A stretch of 64,000 nt of DNA from Gemmataceae bacterium. Its GTDB lineage: Bacteria > Planctomycetota > Planctomycetia > Gemmatales > Gemmataceae. Positions 1 to 64,000 of this stretch are shown here, one piece after another. The translations under genes and the position numbers were made by a program. A model generated the notes under the pieces. It was not told where the DNA came from and made no database searches. It saw nothing but the letters and a program-made list of their open reading frames with translations. Numbering within the stretch: position 1 is the stretch's first letter; each line of letters opens with the position of its first letter. The DNA lies in contig JALHPZ010000012.1 of assembly GCA_022842245.1 (NCBI GenBank), positions 75,103 through 139,102 on the forward strand, given 5' to 3'.

Positions 1-10
1 CCGGCCGGCC

Positions 11-30
11 ACCCCCCCCCCCCCCCCTTT
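11..30. repeat. 16-base poly-C tract
   Basis: Sixteen consecutive C bases at 12-27, followed by four T, lie just downstream of the stop of the WD40 gene. On that gene's coding strand this reads as a G16 run. Such tracts are prone to slippage and to assembly error. No coding sequence crosses it in this window. Confidence 0.9.
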
Positions 31-46
31 TCCAACGCCGTCAGGC

Positions 47-1048
47 TCAACCGAACTTGTACAGTGCCACCTTGTTGTGCCCGGCCAGCACGATCGAGTC
101 CCATTTCGGCGAGATCGAAATGTCGTGGACGTGCATCGGGGCCTTTTCCTGCTTGATCACCTTCTTGCCGGCCACGTCGAGGAAGGCGACGAACCCCTCG
201 CCCGCGCCGCCGGCGGCGAGGAGCCACGAGCCGTCCGGCGCATAGGCCAGTTTGTTCACGAGGCCCTGGCTCTTGTCGGTCACGATCTCGGCGATGCGCG
301 TTTCCTTCTGCCAGTCGAAGACCTCGACGCGGCCCTTGGCTTCGAGGTGGTCGATGTTGCCGATCTTCCCCGTGCCACCGACGGCGAGCTGCTGGCCGTC
401 CGGCGAGAACGCCAGCGACCGGACCCCGCCGATCGAGTGCAGCCGCTGCACTACGTCCCAGGTGTACATGATCGGCGCTTCGACCGTCTTGAGCTTCGCG
501 CCGGTGTTCGCGTCCCAGACGTTCACCTTGGCGGTCTTGTCGGCCGTCGCGAGGTACTTCCCGTCGGCCGAATACGCGACGGCGTAGAGCATCGACGAGA
601 AGTTGTGCGGCGTCTTCTCGGCGTGGCCGCGCAGTTCGCGCACCATCTGTCCGTTCGCCGCGTTCCAGATGCGGCAGACCATGTCGTCGGCGACGCTGGC
701 GATGAATTTCCCGTCCGGCGACGCCGTCACCTGCCGGATCCACTTCGCGTGGGCGGCGTGGCTGCGGATCTCCTTGTTGGCGGCCGTGTCCCACCAGACG
801 AGCTTGCCGTCGTACCCGCCCGAGACGAGCGTGGTGCCGGCGAGCGCCATCGACGTGACGTAGCTGCCGTGGGCGTAGAGTTCCTTCGGCTCGAACTTCT
901 TGTCGGTGAGTTCGCCTTCGCTCACCTTGAAGTCGGACGAGCCGATGAAGGCGCGGTCGGTGCCGGGGACACGCACGATCGTGAAGGCGATGGCCGGCCG
1001 GCCGTGGTCCTTGACGAGCTTCAGCGTTTCGGGATTCGGTGCGGTCAT
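47..1048 (-). CDS. WD40 repeat protein, cytoplasmic
   Basis: The 333-residue protein is a run of about six WD40-type blades, each with an SPDG-like turn and a closing W/F-D pair, for example around residues 60-100, 100-140, 145-190, 205-255 and 260-300. This predicts a beta-propeller scaffold or binding protein. It has no signal peptide or membrane segment, so it should be cytoplasmic. Planctomycetes carry many such propellers, often with unknown partners. It lies 39 bases downstream of the Uma2 gene on the same strand and may be co-transcribed with it. The ligand cannot be predicted. A G-rich run sits directly upstream of the start and a poly-C tract beyond the stop. Confidence 0.85.
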   Translation of the reverse strand: MTAPNPETLKLVKDHGRPAIAFTIVRVPGTDRAFIGSSDFKVSEGELTDKKFEPKELYAHGSYVTSMALAGTTLVSGGYDGKLVWWDTAANKEIRSHAAHAKWIRQVTASPDGKFIASVADDMVCRIWNAANGQMVRELRGHAEKTPHNFSSMLYAVAYSADGKYLATADKTAKVNVWDANTGAKLKTVEAPIMYTWDVVQRLHSIGGVRSLAFSPDGQQLAVGGTGKIGNIDHLEAKGRVEVFDWQKETRIAEIVTDKSQGLVNKLAYAPDGSWLLAAGGAGEGFVAFLDVAGKKVIKQEKAPMHVHDISISPKWDSIVLAGHNKVALYKFG

Positions 1049-1057
1049 GGGATGAAA

Positions 1058-1081
1058 GTGGGTTGGGGTGGGGTGGGTGGG
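1058..1081 (+). other. G-quadruplex-type motif
   Basis: Five G-runs of three or four (60-62, 65-68, 70-73, 75-77, 79-81 within 1000-1100) are separated by one- or two-base loops, the classic arrangement for a parallel quadruplex. It fills most of the 39-base gap between the Uma2 stop and the WD40 start, on the template strand of both genes. Formation in vivo is unproven. Confidence 0.6.
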
Positions 1082-1087
1082 AAGGAA

Positions 1088-1645
1088 TCAAGCCATGAGC
1101 CAATCGACGGAGACGCGCCAGCCGGGCACGGCCGGTTCGGCGTCGGCCTCGGTGCCGGGTCCGAAGGTCGCGCGCGTTCCATCGGCGCGATAGGCGTACA
1201 CCACGCGGGTGATCGGGTCGACGTCCCAGACGACCTTGGTGCCGGCCTCGAAATAATCGTCCCGCTTCGCCGCCATCTCCGCCTCGGCCGCCGGCCCGTA
1301 GTCGCCTTCGCTGCGGACCTCGACGGCGAAGTCGGGCGGGCCTGGAACGAACTTCATCCGGTTCGCGGGCAGCGGACCGGTGTAATAGGAGGCATCCGGC
1401 GAAAACGATTCGCGACCGGACGAAAGCTCGGGCACGGCGAAGCCGATGCCGTCGGAGAAAGCAACTCCTGTGTGTGTACTGTCGGCAAGATCGGCGAGTT
1501 TACGAAAGATTCGGCCCGCGACGACATTTGGCCTGTAGCCGGATGCCATGTACGTAACCACCCTTCCACCGATCAGCTCGGCCTTGCCCTCGGTGCGCAT
1601 CAGGTCGTCGAGCGTCGCGCGCGGCGGTGATAGTGTCCGGCTCAT
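1088..1645 (-). CDS. Uma2-family PD-(D/E)XK nuclease-fold protein
   Basis: The 185-residue protein matches the Uma2 (DUF820) family in length and motifs: SPDASYY at 82-88, PPDFAVEV at 103-110 and a K-RDDYFEAG-VVWDVDP block at about 127-144. These carry the Asp, Glu and Lys expected of the restriction-endonuclease-like fold. The family is greatly expanded in planctomycetes and cyanobacteria. Its DNA target and role are unknown, and links to mobile elements or repair are only suggestions. It stands between the acs gene (92-base gap) and the WD40 gene (39-base gap), all on one strand, with no restriction or methylase partner nearby. Confidence 0.85.
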   Translation of the reverse strand: MSRTLSPPRATLDDLMRTEGKAELIGGRVVTYMASGYRPNVVAGRIFRKLADLADSTHTGVAFSDGIGFAVPELSSGRESFSPDASYYTGPLPANRMKFVPGPPDFAVEVRSEGDYGPAAEAEMAAKRDDYFEAGTKVVWDVDPITRVVYAYRADGTRATFGPGTEADAEPAVPGWRVSVDWLMA

Positions 1646-1737
1646 GCCACGGTTCCCGATTCGGATTCACCTCCATCGTAACAGCGGCGACACCGGCGTG
1701 CCACCGCGAGTTCCCGGAAAGGCCGCCGGCGGGCGGC

Positions 1738-3687
<1,950 letters not shown>

Positions 3688-3768
3688 GGGAGAGGTCCTT
3701 CGGTGGGATTTTGTGGGTGGGGTTCGGTATAAGGATCGGCGCGGCGCGCAACCAGCACCGAGTCGGGG

Positions 3769-4683
3769 CTACGCGAAGACGCCCGCGCGGACCGCCTGCA
3801 TCAGCAAGCGGAATTTGCGGCCCTTCGAGACGCTCGGCCGCGTCGTCCACACGTCGAATCCCACGGCTTCGATCGCGTCGAGCGTCGCCTCGCCGCCGCG
3901 CACGAACAGGTCCACGTCGATCCGCGCGCGGCGGGGCAGATCGTTCACCAGACACCGGCCCCGTTCGAAGAACCCGCGCGTGCGTTCGACCTCGAAGCGC
4001 AGGAGTTCGCGGAAGGCCGGCGTGAACCGGCGCGCGGCCAGATCCTCGTCGCGATAGTCGAATCGACGCCGGTCCTCCTCCGGCAGGTAGACGCGGCCGA
4101 TGGCGTGGTCGCGGGCCACGTCCTGCCAGAAATTCGCGAGCTGCAACCCGGTGCAGACTTCGTCGGAGAGTCGGCCGCGTTCCTCGTCGAAGCACTCGAA
4201 CAGATGCAGGACCAGCCGTCCGACCGGGTTCGCGGAGTTCCGGCAGTAGGCGAGCAGTTCGTCAAACGTGGCGTAGGTCTTTTTCCGCTGGTCCTGTTTG
4301 AAGGCGACGAGCAGGTCGAGGAAGAGCGATCGGGGAATGTCGAACCGCCGAAGGGTTTCGCGCAGGGCGACCAGGACGGGGTGCCGCGGTTCGCCGTCAT
4401 AGGCGGCGTTCAACTCGCCCCGCCACCAGTCGAGGAGCGCGAGGGATTCGGCGCCGCCGGCCGTCTCGTCCGCGAGGTCGTCCGCCCAACGGCAGTAGGC
4501 GTACACCGCGTGGAAGTGCGGGACGAGCTTGCGCGGAAGCAATACCGAGGCGACGGTGAAATTCTCGTAGTGGGACCGCGCGACGCGGGCGCAATAGGAG
4601 CGCGCATGCGAAAGCCCACGGACGATCCTCCGTGGGCTTCGCGGCCCAAACTTCTCCAGTTCCCGCGCGAAGTTCCAGCCCAC
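3769..4683 (-). CDS. hpnC: squalene synthase HpnC
   Basis: This trans-isoprenyl diphosphate synthase belongs to the HpnCDE route from farnesyl diphosphate to squalene. It has the two Asp-rich motifs DDLAD (68-72) and QDVARD (187-192), and the block SHYENF-VAS-LLPRKL typical of HpnC. I chose the GTG at 4683. It overlaps the upstream stop by one base (TAGTG) and gives the N-terminal WNFARELEKFGP, which fits the family. An open frame extends further upstream but lies inside the preceding gene. HpnD and HpnE are not in the window. Its substrate supply could come from the ispA/dxs genes near 46-48 kb. Confidence 0.9.
   Translation of the reverse strand: MGWNFARELEKFGPRSPRRIVRGLSHARSYCARVARSHYENFTVASVLLPRKLVPHFHAVYAYCRWADDLADETAGGAESLALLDWWRGELNAAYDGEPRHPVLVALRETLRRFDIPRSLFLDLLVAFKQDQRKKTYATFDELLAYCRNSANPVGRLVLHLFECFDEERGRLSDEVCTGLQLANFWQDVARDHAIGRVYLPEEDRRRFDYRDEDLAARRFTPAFRELLRFEVERTRGFFERGRCLVNDLPRRARIDVDLFVRGGEATLDAIEAVGFDVWTTRPSVSKGRKFRLLMQAVRAGVFA
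4613..4638 (-). other. hairpin inside the start of hpnC
   Basis: A perfect 10-base inverted repeat (AGCCCACGGA and its complement, 6-base loop) lies within about codons 15-24 of hpnC, just after the stop of the upstream gene. It has no T-run. It could be a weak terminator or an mRNA fold that affects the coupled start. Confidence 0.5.
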
Positions 4684-6056
4684 TACTTCTTCGCTTCCGC
4701 GATCGAGATCGGCGTGGAGAGGTTGAACTTCGTGCCGTCGATGTTGAAAGTGAATTCGAGGAACCCGGCGGCGCAGCCCTTCTCCGGCACCGGCACGTGC
4801 AACGACGCCAACGGCGGTGCGGGGTTGTTCGGGTCGCTCGCCAGGAGCACCTGCACGTCCTTCGCGTCCTTCTTCCAGACCGACTTGCGGAAGTCCCGCG
4901 TCTCGGAGGTCGTGTACCAGCTCTGCACCGACACCGGCTTCGCGTCCAGCTTCGTCTGCGCCGTCACGGCGTTGTTGATCGTGCCGTTGGCCTTCCAGTC
5001 GATCTTCGGCAGCGTCTTGCCCGAAAGGATCAGCTTGCTGTACGCCCCCAGCGTGTCGACCGCCTTGAGCGGGAAGATGTCCTTCTTCGCCCCCGGCTGG
5101 TTCGGCTTGTCCTGCGGGCGCAGGTCGTGCCCGGCGTTCGGCACGTACAGCACCCACTTGTCCCCCTTCAGGTCGTCCCAGTACTGGTTCAGCGCGTCCT
5201 GCGTCCAGTACGGGTCGTTCGTGCCGTGGACGAGCAGCTTCGGCAGCGTCAGCCGGTCGCGGTAGACCCACGGGTCGACCATCTGCCAGAGCTTGCGGGC
5301 TTCCGTCGTGTCCGGCAGCGGGATCAGCTTGCGCTCCTCGTAGTCGTGGATCATCTCGCTGAACTTGCCGAACGATTTCAACTGGTTCGGCATCTGCTTG
5401 TGAAAGTTCAGTGTGTCGATGACGAGCGGCGCGATCGCCTTCACGCGCTTGTCGCCAGTCGCGGCGGTGAGCCAGCTCGTCCACCCGCGCTTCGAGGCAC
5501 CGGTGACGAGGAAGTGCTTCACCTCGACGTTCCAGTCCTTCTTGCCGATCTCCTGGAGGGCGTCCATCGCCTTCACGACGGACTTCGCCATCGGGAAGAG
5601 CAACGGCCAGCTGCTATCTTTCGTTTCGAGGTAGCGGACGAACGTCTCGGCGATGAGCGTGTCTTCCTTCTTGCCGTCGTAGAGCGGCTGTTTGGGAATC
5701 TGGAACAGGACCGCGACGGGATACTGGACGCGCCGGGCGATCTCGAGGCCGAGGGCGGTCGTATTCCCGCCGGCACCGCCGCCGGTGTTCAGGATCACCA
5801 TCGACGACTTGTCGGTCGCCTCCTTCGGGATGAAGACCTGCAGGTCGTGCTCCCACAGTTCGCCCTGCCATTTCTGCGACACGAGGCGATAGAGGTGCAT
5901 CGATCCGGCGTCGGTCTCCTCCTTCTTCTCGAGCTTCCAGGAATAATCGGGTTCGGCTTTCTTGATGTAGTTTTCGAGGTCCGGCGGAATGTCGGGTGAC
6001 TGGCCGAAAGCCGGCGCGGCGAGGCACGCGGCAACGACGAACGAAAGAATGCGCAT
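4683..6056 (-). CDS. PhoPQ-activated pathogenicity-related family alpha/beta hydrolase, exported
   Basis: The 457-residue protein matches the PhoPQ-related (PqaA) family. It starts with a cleavable signal peptide ending near AAPAFGQ (residue 19). The nucleophile elbow is GASKRGW with Ser188. The likely acid is Asp281 in HGTNDPYW and the base His310 in NAGHDL, a complete hydrolase triad. The substrate is unknown; the name comes from Salmonella regulation and does not imply virulence here. Its stop overlaps the hpnC GTG start by one base, so the two are probably translationally coupled. A role in envelope lipid or peptide turnover is only inference. Confidence 0.88.
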   Translation of the reverse strand: MRILSFVVAACLAAPAFGQSPDIPPDLENYIKKAEPDYSWKLEKKEETDAGSMHLYRLVSQKWQGELWEHDLQVFIPKEATDKSSMVILNTGGGAGGNTTALGLEIARRVQYPVAVLFQIPKQPLYDGKKEDTLIAETFVRYLETKDSSWPLLFPMAKSVVKAMDALQEIGKKDWNVEVKHFLVTGASKRGWTSWLTAATGDKRVKAIAPLVIDTLNFHKQMPNQLKSFGKFSEMIHDYEERKLIPLPDTTEARKLWQMVDPWVYRDRLTLPKLLVHGTNDPYWTQDALNQYWDDLKGDKWVLYVPNAGHDLRPQDKPNQPGAKKDIFPLKAVDTLGAYSKLILSGKTLPKIDWKANGTINNAVTAQTKLDAKPVSVQSWYTTSETRDFRKSVWKKDAKDVQVLLASDPNNPAPPLASLHVPVPEKGCAAGFLEFTFNIDGTKFNLSTPISIAEAKK

Positions 6057-6521
6057 GATGCGAACGGCTCCGGGTGGGAGGGAAGTGCCTAGCTGTTATG
6101 CGGACGGACCGCATGGGCAGCAAGGATTCGTTGCATCGGTCCGGCGGGGGCGAGCTTCACGAAAGTTGGAGGAAGATCGGTTCCGTCCGCGAGTCTTCAG
6201 TCCGAAGGACTGGCAGTGCCTAGCCCAGGGCGAGGAGGCTTTGCGACGACGCCCTGGGTAGCGCAGATGGGAAACACGCAGTCCGAAGGACTGAGACAAT
6301 ACGCTCTTCGGACAGGAATCTGTCGCAGTCCTTCGGACTGCTTGAGATGTCGACGTATGACCCAGGGCGTCGCCGAAGCGGCTCGCCCTGGGCTAAACAC
6401 TCCCAGTCCTTCGGACTGAAGAGGGCCAGCGAAGTCGACAAATGTCCCACCAACAAATCTGATGCACACCCGTCCGCCAACGAATATGATGCCGACATCG
6501 CACTTCCCGGAGACATCCCCC
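6057..6521. other. gene-free stretch holding inverted repeats
   Basis: This 465-base region separates two divergent genes. It contains no coding frame that I can support. It is dominated by the repeat element described at 6157-6455. Promoters for both flanking genes should lie at its ends, but I see no convincing pair of hexamers. Confidence 0.7.
6157..6455. repeat. composite element: two inverted 60-base repeats with a 15-base palindrome
   Basis: The palindrome CAGTCCGAAGGACTG occurs at 6198-6212 and 6279-6293, and in the other reading (CAGTCCTTCGGACTG) at 6326-6340 and 6404-6418. The outer copies each belong to a 60-base unit, 6198-6257 and 6359-6418, in inverted orientation. Each unit carries TAGCCCAGGGCGA and then CGCCCTGGG, itself a nested hairpin. 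The flanks (6157-6212 and 6404-6455) resemble 60053-60150, so this is a dispersed family. Confidence 0.85.
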
Positions 6522-8213
6522 ATGCGAACGCGAATGATCCTCTCGGCCGCGCTGCTCGTCGGCCTGGCCCTCGGTGCCTCCGCCGCGCCGGCACCCGTCA
6601 TCAAATCGGCCGGCGGACCGCCCGTCATTCTCCAGATCGCCCCGGGCCAGAAACTGCTGGAGAACGTCAAAAAGATCGTCGGCATCGTCGCCGGCGAAGG
6701 CTTCGGCGGACTCATTGACGGCCAGATCCAGGGCAAGCTCGGCGAGAAAGGCTTCGCCGGCCTCGACATGACCAAGCCGATCGTAGGCTACCTCTACCTG
6801 CCCAACAAGGCGCTCAAGGGGCCGGACGATTTCAAGGAGATCTACGGCTTCATCGCCATCCCAGTCACGGGCGAGAACGAGTTCAAGGACTTCGTCTCGC
6901 GGCTCGGCCCGCCGGACGACCCGCTGAACTTCAAGCCGATCGAGGGCAACAAAGGCCTCTACGCTCTCGAAACCAATGGCGGCGATCACGACGCCATCCC
7001 CGTCCGCGCCCGCTTCCACGACGGGCACCTGTACGTCGGCCTCAACGCCAAGGACGAACTGCTCGACGCCAAGAACCTGCTGCCCGCCAAGAACCTGACC
7101 AAGCCGGGCGAGACCGGCCTCGTCCTCGCCCGCATCTTCACCGACCGCTTCCCCGAAGCGATCGCCCAACAGCAGGCGGAACAGTTCGAGGAACTGGAAC
7201 AGCAGATCCCGAACCTCGGCGCGTGGAGCGGCATCGCCGGGAACATCCTGAAGAGTTATTCCGCCCTCGCCAAGAAATCGTCGGCGCAGTTGAAGGACAC
7301 GGAGGAGACGGGCTTCCGGCTGGCGTTCGACGAGAAGGCCGCCGAGATCGCCATCGAGAGCTACGCGATGCCGAAGAAGGGGACCGACTACGCGAAGGAA
7401 CTGGCGGCGATGAAGCCGACGGCGAACCGCTTCGCGTCGCTGATTTCCGACACGACCGCCGCCGGTGGCCTTCTCCAGCTCCCGATCGCCACGCCGGAAC
7501 TCAAGGACATCCTCGGCAAGCTGGTCGAGGCGGGGCAGAAGGGGAAAGAGGACGCGCCGGAGCATATGCGGCCGGTGATCGACGAACTGCTCAAAGGACT
7601 CGGCCGCACGATCAAGGGGGACTCGATCGACTTCGCCCTCGCCGTGAACGGGCCGAACAAGGAGGGCAAGTTCACCATGGTCGCCGCGGTCAACTTCGAC
7701 GACGCGAGCGGGCTGGAGAAGGCGATCAAGGTGATGGCGAAGAATAAGGAATTCAAGGAGAAAATCGGACACGAAATCAAATTCGATGTCGATAAGGTCG
7801 AGGGCATAAATGTACACAGTCGGCAGATGGATACGCAGGAGCAAGCGGCCGAAATTTTCGCAGTAATCTTTGGAACAAAGGACGTGCACTATGCATTTGG
7901 TCCGAAGGGGATCTACATCGTCATAGGCATGGACTGGAAGGACGCCTTGAAATCCGCACTGGCGGCGAAGGCGGGGCCGTCGAAGGTGCTGGACCTCGTG
8001 GCGAATCCGAAGCGGCTCGGCGATCTCATCAAAGCGGGCAACGAGCAGGCCGGCGGCGTTGCTGCGCAGCTCCTTGGCAGCGAGGACAAGCGCGTGACCG
8101 TGATGGGCCTCACCTACGAAGGCGGCGAGATGCTGAAGTCCCGTATGTCGATCAGTTTGAAGATCATTCCGAAGGCGGCGATCGGTTTCTTCACCCTGCG
8201 GATGGGCGGTTGA
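6522..8213 (+). CDS. exported protein of unknown function
   Basis: I chose the ATG at 6522, which has GGAG nine bases upstream and opens a clear signal peptide (cleavage near SAAPAP, residue 25). The upstream in-frame ATG at 6462 would bury it. The mature part (about 540 residues) has no motif that I recognise. It contains repeated alternating helix/strand segments, and I know similar anonymous exported proteins only from Gemmataceae. It is monocistronic, ending at a strong terminator at 8259. A patch at about 7740-7930 is visibly A+T-richer than the rest of the gene. Confidence 0.75.
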   Translation: MRTRMILSAALLVGLALGASAAPAPVIKSAGGPPVILQIAPGQKLLENVKKIVGIVAGEGFGGLIDGQIQGKLGEKGFAGLDMTKPIVGYLYLPNKALKGPDDFKEIYGFIAIPVTGENEFKDFVSRLGPPDDPLNFKPIEGNKGLYALETNGGDHDAIPVRARFHDGHLYVGLNAKDELLDAKNLLPAKNLTKPGETGLVLARIFTDRFPEAIAQQQAEQFEELEQQIPNLGAWSGIAGNILKSYSALAKKSSAQLKDTEETGFRLAFDEKAAEIAIESYAMPKKGTDYAKELAAMKPTANRFASLISDTTAAGGLLQLPIATPELKDILGKLVEAGQKGKEDAPEHMRPVIDELLKGLGRTIKGDSIDFALAVNGPNKEGKFTMVAAVNFDDASGLEKAIKVMAKNKEFKEKIGHEIKFDVDKVEGINVHSRQMDTQEQAAEIFAVIFGTKDVHYAFGPKGIYIVIGMDWKDALKSALAAKAGPSKVLDLVANPKRLGDLIKAGNEQAGGVAAQLLGSEDKRVTVMGLTYEGGEMLKSRMSISLKIIPKAAIGFFTLRMGG

Positions 8214-8258
8214 GGTCGCCAAAGATCTGCGATTATTATCGCATGAATGCCTGATTAT

Positions 8259-8293
8259 GGAGCGTCGTTCTCGCGATCCGAGAACGACGCTCC
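8259..8293 (+). terminator. Rho-independent terminator
   Basis: A perfect 15-base stem (8259-8273 with 8279-8293, loop CGATC) is followed by TTT. It lies 45 bases after the stop of the exported protein gene. Confidence 0.85.
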
Positions 8294-8357
8294 TTTCACT
8301 TCCCATGGCCGGAATCGACGTAAGTCATTATCTTGCTGCGGTGCTTCCGGAAATCGG

Positions 8358-8401
8358 GAGTGGGTCCGCCGGGGGGTGGCGCGGGGGCGGCGGACCCACT
8401 C
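8358..8401 (-). terminator. hairpin, probable terminator for the minus-strand operon
   Basis: A perfect 14-base inverted repeat (8358-8371 with 8388-8401) has a 16-base G-rich loop. It lies 74 bases beyond the stop of the DUF1559 gene. It has no U-run, so it may act with Rho or protect the 3' end. Confidence 0.55.
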
Positions 8402-8474
8402 GGCGTGCGGTTCTCCGCTCCGCACCTCGACCGCCTGACCCGGTCGCCCCATGGAGCCGCGCGAAGGATGCCGG

Positions 8475-9542
8475 TTAATCCAGCGGCACGACCTGACCGT
8501 CGGACGGGTCGACCAACAGCCGGAGCGTGCGTTCGTCGATGGTCTTGCGGACGCGGCGGACGGAGCCGTCGGCCATCAGGATGATCGCGAAGGGGCTGTC
8601 GGGGCCGCCGAGTGCGGGCATCGGCCCGAACGGTTGCACTTCCATGTCATTCGGTTCTCCCCACGGGCCGATCTCCGCACTCTCCGCCATGAGCGCCGTG
8701 TTGGATGTGCCGTCGGTCATTTCGACGATTCGAATGGGCGGCTGGCCGTGCTTGAACGGGGTCTTGAGTCCGGTGAAGACGCGGAATCGCGTTTGATTCG
8801 TCTTGTCGACGCCGTCGGAGAACGTCGGCACATATGTGGCGGTCACCATCTGGTTCCGCGGGCTGTTCCACGGCTGCATCGGATCGTACTGCCGGAAGAG
8901 GTTGTCCTGTTCGATGTAGGGGAGGATGGCCGTCCGCCAGGACGTCAGGCGTTGATCCATCGGCGCGGGGTTCTGGCCGAAGAAGGTACCGGGGCGGGTC
9001 GTGTAGGCCGGTACGAAGCGGTTGTTGACGTCGTGCGTGTTGTGGAAGGCGATGCCGAGTTGCTTGGCGTTGTTGAAGGCGCGGTTTTCCGCCTCGCGAC
9101 CGCCGCGCATGTTCCAGAAGTAATAGAGGCCGACGCAAGACAGGGCGGTACAGACGACGGCGCTGCCGATGCCGGCGATTGCCATTCCCTTGCCGGTGCC
9201 GGTGCGGCCGGAGTTCTTCAGCCCCATGATGCCGAAGATGACGGCGGGAATGCCGGTGATCACGTTCAGCACGATCGAGAGCAAACCGAGCGTGAGACTG
9301 ATGCCCGCGGCGGTATTCTCGCCGGACTGCCGACGACGCGAACGCCGGCGCGGCCGATCGTCGTCATCGTCGTCCTCGTATTCGTTGCGCCGCCGACGCG
9401 ATGGGCGCTCTTCGTATTGGTCGTCCTCGTCGCGCCGACGACGGCGACTCGGACGGTCATCTTCATCGTCCTCGTCGTCGCGCTCCCGCCGACGCCGGCG
9501 GCTCGGGCGGTCGTCGTCCTCGTCGTCCTCGTAGCGCGGCAT
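8475..9542 (-). CDS. DUF1559 protein with Asp/Arg-rich N-terminus
   Basis: The first 70 or so residues are blocks of Asp/Glu and Arg with repeated RPSRRRR. Two membrane segments follow (about 78-108 and 118-142, a DUF4190-like pair). The rest is a DUF1559 domain (about 150-350), recognised by AFNNAKQLGIAFHNTHD, SWRTAILPYIEQ and DGTSNTALMAES. DUF1559 proteins are pseudopilin-like and very abundant in planctomycetes; here the usual type IV pilin N-terminus is replaced by the charged tail and membrane pair. The charged tail should be cytoplasmic and the DUF1559 part external. It is the last gene of a five-gene run, 10 bases after pdxA. Confidence 0.9.
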   Translation of the reverse strand: MPRYEDDEDDDRPSRRRRRERDDEDDEDDRPSRRRRRDEDDQYEERPSRRRRNEYEDDDDDDRPRRRSRRRQSGENTAAGISLTLGLLSIVLNVITGIPAVIFGIMGLKNSGRTGTGKGMAIAGIGSAVVCTALSCVGLYYFWNMRGGREAENRAFNNAKQLGIAFHNTHDVNNRFVPAYTTRPGTFFGQNPAPMDQRLTSWRTAILPYIEQDNLFRQYDPMQPWNSPRNQMVTATYVPTFSDGVDKTNQTRFRVFTGLKTPFKHGQPPIRIVEMTDGTSNTALMAESAEIGPWGEPNDMEVQPFGPMPALGGPDSPFAIILMADGSVRRVRKTIDERTLRLLVDPSDGQVVPLD

Positions 9543-9552
9543 CGCATCGCCC

Positions 9553-10485
9553 TCACGGTTTCGCCATCAGTCTACTCTTCGCCAGCTTCGCCGCCACCCG
9601 CACCGCCGAGACGAGGCTGCTGGCATCCGCCAGCCCCTTCCCGGCGATGTCGTACGCGGTGCCGTGCGCCACGCTCGTCCGCACGATCGGCAGCCCGGCC
9701 GCGATGTTCACCGCCCGCCGCCCGCCGAGCAGTTTCATCGCGATGTGACCTTGGTCGTGGTACATCGCAACGACGCCGTCGAACTTCGCCCGGTTGTGCG
9801 GCAGGAAGATCGCATCGGACGCGATGGGGCCGTCAGCCGAGATTCCCTCGCTTAGCGCGGCTTCAACGGCGGGTCGAATGATGGTCGCCTCTTCGTTGCC
9901 GAAGAGGCCGCCGTCGCTGGCGTGGGGGTTCAGGGCCGCCACGCCGATGCGGGCCGGGCGATCGAGCAATCGCGGAACGATGTCGTGCAGCAGGCGGATC
10001 TTCTCCAACACGGTCGCGGTCGTCACATGCTCGAAGATCGACCGCAGCGAGCGGTGCAGAGTGACGTGCGCCACCGCGAGCGGCAGTTCGTCGTCGTAGA
10101 GGAGCATCGCGAACGCGGACGTGCCGGTGCGATCCGCCAGGATTTCCGTGTGGCCGGGGTAGTCGATCCCGGCGGCATGCAGGCCTTCCTTGTGCAGCGG
10201 ACAGGTGACGATGCCGTCGGCGCGGCCGGCGAGGCATTCGTCGATGGCGAAGCAGAGCCAGTCGTACGCGGCGCGCCCGGCCTCCGCCGTTACGACGCCG
10301 ACGGGAACGCGCGAAAGGTTGGACTGCGACGGATTCACGCAAGGAATCCCCGGTGGCAGCCGCGTCGGATCGCCGACAACGGTCGCGATCGCGTGGGCGG
10401 CGAGGCTCGGCCAGGCCTTCGCGATGATCTCGGGGCCAATGCCGGCGACATCGCCCATCGTGACGAGTAAACGGGGAAGAGTCAT
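9553..10485 (-). CDS. pdxA: 4-hydroxythreonine-4-phosphate dehydrogenase family protein
   Basis: The 310-residue protein starts TLPRLLVTMGDVAGIGPE, the PdxA signature. It has the metal-binding histidines in YPGHTEIL, LNPHASDGG and MYHDQGH. PdxA oxidises 4-phosphohydroxythreonine in the DXP-dependent vitamin B6 pathway in the cytoplasm. PdxA-like paralogues act on other acid sugars, so the substrate is probable rather than certain. The ATG at 10485 overlaps the upstream stop (ATGA), giving coupled translation. A longer open frame upstream lies in the preceding gene. No pdxJ is nearby, but DXP synthase is encoded at 46 kb. Confidence 0.92.
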   Translation of the reverse strand: MTLPRLLVTMGDVAGIGPEIIAKAWPSLAAHAIATVVGDPTRLPPGIPCVNPSQSNLSRVPVGVVTAEAGRAAYDWLCFAIDECLAGRADGIVTCPLHKEGLHAAGIDYPGHTEILADRTGTSAFAMLLYDDELPLAVAHVTLHRSLRSIFEHVTTATVLEKIRLLHDIVPRLLDRPARIGVAALNPHASDGGLFGNEEATIIRPAVEAALSEGISADGPIASDAIFLPHNRAKFDGVVAMYHDQGHIAMKLLGGRRAVNIAAGLPIVRTSVAHGTAYDIAGKGLADASSLVSAVRVAAKLAKSRLMAKP

Positions 10486-11345
10486 GGAGGAGATGATACG
10501 CGGTTGTCGCGGAAGACGGCATGACACGCCGTGCAGGCATTCGCCGTTTTTTGGATCACCGCCGCCGGATCGGCACCGGCACGCAAGTTCGCCTCGAGTT
10601 CCGTCGCCGCATCGAGCGCCTCGGCCAAAAACGTCTGGAACCGCTCGTCCCGTTCCGGCGTCGCCCGCTTCATTTCGCGGTAATGTTCGAGGAACAGGAT
10701 GGCGTCCGCCGCCGTCGGTTGCTTCTTCAAGCGATCCCAAGTTTCGTCGATCTCGACCATTCGCGTCACGAGGTCGGCCACGGGCACGCGGGAGGGGAAT
10801 TCGACCGTCGCGTCGTCGAGTGTCGCCGGCGCTCGCTCCACCGCCGCGAACAGGCCGCGATACCGCTCGTCGGTACCGGCCCGCTTCAGATACTCGATGA
10901 GCGACGCGGACGACCGTCCCGGCTCGAGGCATCGCAGCGCCGCCGCGGCAGCCGCAGGACCCCGGTGCTTGCCATGGTGGCAGTGGATATACACCGGCCC
11001 CGGCAGGTCCCGAATGGCCTTCGCGATCGCCTTCGCTCGATCCTCCGGCACGCCATCGTAGCCGATCGGCAGATGGACGTAGCGCAGGCCGAAGCTCTCG
11101 GCCCCTTCGACATCGGGCGGGGCGCCATCCACGGAAATGATCGTCTGGATTCGCAGCAATTGGAGCGATTCAAAGCTTCGCTCGTCCTCCGGTACGCTTC
11201 CGGTGAAGACGTTGTCCGAGAGCCGGAAGACGTTGTGTAAGCCCACGGCTTCGACCGGCTCCGGTTTGAGCGGCGCAACGGTCGGAGCGGGGGCGCACCC
11301 CGCGAGCAACAACATCATCGGCAGCCAACGCAACATGGCATTCAT
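10482..11345 (-). CDS. lipoprotein: dual-specificity phosphatase fused to cytochrome c'-like domain
   Basis: The start at 11345 overlaps the stop of the upstream gene (ATGA), and the stop overlaps pdxA (ATGA). Residues 1-17 form a lipoprotein signal with LLAGC, so the protein should be anchored outside the cytoplasmic membrane. Residues about 35-190 resemble a cysteine phosphatase of the DSP/tyrosine-phosphatase fold: the Cx5R loop is HCHHGKHRG with Cys122 and Arg128, preceded by a candidate general acid around residues 97-102. The C-terminal 90 residues are helical and end with CTACH (271-275) and FRDNR, as in cytochrome c' (Cytochrom_C_2). Both parts look intact. The joint function is unknown; a haem-controlled exported phosphatase is inference. 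Confidence 0.82.
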   Translation of the reverse strand: MNAMLRWLPMMLLLAGCAPAPTVAPLKPEPVEAVGLHNVFRLSDNVFTGSVPEDERSFESLQLLRIQTIISVDGAPPDVEGAESFGLRYVHLPIGYDGVPEDRAKAIAKAIRDLPGPVYIHCHHGKHRGPAAAAAALRCLEPGRSSASLIEYLKRAGTDERYRGLFAAVERAPATLDDATVEFPSRVPVADLVTRMVEIDETWDRLKKQPTAADAILFLEHYREMKRATPERDERFQTFLAEALDAATELEANLRAGADPAAVIQKTANACTACHAVFRDNRVSSPP

Positions 11346-12511
11346 CCGACGCCGCCCGGCTGGGGCTGTTTCAGCGTCATGCGGATCACCTGAGGATTGC
11401 AACGGAACCGGATCGGCTCCTTCCCACTCAAACCGCGGCCAATAACCATCGTCAGGTTTCCCTTTCCGAAGACGCCCATGTCGTACCGACGACTGTACAC
11501 GCTCGGCACGAAGATCGAACCGATTATCGGCAGCCGGATCTGCCCGCCGTGGACGTGGCCGCAGAGCATCAGATCGATGTCGTTCGCGATGCCCCAATGG
11601 AAGTTGTCTGGCGTGTGGCTCGCGCAGATGCGGAACGTCTTCGCTTCGGGAAGTCGCAACGGCCCCGGCGGGAACCACGGGCCTTCGTGGCCGATCAACT
11701 CGCACGGCACGCCGCGGATCGGCACGGTCTCCATCGAGTTCGACAGCACGCGATAGCCGGCCTGCTCTAACTGGATTCGAACCTTTTCCGGTTCGTGGTG
11801 TTCGTCGTGGTTGCCGAGGATGGCGAGATTGCACGCGGTCCCCTTCAACCGGCCGAGGAGCGGCGCGATCCAGTCGCGGTGGGCGTCGGAATCGACGAAG
11901 TCGCCGGCGAGGACGACGATGTCGGGCGGCGGTTCCTTCGCGATCTCGTCGAAGATTCGCTCGAACCAGGTACGCGAAGGCGTGCCGTGGAAGTGGAAGT
12001 CGGAGAGGAGCAGGATCGTGAGGCCGTCCCATACGGCGGGCAGGCGGGACGGGGCGATTTCGAGGTCAGTGAAATCGACCCGGAAGACTCCGTTGAACGG
12101 CAGGGTCGCAATGCGGCGATAGAAGCCGTCGCCGACGGCACGGTCGCCGAGTTCGGCGCGGAGGTCGAGCGTGCGAGTGGCTTCCTTCAGGAGAGAAGCG
12201 GGCGGACGGCGACGAAGCCGGGCGATGGTCACGATCGGGAAGTTGACCGCGCCCAATAGGATGCAGAGCGCAGTGTAAAAGGAGACGAGGATCGACCACA
12301 ATCCGACCGGTGATCCGTGTTGGGAATCGTACTCGAAGGTCCACCACAAAAGCGGTAGCCCGAACACGATGACCAATCCGGTTAGGAGACGCCACGGTTT
12401 GAGGAACCGCTTGGGGAGTCGGCGGCCGTAGAGGTTGTTGAGCCAATAGGTCCAAAAGCAGGCGTGGCCGATCCAGAGGATCGCGAGGAGCAGCAGGGCA
12501 GGAAGGAACAC
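11342..12511 (-). CDS. membrane-anchored metallophosphoesterase
   Basis: The 389-residue protein begins with three hydrophobic segments (about 1-20, 40-62 and 68-100). A calcineurin-like phosphoesterase domain follows with all metal motifs: LSDFHFHG, LAGDFVDSD, LGNHDEHH, ASHTPDN and GHVHGGQ. It resembles YkuE/YaeI-type phosphoesterases, some of which act on lipid A precursors such as UDP-diacylglucosamine. The start is three bases after the sensor gene stop, and the stop overlaps the next start by four bases. The substrate is not readable from sequence. Confidence 0.9.
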   Translation of the reverse strand: MFLPALLLLAILWIGHACFWTYWLNNLYGRRLPKRFLKPWRLLTGLVIVFGLPLLWWTFEYDSQHGSPVGLWSILVSFYTALCILLGAVNFPIVTIARLRRRPPASLLKEATRTLDLRAELGDRAVGDGFYRRIATLPFNGVFRVDFTDLEIAPSRLPAVWDGLTILLLSDFHFHGTPSRTWFERIFDEIAKEPPPDIVVLAGDFVDSDAHRDWIAPLLGRLKGTACNLAILGNHDEHHEPEKVRIQLEQAGYRVLSNSMETVPIRGVPCELIGHEGPWFPPGPLRLPEAKTFRICASHTPDNFHWGIANDIDLMLCGHVHGGQIRLPIIGSIFVPSVYSRRYDMGVFGKGNLTMVIGRGLSGKEPIRFRCNPQVIRMTLKQPQPGGVG

Positions 12512-12514
12512 GGG

Positions 12515-14230
12515 TCAACTCGACGCCGAGACGGGCTGGGCCTTCGGCGCGGGGGGTTGCGGGGCGTTGACGGCACCGACGACTTGATCCGCTCGGAAGG
12601 GCTTGAAGATGACATGTTGGAGGCCGTCCTGGCGGGCCTTCACGATGCTGTGCTGGGAGTCGTAGCCGAAGCCGGTGGTGAAAGCGACGCGACAGGCGGG
12701 CATCGCGACGCGGAGCTTGCGGAAGGTGTCGTAGCCGCCGAGGTCGATGGGGCGGATTTCCTGGAGGACGGCGTCGTAGGCGATGTCGTTGGCGAGGGCA
12801 AGGCCTTCGGCGGCGGTGCCGACCGTCTCGACTTCCGCGCCGAGCCGGCCGAGCATGAGGTGCGCCTGGCGTCGCATCCGTTCGTCCTGTTCGATGACGA
12901 GGACGCGCTTGCCGACGAGGGGCACCGGGTCGCCGGTCGCGCCGGTCTCGCCGACCATTTCGCGGCCGAGCTTGTGGACGCATTCCCGCATCTGGCGGGC
13001 GCTCTGCATGATCTTGCGGAGGTGGTTGGCGGCGTCGGAATCGTTCCCGTGAAGCCGGGCGTAGAGCAGCGCCGCGCTCGCCAGCACTTCGTCCACGGGC
13101 AGCGCCAGTTCCTTGTTGACCGCCTCCATCGACTGTGACAGCGTGCAGGACTGCTGCGCGGTGAGCAGGTCGAGGGTGTTGAGCGCGGCGGCGATTTCCT
13201 TGCTGAAGAGTTCGGTGAATTGCAGGTCGTCGGGTCCGAAGCCGTTGGTGCGGGGGCTTTCGACGTTGAGCGTGCCGACGACCTCCTCGGCGTATTTGAG
13301 CGGGATCGTCAGCGAACTCTTCGCGTCCTTGGCGCCTTCGAGATAGTAAGGATCGCACGAGGTATCGGGACAGAGATAGCTCTGGCCGGTGTAGGCGACA
13401 TGCCCGGTGACTCCGTTGCCTTCGGGCCGGGCGAAGAGGCGGCGGCGGGCCGCCTCCTCCGTCATGCCGTCTTCGACGAGCGGTTTCAGCTCGCCGGTGC
13501 GCTTGTCGAGGATGCGGATTTCGATCGTGTCGTAGCGGAGCAGATCGTGGACGTGCTTGCGAATGTTCTTCTTGAGCAGCTCGACGCGCGTCGGCACGTT
13601 CATCTCGGCCAGCAGGCTCGGTTCGAGCGCGGCGAGTTCGCGGCCGGCGGTATGCAGCGCGTGCAGCTTCCGTTGCTGTTCCACTTCGGCCGTGACGTTC
13701 TGCAGGATCGCAATGAGCTGGATCACGGTCCCGTCGGCCGAAAAGACCGGTCGGATGCGGATATCCAGATACGACTGCGCAGCCGGCTCCTGTCGGTGCA
13801 GGCGGAACGACACCGCCTGGCCCCCGGCAGCGGTCATCACCGGGTTCGGCTGGTCGCTGGCGAGAAGGATGGAGGCGTTGGAAGAATTGGCAAAATCGAG
13901 GGATTCGAGGAGCGTCTGACCGACCGGGTTCCGTTGGCACCAGCCTCGGAGGATCACGTTCGCCCAGATGACCCGGCCGTCCGCGTCGAGCGACGCGATC
14001 CCCTGGTCGATGTTGGCGAGGATGATCTCGTCGCGGCGGTAGCGATCGATCAGTTCGCTTGTAAGCGCGGCGGTGGCGACAATGCCGTCGTAATGGCCTT
14101 CGCGCAGCTGGTCGGCGGCGGCCGTCGGGCTGACCGCCGGCGTCACGTCGGCGTGCGCCGTGACGGCAGCGAGCGCCGGCGGAGCCGGGCCGATCAACAG
14201 CAATCGCGGGCGGGGATTCACAGGCCGCAT
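12515..14230 (-). CDS. PAS-GAF sensor protein with a degenerate C-terminal receiver domain
   Basis: The 571-residue cytoplasmic protein has, in order, a degenerate receiver-like N-terminus (about 8-70), a PAS domain (about 75-190, IDQGIASLDADGRVIWANV), a GAF domain (about 215-365), a dimerising helical stretch and a receiver domain (about 435-560). The receiver keeps Lys (FKPF) and Thr (FTTG). The phosphoacceptor Asp is replaced by Glu (VLQEIRP), and the acidic pair is Glu-Gln. No HATPase domain is present, so it is not a complete kinase. A constitutively active-like receiver is inference. It is the first gene of the 14.2-8.5 kb operon. Confidence 0.82.
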   Translation of the reverse strand: MRPVNPRPRLLLIGPAPPALAAVTAHADVTPAVSPTAAADQLREGHYDGIVATAALTSELIDRYRRDEIILANIDQGIASLDADGRVIWANVILRGWCQRNPVGQTLLESLDFANSSNASILLASDQPNPVMTAAGGQAVSFRLHRQEPAAQSYLDIRIRPVFSADGTVIQLIAILQNVTAEVEQQRKLHALHTAGRELAALEPSLLAEMNVPTRVELLKKNIRKHVHDLLRYDTIEIRILDKRTGELKPLVEDGMTEEAARRRLFARPEGNGVTGHVAYTGQSYLCPDTSCDPYYLEGAKDAKSSLTIPLKYAEEVVGTLNVESPRTNGFGPDDLQFTELFSKEIAAALNTLDLLTAQQSCTLSQSMEAVNKELALPVDEVLASAALLYARLHGNDSDAANHLRKIMQSARQMRECVHKLGREMVGETGATGDPVPLVGKRVLVIEQDERMRRQAHLMLGRLGAEVETVGTAAEGLALANDIAYDAVLQEIRPIDLGGYDTFRKLRVAMPACRVAFTTGFGYDSQHSIVKARQDGLQHVIFKPFRADQVVGAVNAPQPPAPKAQPVSASS

Positions 14231-14262
14231 CCCTCATCGGTCGTCGTCTGTCCTGTCATACG

Positions 14263-14268
14263 ATTATA
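14263..14268 (-). promoter_or_regulatory. consensus -10 box for the sensor-pdxA operon
   Basis: On the minus strand this reads TATAAT, 32 bases upstream of the ATG at 14230. No good -35 is visible at 16-19 bases, so it may rely on an activator or be fortuitous. Confidence 0.5.
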
Positions 14269-14401
14269 TCCCCGGCGCGGCAGCATTCGGCAGTCTGATG
14301 GGCAAACATTCGCCGCGCGCGGCCACGGTGCGATCACCCCTCCCCGCGCGGATCGCACCGACTGGGGCAATCCGCCGGAGTTCATTTCGGCACGGGACCT
14401 G

Positions 14402-14407
14402 TATGAT
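14402..14407 (+). promoter_or_regulatory. possible -10 box
   Basis: TATGAT lies 38 bases before the ATG at 14446. A weak TTCATT lies 15 bases further upstream. Only the -10 is persuasive. Confidence 0.35.
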
Positions 14408-14445
14408 GGCGGCACGCCACCCCCGTTCCCGATCGGAGAATCCCG

Positions 14446-15570
14446 ATGCCGATGAAGCCACTGGCACGCCGCGAATTCCTGGCCGCATCCGCAGCCCTGC
14501 TCGCGATCCACCCCGTCGAGGCCGCCCCGGACACGAAGTCGCTGGAGGCCGTACTCGACAAGGCGCGCGATTACCTGAAGATGCACCAGAAGGCCGACGG
14601 CAGCTTCGCCCCGCCGCAGGTCGGCGAGCCGGGCATCGCCGCGCTCACCGCCGCCGCCCTCATCCGCAGCGGGCGATCCGCCGCCGACCCGACCGTCGCC
14701 AAGGCGCTCAAGTATTTGGAGACCTCGATCAAGCCCGATGGCGGAGTCTACAATCGCGGACTCGCAAACTATACCACGTCGCTGGCCGTCATGGCGTTTC
14801 ACGAGGCGAACGCCGACCGGAAATACGACTCCGCCATCGCTGCCGCCGCAAAGTTCCTGCGCACGCTCCAATATGGCGACGGCGGGGACGTCGACGAGAA
14901 GGACGCCAAATTCGGCGGCACGGGCTACGACAAGAAAGGAGCACGCGGCGGACCGGACCTGTCCAACACGCACTTCTTCCTCGAAGCCCTCGCCGCGAGC
15001 GGCGCCAGCAAGGCCGACCCCGCGTTCCAGCGCGCCCTGTCGTTCCTGTCCCGCTCGCAGAACCTGCCCGGGGAGTTCAACGATCTCGACTACGCGAAGA
15101 AGGCCGGCGACGAGGACAAGGGCGGTTTCGTCTACAACGTGGCCGCCGCAAACGATCCCAAGAGCGACAAGCGTAGCGCGACGGGCGGGCTGCGCAGCGA
15201 GGGCGGCATGACCTATTCGGGGCTGAAGAGCTTCCTTTACGCCGGCGTGAGCAAGGACGACCCGCGCGTGAAGGCGGCCATCGGCTGGATCCGCCGGCAC
15301 TACACCTTGAAGGAGAACCCCGGTCTGGGCCAGGCCGGGCTGTACTACTACTACCATGTTTTCGCGAAGGCGATGCACGCCCTCGGCGAGGACCCGTTCG
15401 TGGACGCCAAGGGCGTCAAGCACGATTGGCGCGAGGAGTTGTTCGATACGCTCAAGGAGAAGCAGAAGGCCGACGGGAGTTGGGCCAATGACAACAAGGC
15501 GTTCGCGGAGAATCTGCCCGAATTGGCAACCGCCTTCGCCGTCCTCGCGCTGAGCTATTGCAAGGCGTGA
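14446..15570 (+). CDS. exported prenyltransferase/squalene-cyclase-fold repeat protein
   Basis: The 374-residue protein opens with a twin-arginine-like signal (ARREFLAASAALLA). The rest consists of alpha-barrel repeats of the terpene-cyclase/prenyltransferase type, with QKADGSFA, IKPDGGVYN, GGMTYSGLKSFLYAG and QKADGSWAND turns. It lacks the DXDD acid motif of squalene-hopene cyclase and is about half its length. It is therefore probably not a cyclase but a member of the secreted family common in planctomycetes. Ligand and function are unknown. GGAGAA precedes the start. It ends at a strong terminator shared with the convergent FG-GAP gene. Confidence 0.85.
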   Translation: MPMKPLARREFLAASAALLAIHPVEAAPDTKSLEAVLDKARDYLKMHQKADGSFAPPQVGEPGIAALTAAALIRSGRSAADPTVAKALKYLETSIKPDGGVYNRGLANYTTSLAVMAFHEANADRKYDSAIAAAAKFLRTLQYGDGGDVDEKDAKFGGTGYDKKGARGGPDLSNTHFFLEALAASGASKADPAFQRALSFLSRSQNLPGEFNDLDYAKKAGDEDKGGFVYNVAAANDPKSDKRSATGGLRSEGGMTYSGLKSFLYAGVSKDDPRVKAAIGWIRRHYTLKENPGLGQAGLYYYYHVFAKAMHALGEDPFVDAKGVKHDWREELFDTLKEKQKADGSWANDNKAFAENLPELATAFAVLALSYCKA

Positions 15571-15587
15571 TGGATAGAAATCCCAAT

Positions 15588-15633
15588 GCGACGGGGGGTT
15601 GATTCGAATCGAATCAACCCCCCGTCGCGTTTT
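15588..15633. terminator. strong bidirectional terminator
   Basis: A perfect 19-base stem (15588-15606 with 15610-15628, loop AAT) is followed by GTTTT. It sits between convergent genes and can serve the plus-strand gene ending at 15570. Confidence 0.85.
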
Positions 15634-15644
15634 GGTCAACATCC

Positions 15645-15696
15645 GCCCGACGCGCGAGCGAGGGCATATGTGCTCTCGTTCGCTCGCGCGCCGGGC
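15645..15696 (-). terminator. hairpin after the FG-GAP gene
   Basis: A 16-base inverted repeat with one mismatch (15645-15660 with 15681-15696) lies 36 bases beyond the stop of the minus-strand gene. There is no U-run, but the position fits termination or mRNA 3' protection. Confidence 0.6.
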
Positions 15697-15731
15697 AAAC
15701 CGGATTTCACAGGACCGGGTCGGAACTCGAT

Positions 15732-17270
15732 TTAGATGCTGTTGCCGCCGACGAAGACGCCTCCGAGGAAGTTCGACGGATAGGCGAGGTAGTTGCTGAG
15801 TTCGCTGAGGGCGTTGCCGTCGAAGATCCGGACGCGCGGGAGGGACCCCGAGGATGCGCCGACGATGACGTCGGAAAGCCCGTCGCCGTTGCGGTCGGTG
15901 GCCGCGACGCGGATGCCGCCGGTGCCGCCGACGGTGCCGATGGAGGTGACGAGTCCGCTGCCGCCGCCGAAGTTCACGGAGCCGCCGGAGCCGGAGCCGC
16001 CGGAACCGCCGATCCCCGGGACGATGGAGCCATCGGTCGGGGGCAGGGGGAGTTCGCGGAGGACGGCGCTGTTGCGGCCATCGAAGATGCGGAAGACCTC
16101 GGCGGCGCCGGAACCGGCGATGATGTCGGCCTTGCCGTCGCCGCGGAACTGGCCCGTGGCGACGCTGACTCCGCCGCGGGCGCTGGAGTCGAAGGCGAAG
16201 AACGCGCGGTTCGGCGCGGGTTCGGTGACGCCGATCGTCTTGCGCCCATCGAATACCTTGACGGCGGGTCCGCCGCCGGGGCCGGCACCGGTGACGACGA
16301 AGTCGCGCTTGTCGGCACCGGTGATGCCATCGACGTTGCCCGCCGCCACGCGGACCCCGTTCCGGAAAGTCTGCTCGTAGGCGAAGAAGTCGGAGACGAC
16401 CGTCTCTTGCAACGTCTTGTTGGCGGTGACCGCGACGGAGTAGATCGTGACGCGCGGGCCGCCGCCAAGGCCGGCGCCAACGATCAGTTCGTTGGTGCGA
16501 TTGCCGTTCTTGTCGAGAGCGCCGTCGATGTCGCCGATGGCGATCTCGGCACCGCCGCGGAAGTTGGGATCGAAGACGAAGAAGTTGGCGATCTGGACGC
16601 CGGTCGCGCCGTCGAAGACCTGGACGCGGGCGGATCCGCCTTCGGCCGGCGAGGTGACGATGTCGTCGACACCGTCCTGATTGAGGTCGCCGGTGGCGAC
16701 GCGGACGCCGCCGGTGAAGGTTTGCTCGTACGGGAAGAACGAGAACCGCTCGTTGCCGGTGGTCGATTCGTACACGCGGACCTGCGGTCCGGCGCCGGGG
16801 CCGGCACCGGTGGCGAAAAGCTTCGTCGAACGGGTCGGCGCGACGATGTTGATGGTAACCGTGGCCGGTCCGCTCTGTTGCGCCGTGGTGGTGTCGTTGG
16901 CGCGATAGCTGAAGACGATCGGGCCGAACTTGTTCTGATCGTAGTCGCTCGGGGCCACGAAGGTAAAGCTGCCGTTCGTGTTGAAGGTCAACGAACTGGC
17001 GGGCAGCGCGGGCGCGGGCTGGATGGCGGACCGGGCCGGGGTCAACTGGGTCGCCACCAGAATCGCCTGGAAGTTCGAGTCACTGAAGTCGTTGGAAAGC
17101 ACCCCCTGCTGTGCGTTCACCACGAGCACGCGACCGGCTTCCACCGAATAGGTGTCGTCGACCGTGATGACCGCCGGGGTCTCGCGGGTTTCAAGGGTTT
17201 CAAGCGCGAGGGGGGATTTCGTCTTGGCCCGGAGGGCGGACCGGTCCTTAGGCGAGGTGAAGCCGAACAT
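15732..17270 (-). CDS. FG-GAP/VCBS repeat surface protein
   Basis: The 512-residue protein starts with a basic stretch and the motif LETLETRETPA. I associate this motif with the N-termini of many Gemmataceae extracellular repeat proteins, where it may mark export. Residues about 35-145 form a cadherin-like/Ig-like module (VDDTYSVEAGRVLVV, SFTFVAPSDYDQNKFGPI). The remainder holds about seven FG-GAP-type blades with the pattern GVRVATGDLNQDGVDDI, which predicts a calcium-binding propeller. A Gly/Ser-rich linker lies near 420-440. A surface or matrix role is inference. The gene stands alone, upstream of convergent terminators. Confidence 0.85.
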   Translation of the reverse strand: MFGFTSPKDRSALRAKTKSPLALETLETRETPAVITVDDTYSVEAGRVLVVNAQQGVLSNDFSDSNFQAILVATQLTPARSAIQPAPALPASSLTFNTNGSFTFVAPSDYDQNKFGPIVFSYRANDTTTAQQSGPATVTINIVAPTRSTKLFATGAGPGAGPQVRVYESTTGNERFSFFPYEQTFTGGVRVATGDLNQDGVDDIVTSPAEGGSARVQVFDGATGVQIANFFVFDPNFRGGAEIAIGDIDGALDKNGNRTNELIVGAGLGGGPRVTIYSVAVTANKTLQETVVSDFFAYEQTFRNGVRVAAGNVDGITGADKRDFVVTGAGPGGGPAVKVFDGRKTIGVTEPAPNRAFFAFDSSARGGVSVATGQFRGDGKADIIAGSGAAEVFRIFDGRNSAVLRELPLPPTDGSIVPGIGGSGGSGSGGSVNFGGGSGLVTSIGTVGGTGGIRVAATDRNGDGLSDVIVGASSGSLPRVRIFDGNALSELSNYLAYPSNFLGGVFVGGNSI

Positions 17271-17606
17271 TGGCGGTCTACTCCTGAAATCGCGTTCGGT
17301 GGGTGGCGGCCACTCCGGTCGGTCTCACCCGGTCGGTCCGACGCGGGGACGCGGCGGACGGCGCGACATCGCGCGGACGGACGGCCTAACCAGATATACC
17401 CGATTCGCGGACGGAAAGCCGGCACCGACGGAGGATATTTCGCCGACGACGGCATCGGAGCGATGGCCGATGGCGATTGCACGCGTCCGACCGACGATGG
17501 GCGGTTTAACTGTGAGACGGATGGGACCGCGAAAGGGATTGCGAGGTACCGATTTCCGGCGGGAAACTTTCAAGTTCCCCGCCCGATCGATCGGGCGCGA
17601 CCGCCC
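17271..17606. other. 336-base gap without a gene
   Basis: No coding frame is convincing here. The gap must hold the promoter of the FG-GAP gene, but I see no clear hexamer pair. An 18-base perfect palindrome at 17580-17597 (CGCCCGAT-centred) lies 10 bases past the stop of the glycosyltransferase gene and may be a weak terminator or protein site. Confidence 0.5.
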
Positions 17607-19592
17607 TCACGCGACGCGAAGGGCGTAATCGGGCCGGTCGAGTCGATAATGCGGGTTGTAGTGCGGGTCGCCCTTACGAAGAAACTCGTTCCACTTGATC
17701 TGGAACAAGTCGATCTCGCGCCGGAACCGACGCAGCTTTTCCGGCGTATCCTCGTAGCCACGCGTCTTCGATTCGAAGTGATACAACTCCGCGTGCGGCG
17801 TCCAGACGACGCGATAGCCGCGCGACAGGATCTGCAGGCAGAGATCCACGTCGTTGAACGCGAGGACGAACCCTTCGTCGAATCCGCCGACCTCGCGGAA
17901 CACCTTGGTCGGGCAGAGCAAACATGCGCCCGTGACGGCGGAGACGTTCTGCGCGTAGCGCAGGCGTTGCATGTATCCGGGCGCCTCGCGCGGAAAACTG
18001 CCGTGGCTGTGCCCGGCGATTCCCCCCATGCCGATCACGATGCCCGCGTGCTGGATCGTGTCGTCGGCGAAGTAGAGCTTCGCCCCGACCGCGCCGACTC
18101 CCGGTTGCACCCCGACCTTCACGAGCCGTTCGAGCCAGTCGGGATTGATCGCCTCGATGTCGTTGTTCAGGAAGAGGAGCAGATCCCCCTTCGCCTCCAG
18201 GGCGGCGAAGTTGTTGACGGCCGCGTAGTTGAACGGCTTGGTCCATTCGAGGATGTGCACGTGCGGCTGCTTCTCCAGCTGCCGGTAGTACGCTAATGTT
18301 TCGGGCCGCGTGCTGCCGTTCTCCACGATGATCAGTTCGTAGTTCGCATAACTGGAGTTCGCGAGGGAATCGACGCACCGGGCGAGCATCTCGACCGCGT
18401 CCTTGTTTGGCACGATCACGCTGACCAGCGGTTGCTTCCGCAAGTGGTGTACGACGTGGTACATCCCCGGCACGGCGCCGTCGTGCACCGTCGCGTCCAC
18501 GCCGATCCGCCGCAGGTGGTCCTGCACGGCTCGCTTGCCGGCGTCGTGCGCATACCCCTTCGACCCCGCGTCCGCCGCCGTCGACTGCCGATGCATCCGC
18601 CAGTGGTAGAGCACCTGCGGAATATGCACGATCCTCTTGGCACGCTCCGTCGCCCGGAGGATGAGGTCGTGGTCCTGCGCGCCGTCGTACCCGTTTCGAA
18701 AACCACCGATGTCCCGCAGGAGGTCCGTCCGAAACGTGGCGAGGTGGCAGATGTAGTTCCGGCTCTGGAGCGTTTCGGGCGACCAGTCCGGCTTGAAGTT
18801 CGGCTCGACGCGGTCGCCGGCGAAGTTCAGCTTGTCCTCGTCGGAATACAGCACGTCGGCGTCCGGGGCCGCATCGAGCGCTTCAGCGATCGCGAACAGC
18901 GCGAACGGCGCGAGTGTGTCGTCGTGGTCCACGAGCGCGACATATTCGCCGCTCGCCAGTTCGAGGGCGGCGTTCGAATTGCCGACGATGCCGCCGTTGG
19001 ATTCAAGAAAGCGCACTTTGACGCGGCGGTCGGCGGCGGCCTTTTCCAGAATCGGCCGGACGTGCGGTGCCGTGCTGGCGTCCGCAACGCAGAGCTGCCA
19101 GTGCGGGTAGGTCTGATCGAAGATCGATTTCAGCATCGCTTCGAGGTATTCCGCCGGCGGGTTGAACACCGGCACAACGAAGCTGACGATCGGTGCCCGG
19201 CGGAAGACGTGCTGGCGCTGCTTCTGGAGTTCGACCTTTGTCGGTTCGTACGCTTTGATCCAGCGGCGGTATTCGTCCGGCGGCGTACACTCGGCGAGGT
19301 GCCGTTCCGACGGCGGCGGACCGTTCTTCGCCCGGCGATCCACGAGCCGTGCGAGCCGGCGCGCGATTGCCTTGGCGGCGGCGCGGCGTTTCGTGTGCAC
19401 GGGCATCAGCCGGTCCGCGACCTTCTGCCCGAGATGCGCCAGTCGGTATGCCTTCGACGATTTGATCGCCTGAATCTCGGCCTGGCGCTGTTCGAGAATC
19501 TCGGTGCGGCGGGCCAGCGCCGATTCGAGTTGCTCGATGCGCCGACGGGCGAGTTCGAGTTCGCGGTCGGGGTCGGCGGTCGGCTGCGCCAT
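17607..19592 (-). CDS. tandem-domain family 2 glycosyltransferase
   Basis: I chose the ATG at 19592, with AAGGA seven bases upstream and the shared MAQP-type start. The in-frame ATG 36 bases earlier is less likely. An N-terminal coiled coil (about 10-45) and a basic region precede two GT-A domains, about 136-370 (VSFVVPVFNPP, VDHDDTLAP) and 395-620 (VSVIVPNKDA, LFLNNDIEA, FNDVDLCLQI). Each has DXD-like acidic motifs. Such two-domain enzymes build O-antigen or rhamnan-type chains on the cytoplasmic face. It is divergent from the export transporter, separated by 157 bases, so it probably supplies the same polysaccharide. The sugars are unknown. Confidence 0.88.
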   Translation of the reverse strand: MAQPTADPDRELELARRRIEQLESALARRTEILEQRQAEIQAIKSSKAYRLAHLGQKVADRLMPVHTKRRAAAKAIARRLARLVDRRAKNGPPPSERHLAECTPPDEYRRWIKAYEPTKVELQKQRQHVFRRAPIVSFVVPVFNPPAEYLEAMLKSIFDQTYPHWQLCVADASTAPHVRPILEKAAADRRVKVRFLESNGGIVGNSNAALELASGEYVALVDHDDTLAPFALFAIAEALDAAPDADVLYSDEDKLNFAGDRVEPNFKPDWSPETLQSRNYICHLATFRTDLLRDIGGFRNGYDGAQDHDLILRATERAKRIVHIPQVLYHWRMHRQSTAADAGSKGYAHDAGKRAVQDHLRRIGVDATVHDGAVPGMYHVVHHLRKQPLVSVIVPNKDAVEMLARCVDSLANSSYANYELIIVENGSTRPETLAYYRQLEKQPHVHILEWTKPFNYAAVNNFAALEAKGDLLLFLNNDIEAINPDWLERLVKVGVQPGVGAVGAKLYFADDTIQHAGIVIGMGGIAGHSHGSFPREAPGYMQRLRYAQNVSAVTGACLLCPTKVFREVGGFDEGFVLAFNDVDLCLQILSRGYRVVWTPHAELYHFESKTRGYEDTPEKLRRFRREIDLFQIKWNEFLRKGDPHYNPHYRLDRPDYALRVA

Positions 19593-19749
19593 GGACGAAT
19601 CCTTGGGATTGAAGCCCTTCCTTACCACAAGTCCGGCGGCAACTTCAAGTCGGGTCGATTTCGCCCTCCAGTTGGGCTAGGCAAGGCCGGCGCACTTGCG
19701 GTACTCTTCCACCCTCCAAAGGCTACGACACTGAAAAACAGGATCACGG

Positions 19750-20538
19750 ATGATCCAGCATCTGAAAACGGTCTGGCAGTTCCGCTATTTCTGGGCGTCG
19801 CTGGTCCAGCTGGATCTGCGCAATCGCTACCGACGCTCGGTGCTGGGCATCGGCTGGTCGCTGCTGCATCCGCTCGCGCTCACCGTCGTATTCTGCATTG
19901 CCTTCGGCGGCATCCTCGGCAGCGCCGACTGGCGCAAGTTCGCGCCCTACCTCCTCGCCGGCCTCGCCGTCTGGGACTTCCTCAAAGGCTCGCTCATCTT
20001 TGGCTGTGATTCGTTCCTTCGCAACGAAGCCTACATCCGGCAATCTCCCCTGCCCTACAGCATCTACCCGTTGCGGGCGGTGCTCGGCACCTTCATCCAC
20101 TTCGTCATTTCACTGACGCTCGTCATCGTCGCGGTGATGGTACTCCAGGAATCGACGGACGTGCTTGCGCGCTTCGTCGCCGCGATTCCGGCGATCCTCA
20201 TGCTGACGGTCTTCTGCTGGAGCATCGCCACCATCGCCGCCTTTGCGAATGCCTACTTCCACGACACGAAGCACCTCATCGAGGTGCTGACGCAACTGCT
20301 CTTCTTCCTGACGCCGATCATGTACAGCCCGGAAGTGGTGGTGAACAAACTGGGCTCGTGGGTTTTGGAGTGCAACCCGGCGGCCTACTTCCTGATGCTG
20401 ATCAGCCATCCGCTGGCGCAGGGCACAACGCCGCCGATCGAACTGTACTACACCGTGGCGGGCCTGACCGCCGGCGCGTTCGCGCTCGCGTGCCTCACCA
20501 TGGCGTGGCTGCAAAAGCGATTGATCTTCCAGCTGTGA
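19750..20538 (+). CDS. polysaccharide ABC exporter permease (Wzm type)
   Basis: The 262-residue protein is an ABC-2 type membrane permease with six hydrophobic segments and the N-terminal motif FRYFWASLVQLDLRNRYRRS typical of O-antigen/teichoic-acid exporters. It carries a lipid-linked polysaccharide across the inner membrane together with the ATPase encoded 13 bases downstream. It is the first gene of a four-gene run with overlapping or nearly overlapping starts. Confidence 0.93.
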   Translation: MIQHLKTVWQFRYFWASLVQLDLRNRYRRSVLGIGWSLLHPLALTVVFCIAFGGILGSADWRKFAPYLLAGLAVWDFLKGSLIFGCDSFLRNEAYIRQSPLPYSIYPLRAVLGTFIHFVISLTLVIVAVMVLQESTDVLARFVAAIPAILMLTVFCWSIATIAAFANAYFHDTKHLIEVLTQLLFFLTPIMYSPEVVVNKLGSWVLECNPAAYFLMLISHPLAQGTTPPIELYYTVAGLTAGAFALACLTMAWLQKRLIFQL

Positions 20539-20551
20539 CGCAAGGACTCCG

Positions 20552-21316
20552 ATGGCCAGCATCGAACTCTCGAACGCTTCGCTGACGTTCAACCTGCGCA
20601 AGGCCACGCGCCTCTCGCTGAAGGAATTCCTCATCAACGGAATGTTCCTCGCGAGCCGGAACCCGATCGTGCGCGTGCCGGCGCTCGTGGACGTCACACT
20701 CTCGGCGAAGGACGGCGATCGGATCGGCGTCATCGGCCACAACGGCGCGGGCAAGAGCACGCTCCTCAAGCTCCTCGCCGGCGTCTACCCCACCACATCC
20801 GGCACGCGAACCGTCACGGGCAAGATCTGCTCGCTCTTCGACATCACTCTGGGCTTCGAACCGGACGCCACCGGCCGCGAGAACATCCGCTACCGTGCGT
20901 ACCTGCAAGGCGAAACGCCGCGAACCCTCAAGGCGAAGCAGCAGGAGATCGAGGAGTTCAGCGAACTCGGCGACTTCCTCGACACCCCCGTGCGCTACTA
21001 TTCCGCCGGCATGAACGTCCGCCTCGCGTTCTCCATCGCCACGGCCACCGACCCGGAAGTGCTGCTCATCGACGAGGTCCTCAGCGTCGGCGACCTCGCG
21101 TTCCAGCTCAAGGCCGCCAAGCGGATGAAGCAGCTCATGGCGACGGCGCGCCTGATGGTGATGGTCAGCCACGATCTGGATTCGATCGAGTCGATGTGCA
21201 ACCGGGTGCTCTGGATGGAGCACGGCCGCGTGCGCATGGCCGGCCCGGCTCGGGACGTGGTGGCGGCGTACAAGGCCAGCGTGATGCCAGCACCGGGATT
21301 GGCGGCGGCCGCGTGA
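20552..21316 (+). CDS. polysaccharide ABC exporter ATPase (Wzt type)
   Basis: The 254-residue protein has Walker A GHNGAGKST, the signature YYSAGMNVRLAF, Walker B VLLIDEVLSVGD and the H-loop MVSHD. It energises export by the adjacent permease. The protein stops right after the nucleotide-binding domain. The C-terminal carbohydrate-recognition domain of the long Wzt proteins is absent, so export should not depend on terminal glycan capping. Its stop overlaps the next GTG start (GTGA). Confidence 0.94.
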   Translation: MASIELSNASLTFNLRKATRLSLKEFLINGMFLASRNPIVRVPALVDVTLSAKDGDRIGVIGHNGAGKSTLLKLLAGVYPTTSGTRTVTGKICSLFDITLGFEPDATGRENIRYRAYLQGETPRTLKAKQQEIEEFSELGDFLDTPVRYYSAGMNVRLAFSIATATDPEVLLIDEVLSVGDLAFQLKAAKRMKQLMATARLMVMVSHDLDSIESMCNRVLWMEHGRVRMAGPARDVVAAYKASVMPAPGLAAAA

Positions 21317-22245
21317 CGCCCGCGAGCGTCCTGATCGTGAACTACAACGGCGGGGCGCACCTCGCCGCGTGCCTCGCCGCCCTCGAGACGCAGACCGTTC
21401 CGCATTCGCAATTCGAAGTGATCGTGCTGGATAACGATTCCCACGACGGTTCCGCCGACATCGTAACCGAACGATTCCCGTGGGCGACGTTGCTGCGATC
21501 TTCGACGAACCTGGGCTTCGCCGAAGGGAACAACGTCGCCGCGAACCAGGCCCGCCACGACACGCTCGTGCTCCTGAACAACGACACGATTCCCGACCCG
21601 TACTGGCTCGAAGAACTGCTGCTGACGGTGGAGGAAAACCCCGGCTGTGCCGTCGCCTCGAAACTCGTCTTCGCCGACCGGCCGACCGTGATCAACAGCG
21701 CCGGCTTGTATCTCCTGCGCGACGGGCGCGGGGCGGATCGCGGCTTCGAGCAGCCCGATGACGGCCGATACGAAGCCGGCGGCCCGATCTTTGCCGGTTG
21801 CGGCGCGGCCGTGGCGCTGCCCCGCGACGAGTTCGGGAGGCTATTCGACCCGCGCTTCTTCCTTTACTCCGAAGACCTCGACGCCGGCTGGCGCCTCCAA
21901 CTCGCCGGTACGCCCGCCGTGCTCGCGCCGCGCTCGCTCGTGCGGCATGTCCACGGCGCCGCCGGCGGTTCGACCTCGCCGATCGTGCGTTTCCACGTCG
22001 AACGGAACCGCGCCCTCGCCAGCCTGCGCAACGGCGACTCCTTCCTCGCGCTCTGGTGTGCGTTCGTGCTGCTCGCGAAGGTGCCGCAGGCGTTCCTCCG
22101 CGCCGCCACCGGCCGCCTGCCGCGGGCACACGCTGCCGCCGTCGCCCGCGCGTTCGCCTCCTACCTCCTGTTGTTGCCGGAAACGCTCGCGAAGCGCTAC
22201 CGCACGCGCGTCGAACCGTTCGGGAGGATGCGATGCGCGTCGTGA
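21313..22245 (+). CDS. family 2 glycosyltransferase
   Basis: The 310-residue GT-A enzyme has SVLIVNYNGG at the N-terminus, VLDNDSHDGS, LLNNDTIPD and the FLYSEDLDAGWRL motif of the rhamnosyltransferase-like subfamily (WbbL type). The GTG at 21313 overlaps the ATPase stop by four bases. A longer frame upstream lies within the ATPase gene. Hydrophobic C-terminal segments (about 235-285) suggest membrane association. The sugar donor and acceptor are not known. Confidence 0.9.
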   Translation: MTPASVLIVNYNGGAHLAACLAALETQTVPHSQFEVIVLDNDSHDGSADIVTERFPWATLLRSSTNLGFAEGNNVAANQARHDTLVLLNNDTIPDPYWLEELLLTVEENPGCAVASKLVFADRPTVINSAGLYLLRDGRGADRGFEQPDDGRYEAGGPIFAGCGAAVALPRDEFGRLFDPRFFLYSEDLDAGWRLQLAGTPAVLAPRSLVRHVHGAAGGSTSPIVRFHVERNRALASLRNGDSFLALWCAFVLLAKVPQAFLRAATGRLPRAHAAAVARAFASYLLLLPETLAKRYRTRVEPFGRMRCAS

Positions 22246-23402
22246 TGAACGGCCTCGCCGCCCTCAAGCCGAAGACCGGCGTCGGCCATTACGTCGCGCG
22301 CCTCCATGCTGCCCTCGGCGACTCCGTCGCCCTCTATCCCGGCGAGCCCGCGAGTCGGCTTGTCCACCAATTCCAAAATCAGCTTCCCACTCCCGCGAAA
22401 AGGAAGCCCGGCGACGACCGTCGCCGGGCGCTGGGCGAACTCAAAACGCTCGCCAAGCACCTCGGCAAGACCGCCGTCGGCATCCACTTCGCCCTCCATT
22501 GCCGCGCCGCCGGTTACGACCTCTACCACGAACCGAACTTCATTCCGTTCTCTGCGCCGCTGCCCACCGTCGTCACGGTCCATGACCTCTCCGTGCTGTT
22601 GCATCCGGAGTGGCACCCGGCCGACCGCGTCCGCCACCACGAGCGCCACTTCCTGCCGGCGGTCCGCCGAGCACGGCATGTCATCGCCGTGTCGCATCAA
22701 GTCCGCCGCGAACTGATCGATGTGCTCGGCGTCGCGCCGTCGAAGGTATCGGCCGTACCGAATGGCGTCGGCAACGAGTTCCGACCGGTTCCCGATACGG
22801 AATTACTCGACGCGAAGCGCCGCCTCAAGCTCCCGACTCGCTACTTCCTCTGCGTAGGCACCGTCGAGCCGCGGAAAAACCTGCTCACGGTGCTCCGCGC
22901 ATTCGCCGACCTGCCGGCAAAGCTCCGCCGGCACTGTCCGCTGGTGCTCGCGGGGCCGTGGGGCTGGAAGTCCGAACCGGAGCGAGAGTACCTCGCCGCA
23001 AATCCCGACGGAGTTCTTGCGCTCGGCTACGCCGCCGCCGCCGACCTGCCCGCGATCTACGCCGGCGCGACCGCCCTGCTTTACCCATCGCACTATGAAG
23101 GCTTTGGTTTGCCGCCCGTTGAGGCGCTCGCCTGCGGTACGCGCGTTCTCGCATCCCGCTCCTGCGACGCCGTACGCGAAGTCTTGGGGCCGCACGGCAC
23201 GTTCCTCGAAGCCACGGACGTATCCGCCTGGCGGGACACGCTGAAACACATCGCATCCGAAGCGGACGAACGGGCCGGGGAAAACGGCATCCGCCACGCA
23301 AGGGCATTCACCTGGGAATCCGCGGCGGAGCAAACCCGACGGGTCTACGAGCACGTTCTCGGTTTGGCCCCGTCGCGCGTTTCAGCCCGCCGCGCCGCGT
23401 AG
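22233..23402 (+). CDS. GT-B glycosyltransferase (family 4 type)
   Basis: I chose the ATG at 22233, with GGGAGG five bases upstream and a 13-base overlap with the previous gene. The 389-residue protein has the GT-B fold: GVGHYVARL near the N-terminus, then FLCVGTVEPRKNL, ALGYAAAADLPAIYA and YPSHYEGFGLPPVEALACG, with the E-x7-E motif that binds the nucleotide sugar. It probably adds a sugar to the lipid-linked glycan of this cluster. Its last 21 bases overlap the convergent CPBP gene. Confidence 0.92.
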   Translation: MRVVMNGLAALKPKTGVGHYVARLHAALGDSVALYPGEPASRLVHQFQNQLPTPAKRKPGDDRRRALGELKTLAKHLGKTAVGIHFALHCRAAGYDLYHEPNFIPFSAPLPTVVTVHDLSVLLHPEWHPADRVRHHERHFLPAVRRARHVIAVSHQVRRELIDVLGVAPSKVSAVPNGVGNEFRPVPDTELLDAKRRLKLPTRYFLCVGTVEPRKNLLTVLRAFADLPAKLRRHCPLVLAGPWGWKSEPEREYLAANPDGVLALGYAAAADLPAIYAGATALLYPSHYEGFGLPPVEALACGTRVLASRSCDAVREVLGPHGTFLEATDVSAWRDTLKHIASEADERAGENGIRHARAFTWESAAEQTRRVYEHVLGLAPSRVSARRAA

Positions 23403-24395
23403 CATCATCACGACGGAGATGGCGTTGAAGAGGCCGTGCGCGACGATCGCCGCAAGCACGGTCTTGGTGCGCAGCACGAGCCAGCCGAGGCCGAATCCGA
23501 GCACAAAGAGCGGGATCGGCGTCGGCCAGACGCTGGAATGGATCGCGCCGAACAGCGCCGCCGTCGCCACGAGCGCCGCCGACGGGCGTGTGCTGCGCCG
23601 CGATCGGTATCGTGGAACGACCGTCAGCGCGGCGAGCAGGGCCGCCGCCGCCAGCACGAACAGCGCCGGCCCCAACTTCGCCTCCGGCTTCGAGAACGCC
23701 AAGGCCACCAACCCCGCGAACCCCATGACGATCCAGCTGCGTTCGAACCGCCTCGCCGCCCAGGGCACGAGGATCCGCCGGTAACCCAGTTCCTCAAACG
23801 CCGGCGCGACGATGCACGCTCCGGCGATCAGGAACGCCGCGTCCCGCACCGTCTTCACGGACATCGACTTGAGCGGATGGTCGTCCGGTTTCATGCCGAA
23901 GACGTCGAAGATCATGTTCACCACGAAATGAACCGCGAACGTGGCGGGCGCGAGGACGAGGAACGCACCGGCCCCGAGCGCCACGTCGCCGGCGATTCGC
24001 GATTGCCGAACCTCCGCCCGCGCGTTCGCCTGCCAGAGCCGGAAGCCCCAGATCAACAACGGCAGGCTGCACACGCCGACGAGCGTGGACTGTTGATAGC
24101 GAAGTTGTTGCTTGCGGATCGATTCTTCGACCATTGGATCGGTCGGAATCCACGAGAACAGGCCGAGCGGCTCCAGCGATTGGGCGACCACATCCCGGAA
24201 TGCGAGGCAAAAGAAGGCGAGGATCGCGACGTCGATCCCCTTCCAGTCCGAGAACCGCTTGCGATATTCGGGAAGGATCGCTTCGGCGCGTTTCCGTGCG
24301 ACGCAGGCGGCCAGCCATGCCACCGGCATCGCGATCGCCGCCACGGCGAGCGCCGACTGTCCCACTTCGGCGGCTTCGGACACGATCGACGGCAA
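23382..24395 (-). CDS. CPBP-family intramembrane glutamic endopeptidase
   Basis: The 337-residue protein has about eight hydrophobic segments. It carries the CPBP (Abi/Rce1-like) motifs: EELGYRR (Glu-Glu...Arg), FGAIHSS and HGLFNAIS. The family cleaves membrane peptides or prenylated proteins, and in bacteria it often has unknown targets. It lies 19 bases downstream of a zinc-ribbon membrane protein and overlaps the convergent glycosyltransferase by 21 bases at the 3' end. Confidence 0.88.
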   Translation of the reverse strand: MPSIVSEAAEVGQSALAVAAIAMPVAWLAACVARKRAEAILPEYRKRFSDWKGIDVAILAFFCLAFRDVVAQSLEPLGLFSWIPTDPMVEESIRKQQLRYQQSTLVGVCSLPLLIWGFRLWQANARAEVRQSRIAGDVALGAGAFLVLAPATFAVHFVVNMIFDVFGMKPDDHPLKSMSVKTVRDAAFLIAGACIVAPAFEELGYRRILVPWAARRFERSWIVMGFAGLVALAFSKPEAKLGPALFVLAAAALLAALTVVPRYRSRRSTRPSAALVATAALFGAIHSSVWPTPIPLFVLGFGLGWLVLRTKTVLAAIVAHGLFNAISVVMMLRGAAG

Positions 24396-24414
24396 CGGCG
24401 GCCCCCGGAGAAAT

Positions 24415-24858
24415 TCAAATCACTTCCGCTTCGGTCTCGCAAGTCTTGCAGCGGAAGACGCTCCCACGCGAGACGAGGTCCGCGATCACGGCGCAGACGT
24501 AGATGGCGATGCCAAGAAAAAGCGCGAAGAGAATGCCGACAAGTTCCCAGTCGGCCCCGCGCGCGAGGAACGGCCACGCCACCCCCGCACCGATCGCGAT
24601 CGACAGCACCCCGCCCAACCCCAGCACCGTGTTGAAGCGCTCGTCGTTGATGCGTGACGCCGTCACTTCCGTCCGACACTCCGGGCACCACATCCGGTTC
24701 ACGTCCTTGTTCGGGTCGAATGGCCGGCGGCGCTTCGCCCGCGATTCCGACGTCTCGCGCCGCGGCCGCTCCACCGGGCTACCACAGCCGGGGCACTCCG
24801 TTTCGGTTTCTTGGGCGGCCAATTCCACCTCGCGGCCGCACGCGGCGCAGACGGCCAT
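24415..24858 (-). CDS. small zinc-ribbon membrane protein
   Basis: The 147-residue protein has CxxC pairs at about 4-7, 22-25 and 58-61, and a last pair near the C-terminus, enough for two zinc ribbons. Two membrane segments (about 77-100 and 107-128) lie between the third and fourth pairs. I do not recognise a named family. The DUF1501 gene ends 14 bases upstream and the CPBP gene starts 19 bases downstream, so the three are probably one transcript. Confidence 0.75.
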   Translation of the reverse strand: MAVCAACGREVELAAQETETECPGCGSPVERPRRETSESRAKRRRPFDPNKDVNRMWCPECRTEVTASRINDERFNTVLGLGGVLSIAIGAGVAWPFLARGADWELVGILFALFLGIAIYVCAVIADLVSRGSVFRCKTCETEAEVI

Positions 24859-24872
24859 CTCCGCCTCCTCGA

Positions 24873-26249
24873 TCAGGCCAGGAGTGCCTTCACCACCGTG
24901 CCATGAACATCCGTCAGGCGGAAGTCCCGGCCGCTGTAGCGGTAGGTCAGCTTCTCATGGTCGATGCCCATCAGGTGCAGCATCGTGGCGTGCAGGTCAT
25001 GGACATGGACCTTGTTCTCGACGGCTTTGAAGCCGAACTCGTCGGTGCTGCCGTAGGTCTGGCCACCCTTGATGCCCCCGCCGGCGAGCCACACGCTGAA
25101 GCCGTGGTGGTTGTGGTCCCGGCCGGTGCCGCCCTCGCTCGTGGGTGTGCGGCCGAACTCGCCCCCCCAGAGCACGAGCGTCTCGTTCAATAGGCCCGTC
25201 CGCTTCAGATCGCGGAGCAGCGCGGCGATCGCCTTGTCGGAATCCTTCGCCTTGTTCCGGTGCCCCTTCTCGATGTCGCCGTGGTCGTCCCAGGGCTGGC
25301 CGCTTCCATAGAAGACCTGCACGGTTCGCACGCCGCGCTCGACGAGCCGGCGCGCCGTCAGGCAGGCGTCCGCGAAGTAACCCTTCCCGTACTCCTCGCG
25401 CGTCTTCGTCGGCTCCTTGTTCACGTCGAAGGCATCGGTGGCTTCCGTCTGCATGCGGAACGCCATCTCGAGCGATTGAATGCGCGCATCCAGTTGGTCA
25501 TCGCCGTCGCTGCGTTCGAGGTGGAACTTGTTCAGGCCGTTGAGCAGGTCGAGTTGTTCACGCTGGGTGTCGGAGCTGAGGTTCCGATTTTGAATGTGGT
25601 CGATCACGCGCTTCGGGTCGAGGTTCGCGATGTGGCAACCCTGGTAGATGCCGGGGAGGAAGCTGTTGTTCCAGAGGGCGGGGCCGACGACCGGCTTGCC
25701 GGGGCAGAGGACGACGAAGCCGGGGAGGTTCTGGTTTTCGGTACCGAGGCCGTAGAGAAGCCAGCTCCCATAGCTCGGACGGATCGGCTGGGTGTTGCCG
25801 CAGGTCATCAGCAGCAGGCCCGGTTCGTGGTTCGGGATGTTCGTATGCATGCCGCGGACGACGCAGATGTCGTCGATGCAGGCACCGACTTCGGGATACA
25901 GTTCGCTGACTTCGATTCCGGACTTGCCGCATTTCTTGAACGCAAAGGGGGATTTCATCAGCCCACCCGTGCGGCGTTCGGTCTTCAGGCCGGCGGAGGG
26001 CTGTTCGCCGTGACGCTTCGTCAATTCCGGCTTCGGGTCGAAGGTGTCGACCTGGCTCGGTCCGCCGTTCATGAACAGATGGATGATGTGCTTGGCCTTC
26101 GGAGCGAAGTGCGGCTTCCGCGCCGCCAGCGGATTCGCCGCCTCCGCGGGTTGGCCGAGTACGCCGGCGAGACCGAGCAGACCCAGACCGGTGCCGGAAC
26201 GGGCGAGGAGTTGACGACGGGACAAAGGCAGCATGGACTGGCTCCGCAA
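24873..26249 (-). CDS. DUF1501 protein, Tat-exported
   Basis: The 458-residue protein belongs to the sulfatase-like DUF1501 family, which is hugely expanded in planctomycetes. It has a twin-arginine signal (LSRRQLLARSGTGLGLLG), the motif HIIHLFMNGGPSQVDTFDPKP, and the later blocks WGGEFGRTPTSE, GRDHNHHGFS and HDLHATMLHLMGID. The His and Asp residues suggest an alkaline-phosphatase-like metal site, but activity has not been shown. DUF1501 genes are usually paired with a DUF1549 cytochrome gene, which is missing here. Confidence 0.93.
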   Translation of the reverse strand: MRSQSMLPLSRRQLLARSGTGLGLLGLAGVLGQPAEAANPLAARKPHFAPKAKHIIHLFMNGGPSQVDTFDPKPELTKRHGEQPSAGLKTERRTGGLMKSPFAFKKCGKSGIEVSELYPEVGACIDDICVVRGMHTNIPNHEPGLLLMTCGNTQPIRPSYGSWLLYGLGTENQNLPGFVVLCPGKPVVGPALWNNSFLPGIYQGCHIANLDPKRVIDHIQNRNLSSDTQREQLDLLNGLNKFHLERSDGDDQLDARIQSLEMAFRMQTEATDAFDVNKEPTKTREEYGKGYFADACLTARRLVERGVRTVQVFYGSGQPWDDHGDIEKGHRNKAKDSDKAIAALLRDLKRTGLLNETLVLWGGEFGRTPTSEGGTGRDHNHHGFSVWLAGGGIKGGQTYGSTDEFGFKAVENKVHVHDLHATMLHLMGIDHEKLTYRYSGRDFRLTDVHGTVVKALLA

Positions 26250-26345
26250 TTGATTCGGAGGAATTTGCCGACGGCGGGAGGGTCGAAATCCATTCTAACT
26301 TCGATCCGCGCGGAAAGCGAGGGCGAGTCGGCGGATCCGGCCCGG

Positions 26346-28172
26346 TCAGGATCGGTCCAGTCGGCGCGACAGTTCGAGGTCGGCGGGAAAGGTCGAGTCC
26401 CAGTGGTTCTCGGCGGTCCAGCGCTCGAGCATTTGGAAGCTACCCCGGAATCGCTCGGCCCGCATACCAGCCAGAATCGCCCCCTCGACGTTTTCGACAC
26501 GGTCGTCCATCAAAACGTGATGCCATGGCGGCAAATGTGTTTGGAGACAAATCTCGCGGAAAAACTTCGGGTCTGGCTTGCGTGAACGGATGCGGAACGA
26601 AAGGAACAACCGATTCGCCATGCCGATCAATTTCGGGTAATTCTGTTCGATCCAGGCCCAATGACTCTCGTTGGTATTCGAGCAGATCGCGACGGAGATC
26701 CCACGTTCCTGCATCTTGTGAATGAATGATTTGGCCTCCGGGTGTTCCTTCGAGAAGATGTTGTTCCAGATCATTCGGAATTGATCGAATGGGAAATTAC
26801 AGCTGAATCGCGTGCAGAATTCGTCGTGCAGCCATTCGATGCCGTGGTCGTTGGTTTCGAGGAGTTCGTTCCTGGTCCCGCCTTCGAGTTTTTCTTTGAA
26901 TAGAAAATGGTCGAAATCGTTTGCGTTCCATTCTCGACTCGGTTCGGTGTTGGTGAGGAACTCCCATATTTCCGTTGCGACCTTATCGTGGTTGAAAGGA
27001 ATCAGGACTTTGCCGAGATCGAGCAGGATCCACCTTCCTTGCCAAAGGTTTTCGAAGTGGCTGGCGCCGATCGCGTAGAGTGGCGAGCGGACATCGACAT
27101 GGACGTAGTTGATCGCATTGCCGACGGCGGAATTCAGGTATGGGTGAAAGATCATCTCTTCCTGATTGAACAGCATGTAACTCGCGATTTCGTAACTCGT
27201 CCGTATGTACAAGTTGTCGTGGATCTTCCTTGAATTCGTCGCCTTGTCCAGACTGTTCGTAATCTCACGGGCGGTGGCGACGACGTCTTCCCGTAGCGGA
27301 TTGAGTTCATAGGTTTCACGGGCGAACGCCGACGGGGAAGCGGGATCGAGATAGAGGACCCGCACGGGATTGCCCGCGCCGCCGTTGGGTTTGTACTTCA
27401 ACACGTCTTCGATCGCGGATCCGAACAAATTCCCGAACAGGTCGCGATTGGCCACGCCGGCAATCGTGAGCTGGCCGCCGGGCTTTTTGGCGTTCTTGAA
27501 AATCCGGTCCACGATCGTTTTCGCTTCCTCCGATGTTCTCGGTCCAATCAATTTTTGGACGGGGTCCACCGGTGGCAGATCTTCTAATTTGGCGTCCGTG
27601 TTCTTGCGCAGCATGAACAACTCGGCGAATCCCCAGTCTTTCACCAGCTCACGCAATCCGATCGAATCCAGAGCGTAGTCGGTGACCTGGAGTTCCATTT
27701 GTGTCTTGAAGGATCCGGTAGCCCAGATTTCGTTGAGGCGAACAATCGGTTCGATCCGTGCCGTATGCGTGACATTCATGCCAAATGCGTTGTTCCGATT
27801 CGTGAACGGATCGATTCCGAAAAAGACGGGAGCGGCATGCAAGGCGATCCGGATGCCGAAATCTTCCGGCGTCGTGGCCGTCGACATGTGTTCGGACCAT
27901 GACTTCTTGCGGAAGTACTCCCTCAAGTCCCAAGCGGCATCCGCCGCCACTCCGGGAGACTTGAACACGGCATAGATCGCATCGCCCCAGGTATTCACGC
28001 AAACAAGGTTCCTTCGCTTCAGGAACCTCGCCAGTTGCGGGAATACCAGACGGTTGAATCGCTGGAGCAGGTCGGGAGAGAGCTTGCTGTATCCCTTGAT
28101 GTCGGAAAACAGCAAGGCGACCATTTCCTCTTCTGCCACAATGGCGGAATCGCGGGAGGTAGCTCTGGCCAT
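26346..28172 (-). CDS. class III nucleotidyl cyclase - central domain - HAD hydrolase fusion
   Basis: I chose the ATG at 28172 (608 residues), the last one before the cyclase domain. Residues about 16-185 are a class III cyclase with metal Asp24 (FSDIKGYSKLS) and Asp64 (NTWGDAIYAVF). In the NVTHTARIE block Arg139 is kept, but the usual transition-state Asn position is Thr. Residues about 215-378 form a domain with LTIAGVANRD and VRVLYLDPASPSAFAR, possibly related to PLD-like sensor domains. Residues about 380-608 are a YihX-like HAD phosphatase (LLDLGKVLIPFN, AICSNTNESHW, RKPDPKFF, MDDRVENVEGA). The protein is soluble. The gene is A+T-richer than its neighbours. The cyclic product and HAD substrate are unknown. 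Confidence 0.8.
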   Translation of the reverse strand: MARATSRDSAIVAEEEMVALLFSDIKGYSKLSPDLLQRFNRLVFPQLARFLKRRNLVCVNTWGDAIYAVFKSPGVAADAAWDLREYFRKKSWSEHMSTATTPEDFGIRIALHAAPVFFGIDPFTNRNNAFGMNVTHTARIEPIVRLNEIWATGSFKTQMELQVTDYALDSIGLRELVKDWGFAELFMLRKNTDAKLEDLPPVDPVQKLIGPRTSEEAKTIVDRIFKNAKKPGGQLTIAGVANRDLFGNLFGSAIEDVLKYKPNGGAGNPVRVLYLDPASPSAFARETYELNPLREDVVATAREITNSLDKATNSRKIHDNLYIRTSYEIASYMLFNQEEMIFHPYLNSAVGNAINYVHVDVRSPLYAIGASHFENLWQGRWILLDLGKVLIPFNHDKVATEIWEFLTNTEPSREWNANDFDHFLFKEKLEGGTRNELLETNDHGIEWLHDEFCTRFSCNFPFDQFRMIWNNIFSKEHPEAKSFIHKMQERGISVAICSNTNESHWAWIEQNYPKLIGMANRLFLSFRIRSRKPDPKFFREICLQTHLPPWHHVLMDDRVENVEGAILAGMRAERFRGSFQMLERWTAENHWDSTFPADLELSRRLDRS

Positions 28173-28299
28173 GGAGGTGCCCGGTGGGAGGCGGTGGTGC
28201 GACCGGCCCCGGCATTCTAGCCGAACCCGCGCGGCGCCGCGACTGTCCGTTTCCCCGAACCGCATGAGTTCGTAGAATGCCAACTGGCGGTAATTGCTC

Positions 28300-28328
28300 T
28301 TGCAACACTAGGGGCGAGGGCCTACGTT
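28300..28328 (+). promoter_or_regulatory. promoter of the tRNA-tuf operon
   Basis: TTGCAA at 28300-28305 and TACGTT at 28323-28328 are 17 bases apart and end 19 bases before the first tRNA. Position and spacing fit a stable-RNA promoter. Confidence 0.6.
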
Positions 28329-28347
28329 GGACTCTCCGGCGATCGAC

Positions 28348-28419
28348 GCCAGCTTAGCTCAGCGGTAGAGCAACGGTTTTGTAAACCGTTGGTCGTGGGT
28401 TCAATTCCCACAGCTGGCT
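28348..28419 (+). tRNA. tRNA-Thr (anticodon TGT)
   Basis: Full cloverleaf of 72 bases: acceptor GCCAGCT pairs with AGCTGGC, and anticodon TGT sits in a stem ACGGT/ACCGT. CCA is not encoded. It is the first of four tRNAs before tuf. Confidence 0.95.
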
Positions 28420-28451
28420 CTGGACCGACGACGGGCGGTGCGCGGATTCAC

Positions 28452-28534
28452 GGGTAGGTGGCAGAGCGGTCAATTGCACCAGACTGTAAATCTGGCCTCT
28501 AACGAGTTCGGGGGTTCGAATCCCTCCCTACCCA
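28452..28534 (+). tRNA. tRNA-Tyr (anticodon GTA)
   Basis: An 83-base tRNA with a long variable arm, acceptor GGGTAGG/CCTACCC, anticodon GTA in stem CCAGA/TCTGG. The long arm is normal for bacterial tRNA-Tyr. Confidence 0.95.
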
Positions 28535-28541
28535 CTGGGAA

Positions 28542-28626
28542 GAAATGCGGAACGCGAAGTGCGGAATTCGGAATGAAAACTGACTTTTGATTTCATTCCG
28601 CAATCCGAAATCCGCATTCCGAATTC
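28542..28626. repeat. imperfect hairpin repeat between tRNA genes
   Basis: The arms 28542-28578 and 28591-28626 are built from GCGGAATTCGGAATG-type units and pair imperfectly. It lies inside the tRNA operon, between the Tyr and Gly tRNAs. It is related to the hairpins at 30236 and 47569. Confidence 0.8.
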
Positions 28627-28632
28627 GAGCAT

Positions 28633-28704
28633 GCGGGCGTAGCTCAGCGGTAGAGCTCTTGCCTTCCAAGCAAGATGTCGTGGGTTCAAATCCCATCGCC
28701 CGCT
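28633..28704 (+). tRNA. tRNA-Gly (anticodon TCC)
   Basis: A 72-base cloverleaf, acceptor GCGGGCG/CGCCCGC, anticodon TCC in stem TTGC/GCAA. Confidence 0.95.
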
Positions 28705-28779
28705 CTGGCCAAATCGCTAAATCGCCCGTAAGACTCTCCGGGCCGATAAATTCGGCCGAGGGAGTCACTTTCCTCCTTT

Positions 28780-28854
<75 letters not shown>

Positions 28855-28993
28855 CGGCCGGGCGTGGTTTTCGAGTTCAATCAGACGGACGGCGGACCAC
28901 ACGGCGGGTGACGGTCGTTGCGTGGGGCAGCGGCCAATGACTATCCACGGCGCGACCCATCCACCACAGGTCGGCATTACCCGGAGATTTGCG

Positions 28994-30229
<1,236 letters not shown>

Positions 30230-30235
30230 GTTGAA

Positions 30236-30363
30236 CAGTGCGGAGTGCGGAGTGCGGAGTGCGGAGTGAAATCCAAAAAACGGCGAGATCGGGACTTTTG
30301 GAAGTCCGTTCCGTCAGGGGTTTTGGTCTTCACTCCGCACTCCGCACTCCGAACTCCGCACTG
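30236..30363. repeat. 35-base-pair hairpin repeat between tuf and tRNA-Trp
   Basis: The left arm 30236-30270 (five tandem GCGGAGT-type units) pairs with 30329-30363 over 35 bases with one mismatch. The loop is 58 bases. It begins six bases after the tuf stop and ends four bases before tRNA-Trp. It could terminate, attenuate or direct processing, or it could be a mobile repeat. Confidence 0.9.
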
Positions 30364-30367
30364 GAAT

Positions 30368-30440
<73 letters not shown>

Positions 30441-30552
30441 CTCCCCCGACACCGCTCGACCCCGTGCCCGACCGGCGCGGGGTTTTTGGCACAAATGCGG
30501 TCCGTTGCACGACGCGATCGACCGCCGCATTCTCCGGTACCGAAGGACGGTC

Positions 30553-31500
30553 ATGGCCACCGCAGCCTTGCAATCCCCACCGCCGCCGACCACGCCCGCC
30601 AGCGACAAGGCGAAGCTTCTCGCCGCCAGCGCCGTCGGTGCCGCGTTCATTCTCGCCGGCGTCGGACTCGCCGGTTACGGCGTCCCGACCCTCTTCCGAG
30701 GCGTGAATCTCGGCAACGGCTTCATCACCGCGTTCCTCCGCGTCGCCCTGCAACTCGCCGCCATCGGCGGTCTGGCCTTCCTCGGCGGCAAGATCGCGGG
30801 TGCCAACCCGCCCAAAGGTCTCCGCGGCGGCATCTTCCTGATCATCAGCGCCGTCGCCACCCTGTTCTTCCTCGTTCGTGCCGCCGCCTTCAACTTCGGC
30901 GATATCTTCGGTGCCGTCGTCGCCGCCGCCCTCGTCTTCGGACTTGTCCGGCTCATCACCGGCCGACGCGGTATCGCGTGGATGCACGCCCTTGAAGAGC
31001 AAGGCTGGTTCCACACCAATTCCTACAAGCGGTCCCAGGGCCGCAAGATGCGACAGTACACCCTCGTTGGCATCGCCGGCATCGGCCTCAGCGGAACCTG
31101 GGCCCTCATGCACTCCGACCTCCTCGCCGGTGATTTGGTCTACCGCATGCCTTTCGGATTACCGAACCTCGCCGTCCTCACCGACGCCCAGTTCGCCGTC
31201 CCGCTCCTGCTCGCCCTCGCCGTCCTCTGGGTCGCCTGGCGAGCCGTCAACATCCCGGCGTTTGCCGACTTCCTCATCGCCACCGAAGCCGAGATGAACA
31301 AGGTTTCGTGGTCGTCCCGTAAACGCCTGGTGCAGGACACCATCGTCGTCCTCGTGACGACGCTCCTGCTCACGATGTTCCTCCTCGTCATCGACCTGTT
31401 CTGGGGCTGGTTCCTCGCCGACCTGCTCGGCGTTCTGCCCAAGGCCGATCCGAGCAAAGTCAAGCCTTCCGACGTGGCCGGCGAAACTCGACCGTGGTAA
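30553..31500 (+). CDS. secE: SecE translocase subunit with a large N-terminal membrane extension
   Basis: The C-terminal 85 or so residues are SecE, the essential clamp of the SecYEG channel: FLIATEAEMNKVSW, then KRLVQDTIVVLVTTLLLTMF and one membrane helix. Typical SecE has about 65-130 residues with one to three helices. Here about 230 extra residues add roughly six hydrophobic segments. The ATG at 30553 has AAGGA five bases upstream; an in-frame ATG at 30505 lacks one. Position between tRNA-Trp and nusG confirms identity. The role of the extension is unknown. Confidence 0.9.
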   Translation: MATAALQSPPPPTTPASDKAKLLAASAVGAAFILAGVGLAGYGVPTLFRGVNLGNGFITAFLRVALQLAAIGGLAFLGGKIAGANPPKGLRGGIFLIISAVATLFFLVRAAAFNFGDIFGAVVAAALVFGLVRLITGRRGIAWMHALEEQGWFHTNSYKRSQGRKMRQYTLVGIAGIGLSGTWALMHSDLLAGDLVYRMPFGLPNLAVLTDAQFAVPLLLALAVLWVAWRAVNIPAFADFLIATEAEMNKVSWSSRKRLVQDTIVVLVTTLLLTMFLLVIDLFWGWFLADLLGVLPKADPSKVKPSDVAGETRPW

Positions 31501-31532
31501 CTCGCGGCCCCCAACGACTCCGGTAACGCATC

Positions 31533-32441
31533 ATGACCACCGAAGACACGATTCCCGAACCCGTCCCCGCATCCGAACCGGTTTCCGAGCCGGTCGCGGA
31601 ACCCGCGCCGGTCGTCGAAGAGTCCGTCGTTACGGCGGAAGCCGCGCCGATCCCGTCCGAGGAAACCGTGGTCGAGATGGCTGCGGATCCGGTGGCCGAT
31701 GCGGTGCCGTCCGACGCAGCGCCCGAGCCTGCGCCGAAGCTTAAGCGAGCGAAGAAGGAAAAACCCGCCGAGGCTGCACCAGCCGCCGAAGTGGCCCCGG
31801 CCGCCGAGGGTGCGCCCGAAGCCGACAGCAAGAAGAAATGGTACGTCGTGAAGGTGGCGAGCGGGCAGGAAGACTCCATCAAGGCGCGCCTGGAGCGCAA
31901 GATCAAGGTCGAATCGCTCGAACAGTATGTCGCCCAGATCGTGATTCCCGTCGAGCGCGTCACCGAAATCAAGAAGACCACCAAGAAGAACGAGGACGGC
32001 GAAAAGGTCACGAAGGAAAAGCGCGTCATCAAGGAACGCAAGAAGTACCCCGGCTACCTGATGGCCGAAGTCGAGTTCAACGATCAGGTGCTCTACCTCT
32101 TCCGCGAAACCCCCGGCGTCGGCGATTTCGTCGGCGGTGGACCCGGCAAGCCCCCCGCCCCGATGACCGACTACGAAGTCCAGCGCATGCTCGGCAACGA
32201 AGTCTCGATCAAGGACGGCGGACCGCAGAAGACCAAACCGAAGCTCAAGGTGAAGATCGACCTCGAACGCGGCGACAAGGTCCGCCTCCGCGACGGCGCC
32301 TTCGCCGGCACCGAGGGCGAAGTGCTCGAGATCGCCGAGGCCAAGGACGACGACACGCCAAAGATCACCGTGAAGGTCCAGTTCTGGGGCCGCGACGTGA
32401 AGATCGACAACCTGGAATTCTGGCAGGTCGACAAGGTCTAG
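31533..32441 (+). CDS. nusG: transcription elongation/antitermination factor NusG with N-terminal extension
   Basis: NusG binds RNA polymerase and couples it to Rho or the ribosome. The NGN domain starts at about residue 103 (KKWYVVKVASGQEDSIK) and includes KYPGYLMAEVEF. The KOW domain is near 248-300 (LERGDKVRLRDGAFAGTEGEV). The protein has 302 residues, against about 180 in most bacteria. The extra parts are an Ala/Pro/Glu-rich N-terminal 100 residues and a Lys-rich insert in the NGN domain. It lies 32 bases after secE. The usual rplK does not follow. Confidence 0.95.
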   Translation: MTTEDTIPEPVPASEPVSEPVAEPAPVVEESVVTAEAAPIPSEETVVEMAADPVADAVPSDAAPEPAPKLKRAKKEKPAEAAPAAEVAPAAEGAPEADSKKKWYVVKVASGQEDSIKARLERKIKVESLEQYVAQIVIPVERVTEIKKTTKKNEDGEKVTKEKRVIKERKKYPGYLMAEVEFNDQVLYLFRETPGVGDFVGGGPGKPPAPMTDYEVQRMLGNEVSIKDGGPQKTKPKLKVKIDLERGDKVRLRDGAFAGTEGEVLEIAEAKDDDTPKITVKVQFWGRDVKIDNLEFWQVDKV

Positions 32442-32459
32442 TACCCGACCCGGACCGAC

Positions 32460-32492
32460 GACTTCCGAAGTCCGGCTTCGACTTCGGAAGTC
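32460..32492. terminator. hairpin after nusG
   Basis: A perfect 13-base inverted repeat (32460-32472 with 32480-32492) lies 18 bases after the nusG stop and 25 bases past the convergent gene's stop. It has no immediate T-run; it probably ends the secE-nusG transcript. Confidence 0.6.
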
Positions 32493-32517
32493 CATCGTTT
32501 CCGGCTCGCGACTCCGC

Positions 32518-32922
32518 TTACTTCTTCTCGTCCTTCTTTTCCTCTTTCTTCTCGTCCGGCACGTGCGTCGCGCGGGTCGTCTTCTTCAGCCAGATCGTGA
32601 GCGACTTGTCGTCGCTCGCCACGAACACGCGGCCTTCCCATTTCTCTTCCTGATACTTGCCGGTCAGCCACTTCACTTCCTTCTTGGTCTTGTCGAACTC
32701 GTAGGTCCCCTCGCCGGCGAGTTTGCCTCCGGGCAGGTAGACCTTGTATTTGCCATCCTTTTCAAGGACGAAGTGACCGAGGAACAACGGCGGCCGGTTG
32801 GACGCGCCGTAAGCGCGCACGTTGTAGCGGCCGAGTTTCGGTTCCCCCGGCTCGTCGGCGGCCCTCGCGATGGCCGGATGGAACAATACGGCGGACAGCA
32901 GCAGGCAGCGAAGCGTGGGCAT
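32518..32922 (-). CDS. small exported protein of unknown function
   Basis: The 134-residue protein has a signal peptide (cleavage near AIARAADE, about residue 21). A single domain with beta-strand character follows (GHFVLEKDGKYKVYLPGGK, GTYEFDKTKKEVKW). It ends in a Lys/Glu-rich tail (EKKEEKKDEKK). I do not recognise the family. It is monocistronic and convergent with nusG. Confidence 0.75.
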   Translation of the reverse strand: MPTLRCLLLSAVLFHPAIARAADEPGEPKLGRYNVRAYGASNRPPLFLGHFVLEKDGKYKVYLPGGKLAGEGTYEFDKTKKEVKWLTGKYQEEKWEGRVFVASDDKSLTIWLKKTTRATHVPDEKKEEKKDEKK

Positions 32923-33505
32923 GGCGGGCGCTCGGGAAAGAGGTACGGTATGGATGAACGGTAAACCGTTTCTGAGCGGGCGTCAACGAGAAACACGGGC
33001 ACGGCGGCACGATCGACGGGGGCTTATTGCGTCGCGCGAGGAATGCAATCGCAAACGCGGCGGCTGTCACCTCCCGTGTTTTCGACCTACTCGAAACCCA
33101 GTTACCCGGATCACAGACTTTCCACATAAAGACCAAACCTTGGCTACCGCAACGATCAAATCGTTCTTCCCGTGGAACCCTTCAGGCCGCTGAACCTGCG
33201 GCTTTGGGAAGCGGGGGCAGTTCGCCGGTTTCCACCAGCGATTCCAAGGCCGACGGCGACGATGAGTTCGAGGAGTCCTGCCGCAAGATCGTCGAGTGTC
33301 ACGATCGTCGCCGTCGGTGCGACGGAGAGGATACCGGTGCGAAAAGCGCGGACGAACTACGGATCGAGGGAACCCGCCACGACGACAAATCGTCGCACCG
33401 AAAATGCACAAGCGCCGTTCCACGGGATGAAGGGTTTACGTTCAATGAATCCCGTGACGCGATCGCGAGGAAGTGAGGATCCTCGCGATCGCGGATACTC
33501 ATAGA
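32923..33505. other. 583-base gap without a supportable gene
   Basis: Several short frames are open on both strands, but none has a start with a ribosome site or protein-like composition. A minus-strand frame ending near 33191 reads like the end of a protein (LESLVETGELPPLPKA) and might be a gene remnant. A perfect 13-base hairpin at 33459-33492 lies just past the stop of the MJ0042 gene and may be its terminator. Confidence 0.5.
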
Positions 33506-34672
33506 TCAATCGAATTCGTCGGCGTAGTCGGATCGACACATCACGATCATCGCGAAGATGCCGTATCCGAGCGTACTCATCAGCCCAAATAGCATCATCA
33601 GTACCGCGTCGAAGGGCGGAGTGACGGGTAAGAAGAAGAACAAGCGCATGGTCACGTACAACAGATATAGACCGCCCAAGATGCCAATTGACGCGCAGAT
33701 GATGACAAGGATTCGGCCCACCCCTTTGCGTTGAAGGGCAAAAACGCCTCCGAGAATATGCAGTACGGACATCAGTACGGTCGGAATGCCGCAGCAGAGC
33801 GTTGCTCCCAACAGGATGTTCTCAGCTTGTTCGCGACCAGGATTGAAACCGCCGCGAGGTACCCCGCCCAGCACACCTAGAGCGGTCGTGAAGCCGAAGA
33901 ATATCATACCAGCCAACAGTAGCCACATAACGCCGACGATGATCGTCATCACGCTCGCAGCCGTCACGGCACCGCTACGCTCGCCATTGCCTCCGGAGCG
34001 GCGGCGCGAGCGACGGCGGCGCGGGCGGTCGTCGTAGTCATCATCGTCGTCGTCATCCCGGCGCGAACCGCGACGGCGTGACGGTCGGTCGTCATCCTCG
34101 TCGTCGTCCCGACGCGAGACCGGAGGCTTGCCGCGACGGGAGGGCCGCTCGTCGTCGTCGTCGTCCCGACGCGAGCTGCGGCGCTTGGACGGTCGTTCCT
34201 CCTCCTCATCCTCGTCTCGTCGACGGCGGCGCGGTCGGTCGTCGTCGTCCACCTCGTCGCGGTCGCGGCGGGGCTTGGGCTTACCCTCGAAGTCGAGGTT
34301 GGCATTCGACTTCCGCCCCGAGGGCGCGGGCGGAGGCGCCGGCGGGCGGGTCCCGGCGCGGGCGGAGGCGAAAACGGTTTTGCAGTACGGACACTCAACG
34401 TCGTTGCCGAGATCCGAGGCGGCCACCGAGAGTTTCGTCTGGCACTTCGGGCATGGGTCGATCTCGACCGGCGCGTTCGGATCGGCTTCGGGTTGCGGCG
34501 CGGAAGGTTGCGGGACGGGAATCGGCGGCGGAAGCGGCGGCGGTGTCGCGGCGGCTTCCGCCGCCGGAATGATGAACGCGGCCCCGCACTTCGGGCATTT
34601 CCCGGATTTGCCGGCCTTCGCGTCGTCGACGGAAAAAGTGGACGAGCAGCCCGGACACGCGAATCGAATCAT
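33506..34672 (-). CDS. MJ0042 zinc-ribbon membrane protein with Asp/Arg-rich linker
   Basis: The 388-residue protein starts with an MJ0042-type zinc ribbon (FACPGCSSTFSVDDAKAGK, CPKCGAAF). A Pro-rich stretch and a second ribbon (CPKCQTKL, CPYCKTVF) follow. Then come about 100 residues of alternating Asp/Glu and Arg blocks with RPSRR units. Four membrane segments occupy about 245-385. The ribbons and charged linker should be cytoplasmic. Function unknown; MJ0042 proteins with such linkers are common in planctomycetes. The linker closely resembles the N-terminus of the DUF1559 protein at 8.5-9.5 kb. Confidence 0.85.
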   Translation of the reverse strand: MIRFACPGCSSTFSVDDAKAGKSGKCPKCGAAFIIPAAEAAATPPPLPPPIPVPQPSAPQPEADPNAPVEIDPCPKCQTKLSVAASDLGNDVECPYCKTVFASARAGTRPPAPPPAPSGRKSNANLDFEGKPKPRRDRDEVDDDDRPRRRRRDEDEEEERPSKRRSSRRDDDDDERPSRRGKPPVSRRDDDEDDDRPSRRRGSRRDDDDDDDYDDRPRRRRSRRRSGGNGERSGAVTAASVMTIIVGVMWLLLAGMIFFGFTTALGVLGGVPRGGFNPGREQAENILLGATLCCGIPTVLMSVLHILGGVFALQRKGVGRILVIICASIGILGGLYLLYVTMRLFFFLPVTPPFDAVLMMLFGLMSTLGYGIFAMIVMCRSDYADEFD

Positions 34673-34797
34673 CGCCCCCTCGGGTTCGCGGCGGTTCGCC
34701 CCTGTGGCGAAATGTCAGTGTCGGGCCGGTCGCGCGGTTGGTCAAGGTGCCGCGTTCGCCGGCGCGCCGAATCTCGCCCGCGACGCCCGGCGCGATC

Positions 34798-35577
34798 CTA
34801 ACCGGCCCGGCCGAACAACCGGTCGGCGTTCGCTGTGGTGATCAAGCCGATCTCGTCGGTGGTAACACCGCGGAGATCGGCCAGGCGCGCGGCGGTGTGT
34901 GCCACGTATGCCGGCTCGTTCCGCTTCCCCCGCATCGGCACCGGCGCGAGGTACGGCGCGTCGGTCTCCACGAGCAGGCGATCCGCCGGAACGCTCGCGG
35001 CCACGGCGCGCACGTCGTCCGCGGTCTTGTAGGTCAGCATGCCGGCGAACGAGACGTGCAGGCCCATTGCGAGGAACATACCGGCATGTGCGGCGTCGCC
35101 GCAATACGAGTGCATGATGCCGCGGATCGGACCGTGACGGTCGAAGTGCGTTCGCAGCATCCGCGCCACGTCGGCCTCGGCCTCGCGGCAATGGATCGCG
35201 ACCGGCTTGCCGAGTCGCCGCGCGAGTTCCAGGTGCCGGTCGAACCACTCCTCCTGCGTCGGGAACGGGGCGCGGTCCCAGTGCCGGTCCAGACCGGTCT
35301 CGCCGATGGCGACGACTCGCGGGTCGGCCGCAAGCGCCGCGATCACGTCCCAGTCGCCGGGCGCGGCGGCCGCGGATTCGTTCGGGTGGACTCCGACGGC
35401 GGCGCGCAGCCACGGGCGGTCGGCCACCAGACGGACAGTCGCGCGGCTCGTGGCGAGGTCGATGCCCAGCGACAGGATGCCGACGACGCCCGCCGCGGCG
35501 GCGCGGTCCAGCACGGCCGGCAAATCCTCCGCGAAACGCTCGTCGTAAAGGTGGGCGTGGGTATCGAAGAGCGTCAA
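34798..35577 (-). CDS. tatD: TatD-family metal-dependent deoxyribonuclease
   Basis: The 259-residue protein has the full TatD metal set: FDTHAHLYD at the N-terminus, GETGLDRHWD, PVAIHCREAEAD, MHSYCGD and ETDAPYLAPVP. TatD enzymes are exonucleases linked to DNA repair and tRNA or peptide quality control. I chose the TTG at 35577, with GGAG six bases upstream and LTLFDTHAH as expected; the frame stays open upstream into the next gene. It lies 62 bases after the last pilus-type gene. Confidence 0.92.
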   Translation of the reverse strand: MTLFDTHAHLYDERFAEDLPAVLDRAAAAGVVGILSLGIDLATSRATVRLVADRPWLRAAVGVHPNESAAAAPGDWDVIAALAADPRVVAIGETGLDRHWDRAPFPTQEEWFDRHLELARRLGKPVAIHCREAEADVARMLRTHFDRHGPIRGIMHSYCGDAAHAGMFLAMGLHVSFAGMLTYKTADDVRAVAASVPADRLLVETDAPYLAPVPMRGKRNEPAYVAHTAARLADLRGVTTDEIGLITTANADRLFGRAG

Positions 35578-35639
35578 ACCGTGGCTCCGAAAACGACGAT
35601 GGGGGCCGATCGGCCCCCGTCGCCAGTCACATGCGGTTG

Positions 35640-38180
35640 TTAGGGCGTGGCACCGCCGAAATTGCCACCGCCGTCCATCGGTGCGCCAAGTTGGCCGGCG
35701 TTCTTCGTGTCCTCTTCCACGCGCTTGATCCACTCGTCCCACTTCTTGAGGCGTTCGACTCGGTCGGCGTTCGCCATGTCGACGCCCGAATTGCGCACGG
35801 TCACCGAACCATCGGGCCGCAGGATGAGCATCTCGACGGCACCCTCGTCCTCGACCGTGCGATCCCCGACGACGCGTGACTGCTTGCCACCCTCGTAGTC
35901 GACGCACAAGGTGCTGGTGGTGAAGTCGACGAGTACTCCTTTGGGCTGTTCCTTCTTGGGGGGCAGGCCGAAGACCTTGTACTTCGGCAGTTCCTGCAGG
36001 ATGTACTTGACCTTCTGGGAGGACCAGAGCGGCAGCGTGATCAGCTGCTTGCGCCCGATGAATTCGCCCCGGTTCACGGGCAGGTCGGCGACGATCCACG
36101 TGCCGATCGGTTCTTCGGAGTTTTCGATCATGACCTTGTGCAGCCATTGCTGGACCTGAACCACGGGCAGGCGGCCGTTCTGGTTATCGAGCAGTTGTTG
36201 GACTTGCGGTTCGCGGAACTTGTCGCGGAGCTTGCTGGCGTATTCGACCGGATCGACGAGGTAGGTGTTGGCGTCGGCCGGAACCGTAACGGACAGCGGC
36301 ACGCCGCGCTGATCGGCGATGGAAACCCACGGGCCATAAAGTACCGGTTCGTTGGCGTCGGATTCTTTCGAGATGGCGGGGACCTTGAGACCGTAGTTCG
36401 GGTTCTTCATCTTTACCCGGATGCGGTATTCGTAGGTGTGGCCTTGGAACACGTGCACATCCATGAAGCGGATGAGCAAGTGTTCGAGTTCTACGGGCGC
36501 CTTGATTTCCTGCAGGACACCCGTGGCGGGACCGAAGCGGCCGCCGGACGGATCGTAGGGGCTGCCGCTACCCATGGGAGGCATGGGCGGCGGCTGCATC
36601 ATCGATCCGCGGCCGACGGACATGCCGCCGCCGGAGGTGCCGAGATAGTTGCCGACGTCGCCGCCGATGCCAGCGCCACCACCCGCACCGCCGGTGGGCG
36701 GGGCGATGAACGACGGCGTGAAAGGGGACGAACCCTTGCCGCTGAACCGCTTTTGCAGTTCCGAAGGCGGAATCGGTTGCTTCTGGTTCTCGACCATCTT
36801 GTTGATGGTGCGGATGATCGACGGCAGCGTGATCGGCGGATAGGTGGCCACGGCGTCGGCGACGGCGGGCAACGGAATGGCCATCTCCTGTTCGTAGCGC
36901 AGGAAGTAGGGGAGGTAGCCTTCGTCGGGCTGGTCGCCGACCTTGCGGTTGTTGATGATCGTCAGATACGCACCGACATGGTCGTAGACGTCCCAGTCGT
37001 ACACGGTGCCGTTCGGGGCAACGATTCGGCGTTGGACTTCAAACCCGGCGAAGGTCGGACCTTCGAAGATCTTGGCTCCGCCGGTGGTCGGGAGCGAGGC
37101 TCCGCCCATCGGGTTGCCTTCGTCGCCGCCAGCGACCTGCGCGCCGGCACTGCCGCCGCCAGTTGCGCCGGCCGCGCCCATCGGCATGCCCATCGGGGAA
37201 CCGGGGGTCGGCATCGTTGCACCCGTGCGCATCGCGCCGGGTGCCGTTTCGCGCGCGGCGTCTTCGATCGTGCGGAGCCGCAGCGCGCGGCGAACGACTT
37301 CGAGTTGTTCCTTGAGCGGGAAGACCGCGTGCATGACGATGGTGCGCCGCGGATAGATGATGAACGCGGGCTGGTCCTTGGCTGGGTCGAATTCATCGAC
37401 CGGAATGTACTGAACGGTCTTTTCGAAGCGGTCCTTGTTCTCGAACGAAGAACCGCTGTTGATGCCGCCATACATGCCGCCGTCTTCGCTGCCCGGCGTG
37501 CCGGTGCCGCCGCCTCCACCGAACGCCCCGCCCATCATGCCGGGGGGCGGTCCCATCGGTCCGCCGGGGCTACCGCCCGGTCCGCCGGGGCCTCCACCCG
37601 GCCCCATCGGTCCGCCGGGGCTGCCGCTTGGTCCCTTTGGTCGCGGCGGCGGCCGGCGGTTGGCGCGGTTCTTGATGTCGTTCTTCTTCAGCAGGTCGGC
37701 AAGGCCCTTCGCGCTCGCGGCGGAGGTCGTGATCGGCACGCCCTTCATCACGCCGATGCGGAAATTGCCCGGCTCGCCCTTGATGTCGTACGCCTTCATG
37801 TTGAGGCGCACGAGGTCCAGTTGCGCCTCGACGATGCCGAGGACCTTGGGGTTCTCGCGAGCGCGGTTCGGCCGGTCGACCGGTTCGAAGAGGTAGTGCT
37901 CGACGGGAAAAGCGTCCAAGCCGATCGGCTTCGCGTCCAGCACCGTCGGGTCGGTGTACATCGCCGGAAGCTCCGGCGCGACGCCCGAATCGTTGCGCAT
38001 TTTGGTGTCGATCGACTGCTTCGCGTTGCCGAACTTCTTGACGACCTCGTTCGGGCTTTTGGCGGAGACGAGATTCATGACGCCCCAGACGCCAAGCAAG
38101 CCGAGGCCACCAGCGGCCAGGCCGAGCGCGACCTTCTCGCCTTTCGCCAGCAGGAACTGCTGGAGGTTGAATTTCGCCAT
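35640..38180 (-). CDS. large Gly/Pro-rich inner-membrane protein of the PilM operon
   Basis: The 846-residue protein has a short cytoplasmic N-terminus, one membrane helix (about 16-40) and a large external part. This part contains three low-complexity Gly/Pro/Met segments (about 180-245, 330-380 and 500-560) between folded blocks such as VQYIPVDEFDPAKDQPAFIIYPRRT and FEVQRRIVAPNGTVYDWDVYDHVG. By position and topology it may be the PilP- or PilO-like member of a type IV pilus alignment complex, but the sequence does not show a known domain. It is third after pilMN and the 38.2-40.2 kb gene, 36 bases downstream of the latter. Confidence 0.75.
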   Translation of the reverse strand: MAKFNLQQFLLAKGEKVALGLAAGGLGLLGVWGVMNLVSAKSPNEVVKKFGNAKQSIDTKMRNDSGVAPELPAMYTDPTVLDAKPIGLDAFPVEHYLFEPVDRPNRARENPKVLGIVEAQLDLVRLNMKAYDIKGEPGNFRIGVMKGVPITTSAASAKGLADLLKKNDIKNRANRRPPPRPKGPSGSPGGPMGPGGGPGGPGGSPGGPMGPPPGMMGGAFGGGGGTGTPGSEDGGMYGGINSGSSFENKDRFEKTVQYIPVDEFDPAKDQPAFIIYPRRTIVMHAVFPLKEQLEVVRRALRLRTIEDAARETAPGAMRTGATMPTPGSPMGMPMGAAGATGGGSAGAQVAGGDEGNPMGGASLPTTGGAKIFEGPTFAGFEVQRRIVAPNGTVYDWDVYDHVGAYLTIINNRKVGDQPDEGYLPYFLRYEQEMAIPLPAVADAVATYPPITLPSIIRTINKMVENQKQPIPPSELQKRFSGKGSSPFTPSFIAPPTGGAGGGAGIGGDVGNYLGTSGGGMSVGRGSMMQPPPMPPMGSGSPYDPSGGRFGPATGVLQEIKAPVELEHLLIRFMDVHVFQGHTYEYRIRVKMKNPNYGLKVPAISKESDANEPVLYGPWVSIADQRGVPLSVTVPADANTYLVDPVEYASKLRDKFREPQVQQLLDNQNGRLPVVQVQQWLHKVMIENSEEPIGTWIVADLPVNRGEFIGRKQLITLPLWSSQKVKYILQELPKYKVFGLPPKKEQPKGVLVDFTTSTLCVDYEGGKQSRVVGDRTVEDEGAVEMLILRPDGSVTVRNSGVDMANADRVERLKKWDEWIKRVEEDTKNAGQLGAPMDGGGNFGGATP

Positions 38181-38216
38181 GATCGTGATCCTTCGCCTTC
38201 AGTGGTGGACTCGAAC

Positions 38217-40160
38217 TTATTGTTTGGCAGGTTCCTTCGCCGGTTCCTTGGGTGCTTCTTTCGGAGCGTCCTTCGCCGGTTCCTTCGCCGGTTCCTTGGG
38301 AGCTTCTTTCGGAGCATCCTTCCCGGGATCCTTGGGAGCTTCCTTGGCATCGTCCTTCGGCGGCATCGTGCCGTCCGGGGCCTTCGGGGCGTCCGGGGCC
38401 GCGGGCGTCTCGCCCGGCATCGGCGCGGGGGCGTCCGCACCCGGCTCGGTCGCGGGCGGATCATAGCGCTCGTAGACCGTGACGATGCCGTAGATGGTCA
38501 GCTTCACGAGACCCGCGTTGGCCTGGGCTTCGGACACGCTGGAGAGCGTATCGGTGCCGAGGCCGGGGATGCCGCCGGTCATGCCGGGCGACATCATCGA
38601 TCCATAGCCGGACGACCCGTAAGAGGGCGAACCGGAGGCACCGGGGCTTGGCCCCATCGAGAAGCCGGACGACATGGAATTCAGACTGTGTCCGGTGAAA
38701 CCGGTGGCCGTGGCGTAGTCGCCCGAACCGGCCTCGGTCGATTCGCCGCTGCCGCCGGCGGGTGTTTTGTCGTCGAGCGATTCGGTGAATCGGGACCAGT
38801 GGACCTGCGAGGTTTCAAATCGCAGGGCGGAGTTCGCGTAGGCGATGAGCACATCGTTGACGTACATCTGGTCGACCACGACCGTGAAGGCGACGGGCAC
38901 GCGGCGGAGTTGATCCGTGACTTCGAGGTAGCGCTTGCGGCTGCCGTCGGCGGCGTCGATGAGCCGCATGGCCCCGGATCGGCCGTTCGCGATCCCGCTG
39001 CTGGCGGTCTGGCCGCCCGCACCACCCGCGCCGCTGCCCAGTTCACCCATGCCGGTCGGCGCGCCGGATCCCATCTCGGTCCCGGTGCTCGCGGCGGGCG
39101 CGGCGGCCCCGGCGGCCTCAACCCAGAAATTGCCCGCCTTCAGTTCCTTGCCGAAATCCTTGGAAGACAAGTAGCCGATCGCGAGGCGATCCATTCGGCG
39201 GATGGGCACTGTGCGCGCGTCCAGAACCGGTTCCACCTTGGCGATTTCGATCACTTCGAGCGACGGCGGAAGCACGTGCGAGGGAAGCGGCGGGATGTCG
39301 ATCGTCTCGCCGCCGGGAACGCCAGCGCCTTCGATGCGAAGCTCGAACGGCGGGAGGTGCAGGGCCTTCGGATCGAACCAGACGTTGACTCGCATCGCGC
39401 TGCCGGTGCCGAGGACCTGGAGCTGACCGGTGCGGTTCTTGAGCTTGCCCTTGATCACGCGGCCACCGGCCATCCCATCGCGCGGGGCGATCTCGAGGTC
39501 CAGTTCCCAGATGCGGCTGACGAATTTCCGCTTGATCGGGCTGGTGATCGGCGCGACCGGCTTGAACTCGGTGATGGCCTGATTGACGGCGACGATCGGG
39601 CTGAGCAGGGCACGCTGCATCCAGATGTCTTCCATCACGATCCAGAGTTGCTGCGATTCCGGAAGGAGCGGACCCCAGTCGCCGACCCAACGCAAGACCG
39701 CGTTCCAACCTCCCTTGAGCTTGGTCGGCGCGACGGACGCGCCGAGTTTGGCGTAGGCGTCGGCGTAGGCCGGCTTGAGCTTTTCGATGAGGCCGGGGTT
39801 CTCGATGAAGTCGCGGTGCTTGGTGCCGAACTTCATGGAGTTGTACTTGTCGAAGATCTTGTCGGCGGTTTCCGGCCACGTGAAGTAAGTGGCCTGTTTG
39901 TCCCAGTTGAGTTTCCAGAGTTGGCCGCGCACCTTGCCGAGCGTTTCCTTCTTCTTTTCGAGGTCCGCGAGCAATCCGGTCCCGGGCGCGTTGGCGGACG
40001 CCACGGTCTTTTCGTTGTCTTCGACTTCCTTGGTCTTCTTTTCAATCGCGCCGCTGACACCGGTCATCAGGAAGACGGCGGCCAGCAGCACCAGGACCGG
40101 CGCGAGACCGGCCAGGATCCAGAAGTGGTGCTTCTTGAGTGCGTCGTTATTGCCCTTCAT
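38217..40160 (-). CDS. PilO-like inner-membrane protein with (AKEP)n tail
   Basis: The 647-residue protein starts with a charged cytoplasmic segment, one membrane helix (about 13-38) and a coiled coil (IEKKTKEVEDNEKTV, LADLEKKKETLGKVRGQL). A large external domain follows. This topology matches PilO, though no PilO domain is evident. The C-terminus is low complexity: Gly/Ser/Met-rich near 480-560, then Pro/Ala/Lys/Glu repeats (KEAPKEPAKEPAKD) for the last 70 residues. It lies 50 bases downstream of pilMN. A role in a pilus or type II secretion-like machine is inferred from that neighbour. Confidence 0.72.
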   Translation of the reverse strand: MKGNNDALKKHHFWILAGLAPVLVLLAAVFLMTGVSGAIEKKTKEVEDNEKTVASANAPGTGLLADLEKKKETLGKVRGQLWKLNWDKQATYFTWPETADKIFDKYNSMKFGTKHRDFIENPGLIEKLKPAYADAYAKLGASVAPTKLKGGWNAVLRWVGDWGPLLPESQQLWIVMEDIWMQRALLSPIVAVNQAITEFKPVAPITSPIKRKFVSRIWELDLEIAPRDGMAGGRVIKGKLKNRTGQLQVLGTGSAMRVNVWFDPKALHLPPFELRIEGAGVPGGETIDIPPLPSHVLPPSLEVIEIAKVEPVLDARTVPIRRMDRLAIGYLSSKDFGKELKAGNFWVEAAGAAAPAASTGTEMGSGAPTGMGELGSGAGGAGGQTASSGIANGRSGAMRLIDAADGSRKRYLEVTDQLRRVPVAFTVVVDQMYVNDVLIAYANSALRFETSQVHWSRFTESLDDKTPAGGSGESTEAGSGDYATATGFTGHSLNSMSSGFSMGPSPGASGSPSYGSSGYGSMMSPGMTGGIPGLGTDTLSSVSEAQANAGLVKLTIYGIVTVYERYDPPATEPGADAPAPMPGETPAAPDAPKAPDGTMPPKDDAKEAPKDPGKDAPKEAPKEPAKEPAKDAPKEAPKEPAKEPAKQ

Positions 40161-40210
40161 CGCCGTCCTCGGAATGCGGTCGGAAGTCTTTGGGGAAACC
40201 GGTGTCGGGC

Positions 40211-42739
40211 TTATTTCGGTGCTTCGGTCGGGGTGCCCGCGGTATCGCGCCAGGCGAACATCAACACGAACACGGTCCGCCGCTTCTGACTCAGTTTGCT
40301 CGCAGCGCGGGCGCTATCGGCGGTGCCGCCGGTCGTGCCGGAGGCCCCGCCCGTCGGGTTGCCTTGCATCATCGGCGTGAAGGAAGTCATGGGGGAGCCG
40401 CTTCCCCCTCCTGAGCTGTAGCCAGATTCGTCGTATCCGTACATGCCGGACGAATAACCGCCAGCGTCGGCACCGCCGCTGCCTGCACCACCGGTCGCGG
40501 GCGCGGCCCCGGTTAGCGGGACCCAACCGCCGCCCGCCGGTGCGGCCCCGGCGCCAAGATCGGCGCTCGCGCCGCCACTGCCTTGTTCGCCACCGCCCAT
40601 CATCATGGTGGCCGCGTCGCCCATGCTCCCCGTCGGAGCCGCAGCCGCCGCCGGGGCCATGTACCGTTCCAAGTACGATTTGCCGGGCGCGATCAGGTCC
40701 AGCACGTTCTGCTTCGCCGAATCCTGCATCTTCGACATCGGCAGGCAGACGTGGCTGATCCGCCCGACCAACGGGTCGATGCCGCCCGGAATGAACTCGC
40801 CAACCTTGCGACTGCCGATCGACTCGACGTGCAATCCGGCGTTCTGGAAGTTTCGCACCACGCCCTGAACCATGAAATCGAACCCGGACGAGTGGAACGT
40901 CCAGCCGCGGATTTCCACCACGTATCCGCCGCCTTCGGGGCCTTTGGGCTTCCAGGCCTTCGTTTCGTTTTCGTCCTTCTCCCGTTCGCTTTCGAGCATG
41001 CGCTCGGCGATCGCCTTGCGGTCTTCCGCCCAGACCTTCTGGTCGGCGTTTTCGAAGAACGCTTTCAGGTTGTCGGTGTAACGCGTGCGGACTTCGGTGA
41101 TGTTGACCTGCGCGAGGTACTCGGCGAGGTCGGCGTCGTTGACCTGGTCGATCGACAGACCTCGCTTGACGCGTTCGTTGTATTTCCGGATCGCGTCCAG
41201 CCCGCGCGCCTGGCTCCAGAGCGCCTGCTGTTCCGGCGTGCCGACGAGGTTGCCGTTTTCGCCGGCCCGCGGCAGCGCGGTCGTCACAAGCTGATGCAGT
41301 CGCACCCAGTCGAGTTTCCGGTCGGCCCCGGCGACGATCGCCTTCACCTCGTCCTGCGCCTTCTGGAGTTCGCCCTCGGCCGCGGTCTTTTTGCTGTTCT
41401 GGCCGTCGGCTTGCTGCTTGGCGTTCAGGGCCGCTTCCATCGCCTTGCCGATGCTCGCGTCGTTGGCGGCCGAATATTGCACGCCGAATCCGAACGCCGC
41501 GATGCCGCAGCCGAGCAACAGCGCCCCTGCGGCCGCGGCGGCATAGGGCTTCTTGGCGCGGATGATCCGCTCCGTGCGGATCTCGGTCGGCAGCAGGTTG
41601 GTGTTGATGCGGCCGAAGTCGGTCCGGTCGCCGAGCATGTTCAGGCCTTGCAGAGCCAGACCGTACGCGATCGGGAACGTCAGGATGTTCTCGCCGAAGA
41701 CCGGGTCGTTCAGCACGGCGTCGCCGGCGAGGCGGTGGATCTTCGCCGGGCGGTCCACTTTGAGCGAGAGCTTCTCAGCCATGTACTTCTGAAGGCCGGG
41801 GAGCTTGAAGGCGCTGCCGAGGCCGACCATGGTGGCGACGTGCGCGTCGCGGTGGGTGTTCGTGAAGTACCCGAGCGAGCGCTGCACTTCGCCGACGAAG
41901 TCCGTCAGCACCGGCCGCAGCGATTTCAGGATCTGCGCGAGGTCCGGCGACTTGGCGGCGTTCCGCTTCAGGTGCTCGGCCTTGGCGAAGGTCAGCTTCA
42001 TTTCCTTCGACAAGGCCCGGGTGAAGTGGTTTCCGCCGATCGAGAGCGGCCGCTGCCAGATGATCTTGCCGGCGTCGGTAATGATGAGGTTCGTGTTGTC
42101 GGTGCCGACATCGAGCACGACGATGCAGCGCTTCTTGCCGCGCGGGGCGTCGTCCTCGTTCGGCTCCTCCATCGGGGCGTCCGGGCCGCCCTTCTTGAGC
42201 AGTTCGTACGTCGCGTAGTTCGTCAGCGCTAGCGGCGCCATCTGCACGATGCTACACTCGATCCCGGCCCCGCCGTATTGTGCCAGGTGCCGCGCGATCA
42301 TCTCGCGCTTCATCGCGAACAGGCCGACTTCCGTCTCCATCGCGAAGTTGTTGATCACCTCGCCGCCGGCGATCTTCTGGTAGTCCCAGACCACCTCGTC
42401 CAGCGGAAACGGGATCTGCTGCTTGGCTTCGAACTTCACGATGTCGGGAATCTTCGATTCCTCGACCGGCGGCAGTTTCACGAACCGCGCGAGGCCCCCG
42501 CTCTGTCCGGCGACGCCGATGGCGACGATGTCGTTCTTGATCGGGTTGCGGGTGAGGAACTTCTCGAGCGCCTCGCGCGTGAGGGCTTCCGGATCGGCAT
42601 CCGGTTGGGAAAGGATCTTCGGGTGTTCGATGTAGTCGAAGGCCGTGGCCGTGGGCTTGCCGTCAACGAGTTCCAGTTTGAGGGCCTTCAGGGCGCATTG
42701 GCCCATGTCGAGACCCCAAACGGCTGTCGGTTTCGCCAT
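40211..42739 (-). CDS. pilM: PilM-PilN fusion protein of a type IV pilus-like system
   Basis: I chose the ATG at 42739 (842 residues), where AKPTAVWGLDMGQCALKALK opens the actin-like PilM domain (about 1-395). That domain shows VVLDVGTDNTNLIITD, PLSIGGNHFTRAL and MVGLGSAFKLPGLQ. A membrane helix (about 405-430) and a coiled coil follow, then a PilN-like external part (about 450-790), so PilM and PilN are joined in one chain. The last 90 residues are Ala/Gly/Ser-rich. PilMN normally recruits PilO/P and couples the motor to the secretin. No motor or secretin gene is in the window. Confidence 0.88.
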   Translation of the reverse strand: MAKPTAVWGLDMGQCALKALKLELVDGKPTATAFDYIEHPKILSQPDADPEALTREALEKFLTRNPIKNDIVAIGVAGQSGGLARFVKLPPVEESKIPDIVKFEAKQQIPFPLDEVVWDYQKIAGGEVINNFAMETEVGLFAMKREMIARHLAQYGGAGIECSIVQMAPLALTNYATYELLKKGGPDAPMEEPNEDDAPRGKKRCIVVLDVGTDNTNLIITDAGKIIWQRPLSIGGNHFTRALSKEMKLTFAKAEHLKRNAAKSPDLAQILKSLRPVLTDFVGEVQRSLGYFTNTHRDAHVATMVGLGSAFKLPGLQKYMAEKLSLKVDRPAKIHRLAGDAVLNDPVFGENILTFPIAYGLALQGLNMLGDRTDFGRINTNLLPTEIRTERIIRAKKPYAAAAAGALLLGCGIAAFGFGVQYSAANDASIGKAMEAALNAKQQADGQNSKKTAAEGELQKAQDEVKAIVAGADRKLDWVRLHQLVTTALPRAGENGNLVGTPEQQALWSQARGLDAIRKYNERVKRGLSIDQVNDADLAEYLAQVNITEVRTRYTDNLKAFFENADQKVWAEDRKAIAERMLESEREKDENETKAWKPKGPEGGGYVVEIRGWTFHSSGFDFMVQGVVRNFQNAGLHVESIGSRKVGEFIPGGIDPLVGRISHVCLPMSKMQDSAKQNVLDLIAPGKSYLERYMAPAAAAAPTGSMGDAATMMMGGGEQGSGGASADLGAGAAPAGGGWVPLTGAAPATGGAGSGGADAGGYSSGMYGYDESGYSSGGGSGSPMTSFTPMMQGNPTGGASGTTGGTADSARAASKLSQKRRTVFVLMFAWRDTAGTPTEAPK

Positions 42740-42807
42740 AGTGTTGCCACTCCGCTTTCGGTCGCCGGGCGCGGCGACGAATGCCGTCCAGAGAATGCTC
42801 TCACCGT

Positions 42808-42834
42808 CCAACGGTGTACGGCAGACACCGTTGG
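42808..42834 (-). promoter_or_regulatory. leader hairpin upstream of pilMN
   Basis: A perfect 10-base inverted repeat (CCAACGGTGT and its complement, 7-base loop) lies in the predicted 160-base 5' leader, about 70 bases before the start. It could be an operator or an mRNA structure. Confidence 0.5.
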
Positions 42835-42906
42835 CCCAATCGACAAACATGTTACAGACGATACAACCGCTCCCGGCGAGTCGCGCGGGAACGGCATTCT
42901 GGTATC

Positions 42907-42935
42907 ACGTTAACCGCACGCCAATGACCTGTCAA
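42907..42935 (-). promoter_or_regulatory. sigma-70-type promoter of the pilMN operon
   Basis: On the minus strand TTGACA (42935-42930, perfect) and TAACGT (42912-42907) are separated by 17 bases. This gives a leader of about 160 bases before the pilMN start. Confidence 0.7.
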
Positions 42936-42994
42936 TAAAGCCAACGCGGGAACGACGACTTTGTTGGCGCGACTGGCGCGGTCGTAACCCGAAA

Positions 42995-44116
42995 TCACCG
43001 CGATTCGGCGATCAGGTACCGCTTCACGAATGCCTCGTCGAGCGTCACCCCCAGTCCCGGCCGGTCGGGCACGTCGATCCAGCCGTCGACCGACTGCACC
43101 TTCTCGTGCGTCAGCTCGTGGCGCAACGGCGAGTCCTCGACGCAATCTTCGAACACGAACGCATCCCGGCAAGTGCTGAGCCAGTGCAGGCTCGCCGCGA
43201 CCGTCAGCGGGCTGGTGTAGCAGTGGTTGCACAGCCGCGCGCCGATCTCCTCGACGCGGGCACGGATGTACGCGGCATCGGTGAAGCCACAGCGTGAAAG
43301 GTCCACCTGGTACACATCGAGCGCCCGCTTGTCGATCAACTCGCGGAACGACTCGCGGCCGCACTCGCCTTCGCCGGCTGCGATTGGAATCGGCGAACGG
43401 TCCCGCAGCCACCGATAACCATCCACGTCGTCCTCGCGAAGCGGCTCCTCGAACCACTCCGGCGAGAACTCCTTGAACGCCTCCGCCCGCCGCAGCGCCG
43501 TCCGCGCATCGTAGACGCATCCGGCATCGATGAGCAGCGTGTTCTTGGGACCCAGCCCTTCCCGTGCTCCGCGAACCAGATCGATATCAACGGCCTCGCT
43601 GGTGCCCATCGGTTCCCAGCCGAACTTCACGGCCGTGTAGCCGGCGGCCACCCACTTCCGCGCGATGTCGGCCGTCTCCTTCCCGTCGCGGCCGAACAGG
43701 ATCGACGCATATCCGCGGATACGCGAGTGGTGCTTCCCGCCGAGCAGCTTGTGGATCGGCTGGCCGAACGCTTTGCCTTTCAAATCCCACAGGGCCATGT
43801 CGACCGCCGCCATCGCGGTGATGCCGGCCCCCTTGCGGCCGAAGTACATCGTGCGGCGGTACATCTTCTGCCAGAGCCGTTCCTGTTCGAGCGGGTCTTC
43901 GCCGACAAGAATCTGTCGCAGGCCGCAGGCGATGTTGTGGCTGAACGGCGCGTCGATGATCGACTTCACCACCTCCGGCGACGAATCGGCCTCGCCGACG
44001 CCTTCCAACCCCGTATCCGTGCGAACGCGCACGAGCACCGAATCCTGGCTGCTCGCCGTCTTCGCTTGCACGTTCGGGATGCGGATGATCTGGCAGACGA
44101 CCTCGGTGATTTTCAC
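42995..44116 (-). CDS. mandelate racemase/muconate lactonizing enzyme family protein
   Basis: The 373-residue protein belongs to the enolase superfamily. It has a catalytic Lys164 (TAVKFGW), metal ligands Asp197 (LLIDAGCVYD), Glu223 (WFEEPL) and Glu249 (AAGEGECG), and His298 (CNHCYTSPL) at the mandelate-racemase base position. The family abstracts a proton next to a carboxylate, typically in acid-sugar dehydration or racemisation. The exact substrate is not predictable. I chose the GTG at 44116, with GGAG eight bases upstream; no ATG lies nearby in frame. It is divergent from cbiET across 54 bases. Confidence 0.88.
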   Translation of the reverse strand: MKITEVVCQIIRIPNVQAKTASSQDSVLVRVRTDTGLEGVGEADSSPEVVKSIIDAPFSHNIACGLRQILVGEDPLEQERLWQKMYRRTMYFGRKGAGITAMAAVDMALWDLKGKAFGQPIHKLLGGKHHSRIRGYASILFGRDGKETADIARKWVAAGYTAVKFGWEPMGTSEAVDIDLVRGAREGLGPKNTLLIDAGCVYDARTALRRAEAFKEFSPEWFEEPLREDDVDGYRWLRDRSPIPIAAGEGECGRESFRELIDKRALDVYQVDLSRCGFTDAAYIRARVEEIGARLCNHCYTSPLTVAASLHWLSTCRDAFVFEDCVEDSPLRHELTHEKVQSVDGWIDVPDRPGLGVTLDEAFVKRYLIAESR

Positions 44117-44137
44117 GGAACGCACTCCGACTACAAT
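44110..44137 (+). promoter_or_regulatory. possible promoter of cbiET
   Basis: TTTTCA (44110-44115) and TACAAT (44132-44137) are 16 bases apart, 33 bases before the GTG start. The -35 matches four of six positions. Confidence 0.4.
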
Positions 44138-44170
44138 CTGGGGAACTTCGCACTCGTTGTAGGTGTCCCC

Positions 44171-45415
44171 GTGGCTTCCGACAAAATTCCGATCCTTGGC
44201 GTCGGCCCCGACGGCCTCGCCGGCGTCACCGCCCGCTCCCGCGACTGGCTCACGCAGGCCGAACTCCTCTTTGGCTCCGACGCCGCCCTGCGACTGCTCC
44301 CCGAGTTGTCCGCCGAACGCGTCGTCATCGGCACCGACCTGCCCTCCATCGTCGAGAAGCTCAAGGCCGCCGTGGGCAAGAAACGGATCGCCATCGTCTC
44401 CGTCGGCGACCCACTTTTCTACGGCACCGCCCGCTACCTCTGCGAGAAGATCGGCCCCGAACTCTTCGAGGTCGTGCCGCACATCAGCTCCATGCAGCTC
44501 GCCTTCGCCCGCGTGAAGGAGACGTGGGAAGACGCCTACCTGACGGACCTCTCAGCCAAATCGCTCGACGACGTGCTGGACAAGATCCGCGGCGCGGAGA
44601 CCGTCGGCCTCTTCACGAGCGACGCCTACCCGCCGGGCCGCATCGCCCGCGAGCTGATGGCGCGCGGCATCGACTACTTCCGCGCCACCGTCTGCGAGAA
44701 CCTCGGCGGCCGCGACGAACGCGTCACCCAGGGCGAACTCGCCGACATCCAGTCGATGACCTTTGACCCGCTGAACATCCTGATCCTGAAGCGCAAGCCG
44801 AACCGGCCCGACGTGCCGCGAACCGTCAGCAAGCTCTCACGCTTCGGCAACCCGGACGACGTCTTCGCGCAGAGCCGGCCGAAGTCCGGCCTCATCACGC
44901 AGGCCGAAGTGCGATCCCTTGCACTCGCGCAGATGGACCTCCACCCCGGCGACGTGGCCTGGGACGTCGGTGCCGGTTCCGGCTCCGTCGGCATCGAGAT
45001 GGCCAACCTCGTCGCCCCCGGCGTCGTCTACGCCATCGAGCAGGACGCCGCCGATTTCCACCTGATTTCCGCGAACCTGGAAACCTTCGGCATCAAGAAC
45101 GTGAAGCCGGTCTTTGGCACCGCCCCGGCGATCTTCAACGGCCTGCCGGCGCCGGATGCCATCTTCATCGGCGGCAACGGCGGCGAGATCGCCCGCCTCC
45201 TCGAAGCCGCCTTCGCCGCCCTGCGCCACGGCGGCCGCCTGGTCGTGAACGTCGGCACGCTGGAGATGCTCTCGGCCACCTACGCCGCGATGAAGCGCCT
45301 GGCCCCGACGGTGGACGTGCAGCTCGTGAGCATCGCCCGCGGCGTGGAGCAGATGGAAAGCCTCCGCTTCGAGGCGGTGAACCCGACGTTCCTGTTGCGG
45401 GTGCGGAAGGCGTGA
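44171..45415 (+). CDS. cbiET: bifunctional cobalt-precorrin C5,15-methyltransferase CbiET (CobL)
   Basis: The 414-residue protein fuses two SAM-dependent enzymes of cobalamin corrin-ring synthesis. The N-terminal 210 residues are CbiE (PILGVGPDGLAGVT, VSVGDPLFYGTA). The C-terminal part is CbiT (AWDVGAGSGSVGIEMA, FIGGNGGEI), which methylates C15 and decarboxylates the acetate side chain. I chose the GTG at 44171; an open frame upstream overlaps the divergent gene. No other cob/cbi gene is in the window, so the pathway is scattered. Confidence 0.95.
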   Translation: MASDKIPILGVGPDGLAGVTARSRDWLTQAELLFGSDAALRLLPELSAERVVIGTDLPSIVEKLKAAVGKKRIAIVSVGDPLFYGTARYLCEKIGPELFEVVPHISSMQLAFARVKETWEDAYLTDLSAKSLDDVLDKIRGAETVGLFTSDAYPPGRIARELMARGIDYFRATVCENLGGRDERVTQGELADIQSMTFDPLNILILKRKPNRPDVPRTVSKLSRFGNPDDVFAQSRPKSGLITQAEVRSLALAQMDLHPGDVAWDVGAGSGSVGIEMANLVAPGVVYAIEQDAADFHLISANLETFGIKNVKPVFGTAPAIFNGLPAPDAIFIGGNGGEIARLLEAAFAALRHGGRLVVNVGTLEMLSATYAAMKRLAPTVDVQLVSIARGVEQMESLRFEAVNPTFLLRVRKA

Positions 45416-45485
45416 GGTCGATCTGATAAGGTACTCAGGAATGACTTAACAGCTTGTTGTCCAGTCGATCGATTCGTGAAATCCA

Positions 45486-45565
45486 GGCTCAGAACTCATC
45501 CTTCAGAACTCGTAACTCGATTTTCAAAATTCGAGTCATGAGTTCTGAGGGATGAGTTCTGAGCC
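45486..45565. repeat. 39-base hairpin repeat between convergent genes
   Basis: The arms 45486-45524 and 45526-45565 pair almost completely. They are built from CAGAACTCATCC-type direct units. It separates the cbiET stop (45415) and the dxs stop (45602), so it may also serve as a bidirectional terminator. It is similar in design, not in bases, to the hairpins at 30236 and 47569. Confidence 0.85.
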
Positions 45566-45601
45566 AAAAATGAGTCAGCACCCTTCACTAAGGCGGAGGG
45601 G

Positions 45602-47548
45602 TTACGACGGGACAAGCCGGTCCTCGCGCGACGCCGCCGGTCGCTGGCTTGCTTCGTCCAGTCCCTGGAAGTCGCGGATCGCCGCCATAAGACCGGGCAC
45701 GTCCAGCCCGGCGTCGGCAAGCAGTTCGTTCCGCTCTCCGTGTTCCACGAATTGATCCGGCAAACCAAGGCGGACGATGTTCTTCCCGTCCAGCCCGGCG
45801 GCGTTGGCCGCTTCGAGTACGGCGCTGCCGAACCCGCCAACGATCGTTCCCTCTTCCACCGTGACGACCACGGGCAGAAGATCGACCGCCTTCAGGATCG
45901 TCTCGGTGTCAAGCGGCTTGACGAAACGAGCGTTGATGACGCCGATGTTCAGGCCATTCTCGTCCTTGAGTTTCTTCGCCGCCGCGAGGGCCGCCGCGAC
46001 GCGCTCGCCGAAGACGAGGTAGCAGCCATCCTCGCCCCACTCGATCACCTCGGCCTTGCCGAGTTCAATCGGGGCCGGGCGGCGGTCGATCCGTTCGAGG
46101 TTCGCCTTGGGGTAGCGGAGGCTGATCGGCCCGTCGTGCGCCATTGCGAAGCGGAGCATCGGTTCGATGTCGGCCTCGTCGCCGGGCGCCATCGAAGTCA
46201 TGTTCGGGAACAGGCGCAGATAGGGGATGTCGAAGGCGCCGTGGTGGGTCGGGCCGTCGGGTCCGGCGACGCCGGCGCGGTCCAGGGCGAAGACGACCGG
46301 CAGGTTCTGGAGGCAGACTTCCTGGAAGATCTGGTCGAAGGACCGCTGGAGGAACGTTGAGTAGATATCCACGATGGGCCGTGCGCCCGCCTTGGCCATC
46401 CCGGCGGCGAAGGCGACGGCGTGGCTCTCGCAGATGCCGGTGTCGAAGAACTGCTTCGGAAAGGCGTCGCGCACCTTTTCGAGCTTGTTCCCCTGGCACA
46501 TCGCCGCCGTCAGCACGCACGCTTTCGGGTCGTCCTTGAGAACGTCGAAGATCGCGGCGGAGACGGCATCAGTATAAGCCCTGGCGCCGCCCTTCTTCAT
46601 TTTCACGATCGTCTTGCCGCCCTCGATCTCCTCGAACACCGGCGGGGCATGGTACGTGACGGGGTCTTCTTCCGCCTGCGGTACGCCCTGGCCTTTGGTC
46701 GTGAAGACGTGCAGGAGGATCGGCCCCTTCTGGCCCTTGAGGTCGCGGAGGATCTTGCGCAGGCCGTGCAAGTCGTGGCCGTCGAACGGGCCGAAGTAGC
46801 GGAAGCCGAACTCCTCGAAGAGCATCCCGTCCTTGAAGCAGGCCTTGAGTCCGTCGCGAACGCTTTCCAGGGATGCGCGGGCGGCCTCGCCGACGACCGG
46901 GATCTGCTTGAGGAGTTCGCTGATGGTGCGCTTGCCGCCCTGGTACAAGCCGGTCATGCGGCACTGGTCGAGGTATTGCGCGAGGCCGCCGGTGCGCGGG
47001 CAGATGCCCATCTTGTTATCGTTGAGGACGACGAGCACGTTCTGGTCGAGGCCGGCTATGTTGTTGAACGCCTCGAAGACCATGCCGCTCGGCAGCGCAC
47101 CGTCGCCGATGACCGCGACGGCGTGCCGGTCGGCGTTGCCCAGCAGGTCGTCGCCCGCCTTCAGACCGGAGATCGTCGACACGCTCGCACCGGCGTGGCC
47201 GGTCATGAACAGGTCGTACGGCGATTCCGAAGGGTTCGGGAAACCCATCAGGCCCCCCTTCGTGCGGATCGTGTGGAAGCGCTCGTACCGGCCCGTGATC
47301 AGCTTGTGCGGATAGATCTGGTGGCCGGTATCCCAGATGAGGCGGTCCTTCGAAAAGTCGTAGGTGAGGTGCAGGGCGAGGCAAAGCTCGACAACGCCAA
47401 GGTTGCTGGCGAAGTGCGCCGATCGCGCCGTCAGCACGCGGACGAGTTCATCGCGGATCTCGTCGGCGAGGCGCAGGAGTTGGCTGTCCGAGAGCGCGAG
47501 CAGGTCCGCGGGTGTGTGAATCCGCGGCAGCAGTTCGACCTTGGACAT
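45602..47548 (-). CDS. dxs: 1-deoxy-D-xylulose-5-phosphate synthase
   Basis: DXS condenses pyruvate and glyceraldehyde-3-phosphate with thiamine diphosphate, the first step of the MEP isoprenoid pathway and a source for B6 and thiamine. The 648-residue length is normal. Visible motifs are the thiamine-diphosphate site GDGALPSGMVFEAFNN...NDNKMGI, LHVFTTKGQG, and in the C-terminal half FALDRAGVAGPDGPTHHG and LGLPDQFVEHG. It lies downstream of ispA on the same strand, as in many bacteria, but a hairpin repeat sits between them. Confidence 0.97.
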   Translation of the reverse strand: MSKVELLPRIHTPADLLALSDSQLLRLADEIRDELVRVLTARSAHFASNLGVVELCLALHLTYDFSKDRLIWDTGHQIYPHKLITGRYERFHTIRTKGGLMGFPNPSESPYDLFMTGHAGASVSTISGLKAGDDLLGNADRHAVAVIGDGALPSGMVFEAFNNIAGLDQNVLVVLNDNKMGICPRTGGLAQYLDQCRMTGLYQGGKRTISELLKQIPVVGEAARASLESVRDGLKACFKDGMLFEEFGFRYFGPFDGHDLHGLRKILRDLKGQKGPILLHVFTTKGQGVPQAEEDPVTYHAPPVFEEIEGGKTIVKMKKGGARAYTDAVSAAIFDVLKDDPKACVLTAAMCQGNKLEKVRDAFPKQFFDTGICESHAVAFAAGMAKAGARPIVDIYSTFLQRSFDQIFQEVCLQNLPVVFALDRAGVAGPDGPTHHGAFDIPYLRLFPNMTSMAPGDEADIEPMLRFAMAHDGPISLRYPKANLERIDRRPAPIELGKAEVIEWGEDGCYLVFGERVAAALAAAKKLKDENGLNIGVINARFVKPLDTETILKAVDLLPVVVTVEEGTIVGGFGSAVLEAANAAGLDGKNIVRLGLPDQFVEHGERNELLADAGLDVPGLMAAIRDFQGLDEASQRPAASREDRLVPS

Positions 47549-47568
47549 CGTTCACTCCATTTTTTGAG

Positions 47569-47632
47569 AATTCGGAATGCGGAATTCGGAATGCGGATTG
47601 AATTCCGCACTCCGAATTCCGCATTCCGAATT
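47569..47632. repeat. 31-base hairpin repeat between ispA and dxs
   Basis: The arms 47569-47599 and 47601-47632 are tandem AATTCGGAATGCGG units and pair almost perfectly with a one-base loop. It occupies most of the 87 bases between the ispA stop and the dxs start, inside a presumed operon. Confidence 0.9.
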
Positions 47633-47635
47633 ATG

Positions 47636-48583
47636 TCAGCGATCCCTCTTCACCGCGGCCGCCGCGAGTCGCGCGAGCGGCAGGCCGTTGACTCCGAACC
47701 CGTCGACGGCGGCGGCGGCCTCGTCCGCCAGCGCCCGTGCCCGGGCGCGGCTCGCGTCCACGCCGAGCAGGCCGGGGTAGGTCAGTTTACCGCGGGCGGC
47801 GTCTTTGCCGACCTTCTTTCCGGTTTTCGATTCGCTGCCTTCGACATCGAGCAGGTCGTCCGTGATTTGGAATGCCAGGCCGAACGCGGCGGCGTAACGG
47901 TCGATCGCGGCGAGGGTCTCGTTCGGTGCGCCCGATTCGCCGAGGGCCGCATGGACTCCCAGACGGAGCGCCGCGCGAAAGAGCGCCCCGGTTTTCCGCC
48001 GGTGGATGCCTTCCAGCCCCGCGAGGTCCGACAAGCCGCCCGTTTCGGCTTCCAGGTCCAACACCTGCCCGCCGACCATACCCACGGCACCGGACGCCCG
48101 CGCCAGCTCCGCGCAACTAACCGCTGCCGTGCGCGGCGGATAACTTGTTGCGAGCGTTTCGAACGCCAGCGTTTGCAAGGCATCGCCCGCGAGAATCGCC
48201 ATCGCCTCGCCAAACTGCTTGTGGCTGGTCGGCCGCCCGCGGCGCAGGTCGTCGTCGTCCATTGCCGGGAGGTCATCGTGGATGAGCGAATAGGCGTGGA
48301 TCATCTCGACGGAACATCCGGCCGGGAGGCTCGATGCAAACTCCCCGCCGACCGCTTCGCAGGCGAACCCGGCAAGCATCGGGCGGAGGCGCTTGCCGGG
48401 AGCGAGCAGGCTGTACGCCATCGCTTCGGCGAGCCGGGGCGGGGCATCGGCACAGGGGGCGGACAGGGCGGAGCGGAGGGCGGCGTCGATCGCCGCCTGT
48501 CGAGTTGTCCAGTCGTGCCGGGATTCGCCGGTCAACGCTTCGCCCATCCGTGCGGGAGTCCGGTCGTCCGTATCGCTATTCAT
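47636..48583 (-). CDS. ispA: short-chain polyprenyl diphosphate synthase
   Basis: The 315-residue protein is a farnesyl/geranylgeranyl diphosphate synthase. The first Asp-rich motif is DDLPAMDDDDLRRG; the two-residue insert is typical of the bacterial FPP-synthase type. The second is ITDDLLD. LAPGKRLRP is the usual N-terminal motif. It condenses IPP units and probably feeds HpnC and quinones. An in-frame ATG at residue 13 is an alternative start. It lies 57 bases after the ClpS-like gene. Confidence 0.93.
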   Translation of the reverse strand: MNSDTDDRTPARMGEALTGESRHDWTTRQAAIDAALRSALSAPCADAPPRLAEAMAYSLLAPGKRLRPMLAGFACEAVGGEFASSLPAGCSVEMIHAYSLIHDDLPAMDDDDLRRGRPTSHKQFGEAMAILAGDALQTLAFETLATSYPPRTAAVSCAELARASGAVGMVGGQVLDLEAETGGLSDLAGLEGIHRRKTGALFRAALRLGVHAALGESGAPNETLAAIDRYAAAFGLAFQITDDLLDVEGSESKTGKKVGKDAARGKLTYPGLLGVDASRARARALADEAAAAVDGFGVNGLPLARLAAAAVKRDR

Positions 48584-48640
48584 AGCGTGCCGGCCGGCGG
48601 ATGTCCGTCGGTGGTGCGATTTTCCGGGGAAATCGCCACG

Positions 48641-48937
48641 TCATTCCGGTTCGACACTCGCCGACAACCCGGCCGCGCCGAACTGTTCGACGAACAACTC
48701 GGCGCGCTCGAGGTGCGTGACAAGCACCAGCGTGCGACCGGTCTGGTAGGCGTCCCACATCCGATACGTGGCCTCGGCTTCGGCAAAGTGCGCCAGGCGG
48801 CGCAACGTGCGAACCACCGACGGCAGATCCCGTTCGGAGCGATGGAGAATCACCTTGTAACGCGGAATCGATCGGCCACGGGGAGAGGGGCGGCGGCCGA
48901 AGAACCGGGTCAGCCGGTTCGGTAAGCGAGTGGACAT
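48641..48937 (-). CDS. ClpS-like adaptor domain protein
   Basis: The 98-residue protein aligns with ClpS from YKVILHRSERDLPSVV through the A-EATYRMWDAYQTGR helix to the final LSASVEPE. ClpS delivers N-degron substrates to ClpAP/ClpCP. In classical ClpS the first strand is followed by NDDYT-type residues that hold the substrate amino end. Here they read RSERD, so N-degron binding may be altered or lost. AGGA precedes the start and a good promoter lies upstream. It heads the ispA-dxs run. Confidence 0.72.
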   Translation of the reverse strand: MSTRLPNRLTRFFGRRPSPRGRSIPRYKVILHRSERDLPSVVRTLRRLAHFAEAEATYRMWDAYQTGRTLVLVTHLERAELFVEQFGAAGLSASVEPE

Positions 48938-48983
48938 GGGAGTCCTCGCATGTCGGGTGCCCGGGCCGGGGCACCGCTACCGG

Positions 48984-49013
48984 ATTCTATCTCGCGCCGA
49001 GGGCCGTGGTCAA
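48984..49013 (-). promoter_or_regulatory. promoter of the clpS-like/ispA/dxs run
   Basis: On the minus strand TTGACC (49013-49008) and TAGAAT (48989-48984) are 18 bases apart, with the -10 about 47 bases before the ClpS-like ATG. Confidence 0.65.
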
Positions 49014-49117
49014 ACGGCAAAATCGAAATGTCGGGTCGATCTGCGTATTCGGACCGGCGCGCACGCGCACGAAGGTCGCGTGGGCGGCGGCCTTCGTGCC
49101 GGAATCGCGGTGTTGCC

Positions 49118-49507
49118 TTATCGTTCCGTCGGGAAGGTCACCGATCGACCGTAGGTCGAGTTCAGCGGCATCCGGGGCTTGAAACTGTTCGGATACTGCA
49201 ACGACTGGAACGAACTGGCCGGCGGCAAGGCGCTGAAGCCGGGCTGCGAAGCCGTCGGTTGCGCCCGACGGCCGAGCAAGTTGTTGAAGGTCCGCACGAA
49301 ACCGTTGTTCTCGATGGTGTTGGCGATCGTGCTGCCGATCGCGCGGATCGTGCCCGCCGTCGTCGTGCCGGTCGCGTTCGCGACGGCGTTTGTCGGCCGC
49401 ACCACGAACTTGTCCGTATCGATCGGCTTCGAGACGAATGGTGTCTGCGCCGCGGCCCCGCCGGCCGACGCGGCCAACAACACCATCCCGGCTACCCAAT
49501 TTCGCAT
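49118..49507 (-). CDS. small exported protein of unknown function
   Basis: The 129-residue protein has a signal peptide (cleavage near GGAAAQ, residue 21). A Thr/Asn/Ala-rich low-complexity mature part follows, with TIRAIGSTIANTIENNGFV as the only helix-like block. No family is recognised. It is monocistronic and divergent from the membrane gene at 49742. Confidence 0.65.
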   Translation of the reverse strand: MRNWVAGMVLLAASAGGAAAQTPFVSKPIDTDKFVVRPTNAVANATGTTTAGTIRAIGSTIANTIENNGFVRTFNNLLGRRAQPTASQPGFSALPPASSFQSLQYPNSFKPRMPLNSTYGRSVTFPTER

Positions 49508-49741
49508 GATCGCCCCCTTGGTCCGAGTACGGACTCCCCCAAATCCGGCCGGACAATAACGGGCCCCGGCTGCCTGTCAAGTAAAATCCACCGCTCAAAA
49601 TCCGCGAATCAGCGATCAACGCGAACCCGGCCCGCGCATTCGTTCGCACGCCTGCACATCGGCCGTTCCCACCGTGTCTGTTTCCTCCTCCGGATTCCGA
49701 ACCTGCTTGCGATGCGCTTCAAGGGTGGGTACCGTGTCGGC

Positions 49742-50239
49742 ATGATCCGCGAATCCGACGCCGCCAAGTGGTTCATCCTCGGCTTCGCCGGCCTGCTCGT
49801 GACCGGCTGCTCCAGCTACACCGAGTTGTGCCTGCTTCTCTTCGGCCACGAAGGACAGGCCAAGGTGACACGGACCCACGAGACCCGCTCCCGCCGCACC
49901 ACGCGGCTTACGGTCGAATACGAGTTCACCGACGGCGACGGACGCCTGCGGCGTGAAGACTGCACCGTCGCCCGCCGCACGCCCGTGCCCGGCCCTGGCG
50001 GCACCGTCGCCGTCCGCTTCTCCAACGGCCCCTTTCGCGCATCCCGCCTTGCGCACCATCCAAACTGGATCGGCCTCGGGTTCTCCGTCGCCGCCCTCGG
50101 TTCGATCGCGTACGGCGCATTCGTCGTACTCCGCCAGCGCCGAATCGAGTTCGAACGAGCCGAGCGCAACCGCGAGTGGGAGTCGTGGCTGCGGGAGCGA
50201 TCGGGGCGATCCAGCCCGGAACCACCGGAGTGGGATTAA
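49742..50239 (+). CDS. small membrane protein, DUF3592-like
   Basis: The 165-residue protein has an N-terminal hydrophobic segment ending in TGCSS, either a lipobox or a membrane anchor. A beta-rich middle part (EGQAKVTRTHE, RLTVEYEFTDGDGRL, VRFSNGPFRAS) and a second membrane segment (about 112-132) follow. This pattern resembles DUF3592. The ATG at 49742 is chosen because it leads directly into the hydrophobic segment; an ATG 30 bases earlier is possible. Confidence 0.6.
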   Translation: MIRESDAAKWFILGFAGLLVTGCSSYTELCLLLFGHEGQAKVTRTHETRSRRTTRLTVEYEFTDGDGRLRREDCTVARRTPVPGPGGTVAVRFSNGPFRASRLAHHPNWIGLGFSVAALGSIAYGAFVVLRQRRIEFERAERNREWESWLRERSGRSSPEPPEWD

Positions 50240-50397
50240 TGGCCGGCACATCCGGCACATCGTGTCCGGATTGTTCCCCACTTTCATAATCTTCACTCTG
50301 GCAGTCGGATATCGACCCCTTAAAATCGGCATGACGGGCAACTCTTTCCTCCCCTGCCCGAACTTCGTCGTTTACCCGATCATCCGAGGCAACCCCT

Positions 50398-53300
50398 GTG
50401 AGATACCACATCCGCCGGCACTGGCCCGTCGGTCTTCTGGCCGCACTGATGTTCGTCGTGGTCGCCGCCCCGGCCCGCTCCGACCAAAAGAGCGACATCG
50501 AAGCCATCGAGAAACAGATCGTCGAGCTGAAGAAAAAGCTCGAAGACGCCAAGAAGAAACCGGTGCCGACCCTCGTCAGTCCCGGCGGCGGCGTGCCGGA
50601 ACCGGTCTTGAAAGCGATCACCTGGCGCAACGTTGGCCCCGCCAACATGGGCGGCCGGATCACCGCGCTCGCCGTCTACGAGGCCGATCCGAACATCTAC
50701 TACGCGGCCACCGCGTCCGGCGGCCTACTCAAGACCACCAACAACGGCATCACGTTCGAGCACCTCTTCGACAAGCAATCCACCGTCTCCATCGGCGATG
50801 TCGCCGTTTGCCAGTCGAACCCCAACCTCGTCTGGGTCGGCACCGGTGAAGGCAACCCGCGCAACTCCGTCAGCTACGGCGACGGCGTCTACAAGAGCAC
50901 CGACGGCGGCGCCACCTGGACCAACATGGGTCTGAAGCGGTCCTTCTCCACGGGCAAGGTCCTCATCGATCCCAAGAAGCCCGACACCGTCTACGTCGGC
51001 ACCCTCGGACGGCTCTACGGACCCGGCGGCGACCGTGGCGTCTTCAAGACCGAGGACGGCGGCAAGACCTGGAAGCAAAGCCTCTACATCGACGACAAGA
51101 CCGGCATCATCGACATGGTCATGGATCCGACCGATCCGAACGTCATCCTCGCCGCAGCGTGGGAACGCAAACGGGACGAGTTCGACGGCTTCTTCGGCGA
51201 GTCCCCGGTGCCCGATTCGTACGGGCCGATCGTCACGCACGGCGCCGGCGGCGGACTGTACAAGACGACCGACGCCGGCAAGACCTGGAAGAAGGTCAAC
51301 GATCCGAAGGTGAACAACGGCAACGGCCTGCCGACCGTGAAGACCGGCCGCATGGGCCTCGACTACTCCCGCAAGACCAAGGGCCTCGTCTACGCGATCA
51401 TCGACACGGAGAAGGTCGGCACGGGTGACGGACCTCGGCAGGTGTACATGGGCATCGTCGGCGAGAACGCGCCGGACAACGGGGGAGCGAAGCTGAACGA
51501 GATCACCCCCGACGCCCCGGCAGCCAAGGCCGGGTTGAAGCCGGGCGATATCGTCGTGAAGGCCGACGACAAGAAGATCGAGAAGTACGACGACCTCGTC
51601 GAGGTCATCCAGACGAAAAAGGGCGGCGACAAGATGAAGCTCGTCGTGAAGCGCGACGGCAAGGAGCTTCCGATTGAAGTGACGATGGCGGACCGTCCGC
51701 TGCAAGGCGGGGGCGGCCGCGGGCAGGGCGGCGGTGGCGGTCGCGGTCCGGGTGCCGCCCCGGCGGCGCGGCCGATCGCGGGCTTCCAGCTTGCGGCCGG
51801 AACGACCGGCGTCAAGATCGGCCGGATCACCGAAGGCGGCCCCGCCGAAAAAGCCGGCATCAAGGTCGACGACGAGATCGTCGCCGTCGACGGCAAGGCC
51901 GTGAAGACCCCCGACGAGTACATCGCCGCCGTCGGCAACGATCGCAAGGCCGGCGACAAGGTGAAGCTCACCATTCTGCGCGGCACCGAGAAAAAGGATT
52001 ACGAAATCGTTCTCGCCGCCCCGACCGGCGCGGTGCCCGCGCAAGCCCGCGGCATCCTCATGCCCGGTTTCGCACCGGATTTCACCAACCGCGAGGCGCT
52101 CAAGGTCGGCACCGTCGCGAAGGACGGCCCGGCCGAGAAAGCCGGCATCAAGGTCGGCGATACGATCGTCGAAATCGACGGCAAACCGGTCGGCAACCGT
52201 CGCGATTTCACGGCGGCGCTTCGCACCGGTGCGAATGAAGACAGCCCGCGCAAGGCCGGCGACAAGGTGAAGGTCAAGGTCAAGCAGGGCGAGAAGGAAA
52301 TCGTCGCCGAACTCGCGCTCGCGGAGATGCCAATCGCCGGGTTCGGCGGAGGCGGTGGGGGTGGCGGCGGACCGCAGCGCGGCGCGTCGGCCAGCAAGCC
52401 GAACCTCCTCGGCCTCGGCGGCCAGCAACCGAACATCCAGGCGTCGCAGGGCAAGGACAGCTTCCAGACCGGCGGCGTCTTCAAGTCCACCGACAACGGC
52501 GAGACCTGGACGCGCGTCAACAGCCTGAACCCGCGCCCGATGTACTTCAGCGTCGTCCGCGTCGACCCGACCGACGACAAGACGATCTATGTGATCGGCG
52601 ACGTGCCCGTCCTCTGGAAGAGCACGAACGGCGGGGATCGCTTCTCGAGGCTCAACGCCCCCGGCGTGCACGCCGACGGCCACGCCCTGTGGATCAATCC
52701 GAAGAACAACAAGCACATGCTCATCGGCTGCGACGGCGGCTACTACGTCACCTACGACGCCGGCGCGAAGTGGGAGCACCTGAACCACCACGCCCTCGGC
52801 CAGTTCTACCACGTCGCGGTGGATAACCGCCGACCGTATAAGATCTACGGCGGCCTGCAGGACAACGGCAGTTGGGGCGGCCCCAGCCAGACGCTGCGAT
52901 CCTACGGTCCGATCAACGAAGACTGGATCTATGTGAACGGCGGAGACGGTTTCGTCTGCCGCGTCGATCCGAACGACCCCGACCTCGTCTACGCCGAGAG
53001 CCAGGGCGGTGCGATCAGCCGACGGAACTTCCGCACCGGCGAGCGCGGCTTCATCAGTCCGCCCCGGGGTCAGAACGAAGAGCCGCAACGTTTCAACTGG
53101 AACACGCCGTTCATCCTGAGCGCGCACAATTCCGGCATCTTCTACACCGCCAGCCAGTACGTCTGGCGTTCCGTGAAGAAGGGGACGACTCTCAAAAAGA
53201 TCTCCCCCGAGATCACCCGTTTGAAGGCTGGCAGCGCCACGGCGCTCTCCGAGTCGCCGCGCAATCAGGACGTGGTCTGGGCCGGCACCGACGACGGATT

Positions 53301-54243
53301 CGTGTGGGTGACGCGCGACGGCGGCACGAAATGGACGAACGTGACGGAGAACCTCCACAAGGCCGGCGTGCCGGGCTACCGGTACATCGCCACGCTCGAA
53401 GCGTCCCGCGATGCCGACGGCCGGTGCTACGTCTGCCTCGACGCCCACCGCTCCGACGACGACAAGCCTTACATTTTCGTCACCGAGGATTTCGGCGCGA
53501 CCTGGAAGCCGCTGATGGCCGGCCTGCCGCAGTTCGGCAGCACCCGCTGCCTCCGCGAAGACTACGTCAACAACAACGTGCTGTATTGTGGCACCGAGTT
53601 CGGCGCCTACGTCTCCATCGACAAGGGCAAGACCTGGGGCAAGCTCGGCGGCAACCTGCCCACGGTGGCCGTGCACGAGTTCGCCCAGCCGACGACCGCC
53701 AGCGAAGTCGTCATCGGCACGCACGGCCGGTCCGTCTGGATCGCCGACGTGCAGAGCCTGCGGCAGATGAACGAGAAGGTGCTCTCGGCCAAGGCCACGC
53801 TCTTCACGCCTTCCCCCGCGATCCGCTGGCGGTCCGGCACCGGAGCGCAATCCCCGTACAGTGCCAGCGACAAGAAATTCGTCGGCACCAACCCGATGAC
53901 CGGCGGCCGGATCGAGTACCTGCTCACCAGCCCCGCCAAGTCGATGAGTCTGCGCGTTTACGACGTGACCGGCAAATCGGTGGCGAGCTTCCCGCAGGCG
54001 CCGCGCACGGCTGGGTTGCATACCGTCAACTGGACGCTCGCCGGGCAGACCGGCACCGTGCGGCCCGGCAACTACCGGGTGACACTCGTGGTGGACGACG
54101 TCGAGCAATCGCAGCCGATCCAGGTCGAACTCGACCCGAACGCGCCGAAGGACGTGGCCCTGTTCGACGCCGAGGAGATCGAGCCGGAGAAGCCGGCGAA
54201 CCCGCTGAAGCAGAACAAGGTCCCGGCCGTCGTGGACGATTGA
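50398..54243 (+). CDS. exported sortilin/VPS10-like propeller protein with three inserted PDZ domains
   Basis: The 1281-residue protein starts at a GTG with GAGG eight bases upstream and has a signal peptide (cleavage near APARSDQ). A short coiled coil leads to a propeller with BNR/Asp-box repeats (YKSTDGGATW, FKTEDGGKTW, YKTTDAGKTW). The propeller is interrupted at about 345-645 by three PDZ domains, each with A-KAGIK-GD-I motifs, and then resumes (FKSTDNGETW) to about 1125. A C-terminal Ig-like part resembles secretion-sorting modules. Such proteins are probably exported glycan-binding or proteolysis-linked receptors. No protease domain is visible, so the PDZs may bind C-terminal peptides. 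Substrate unknown. Confidence 0.88.
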   Translation: MRYHIRRHWPVGLLAALMFVVVAAPARSDQKSDIEAIEKQIVELKKKLEDAKKKPVPTLVSPGGGVPEPVLKAITWRNVGPANMGGRITALAVYEADPNIYYAATASGGLLKTTNNGITFEHLFDKQSTVSIGDVAVCQSNPNLVWVGTGEGNPRNSVSYGDGVYKSTDGGATWTNMGLKRSFSTGKVLIDPKKPDTVYVGTLGRLYGPGGDRGVFKTEDGGKTWKQSLYIDDKTGIIDMVMDPTDPNVILAAAWERKRDEFDGFFGESPVPDSYGPIVTHGAGGGLYKTTDAGKTWKKVNDPKVNNGNGLPTVKTGRMGLDYSRKTKGLVYAIIDTEKVGTGDGPRQVYMGIVGENAPDNGGAKLNEITPDAPAAKAGLKPGDIVVKADDKKIEKYDDLVEVIQTKKGGDKMKLVVKRDGKELPIEVTMADRPLQGGGGRGQGGGGGRGPGAAPAARPIAGFQLAAGTTGVKIGRITEGGPAEKAGIKVDDEIVAVDGKAVKTPDEYIAAVGNDRKAGDKVKLTILRGTEKKDYEIVLAAPTGAVPAQARGILMPGFAPDFTNREALKVGTVAKDGPAEKAGIKVGDTIVEIDGKPVGNRRDFTAALRTGANEDSPRKAGDKVKVKVKQGEKEIVAELALAEMPIAGFGGGGGGGGGPQRGASASKPNLLGLGGQQPNIQASQGKDSFQTGGVFKSTDNGETWTRVNSLNPRPMYFSVVRVDPTDDKTIYVIGDVPVLWKSTNGGDRFSRLNAPGVHADGHALWINPKNNKHMLIGCDGGYYVTYDAGAKWEHLNHHALGQFYHVAVDNRRPYKIYGGLQDNGSWGGPSQTLRSYGPINEDWIYVNGGDGFVCRVDPNDPDLVYAESQGGAISRRNFRTGERGFISPPRGQNEEPQRFNWNTPFILSAHNSGIFYTASQYVWRSVKKGTTLKKISPEITRLKAGSATALSESPRNQDVVWAGTDDGFVWVTRDGGTKWTNVTENLHKAGVPGYRYIATLEASRDADGRCYVCLDAHRSDDDKPYIFVTEDFGATWKPLMAGLPQFGSTRCLREDYVNNNVLYCGTEFGAYVSIDKGKTWGKLGGNLPTVAVHEFAQPTTASEVVIGTHGRSVWIADVQSLRQMNEKVLSAKATLFTPSPAIRWRSGTGAQSPYSASDKKFVGTNPMTGGRIEYLLTSPAKSMSLRVYDVTGKSVASFPQAPRTAGLHTVNWTLAGQTGTVRPGNYRVTLVVDDVEQSQPIQVELDPNAPKDVALFDAEEIEPEKPANPLKQNKVPAVVDD

Positions 54244-54262
54244 TCGGCGCGACGGCGCAGCC

Positions 54263-54334
54263 CGCGGACCGGCACCGGGGAACGGAACGAACGCCCCTCG
54301 CTTCGTTCCGGTTCCCCGGTGCCGGTCCGCGTTT
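54263..54334 (+). terminator. long-stem terminator
   Basis: The arms 54263-54290 and 54303-54331 pair over 28 bases with one bulge, followed by TTT. It starts 20 bases after the stop of the sortilin-like gene and separates it from the amidohydrolase genes. Confidence 0.85.
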
Positions 54335-54376
54335 CCAAACCGGTCTCAACCGGTCCCGCAGTACGAGAGTCGATCC

Positions 54377-55156
54377 ATGATTTGGGACGTCCACGCGCAC
54401 CTACCGGCCGAGGGGCGGACGCCGGAAGAGCAGATGACGATCCTGCTGCGGTTCATGGACCGCATGGGGATCGACCGCGTCTGCGTCATGATGGGCACGC
54501 CGTTTCTGACCGACCCGACGCCGGAGCAGCTCCGCAAGCAGAACGATCAGGTGCTGGCCGCGATCAGCCACCACCACGACCGCGCGTTCGGCTTCGTCTA
54601 CGTCAGCACGCACTATCCCGACGCCAGTTTGCGCGAACTGGAACGCTGCGTGAAGGACGGCCCGATGGTCGGCGTGAAACTCTGGGTCGCGAAGCGCTGC
54701 TCCGCCGCCGAGATTGATCCGATCATCGCGAAGGCCACGGAGCTGAAAGCGCCGATCCTCCAGCACAGTTGGTTCAAGGCGAACGGCAACCTGCCCGGCG
54801 AATCGACGCCGCTGGATGTCGTCGATCTCGCGAAGCGGCATCCGAAGGCCCCGCTCATCTGCGGCCATACAGGCGGCGACTGGGAACTCGGCATCCGCGC
54901 GATTCGATCGACTTCGACCTTAATATGCGAGACCGGCGGCTTCGACCCCACGGCCGGCTGTGTCGAGATGGCCGTGCGCGAACTCGGCGCGGACCGCATC
55001 CTTTTCGGCAGCGACGTGCCCGGTCGCAGCTTCGCCTCGCAACTCGCGAAAGTGCAGGGCGCCGACATCCCCGCCGACGCGAAGAAGAAGATCCTCGGCG
55101 AGAACCTGAAGCGGATGCTCGACCCGATCCTCAAGGCGAAAGGAATGAAGCCGTGA
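54377..55156 (+). CDS. amidohydrolase-fold metal-dependent hydrolase
   Basis: The 259-residue TIM-barrel protein has a full set of metal-site motifs: DVHAHLP at the N-terminus, [15 protein letters not shown] and FGSDVPGR. It belongs to the amidohydrolase-2 group, which decarboxylates or hydrolyses small acids and lactones. The substrate is unknown. It has no signal peptide. The stop overlaps the GTG of the next gene by four bases (GTGA), and the two products are likely paralogues, perhaps forming a heteromer. Confidence 0.87.
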
Positions 55157-55923
55157 CGATCGACGTGAACGTCTCGCTCGGCGCCTGGCCGTTCCGCCAC
55201 CTAACGCAGGTCGAACCGGCCCGCCTCGCGGCGAAGCTCAAAGCGAACGGGATCGTCCGCGCCTGGGCCGGGCACTTCGATGGCTTGCTCCACAAGGATC
55301 TCGCGGCCGTGAACGCCCGGCTCGCCGAGGCGTGTCGAACGTCGGCCGGGTTCCTGATACCCTTCGGCAGCGTGAACCCGAACCTTCCCGGCTGGGTCGA
55401 CGACCTGAATCGCTGCGTTGAAGTTCACAAGATGCCCGGCATCCGGCTGCATCCGAACTATCACGGCTACACAATTAACGATCCGGCCTTCGCAAAACTG
55501 CTCGTGCTGGCAACGGAGGCGAAGCTCGTCGTGCAGCTGGCCGTAAAGATGGAGGACGAGCGCACGCAGCATCCGCTGCTGAACGTGAAGCCGGTGGACC
55601 TGCGGCCTTTGATCGGACTCGCGGCCCGGCTGCCGAAGCTCCGCCTCGTCATCCTGAACATGCCGCCGGATCCGAAGGGGGACGTGCAGATTCCACTGGC
55701 GCGATCCGGGAACGTCTCCTTCGACATCGCGATGATGGAAGGCGTCAGTGGAGTGGCGAAGTTGGCGGGACGGGTCGGCGCGAACCGCGTGCTGTTCGGT
55801 TCGCACGCGCCGCTGTTCGCCGTGGAGTCGGCCGTGCTGAAGATGAAGGAAGCTGCGCTCGGCGCGGACGATTCCCAGCTCATGCTGACTGGGAACGCCG
55901 ACGGGCTGGTTCCGCAGAAATAA
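55153..55923 (+). CDS. amidohydrolase-fold paralogue lacking metal ligands
   Basis: The 256-residue protein shares length and fold with the gene before it. The metal motifs are changed: DVNVSLG replaces D-H-A-H, the third His site reads LAVK, CGHTGG becomes ILNMPPD, and FGSDVP becomes FGSHAP. It is therefore probably a non-metal or regulatory partner. I chose the GTG at 55153, which overlaps the previous stop. The next gene starts 13 bases later. Confidence 0.8.
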
Positions 55924-55936
55924 CTGGAGAATCGAG

Positions 55937-56833
55937 ATGGTCCGATATCTGATTCCCGTGATGATCGCCGGTCTCGCGATCGGCTGCGTCGAGACCGAGA
56001 AGCCGAAGCCGGATGCCGGCTGCAACCGCAACGTCGCCGACGAGGCGACGGCCGTGCGGCCGAAGGTGCCGGGGAAGCTGAAGCTCGCGATGCGCGATCG
56101 GCCTTCGCCCAGGGGCGAGAAGCCGGTGCCGCCGAAGGAGCGCGTTGTCGAGTGGCTGGCGGCCGAGACGGCGATCATCATCTGCGACATGTGGGACGAC
56201 CACTACTGCAAGAGTGCGGCCCAGCGCGTCGGCGTCATGGTGCCGCGGATGAACGAGACGATCACGCACGCGCGATCCAACGGCGTGCAGATCATCCATT
56301 CGCCGAGCGGCACGCTCGACCTCTACACCGATACGCCGCACCGGAAGCGCGTCGTGAACGCGAAGGCCGCGAAGCCGCCGATCCCGCTCGCAGCTTGGTG
56401 CCACTGCGACGAGACCCGCGAGCCGGAACTGCCCGTCGAGACGGCGAAGTGCGCCTGCGACGACCCGGTCGTCGGCGCCTACGTCCGCAAGTACACCCGC
56501 CAGCACGCCGGCCTCGACATCATCGGCTACGACGGCATCGGCGAGAACGGGCAGGAGATCTTCAACTTCCTGACGCAGGAAGGGATCAAGAACGTGGCCC
56601 TCATGGGCGTCCACACGAACATGTGCGTCCTCGGTCGGCCGTTCGGCATCCGCCAGCTCGTGAAACTCGGTTTCCACGTCGTCCTCGTCCGCGACCTGAC
56701 GGACGCCATGTACGACCCGCGCCAGCCGCCGTTCGTCAGCCACGCGCGGGGTACGGAACTGGTCATCGAGCATATCGAGCGCTATTGGTGCCCGACGATC
56801 CTCGCGGCCGACCTGACGCGGGCGGTGCCGTAA
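55937..56833 (+). CDS. isochorismatase-fold cysteine hydrolase, lipoprotein
   Basis: The 298-residue protein has a lipoprotein signal (AGLAIGC, Cys17). The isochorismatase-like domain shows the catalytic Asp in AIIICDMWDDHYC and the nucleophile Cys in GVHTNMCVLGR. A 50-residue insert carries a Cys/His cluster (AAWCHCDETREP and KCACDDP), which may bind a metal or form disulfides. The family cleaves amides, but the substrate is unknown. It follows two amidohydrolase-fold genes by 13 bases, so a shared small-molecule pathway is plausible. Confidence 0.85.
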   Translation: MVRYLIPVMIAGLAIGCVETEKPKPDAGCNRNVADEATAVRPKVPGKLKLAMRDRPSPRGEKPVPPKERVVEWLAAETAIIICDMWDDHYCKSAAQRVGVMVPRMNETITHARSNGVQIIHSPSGTLDLYTDTPHRKRVVNAKAAKPPIPLAAWCHCDETREPELPVETAKCACDDPVVGAYVRKYTRQHAGLDIIGYDGIGENGQEIFNFLTQEGIKNVALMGVHTNMCVLGRPFGIRQLVKLGFHVVLVRDLTDAMYDPRQPPFVSHARGTELVIEHIERYWCPTILAADLTRAVP

Positions 56834-56870
56834 GGCCGACGACAACGGGAACCGCGCGCGGCGTCGCCGA

Positions 56871-58460
56871 TCAGGGCTTGTTCCGGGCCAGCGCTTCGAT
56901 CTCCGCCTCGCCCAGCGCGCGGCGATAGATGCGGAGATCCGCGAGCGTTCCGTTCAGGGGGCCGTTGGCGCCGCTGCCGAGTCGCAACGGCTGGTCCGCG
57001 TCCACGCGATAGCCGGTCGCGTCGAACGGCGGGGTCTGGGCGACGCGTTTGCCGTCCACAAAAAGTGTCAGTCGGTTCGCCGATTTGACGGCCGCGACAT
57101 GGTGCCAGCCGGCCGGCAACGGTTGCCCCCACATCGCCTGTTGCCCGGCCGAGTACGTGAAGATCTTCCCGGACGGGAGAGTGCTGGCGAACAATCGGCC
57201 GTCGTGTTCCGCCATCGTCCACACGCGGCGGTACTTCACTTCCGGGGTGAGGTCGAGCCGGGCCAGCTTCTTCCAGGTCGTATCGCCCTCGTAGGAGTAC
57301 ACTTCGCCGAGCGGCAGGGTGCCGGCGATGAGTCGGCCATTGTGTACGGCCATCCCCATCACTTCCAACTCGTCGCCGAGGCGGCCGGTATCGGTCCACT
57401 TTTCGACGCCGTCGAAGCGGTAGACGCGTCCGCTCGGCCAGGTGCCGACGTACAGCCGCCCGTAGTACTGCGCGAAGGAATAGGTCTGGGTGTTGTCGCC
57501 GAGTTGTCCGCAATCGGTCCAGCTCCGGCCGTCAAAGCGGTAGACGCGACCGCCGTCGTAGCTGCCGGCGAAGATGTGCCCGTCGTGCACCGTCAGGGGA
57601 ACGACGCGCCGCGTGCCCATGTCCCCGGTCTTCGGGTCGAGGACTTCCGGCACGGCGAGCGAAGTCCATTTCGCATGGCCGTCGTAGCGAAAGAAACCCG
57701 CCGGTTTGTACAGCGACGACGCGTAGAGCCGGCCGCGGAACACGACGAACCCGCCGACCGCTTCGGTTTGGGGCAACGATCCGCAATCCGTCCAGTGCGT
57801 TCCACCCTCGTAGCGGAAGACCTTTCCACCGAGCGCGAGGTTCTCCGACTCCTTCAGGCTCGAGCCGGCCACGCGATACTTCCCGGTACCGGCGTAGAGC
57901 TTCCCGTCGAAAACCGCCATCGCGGTCACGGCGTTCGACCGGTCCGGTGCGCCGCAGTCGATCCACTTCGACTCGCCCGCATAGCGGTAGACGCGCCCCG
58001 ATTCGTCCTTCCCCGGCTCGCAGGTGCCCGCGTACAAGGCACCGTCGTGGACCGCCATCGAGAACGCGAAGAGCGCGTTGCCGGGCCGGCCGCAGTCGCG
58101 CCATTCGCTGGACCGGTTGTCGTCGATGCCGAATTGGAGGTGCCGGTCGTTCGGCTGATTCGAGGTCACGCCCGGACTGCTCTTGAGCGTGAGGTGATAC
58201 CCGCGGCGCGTCTTCGGGTCATAACGGCTGAGCAGGTCGCCGGTCGGACGATCGAGTTTGTCATCCACCTTCACCCACGTCGCGATCGAGAAGTCGCCCT
58301 GGCCCAGCACCGGCACGTCCTTGGCTGGCACCTCGCGCGGCTCGGTCACCGTGGGCCAATGCGCGGCGAGGTCGCGCCTCGGATCGATCGGGTCGGCGGC
58401 GGCACTCCGGCCAATCGCAAGGACGACGACCGCGACGGGGATCCAGCGGACGCAGCTCAT
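56871..58460 (-). CDS. exported LamG domain split by an inserted beta-propeller
   Basis: The 529-residue protein has a signal peptide (cleavage near GRSAAADP). Its N-terminal 75 mature residues are the first half of a LamG/concanavalin-like domain (QGDFSIATWVKVDD, RGYHLTLKSS). The second half returns at about 440-529 (GWHHVAAVKSANRLTLFVDG, LNGTLADLRIYRRALGEAE). Between them lie about seven Kelch-like blades of the form GRVYRFDG-W-DCG with AVHDGRLYAGT. This predicts an exported carbohydrate-binding module with a propeller inserted in a loop. It is convergent with the isochorismatase gene. The ligand is unknown. Confidence 0.82.
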   Translation of the reverse strand: MSCVRWIPVAVVVLAIGRSAAADPIDPRRDLAAHWPTVTEPREVPAKDVPVLGQGDFSIATWVKVDDKLDRPTGDLLSRYDPKTRRGYHLTLKSSPGVTSNQPNDRHLQFGIDDNRSSEWRDCGRPGNALFAFSMAVHDGALYAGTCEPGKDESGRVYRYAGESKWIDCGAPDRSNAVTAMAVFDGKLYAGTGKYRVAGSSLKESENLALGGKVFRYEGGTHWTDCGSLPQTEAVGGFVVFRGRLYASSLYKPAGFFRYDGHAKWTSLAVPEVLDPKTGDMGTRRVVPLTVHDGHIFAGSYDGGRVYRFDGRSWTDCGQLGDNTQTYSFAQYYGRLYVGTWPSGRVYRFDGVEKWTDTGRLGDELEVMGMAVHNGRLIAGTLPLGEVYSYEGDTTWKKLARLDLTPEVKYRRVWTMAEHDGRLFASTLPSGKIFTYSAGQQAMWGQPLPAGWHHVAAVKSANRLTLFVDGKRVAQTPPFDATGYRVDADQPLRLGSGANGPLNGTLADLRIYRRALGEAEIEALARNKP

Positions 58461-58522
58461 GGATGCTCGCTCGTTCAGTTACAGTGCACCGTGGCACAGT
58501 CGACACGGCGGCTTTGAGAAGG

Positions 58523-59932
58523 TCAGAACAGTTCGGTGAGTGCGCGGCCGTCTTCCATGAGGTGGAACGGTCGGCCCTCGCGGTCAACGGCGTGAAGGTC
58601 GTCAATGCCCATCGCGTGGAACACGGTTCGGGCGATATGCTCCGGCGCGACGGGGTTCTGGTCGGGGTATTCGGCCCGCTTGTCGGTGGTGCCGAACACC
58701 TGCCCGCCCCGGACGCCGCCACCCGCGAGCAGTACCGACTGGCACGCCGTCCAGTGGTCCCGCCCTGCTCCGCTCACCCCGCCCGATCGCGGGTCGCCGA
58801 TCTTCGGCTTCCGCCCCATCTCGCTGGACACGATCACCAGCGTCGATTCAAGCATCCCCCTCTGGTGCAGGTCGTCCAGAAGCGCCGCGAACGGGCGGTC
58901 GAACTCCGGCAGCAGTCGATCCTTCAGGCAGGTGAAGTTGTTCCCGTGCGTGTCCCACCCGCCGCCGCTCTTGCACAGCTTGTCGAGTTCCTTGTCGCCC
59001 TTCCAGAACACGGTGACGAAGTGAACGCCGGCCTCGACCAGCCGGCGGGCGAGCAGCATGGACATCGAGTTGATGCCGGGGCCGTAGCGTTCGCGTACGG
59101 CGGCCGGTTCCGCGCGCAGGTCGAAGGCGTTGCGGGTCCCGGCCGAGGCCAGCAGGGTGAACGCCTTCCGCTGGGGAATGCTGAACTCGCGGTTCGTCGC
59201 CGATTGCTCCGCCAGTCCCCGCACGCGATCCAACTCGCCGAGTAGGGAGCGGCGGTCCTGCAGTCGGGCGACGGTGGTATCCCCGGACAGCGAGAGCGCG
59301 GGCACCTGGAAGTCGAGCGGCTTCTCGCGGCTTCCGTCGACGAAGACCGGGTCGTACTCGAGGCCGAGGCGGGCGGCGAACTGCCCCGGCCGCGTGTATT
59401 GCGGGGCGTCTTCCTTCTGCGGCAGGGTAATCGCGGAGGGCAGGTTCGGCAGCGGCGGCCGCTTCGATGCGACGACCGACGCCATCGATGGCCAGTCGGT
59501 CGGGTACGGCGTGCGGGCGTTCAGCAGCTGGTGGAAGGTGCGGTCCGGCGCGTGGCCGGTGAGGTTGTAGTAGTAGCCGGCGTGGTGGTCCCCGGTGCCC
59601 CGGCGGTGATCGCCCAGCGAGCGGACGATGGCGAGGTGGTGCGCCTGCTTGGCGAGGTGCGGCAGGTGTTCGCACAACTGGATGGCCGGGGCGGAGGTCG
59701 GGACCGGCTTGAAGATGCCGCGAAATTCGACCGGAGCGTCCGGCTTCATGTCCCAGGTGTCGATGTGCGAGGCGCCGCCGCTCAGCCAAATGAGGATCGC
59801 CGACTTCGCCGCCTTTCGCGGACCGGGCGGCGCGGGGGCGGCGAGCACGCGGCCGGCGAGGTTCATGCCAAAGAACGGCAACCCGCCGGCCAGGAGGAAC
59901 GTCCGTCGGGAGTGTTGCGATCCGTGGATCAT
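58523..59932 (-). CDS. DUF1501 protein, Tat-exported
   Basis: I chose the ATG at 59932 because it places the twin-arginine motif (SRRTFLLAGGLPFFG) near the N-terminus; an in-frame ATG 42 bases earlier is possible. The 469-residue protein has the DUF1501 blocks LIWLSGGASHIDTWDMKP, WDTHGNNFTCLKD, VSSEMGRKPK and GRDHWTACQS. It differs strongly from the 24.9-26.2 kb copy. The LamG-propeller gene starts 62 bases downstream, so the two may be one transcript. No DUF1549 partner is adjacent. Confidence 0.92.
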   Translation of the reverse strand: MIHGSQHSRRTFLLAGGLPFFGMNLAGRVLAAPAPPGPRKAAKSAILIWLSGGASHIDTWDMKPDAPVEFRGIFKPVPTSAPAIQLCEHLPHLAKQAHHLAIVRSLGDHRRGTGDHHAGYYYNLTGHAPDRTFHQLLNARTPYPTDWPSMASVVASKRPPLPNLPSAITLPQKEDAPQYTRPGQFAARLGLEYDPVFVDGSREKPLDFQVPALSLSGDTTVARLQDRRSLLGELDRVRGLAEQSATNREFSIPQRKAFTLLASAGTRNAFDLRAEPAAVRERYGPGINSMSMLLARRLVEAGVHFVTVFWKGDKELDKLCKSGGGWDTHGNNFTCLKDRLLPEFDRPFAALLDDLHQRGMLESTLVIVSSEMGRKPKIGDPRSGGVSGAGRDHWTACQSVLLAGGGVRGGQVFGTTDKRAEYPDQNPVAPEHIARTVFHAMGIDDLHAVDREGRPFHLMEDGRALTELF

Positions 59933-60294
59933 GTTGCGTCTTCCGCGGAAGGGCAATCGCGCGTTCGACCGCACGGGGTGGGAATTCTCTTTTACTCGAT
60001 CCGACGCTCCGGCTCAACATTTCTTCCCGGACATTCTCCGGGAGAGTGAGCGACACGAAAGTCGTTGGAGGTTTTGTTCAGTCCGCGCGTCATCCGTCCG
60101 AAGGACGGAAGAGCACCTGCGAATCGACGACATTCCAACAACACCGGCGACGTCGATTCCGGGAAGGACGTTCCCGGAAATCGGTTGTTCCCGGTGTCGA
60201 GTTCGTCGAAAATGTACGGACGGCGGTTCGGCGGAGTTTCCGTCGAATCCGACCTTGGACCATCCTGTTCGGTTGCTCTGCACCGGGTCGTCGC
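59933..60294. other. divergent 362-base intergenic region with repeat copy
   Basis: This region separates divergent DUF1501 and DUF1592-type genes. 60053-60150 resembles both flanks of the element at 6157-6455, with the palindrome changed to CCGTCCGAAGGACGG (60094-60108). A small inverted repeat (TCCCGGA/TCCGGGA) is at about 60026-60043. An open frame from 60046 crosses this repeat but is not protein-like, so I place the start of the next gene at 60295. Confidence 0.65.
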
Positions 60295-62550
60295 GTGACA
60301 AGACTCTTCCCGCTGGCGTTGATCGTGTTTCCATTCGCGAGTCTGGGCTTGCACGGCGAGCCTCCGCGCGCGGCCAAGGGCGATCCCGCGAAACCGGCCC
60401 TCTACGAGAAGGAGATTCTCCCGTTCCTGAAAAGCCATTGCCTCGGCTGCCACGGCGGCGGCAAGCCGAAGGCCGACCTGTCGTTCGCGAAGTACACGGA
60501 CGATTCTTCCGTCATCGCCGACCGCAAGACGTGGGAGGCGGTGCGGCAGATGGTGAAGTCGCGCGAGATGCCGCCGCCGGAGAAGCCCCGGCCAAAAGCC
60601 GAGGAGATCGACGCGGTGGCCGCCGCGATCCAGGCCGTGTTCGACCGGGCCGACGCGGCGGCGAAGCCGAACCCCGGGCGCGTGACCATGCGGCGGCTCA
60701 ACCGCGTGGAATACGAGAATACGATCCGCGACCTCGTGGGCGTCCGCTTCCAGGCGACCGAGGATTTCCCCGCCGACGACGTGGGGTACGGCTTCGACAA
60801 CATCGGCGACGTCCTCTCGGTGTCGCCCCTGTTGCTCGAAAAGTACCTGTCGGCGGCCGAGGCGATCCTCGACGAGGCGATCGTGATCGCCGATCCGCCC
60901 AAGCGCGAGACGCGATCCTTCGACACGATCCGCACCGGTTCCATCGACGTCGCCGGCGAACTGGGGAAGACGACCTCGTTCGAAGCCGGCACCTATCGTG
61001 TGCGGTGCCTCGTCGGCGGCGTGCAGGTCGGCGACGAACCGATCCGCGTGATGATGCGGGTGCTGGGCGAGGACGTGAAGGAGTTCGCGGTGGAGGCGAC
61101 GGCCGCGAAACCGACGGCGATCGAGGCGCGCGTGGTGGTGAAAGCCGGTACGGGCCGCGTCGGCGTGAAGTTCCTCAACCCCGATCCCGATCGGAAGCGG
61201 GTCCTGCACCTCAAGGGAATCGAAGTGGAGGGGCCGTTCGACCCCCCGCCGCTCGCGTACCCGGCGGCCCATGCGCGGCTCATGGCGCACGGGCCCGGCC
61301 TCGCCCCGCGCGACGCGGCCCGCGAAATCGTCGCCCGCTTCGCCACCCGCGCGTTCCGCCGGCCCGTCACCGACGCCGAAGTCGAAAAGTGCCTCGCCCT
61401 CTACGACGCCGCCGAGAAACGAGGCCAACGGTTCGAACTGCGGGTGCGCACGGCGCTCTATCGCGTGCTGGTCTCCCCGCATTTCCTCTTCCGCGTCGAA
61501 CTCGACCCGCCCGGCGCCGCACCGGGAACCACCTACCCGATCGGCGAATACGAACTCGCAAGCCGGCTCTCGTACTTCCTCTGGAACAGCATGCCGGACG
61601 ACGAGTTATTCGCGCTCGCGAGCCGGGGGAAACTGCGGCAAAACCTGGAGGCGCAAGTCCGCCGCATGGTGAAGGACCCAAAGTCGACGTCCTTCCTGCA
61701 CGGCTTCGCCGAACAGTGGCTGACGCTTCGCAAGCTCGACCTCGCCTCGCCCGATCCGGTCCTGTTCCCGACTTTCACCCCCACGCTGCGCCAGGCGATG
61801 CTGCGGGAAAGCCTGCTGTTCTTCGAAGCGATGGTCCGCGAAGACCGGAGCGTGCCTGACCTTCTGGATGCCGACTTCACGTTCGTGAACGCGGAACTGG
61901 CGAAGCACTACGGCATCGCGGGCATTACGGGCCGCGAGTTCGTGCGCGTCCCGGCTCCGCCCCACCGCGGCGGGATGCTCACCCACGCCAGCCTGCTCGC
62001 GCTCGCGTCGAACGCCACGCGCACCTCCCCGGTGAAACGGGGCAAGTTCGTCCTCGATCAGTTGCTCAACACGCCCCCGCCACCCCCGCCGCCGGAACTG
62101 GACATCCCCGAACTCGAAGACCAGAAGCAACTGAAAGGGACGCTTCGCCAGCAGATGGAACAGCACCGGGCGAACGCCGTGTGCGCCTCCTGCCACCGCC
62201 GGATGGACCCGATCGGGTTCGCGTTCGAGCAGTTCGACGCCATCGGGGCGTGGCGGGAGAAGGACGCCGGCGTCGCCATCGATGTTTCCGGCGAACTGCC
62301 CGACGGACGCAAGTTCGACGGGCCGGACGGGCTGCGGAAACTGCTGCGGGCGGACAAGTCCGCGTTCGTCCGGTGCCTCGCCGAGAAGATGCTGACCTAC
62401 GCGCTCGGGCGCGGGCTGGAGGACTATGATCGCCGGGCGGTGAATGGTATCATGGAGGCCGCCGGCAGGGCGGACGACCGGTTCTCCGCCCTGATCCTCG
62501 CGATCGTCCAGAGCGACCCTTTCCAAAAGCGAACCACTCCGGAGAAGTGA
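60295..62550 (+). CDS. DUF1592-family exported cytochrome protein (DUF1587/1595/1592/1588/1585)
   Basis: The 751-residue protein (GTG start, signal peptide about 1-20) has an N-terminal planctomycete cytochrome c module with SHCLGCHGGG (haem site Cys49, Cys52, His53). In order it then shows DUF1587 (RLNRVEYENTIRDLVGV), DUF1595 (near FATRAFRRPVTDAEVEK), DUF1592 (ELASRLSYFLWNSMPDDEL), DUF1588 (PAPPHRGGMLTHASLLAL) and DUF1585 (near LTYALGRGLEDYD). The family is thought to act in the periplasm, perhaps on polysaccharides or as a redox partner, but is uncharacterised. It is followed one base later by its usual partner DUF1552. Confidence 0.9.
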   Translation: MTRLFPLALIVFPFASLGLHGEPPRAAKGDPAKPALYEKEILPFLKSHCLGCHGGGKPKADLSFAKYTDDSSVIADRKTWEAVRQMVKSREMPPPEKPRPKAEEIDAVAAAIQAVFDRADAAAKPNPGRVTMRRLNRVEYENTIRDLVGVRFQATEDFPADDVGYGFDNIGDVLSVSPLLLEKYLSAAEAILDEAIVIADPPKRETRSFDTIRTGSIDVAGELGKTTSFEAGTYRVRCLVGGVQVGDEPIRVMMRVLGEDVKEFAVEATAAKPTAIEARVVVKAGTGRVGVKFLNPDPDRKRVLHLKGIEVEGPFDPPPLAYPAAHARLMAHGPGLAPRDAAREIVARFATRAFRRPVTDAEVEKCLALYDAAEKRGQRFELRVRTALYRVLVSPHFLFRVELDPPGAAPGTTYPIGEYELASRLSYFLWNSMPDDELFALASRGKLRQNLEAQVRRMVKDPKSTSFLHGFAEQWLTLRKLDLASPDPVLFPTFTPTLRQAMLRESLLFFEAMVREDRSVPDLLDADFTFVNAELAKHYGIAGITGREFVRVPAPPHRGGMLTHASLLALASNATRTSPVKRGKFVLDQLLNTPPPPPPPELDIPELEDQKQLKGTLRQQMEQHRANAVCASCHRRMDPIGFAFEQFDAIGAWREKDAGVAIDVSGELPDGRKFDGPDGLRKLLRADKSAFVRCLAEKMLTYALGRGLEDYDRRAVNGIMEAAGRADDRFSALILAIVQSDPFQKRTTPEK

Positions 62551-62551
62551 C

Positions 62552-63883
62552 ATGACGAATCGAATGCTGTCGCGGCGGACGGTTCTGCGCGGGGCGGGCA
62601 CGGCGATGGCGCTGCCGCTGCTGGACGCGATGCTGCCGCGGGGCCGGGCGGCGGAGAAGGCGACGGCGCCGCGGCGGATGGCGTTCATCTATTCGCCGAA
62701 CGGGGCGATCATGCCCCACTGGACGCCGAAGACGGAAGGAGCGGACTTCGAGCTGCCGGCGTGCCTGAAGCCGATGGCGGAGCACCGCAAGGACATGATC
62801 GTCTTCAGCGGCTTGACGTGCGACAAGGCGCGGGCCAACGGCGACGGCGCCGGCGACCACGCGCGGGCGAGCGGCGCGTTCCTCACCGGCACCCAACCGA
62901 AGAAGACCGCCGGCGCGAACTTCCAGGCGGGCCTGTCGGCCGACCAGCTCGCCGCCCGCCGCCTCGGCGACCGCACCCGGCTGCCGTCGCTGGAGCTGGC
63001 CATCGAAAAGTTCCGCGGGGCCGGGAACTGCGATAGCGGCTACTCCTGCGTCTACGAACATACGCTCTCGTGGCGGGACGCCACCACGCCCGTGCCGCCG
63101 GAAGTGAACCCGCGACTGGTCTTCGACCGCCTCTTCGCCGACAAACCGAACGACCCCGAAACCCGCGCGCGGAACGAACTGCGCGCCAGCGTCCTCGACG
63201 CCGTCCTCGACGACGCGAAGGAGTTGGATCGGAAGCTCGGCGGCGGCGACCGGCGGAAACTCGACCAGTACCTGTCCAGCGTGCGCGAACTGGAAAAGCG
63301 GCTGACCCGCGTCGAACCGCTCTCCCCGGCCGTCCTGCCCGACGACGTGTCGCGCCCCGCCGGCGTCCCCGCCGACCTCACCGAGCATATTCGCCTGCAA
63401 CTGGACCTGCTGGTGCTCGCCTTCCAGACCGATACGACGCGCATCGGCACGTTCATGCTCGGCCGCGAAGGGAGCGAACAGAAATACCGCATGATCGGCG
63501 TGAACGAGGGACACCACACCCTCTCGCACCATATGAACAAGCCGGACAACCTCGACAAGCTCAAGATCATCAACACCTATCTCGTCACGCAGCTCGCGTA
63601 TCTCACGGGCAAACTGAAGGCCGTGACGGAAGGCGACGGCACGCTGCTCGACCATTGCATGATCGCGTTCGGCGGCGCCATTGCCGATCCGAACCGGCAC
63701 CACCACCACGACCTGCCGCTCCTGCTCGTCGGTCGCGGCGGCGGCACGATCAAGACCGGCCGCCACATTCGCTACCAAACCGATACCCCCCTGAACAACC
63801 TCTGGCTGGCGATGCTCGACCGCTTCGGCGCGCCGACCCGGCAACTCGGCGACAGTACCGGCCTCCTCGACGGACTGGCGTAA
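62552..63883 (+). CDS. DUF1552 protein, Tat-exported
   Basis: The 443-residue protein has a twin-arginine signal (LSRRTVLRGAGTAMALPLLD). The DUF1552 hallmarks are FIYSPNGAIMPHWTP, DHARASGAFLTGTQPKKT and NRHHHHDLPLLLVGRGGG. It is related to the DUF1501 sulfatase-like fold. GGAG lies seven bases upstream of the start. It is almost always found next to a DUF1592 gene, as here. Activity unknown. Confidence 0.93.
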   Translation: MTNRMLSRRTVLRGAGTAMALPLLDAMLPRGRAAEKATAPRRMAFIYSPNGAIMPHWTPKTEGADFELPACLKPMAEHRKDMIVFSGLTCDKARANGDGAGDHARASGAFLTGTQPKKTAGANFQAGLSADQLAARRLGDRTRLPSLELAIEKFRGAGNCDSGYSCVYEHTLSWRDATTPVPPEVNPRLVFDRLFADKPNDPETRARNELRASVLDAVLDDAKELDRKLGGGDRRKLDQYLSSVRELEKRLTRVEPLSPAVLPDDVSRPAGVPADLTEHIRLQLDLLVLAFQTDTTRIGTFMLGREGSEQKYRMIGVNEGHHTLSHHMNKPDNLDKLKIINTYLVTQLAYLTGKLKAVTEGDGTLLDHCMIAFGGAIADPNRHHHHDLPLLLVGRGGGTIKTGRHIRYQTDTPLNNLWLAMLDRFGAPTRQLGDSTGLLDGLA

Positions 63884-63885
63884 TC

Positions 63886-64000
63886 ATGCAATGCCGACGG
63901 GTCTTATCTTTCGCGGCATGGGCAGTTCTCTTCGCGGCATCGCCCGCGCCGGCGCAGATCACAGCGCCAACCGCGGCGCTCGAGCTATTGCTCCCGGCCG
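63886..64000 (+). CDS. exported protein, 3' part beyond window
   Basis: An ATG two bases after the DUF1552 stop opens a signal peptide (VLSFAAWAVLFAASPAPAQ), and the frame runs to the window end, giving 38 residues. It is probably the third gene of the DUF1592 operon. Too little is present to name it. Confidence 0.7.
   Translation, partial: MQCRRVLSFAAWAVLFAASPAPAQITAPTAALELLLPA

Follow-up and report, generated by a model that had tools for sequence, protein, structure and literature searches.

Background

Oxidation of the catalytic cysteine is known to switch enzymes of the protein-tyrosine-phosphatase (PTP) type. The window analysed here, a stretch of 64,000 nucleotides from a Gemmataceae bacterium, raises the question of whether such a cysteine can be joined to a haem within one exported protein and, if so, what the haem does there. 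An earlier note on this DNA, made from its letters alone, had claimed an intact Cx5R loop and an intact CTACH haem site in a single lipoprotein; it had called the two halves a cysteine phosphatase and a cytochrome c', and had proposed that gas ligands such as NO control the phosphatase through the haem. The gene is a member of a little-noticed two-domain family that extends across one bacterial phylum. Literature searches for the pairing of a dual-specificity phosphatase (DSP) with a haem domain returned no description of this protein, and the partial texts of PMC11897245, PMC8388095, PMC4409338 and PMC5823870 contain no description of it either.

Results

One predicted lipoprotein, two domains: a PTP/DSP fold and a class II-like cytochrome c

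The open reading frame at 11345-10482 on the minus strand (the strand of all features of this gene and of its two overlapping neighbours) encodes a predicted lipoprotein of 287 amino acids in which, by translation, model and family comparison, a PTP/DSP-fold domain is followed by a class II cytochrome c four-helix bundle. The translation bears out the coexistence of the two motifs: behind a signal peptide (11295..11345) with the lipobox LAGC17, whose predicted lipidated Cys17 is aligned with Cys in 51 of 75 alignment rows having start sites of our own choosing, come the P-loop HCHHGKHR (residues 121-128, with Cys122 and Arg128; 10959..10985 including Gly129) and the haem c attachment site CTACH (Cys271, Cys274 and His275; 10521..10535). 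Their occurrence is not a matter of chance, as a single-sequence search of the PDB with the window protein finds the phosphatase TpbA at E 3e-8, the family profile finds it at E 5e-9, and the two-domain frame is conserved across the phylum.

Structure prediction was confident for both halves and upheld the two folds that the earlier note had presupposed. The AlphaFold2 model of the full protein, built on the 75-row alignment, reaches pLDDT 93.1 and pTM 0.87. Its N-terminal domain (residues 30-181; 10803..11258) has a phosphatase fold by VIA (Z 17.2 to DUSP23, 16.8 to TpbA, and about 16 to Siw14 and PFA-DSP) and by Foldseek (TpbA, E 5e-8). The C-terminal domain (residues 188-280; 10506..10784), modelled alone at pLDDT 92.1, is a haem four-helix bundle nearest to Kusta0087/0088 (NaxLS; VIA Z 13.9, rmsd 1.4, 92 aligned) and next to cytochromes b562 and c' (Z about 12). 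Because middling Z scores come easily to helical bundles, and because the Foldseek E-values of this half are weak (best 0.083), the CxxCH motif and the matches of the family profile to cytochromes c', b562 and c-556 (E 8e-5 to 6e-3), which lie in the other half from its match to TpbA, count as much as the fold. Taken alone, the window protein matches no Pfam or NCBIfam model above cut-off in either half: PF01322 scores 17.3 bits against a gathering score of 26.5 (it matches 56 of 75 family members at E 0.01), and the only NCBIfam matches, both far below cut-off, are Blh (E 8e-4; 18.4 of 625 bits) and TIGR01244 (E 0.017; 15.1 of 85.85). It is thus the fold and the motif, and not the Pfam score, that make the haem half class II-like. 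Haem attachment is plausible in this host, since two genes for cytochrome c assembly are present in its genome and class II cytochrome domains are common among its relatives (58 of 59 genomes).

In most family members helices A and B are separated by a conserved loop (W..P..HPDLDP), which the window protein lacks between residues 211 and 212, as do the closely related L001/L082 and L083.

Distribution of the family and conservation of both sites

The same domain pair was found widely within the Planctomycetota: 171 of 292 sampled genomes match at E 0.001, and strong matches (E 1.1e-41 or better, covering most of both domains) occur in 118 of the 292, counted by hand and including two cut by contig ends. 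Within a set of 59 relatives, host included, 26 match, 23 of them over both domains (also counted by hand), while in the phylum of a metagenome-assembled genome titled Pedosphaera only that assembly, 1 of 194 genomes, matches at E 1e-20. Two plasmid records also carry members, one labelled 'dual specificity protein phosphatase' and the other 'hypothetical protein'. On the plasmid of Planctomyces sp. SH-PL62 (L214, 4941-10915) a cytochrome c oxidase operon and a DUF3365 gene are found within a few kilobases of the member. One further weak match (L104, G033:C414) is confined to the haem end (query 229-282) and belongs to a 522-residue open frame, another protein of the relatives with a class II-like haem site.

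For conservation we counted 94 full-length loci (92 distinct) that were not picked by their P-loop; the loci L001-L080 were found partly by a P-loop pattern, and their invariant P-loop carries no weight. The 292-genome search contributed its best 30 matches (L109-L138) and 40 weaker full-length ones chosen deliberately (L169-L208); L105 is a DSP-only match. All 92 distinct members keep C122, G125, R128 and Y96 of the enzyme half together with M196, C271, C274 and H275 of the haem half, and D73 (90), H121 (91), H127 (88) and R279 (91) are nearly invariant. Not one of the 92 has lost one active site while retaining the other; among L001-L080 two rows (L005 and L064) have no haem site, and both of these matches run to a contig end. 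Since both sites are always kept, the haem and the enzyme probably form one working unit. This joint retention argues against the proposal that the two domains have nothing but export and anchoring in common, with an electron-carrying cytochrome and a phosphatase riding on one chain without cross-talk. We regard that proposal as quite unlikely, and what speaks for it is the gene neighbourhood, which is not conserved across the phylum.

In the window itself the neighbourhood is tight. ATGA overlaps join the gene to a metallophosphoesterase gene upstream (11342..12511; overlap at 11345-11342) and to pdxA downstream (9553..10485; overlap at 10485-10482), both identified from sequence and Pfam. 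The coupling that the earlier note had read from these overlaps is real here but not general: comparison of neighbourhoods found either pairing only in close relatives, with the order metallophosphoesterase, DSP/cytochrome, pdxA in the window, L001/L082 and L083. When 84 neighbourhoods were clustered, and families counted by cluster without annotation, no neighbour family recurred in more than 7 loci. A vitamin B6 or metallophosphoesterase role for the family as a whole was considered and is unsupported, the neighbours in these 84 neighbourhoods not being conserved across the phylum.

Elsewhere in the window, a gene for a PAS-GAF-receiver protein (12515-14230, minus strand), which has no histidine-kinase ATPase domain by Pfam, ends 3 bases before the metallophosphoesterase gene, and five clustered tRNA genes (Thr, Tyr, Gly, Thr, Trp) occupy 28348-30441 on the plus strand.

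A probable methionine ligand in the haem half

The distal haem residue bears directly on the suggestion of a gas sensor. VIA aligns residues 6..98 of the haem model with 25..130 of 6r6n, and residues 7..96 with 1..106 of b562. In the register read from the ends of these structural alignments, model Met13 (Met196, helix A; 10758..10760) coincides with Met7 of b562 and with residue 32 of Kusta0087/0088, and model His92 (His275) with b562 His102; Met7 and His102 are the axial ligands of b562. The profile alignment to b562 disagrees, setting Met7 opposite Ile199, three residues off Met196. A methionine stands at this helix-A position, the axial one of His/Met four-helix cytochromes, in 92/92 distinct members and in both cytochromes encoded by separate genes (described below), and is the predicted sixth ligand. 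By this register the haem is more likely to be six-coordinate, His/Met and of redox type than open to NO; such coordination is the better reading because Met196 is invariant and falls on the axial methionine position of b562.

True cytochrome c', five-coordinate and gas-binding, has a non-ligating residue at the distal position. Against that background the invariant Met196, at a probable axial position, weakens the part of the earlier note that made the domain a gas-binding cytochrome c', whereas the class II fold itself stands. That fold, and the fact that its nearest solved structure, NaxLS, is according to the partial text of its source a nitric oxide-binding cytochrome complex, so that a relative of this fold is able to bind NO, are what favour a phosphatase controlled by NO or CO at a five-coordinate or ligand-switching haem; on balance we consider such a gas sensor very doubtful. 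The canonical planctomycetal cytochrome c' (L139) aligns with the haem profile over the last 26 columns only, and its distal residue lies outside.

NaxLS, from the anammox planctomycete Kuenenia, is the best structural match of the haem half and comes from the same phylum, but the partial source text presents it as a heterodimer of c cytochromes that interacts with hydrazine synthase, and it has no phosphatase half. It also differs at residue 32, which is Cys by the titles of PDB entries (C32M and C32G mutants) and Met in the window protein; the original study reportedly gives its haem His/Cys ligation. Cytochromes c-556 and b562 share the four-helix bundle, but they are free-standing electron carriers, and the haem of b562 is not covalently bound in nature.

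Split genes and a re-tuned active site

Twenty DSP-only loci were hand-picked from the 292-genome search. In two of them (L217 and L218) the gene directly downstream of the DSP gene encodes a class II cytochrome that has a signal peptide of its own, and in L218 the two genes share a GTGA overlap; for the other 18, the flanks covered (up to about 2.5 kb) contain no class II cytochrome gene. The split DSPs have P-loops of the haem-linked type, GRHRA and GKHRS. Lone DSPs with a classical DRTG P-loop are numerous in the Planctomycetota (L217-L236), and several of them have lipobox-like N-termini.

Comparison of the 94 haem-linked DSPs (92 fused and 2 split) with the 18 lone ones reveals a re-tuned active site. 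Asp73 (11127..11129) is present in 92/94 haem-linked and 0/18 lone proteins, which have Arg (17) or Thr (1); Tyr96 is present in 94/94, and the lone DSPs have other residues there; His127, found in 90/94 against 1/18, stands where lone DSPs have the Asp of their DRTG loop (classical in 17/18); and Thr at position 129 occurs in 0/94 against 17/18. Fisher values for these differences take no account of relatedness and cannot be read as probabilities of independent events: in a tree of the DSP domain the fused members all group in a single clade, separate from the lone DSPs, and the branch leading to that clade (support 0.97) leaves the two split DSPs at the base, on the side of the lone ones. 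On this tree the differences amount to one change, counting as one event and not many. One of the two-gene genomes, G169, belongs to a class in which 17/17 genomes match and 16 of them have a long single frame, and still its DSP is basal on the lone side; its two-gene state may be pre-fusion, a fission or a transfer.

By these comparisons the re-tuning connects the chemistry at the cysteine with having a haem partner. Adjacent split halves and a re-tuned active site in haem-linked DSPs together support a joint function of DSP and haem, and both count against domains that merely travel together.

What the re-tuned site catalyses is less clear-cut. The closest known enzyme is TpbA (PA3885), a periplasmic DSP of Pseudomonas aeruginosa with an exported DSP fold and an HCxHGxxR P-loop; in the partial text of PMC4409338 its general acid is Asp105, with which Asp97 of the window protein is aligned (Tyr96 and Asp97, 11055..11060). 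TpbA has no haem domain, its chains being about 160-218 residues of DSP, whereas the window protein has Gly after the Arg and belongs to a separate clade marked by Asp73, Tyr96 and His127. The PFA-DSP/Siw14 inositol pyrophosphate phosphatases share the fold (Z 15-16), and Siw14 has the same GKHR P-loop as the window protein; they are eukaryotic enzymes and are not known to carry haem.

A Ser or Thr directly after the P-loop Arg is usual in active dual-specificity phosphatases, although it lies outside the HCX5R definition. The window protein has Gly129 in its place, and the 92 distinct members have G (65), S (23), A (4) or T (0); the general-acid Asp97, despite its alignment with that of TpbA, is retained in 60/92 (16 of 40 in the divergent tail). 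Given the incomplete retention of Asp97 and the Gly after Arg, any phosphatase chemistry may be reduced or changed. The earlier note's phosphatase therefore stands as a fold with a Cx5R loop, while the Gly at the post-Arg position and an active site unlike that of lone DSPs qualify it as an activity.

Such residues leave room for a different chemistry, in which the P-loop Cys is no phosphatase at all and instead handles periplasmic sulfur or oxyanion redox reactions (of persulfide, thiosulfate or sulfite, for example), passing electrons to the attached haem. The haem-linked DSPs have lost the post-Arg Thr and often the general acid, and have gained the invariant or near-invariant Asp73, Tyr96 and His127; a haem partner fits redox chemistry better than hydrolysis; and the only NCBIfam matches, far below cut-off as they are, are TIGR01244 and the PTP-fold sulfurtransferase Blh. 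The DUF442 domain of Blh, with its Cys-Arg loop, is a PTP fold acting as a sulfurtransferase in the partial text of PMC5823870, but Blh is fused to an ETHE1 dioxygenase and not to a cytochrome. The family profile moreover matches TpbA (E 5e-9) better than it matches 3gxg, a DUF442 protein (E 3e-4), Asp97 of the window protein is aligned with the TpbA general acid, and no neighbour gene recurs widely in the 84 neighbourhoods (clusters without annotation). We judge this alternative unlikely, though the strongest of the rivals.

Discussion

Computation shows the two folds and the two motifs, their conservation together, and an active site that is re-tuned in the haem-linked clade. These describe what would be an exported, membrane-anchored enzyme whose PTP/DSP-fold Cys-Arg site and class II cytochrome c belong to one chain, and, judging from sequence and model, a redox-coupled exported enzyme is the most likely identity of the family. 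As to mechanism, we tentatively favour a redox-gated phosphatase over a gas sensor, with a chance we put somewhat short of even: a six-coordinate His275/Met196 haem would exchange electrons with a periplasmic redox carrier and set the redox state of Cys122, either keeping it reduced and active or gating it, and the outcome would be a phosphatase acting, under redox control, on exported phosphorylated targets.

A bolder and improbable proposal, to which we give slightly less credence than to the sulfur or oxyanion chemistry in general and more than to independent domains, is that the family is a phylum-specific redox enzyme built on a PTP fold. Its Asp73/Tyr96/His127/Cys122/Arg128 site would act on an oxyanion or sulfur substrate and exchange electrons with the covalent His/Met haem, phosphate hydrolysis having been abandoned before the genes fused.

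The haem half was missed in the annotations of the two plasmid-borne members, and taking it into account gives this planctomycetal family a meaning. A covalent haem module on a PTP-type enzyme, conserved phylum-wide and accompanied by a re-tuned active site, offers a naturally occurring case for direct tests of redox control, or of redox chemistry, in such enzymes.

Follow-up and report, generated by a model that had tools for sequence, protein, structure and literature searches.

Among the closest described systems are chains from the vWA-MoxR conflict systems, in which a cNMP cyclase, a Band-7 domain and a HAD domain lie in one polypeptide and the HAD domain, lacking its Lys, is probably inactive (PMC7159879). 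A chain of comparable build is encoded in the window, by which we mean the whole 64,000-nucleotide stretch of Gemmataceae bacterium contig JALHPZ010000012.1 analysed here: its minus strand at 26346..28172 encodes a 608-aa protein with a cyclase, a DUF5919-like middle domain and a YihX-like HAD domain. It shares with the described chains the cyclase, the HAD and a domain placed between them, but differs in the nature of the middle domain, in a HAD domain that keeps the Lys and in its setting outside any vWA-MoxR operon. The original prediction had held such a fusion to be novel; cyclase and HAD in one chain are not new, while for the exact order cyclase - DUF5919-like - HAD no named precedent was found anywhere.

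The open reading frame, for which the original prediction named no strand, starts at an ATG at 28172, and an in-frame TTG upstream at 28283 offers an alternative start that would give 645 aa. Both outer domains score above their Pfam cut-offs, in agreement with the three-part, soluble 608-residue protein originally proposed, and a soluble signalling enzyme is the best explanation of what its sequence contains. It is a real, maintained protein rather than a chance frame, since it has a full-length three-domain relative at 55% identity with dN/dS of about 0.2-0.35 per domain. The roughly 100 bases directly 5' of the start codon (28180-28279) show 100% identity with the sister genome, above the mean of the flank, and are a probable regulatory region between the gene and tRNA-Thr, or else an N-terminal extension read from TTG 28283. 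Beyond them, in divergent orientation, lies a tRNA-Thr, Tyr, Gly, Thr cluster (28348..28852, plus strand) followed by tuf. The position of this cluster is kept across the family and that of the cyclase-HAD gene is not: in four genomes that are further removed, though of the same family or genus, this locus has the tRNA-tuf cluster with other genes in place of the cyclase-HAD gene.

A search of other genomes for the same domain order, as the original prediction had proposed, recovered it in the Gemmataceae MAG ACE_PLA22 (JAHBXO010000006.1), which belongs to the same genus, carries all three domains at the same locus and is the sole full-length relative found. It was also the only hit in a scan of 84,980 species genomes with exact short patterns, which distant members may escape, and among 392 genomes across the phylum a convincing middle domain occurs in the window's genome only; searches of plasmid, phage and viral-contig sequences for the full architecture returned matches to one domain at most. 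Two weak middle-domain matches among the 392 genomes were rejected: one is a fragment of a 2615-residue frame, and the other lies in a frame that contains stops.

Of particular interest is the comparison of the two sister copies. The window and ACE_PLA22 are collinear over about 63 kb at about 91-94% DNA identity (about 91-95% in the flanks of the gene), and within this stretch the block at 26420..28165 falls to about 60%, with sharp edges near both positions and identity back at 90-100% on either side; no other divergent block of gene size occurs in the length compared. The proteins are 49, 52 and 59% identical across the three domains, and dS is 1.35-1.80 in these domains as against 0.14-0.33 in neighbouring genes and 0.09 in tuf. 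The C-terminal tail (residues 584-608 and the stop, 26346..26423, minus strand) lies outside the divergent block, and its last 25 codons, at a dS of 0.24, are conserved like the flanks. For the three domains dN/dS is about 0.35, 0.26 and 0.19, values that call for caution as dS is near saturation but that argue for constraint on each. Synonymous sites have diverged too, which mutation alone at a single rate cannot account for; a divergent allele has probably taken the place of the gene body. Mis-assembly is an unlikely source of the edges, because two joins would be needed, both keeping the reading frame. The A+T-richness from which transfer had been suspected is confirmed (24 of 60 bases G/C at 26881-26940; GC 54.7% for the whole gene, 64-67% for its neighbours), though the jump in dS and the sharp edges are the stronger signs. 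GC3 is 0.71 in the window copy, as against 0.87 in its sister allele and 0.80-0.90 in the neighbouring genes; from this base composition we infer that the window copy, rather than the sister allele, is more likely to be the imported one. This probable, sharply bounded exchange of alleles is the most unexpected feature of the case and lay outside what the original prediction could see. If one signalling gene has been replaced while the tRNA/tuf neighbourhood around it stayed conserved, selection on that gene would be suggested, of the kind that acts on immune or recognition genes; the window and sister copies are two natural alleles that can be compared directly. Elsewhere in the window, two other short stretches (33001-33400 and 49601-50200) have no alignable counterpart in the sister MAG.

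The middle, sensor-like domain (residues 205-380, 27033..27560, minus strand) is marked by VRVLYLDPASPSAFAR at residues 270-285, by FNQEEM..HPYLNSAVG and by HFEN.W.GRW. A profile search of this part against Pfam had been suggested at the outset; residues ~195-382 gave no convincing family match in Pfam, NCBIfam or PDB, and the domain had no direct match to the DUF5919 model (PF19319) up to E 10. By hhalign, however, a profile built from two sequences, the window and sister copies, aligns with the domain behind the HTH motifs of Streptomyces regulators (score 32.8, E 1.1e-4, probability 56%), against at most 23.4 in 400 column-shuffled profiles and 13.8 for the reversed profile. The alignment is collinear over 118 columns, reaches the end of the domain and includes the LYLDP..SP motif; the two differ in that the Streptomyces domain (L062-L066) is placed behind an HTH domain. 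The comparison set was gathered with a hand-written consensus as query, the sequences compared being real matches, and of two members tested one has a weak match to PF19319 (E 0.004). Domains of the DUF5919 type probably adopt a phospholipase-D-like fold. The likeness suggests that the middle domain is ligand-sensing. Four of the regulators, on Streptomyces plasmids (L062-L064, L066), stand directly before NUDIX genes in three cases and before a class IV adenylate cyclase gene in one. A PF19319 search of the phylum sample returned nothing, but its controls were silent as well, hence it is no sign of absence; AlphaFold models were poor (pLDDT 35.3 for the whole protein, 37.1 for the middle domain) because relatives are too few.

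These parts are best accommodated, in our tentative preference, by a cyclase gated by a metabolite, in a gene whose body has probably been exchanged for that of a divergent allele. The N-terminal class III cyclase, probably a homodimer, would make a cyclic mononucleotide; the middle domain would bind a ligand; and the C-terminal HAD domain would bind, and probably hydrolyse, a small phosphorylated metabolite, a sugar phosphate being the best guess. The ligand or substrate state of the C-terminal half, whichever the direction of gating, would then set the output of the cyclase, and the second messenger would thereby report on metabolism. The gene body would have been exchanged by homologous recombination, the donor being a lower-GC relative with an old, divergent version of the gene, while the promoter side and the ~25 final codons stayed in place. 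In favour of the gated cyclase, the key residues of both enzymes are kept in both alleles, dN/dS points to constraint on all three domains, small-molecule enzymes recur behind N-terminal cyclases of this subfamily (below), and the likeness of the middle domain is to the regulatory half of HTH regulators whose genes lie beside NUDIX genes; against it, the full-length members known number two, the middle-domain link is by profile alone (the 56% of hhalign), both AlphaFold models were poor and no receptor gene adjoins the cyclase-HAD gene. If the phosphatase half does gate the cyclase, the protein would be a compact means of converting a metabolite level into a second messenger. We regard as doubtful a bolder reading, in which the protein is a new one-protein switch: the cyclase would be gated jointly by the DUF5919-like domain as sensor and by a catalytically active HAD of the sugar-phosphate type, and planctomycete lineages would trade whole functional alleles, much as happens with immune genes.

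Of the cyclase relatives with a frame that was read, most begin with a long TPR-type part and end with the cyclase. Among these are two nearly identical paralogs from the genome that the window belongs to (L002, L003; PF20308 + PF00211, with Pfam TPR-S confirmed in one), which belong to the same subfamily by their N-[TS]-W-G-D signature, their Asn at the Lys site and their ARIEP motif, but differ in carrying the cyclase C-terminally, behind TPR-S and another domain, and in having no HAD. Both paralogs share a conserved middle domain (VVVFTGHMIDSPDR...CGGDILFAEAML) with a SLOG-like look. The clade nearest to the window cyclase (support 88/86) has the cyclase at the N terminus and includes L014, from a genome of the same family, where it is fused to a glyoxalase/VOC-type domain (988-2064, minus strand). 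On a Rhizobium beringeri plasmid a same-subfamily cyclase is fused to a NUDIX domain (L012:4980-6053); this one is more distant than L014, and on its long branch its placement in the tree is unsure. Both resemble the window protein in joining an N-terminal cyclase of this subfamily to a C-terminal small-molecule enzyme domain, and differ in that the enzyme is not a HAD and there is no middle domain. From these two fusions, an N-terminal cyclase with a C-terminal small-molecule enzyme is a recurring arrangement, and were the gating true, the window protein would belong to a series in which such a cyclase is combined with exchangeable C-terminal small-molecule enzymes (HAD, glyoxalase-type, NUDIX).

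A third member joined to TPR-S, in a Priestia aryabhattai plasmid cluster that looks like a defence cluster (L011:1216-10327; MBL-fold hydrolase, Pycsar effector, cyclase-TPR-S, RyR-domain and TIR genes), bears on the main rival to the metabolite-gated cyclase, a role in conflict with invaders, which we consider possible without thinking it probable. There the middle domain would sense an invader or its product, the cyclase would make an alarm nucleotide, the HAD would be an effector or modulator and the allele replacement would be the mark of an arms race. The joining of L002, L003 and L011 to TPR-S, the presence of Pycsar effector and TIR genes in the plasmid cluster, the occurrence of cyclase/Band-7/HAD chains in conflict systems (PMC7159879) and the turnover of alleles at a fixed locus all speak for it. 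Against it, the PADLOC PycC match of the window protein is at E 0.013 (12.6 bits) and the sister copy has none; no effector gene of the TM or TIR type adjoins the cyclase-HAD gene, whose neighbours are DUF1501, glycosyltransferase, tRNA and translation genes, tuf among them; and divergence extends across all three domains rather than centring on the middle one.

The class III nucleotide cyclase domain (residues 15-192, 27597..28130, minus strand) matches Pfam Guanylate_cyc (PF00211) over residues 15-155 (E 1.8e-7, 31.3 bits against a curated cut-off of 21.9) and, weakly, solved domains of the rhodopsin-guanylyl-cyclase type in the PDB (E 0.0035-0.018). It was aligned with 19 relatives from Planctomycetota and from the Rhizobium and Priestia plasmids. 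Both metal Asps, D24 and D64, are kept, as had been predicted, and they and the transition-state Arg, R139, are invariant in 20/20. The transition-state Asn and base-selecting Lys are canonical for adenylyl cyclases and not needed by every class III enzyme. Neither is present in the window protein (T135, N60), just as the original prediction read them, but they are no special feature, since the first site is N, S, T or V in the aligned subfamily and the second is Asn in 19 of the 20 (Glu in the other). On this alignment T135 and N60 mark the subfamily rather than an oddity of the window protein, and they bear on substrate rather than on membership of the fold family. The domain is thus ordinary for its subfamily; activity is predicted, and the nucleotide product is not readable from sequence.

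The HAD phosphatase domain (residues 381-583, 26424..27032, minus strand) matches Pfam Hydrolase/HAD at residues 382-569, or up to 571 with HAD models (E 2.6e-7, 31.7 bits against a curated cut-off of 26.4). Its likeness to YihX was rightly seen: in phmmer the best solved HAD relatives are YihX structures (2b0c, E 3.4e-16), and motifs I-IV (D385, S498-N499, K532, D556-D557) all align with the E. coli protein, an alpha-D-glucose-1-phosphate phosphatase (PDB 8pno, 2b0c) that is HAD-IA by sequence and has the same SNTN, RKP and DD. YihX differs in being a stand-alone protein, and the window domain, at 75 bits (E 6e-21) with NCBIfam PRK09456, falls well short of the 295 bits set as the equivalog cut-off; by these scores it resembles YihX and is not classed as a YihX glucose-1-phosphatase equivalog. 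It is unlikely that either enzyme domain is a non-catalytic remnant with a binding role only: Thr in place of the transition-state Asn, a motif I that lacks the second Asp (DLG) and the HADs of vWA-MoxR systems, thought inactive (PMC7159879), point that way, but DLG is found in E. coli YihX too, a named phosphatase, and the cyclase site commonly varies in a subfamily whose Arg139 is invariant. Given the aligned motifs and the shared DLG, the HAD domain is likely active on a phosphomonoester. That it removes the signal made by the cyclase, as first proposed from two opposing-looking enzymes in one chain, is highly improbable, since known HAD phosphatases cut phosphomonoesters, opening a 3',5'-cyclic diester would be foreign to the family and needs a phosphodiesterase, and the nearest relative is named for glucose 1-phosphate.

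Like an effector, a receptor gene is lacking beside the cyclase-HAD gene. Six further PF00211 matches occur in five other open frames of the same genome, and the receptor for the cyclase product may act in trans, as the genome also has one open frame with two cNMP-binding domains.
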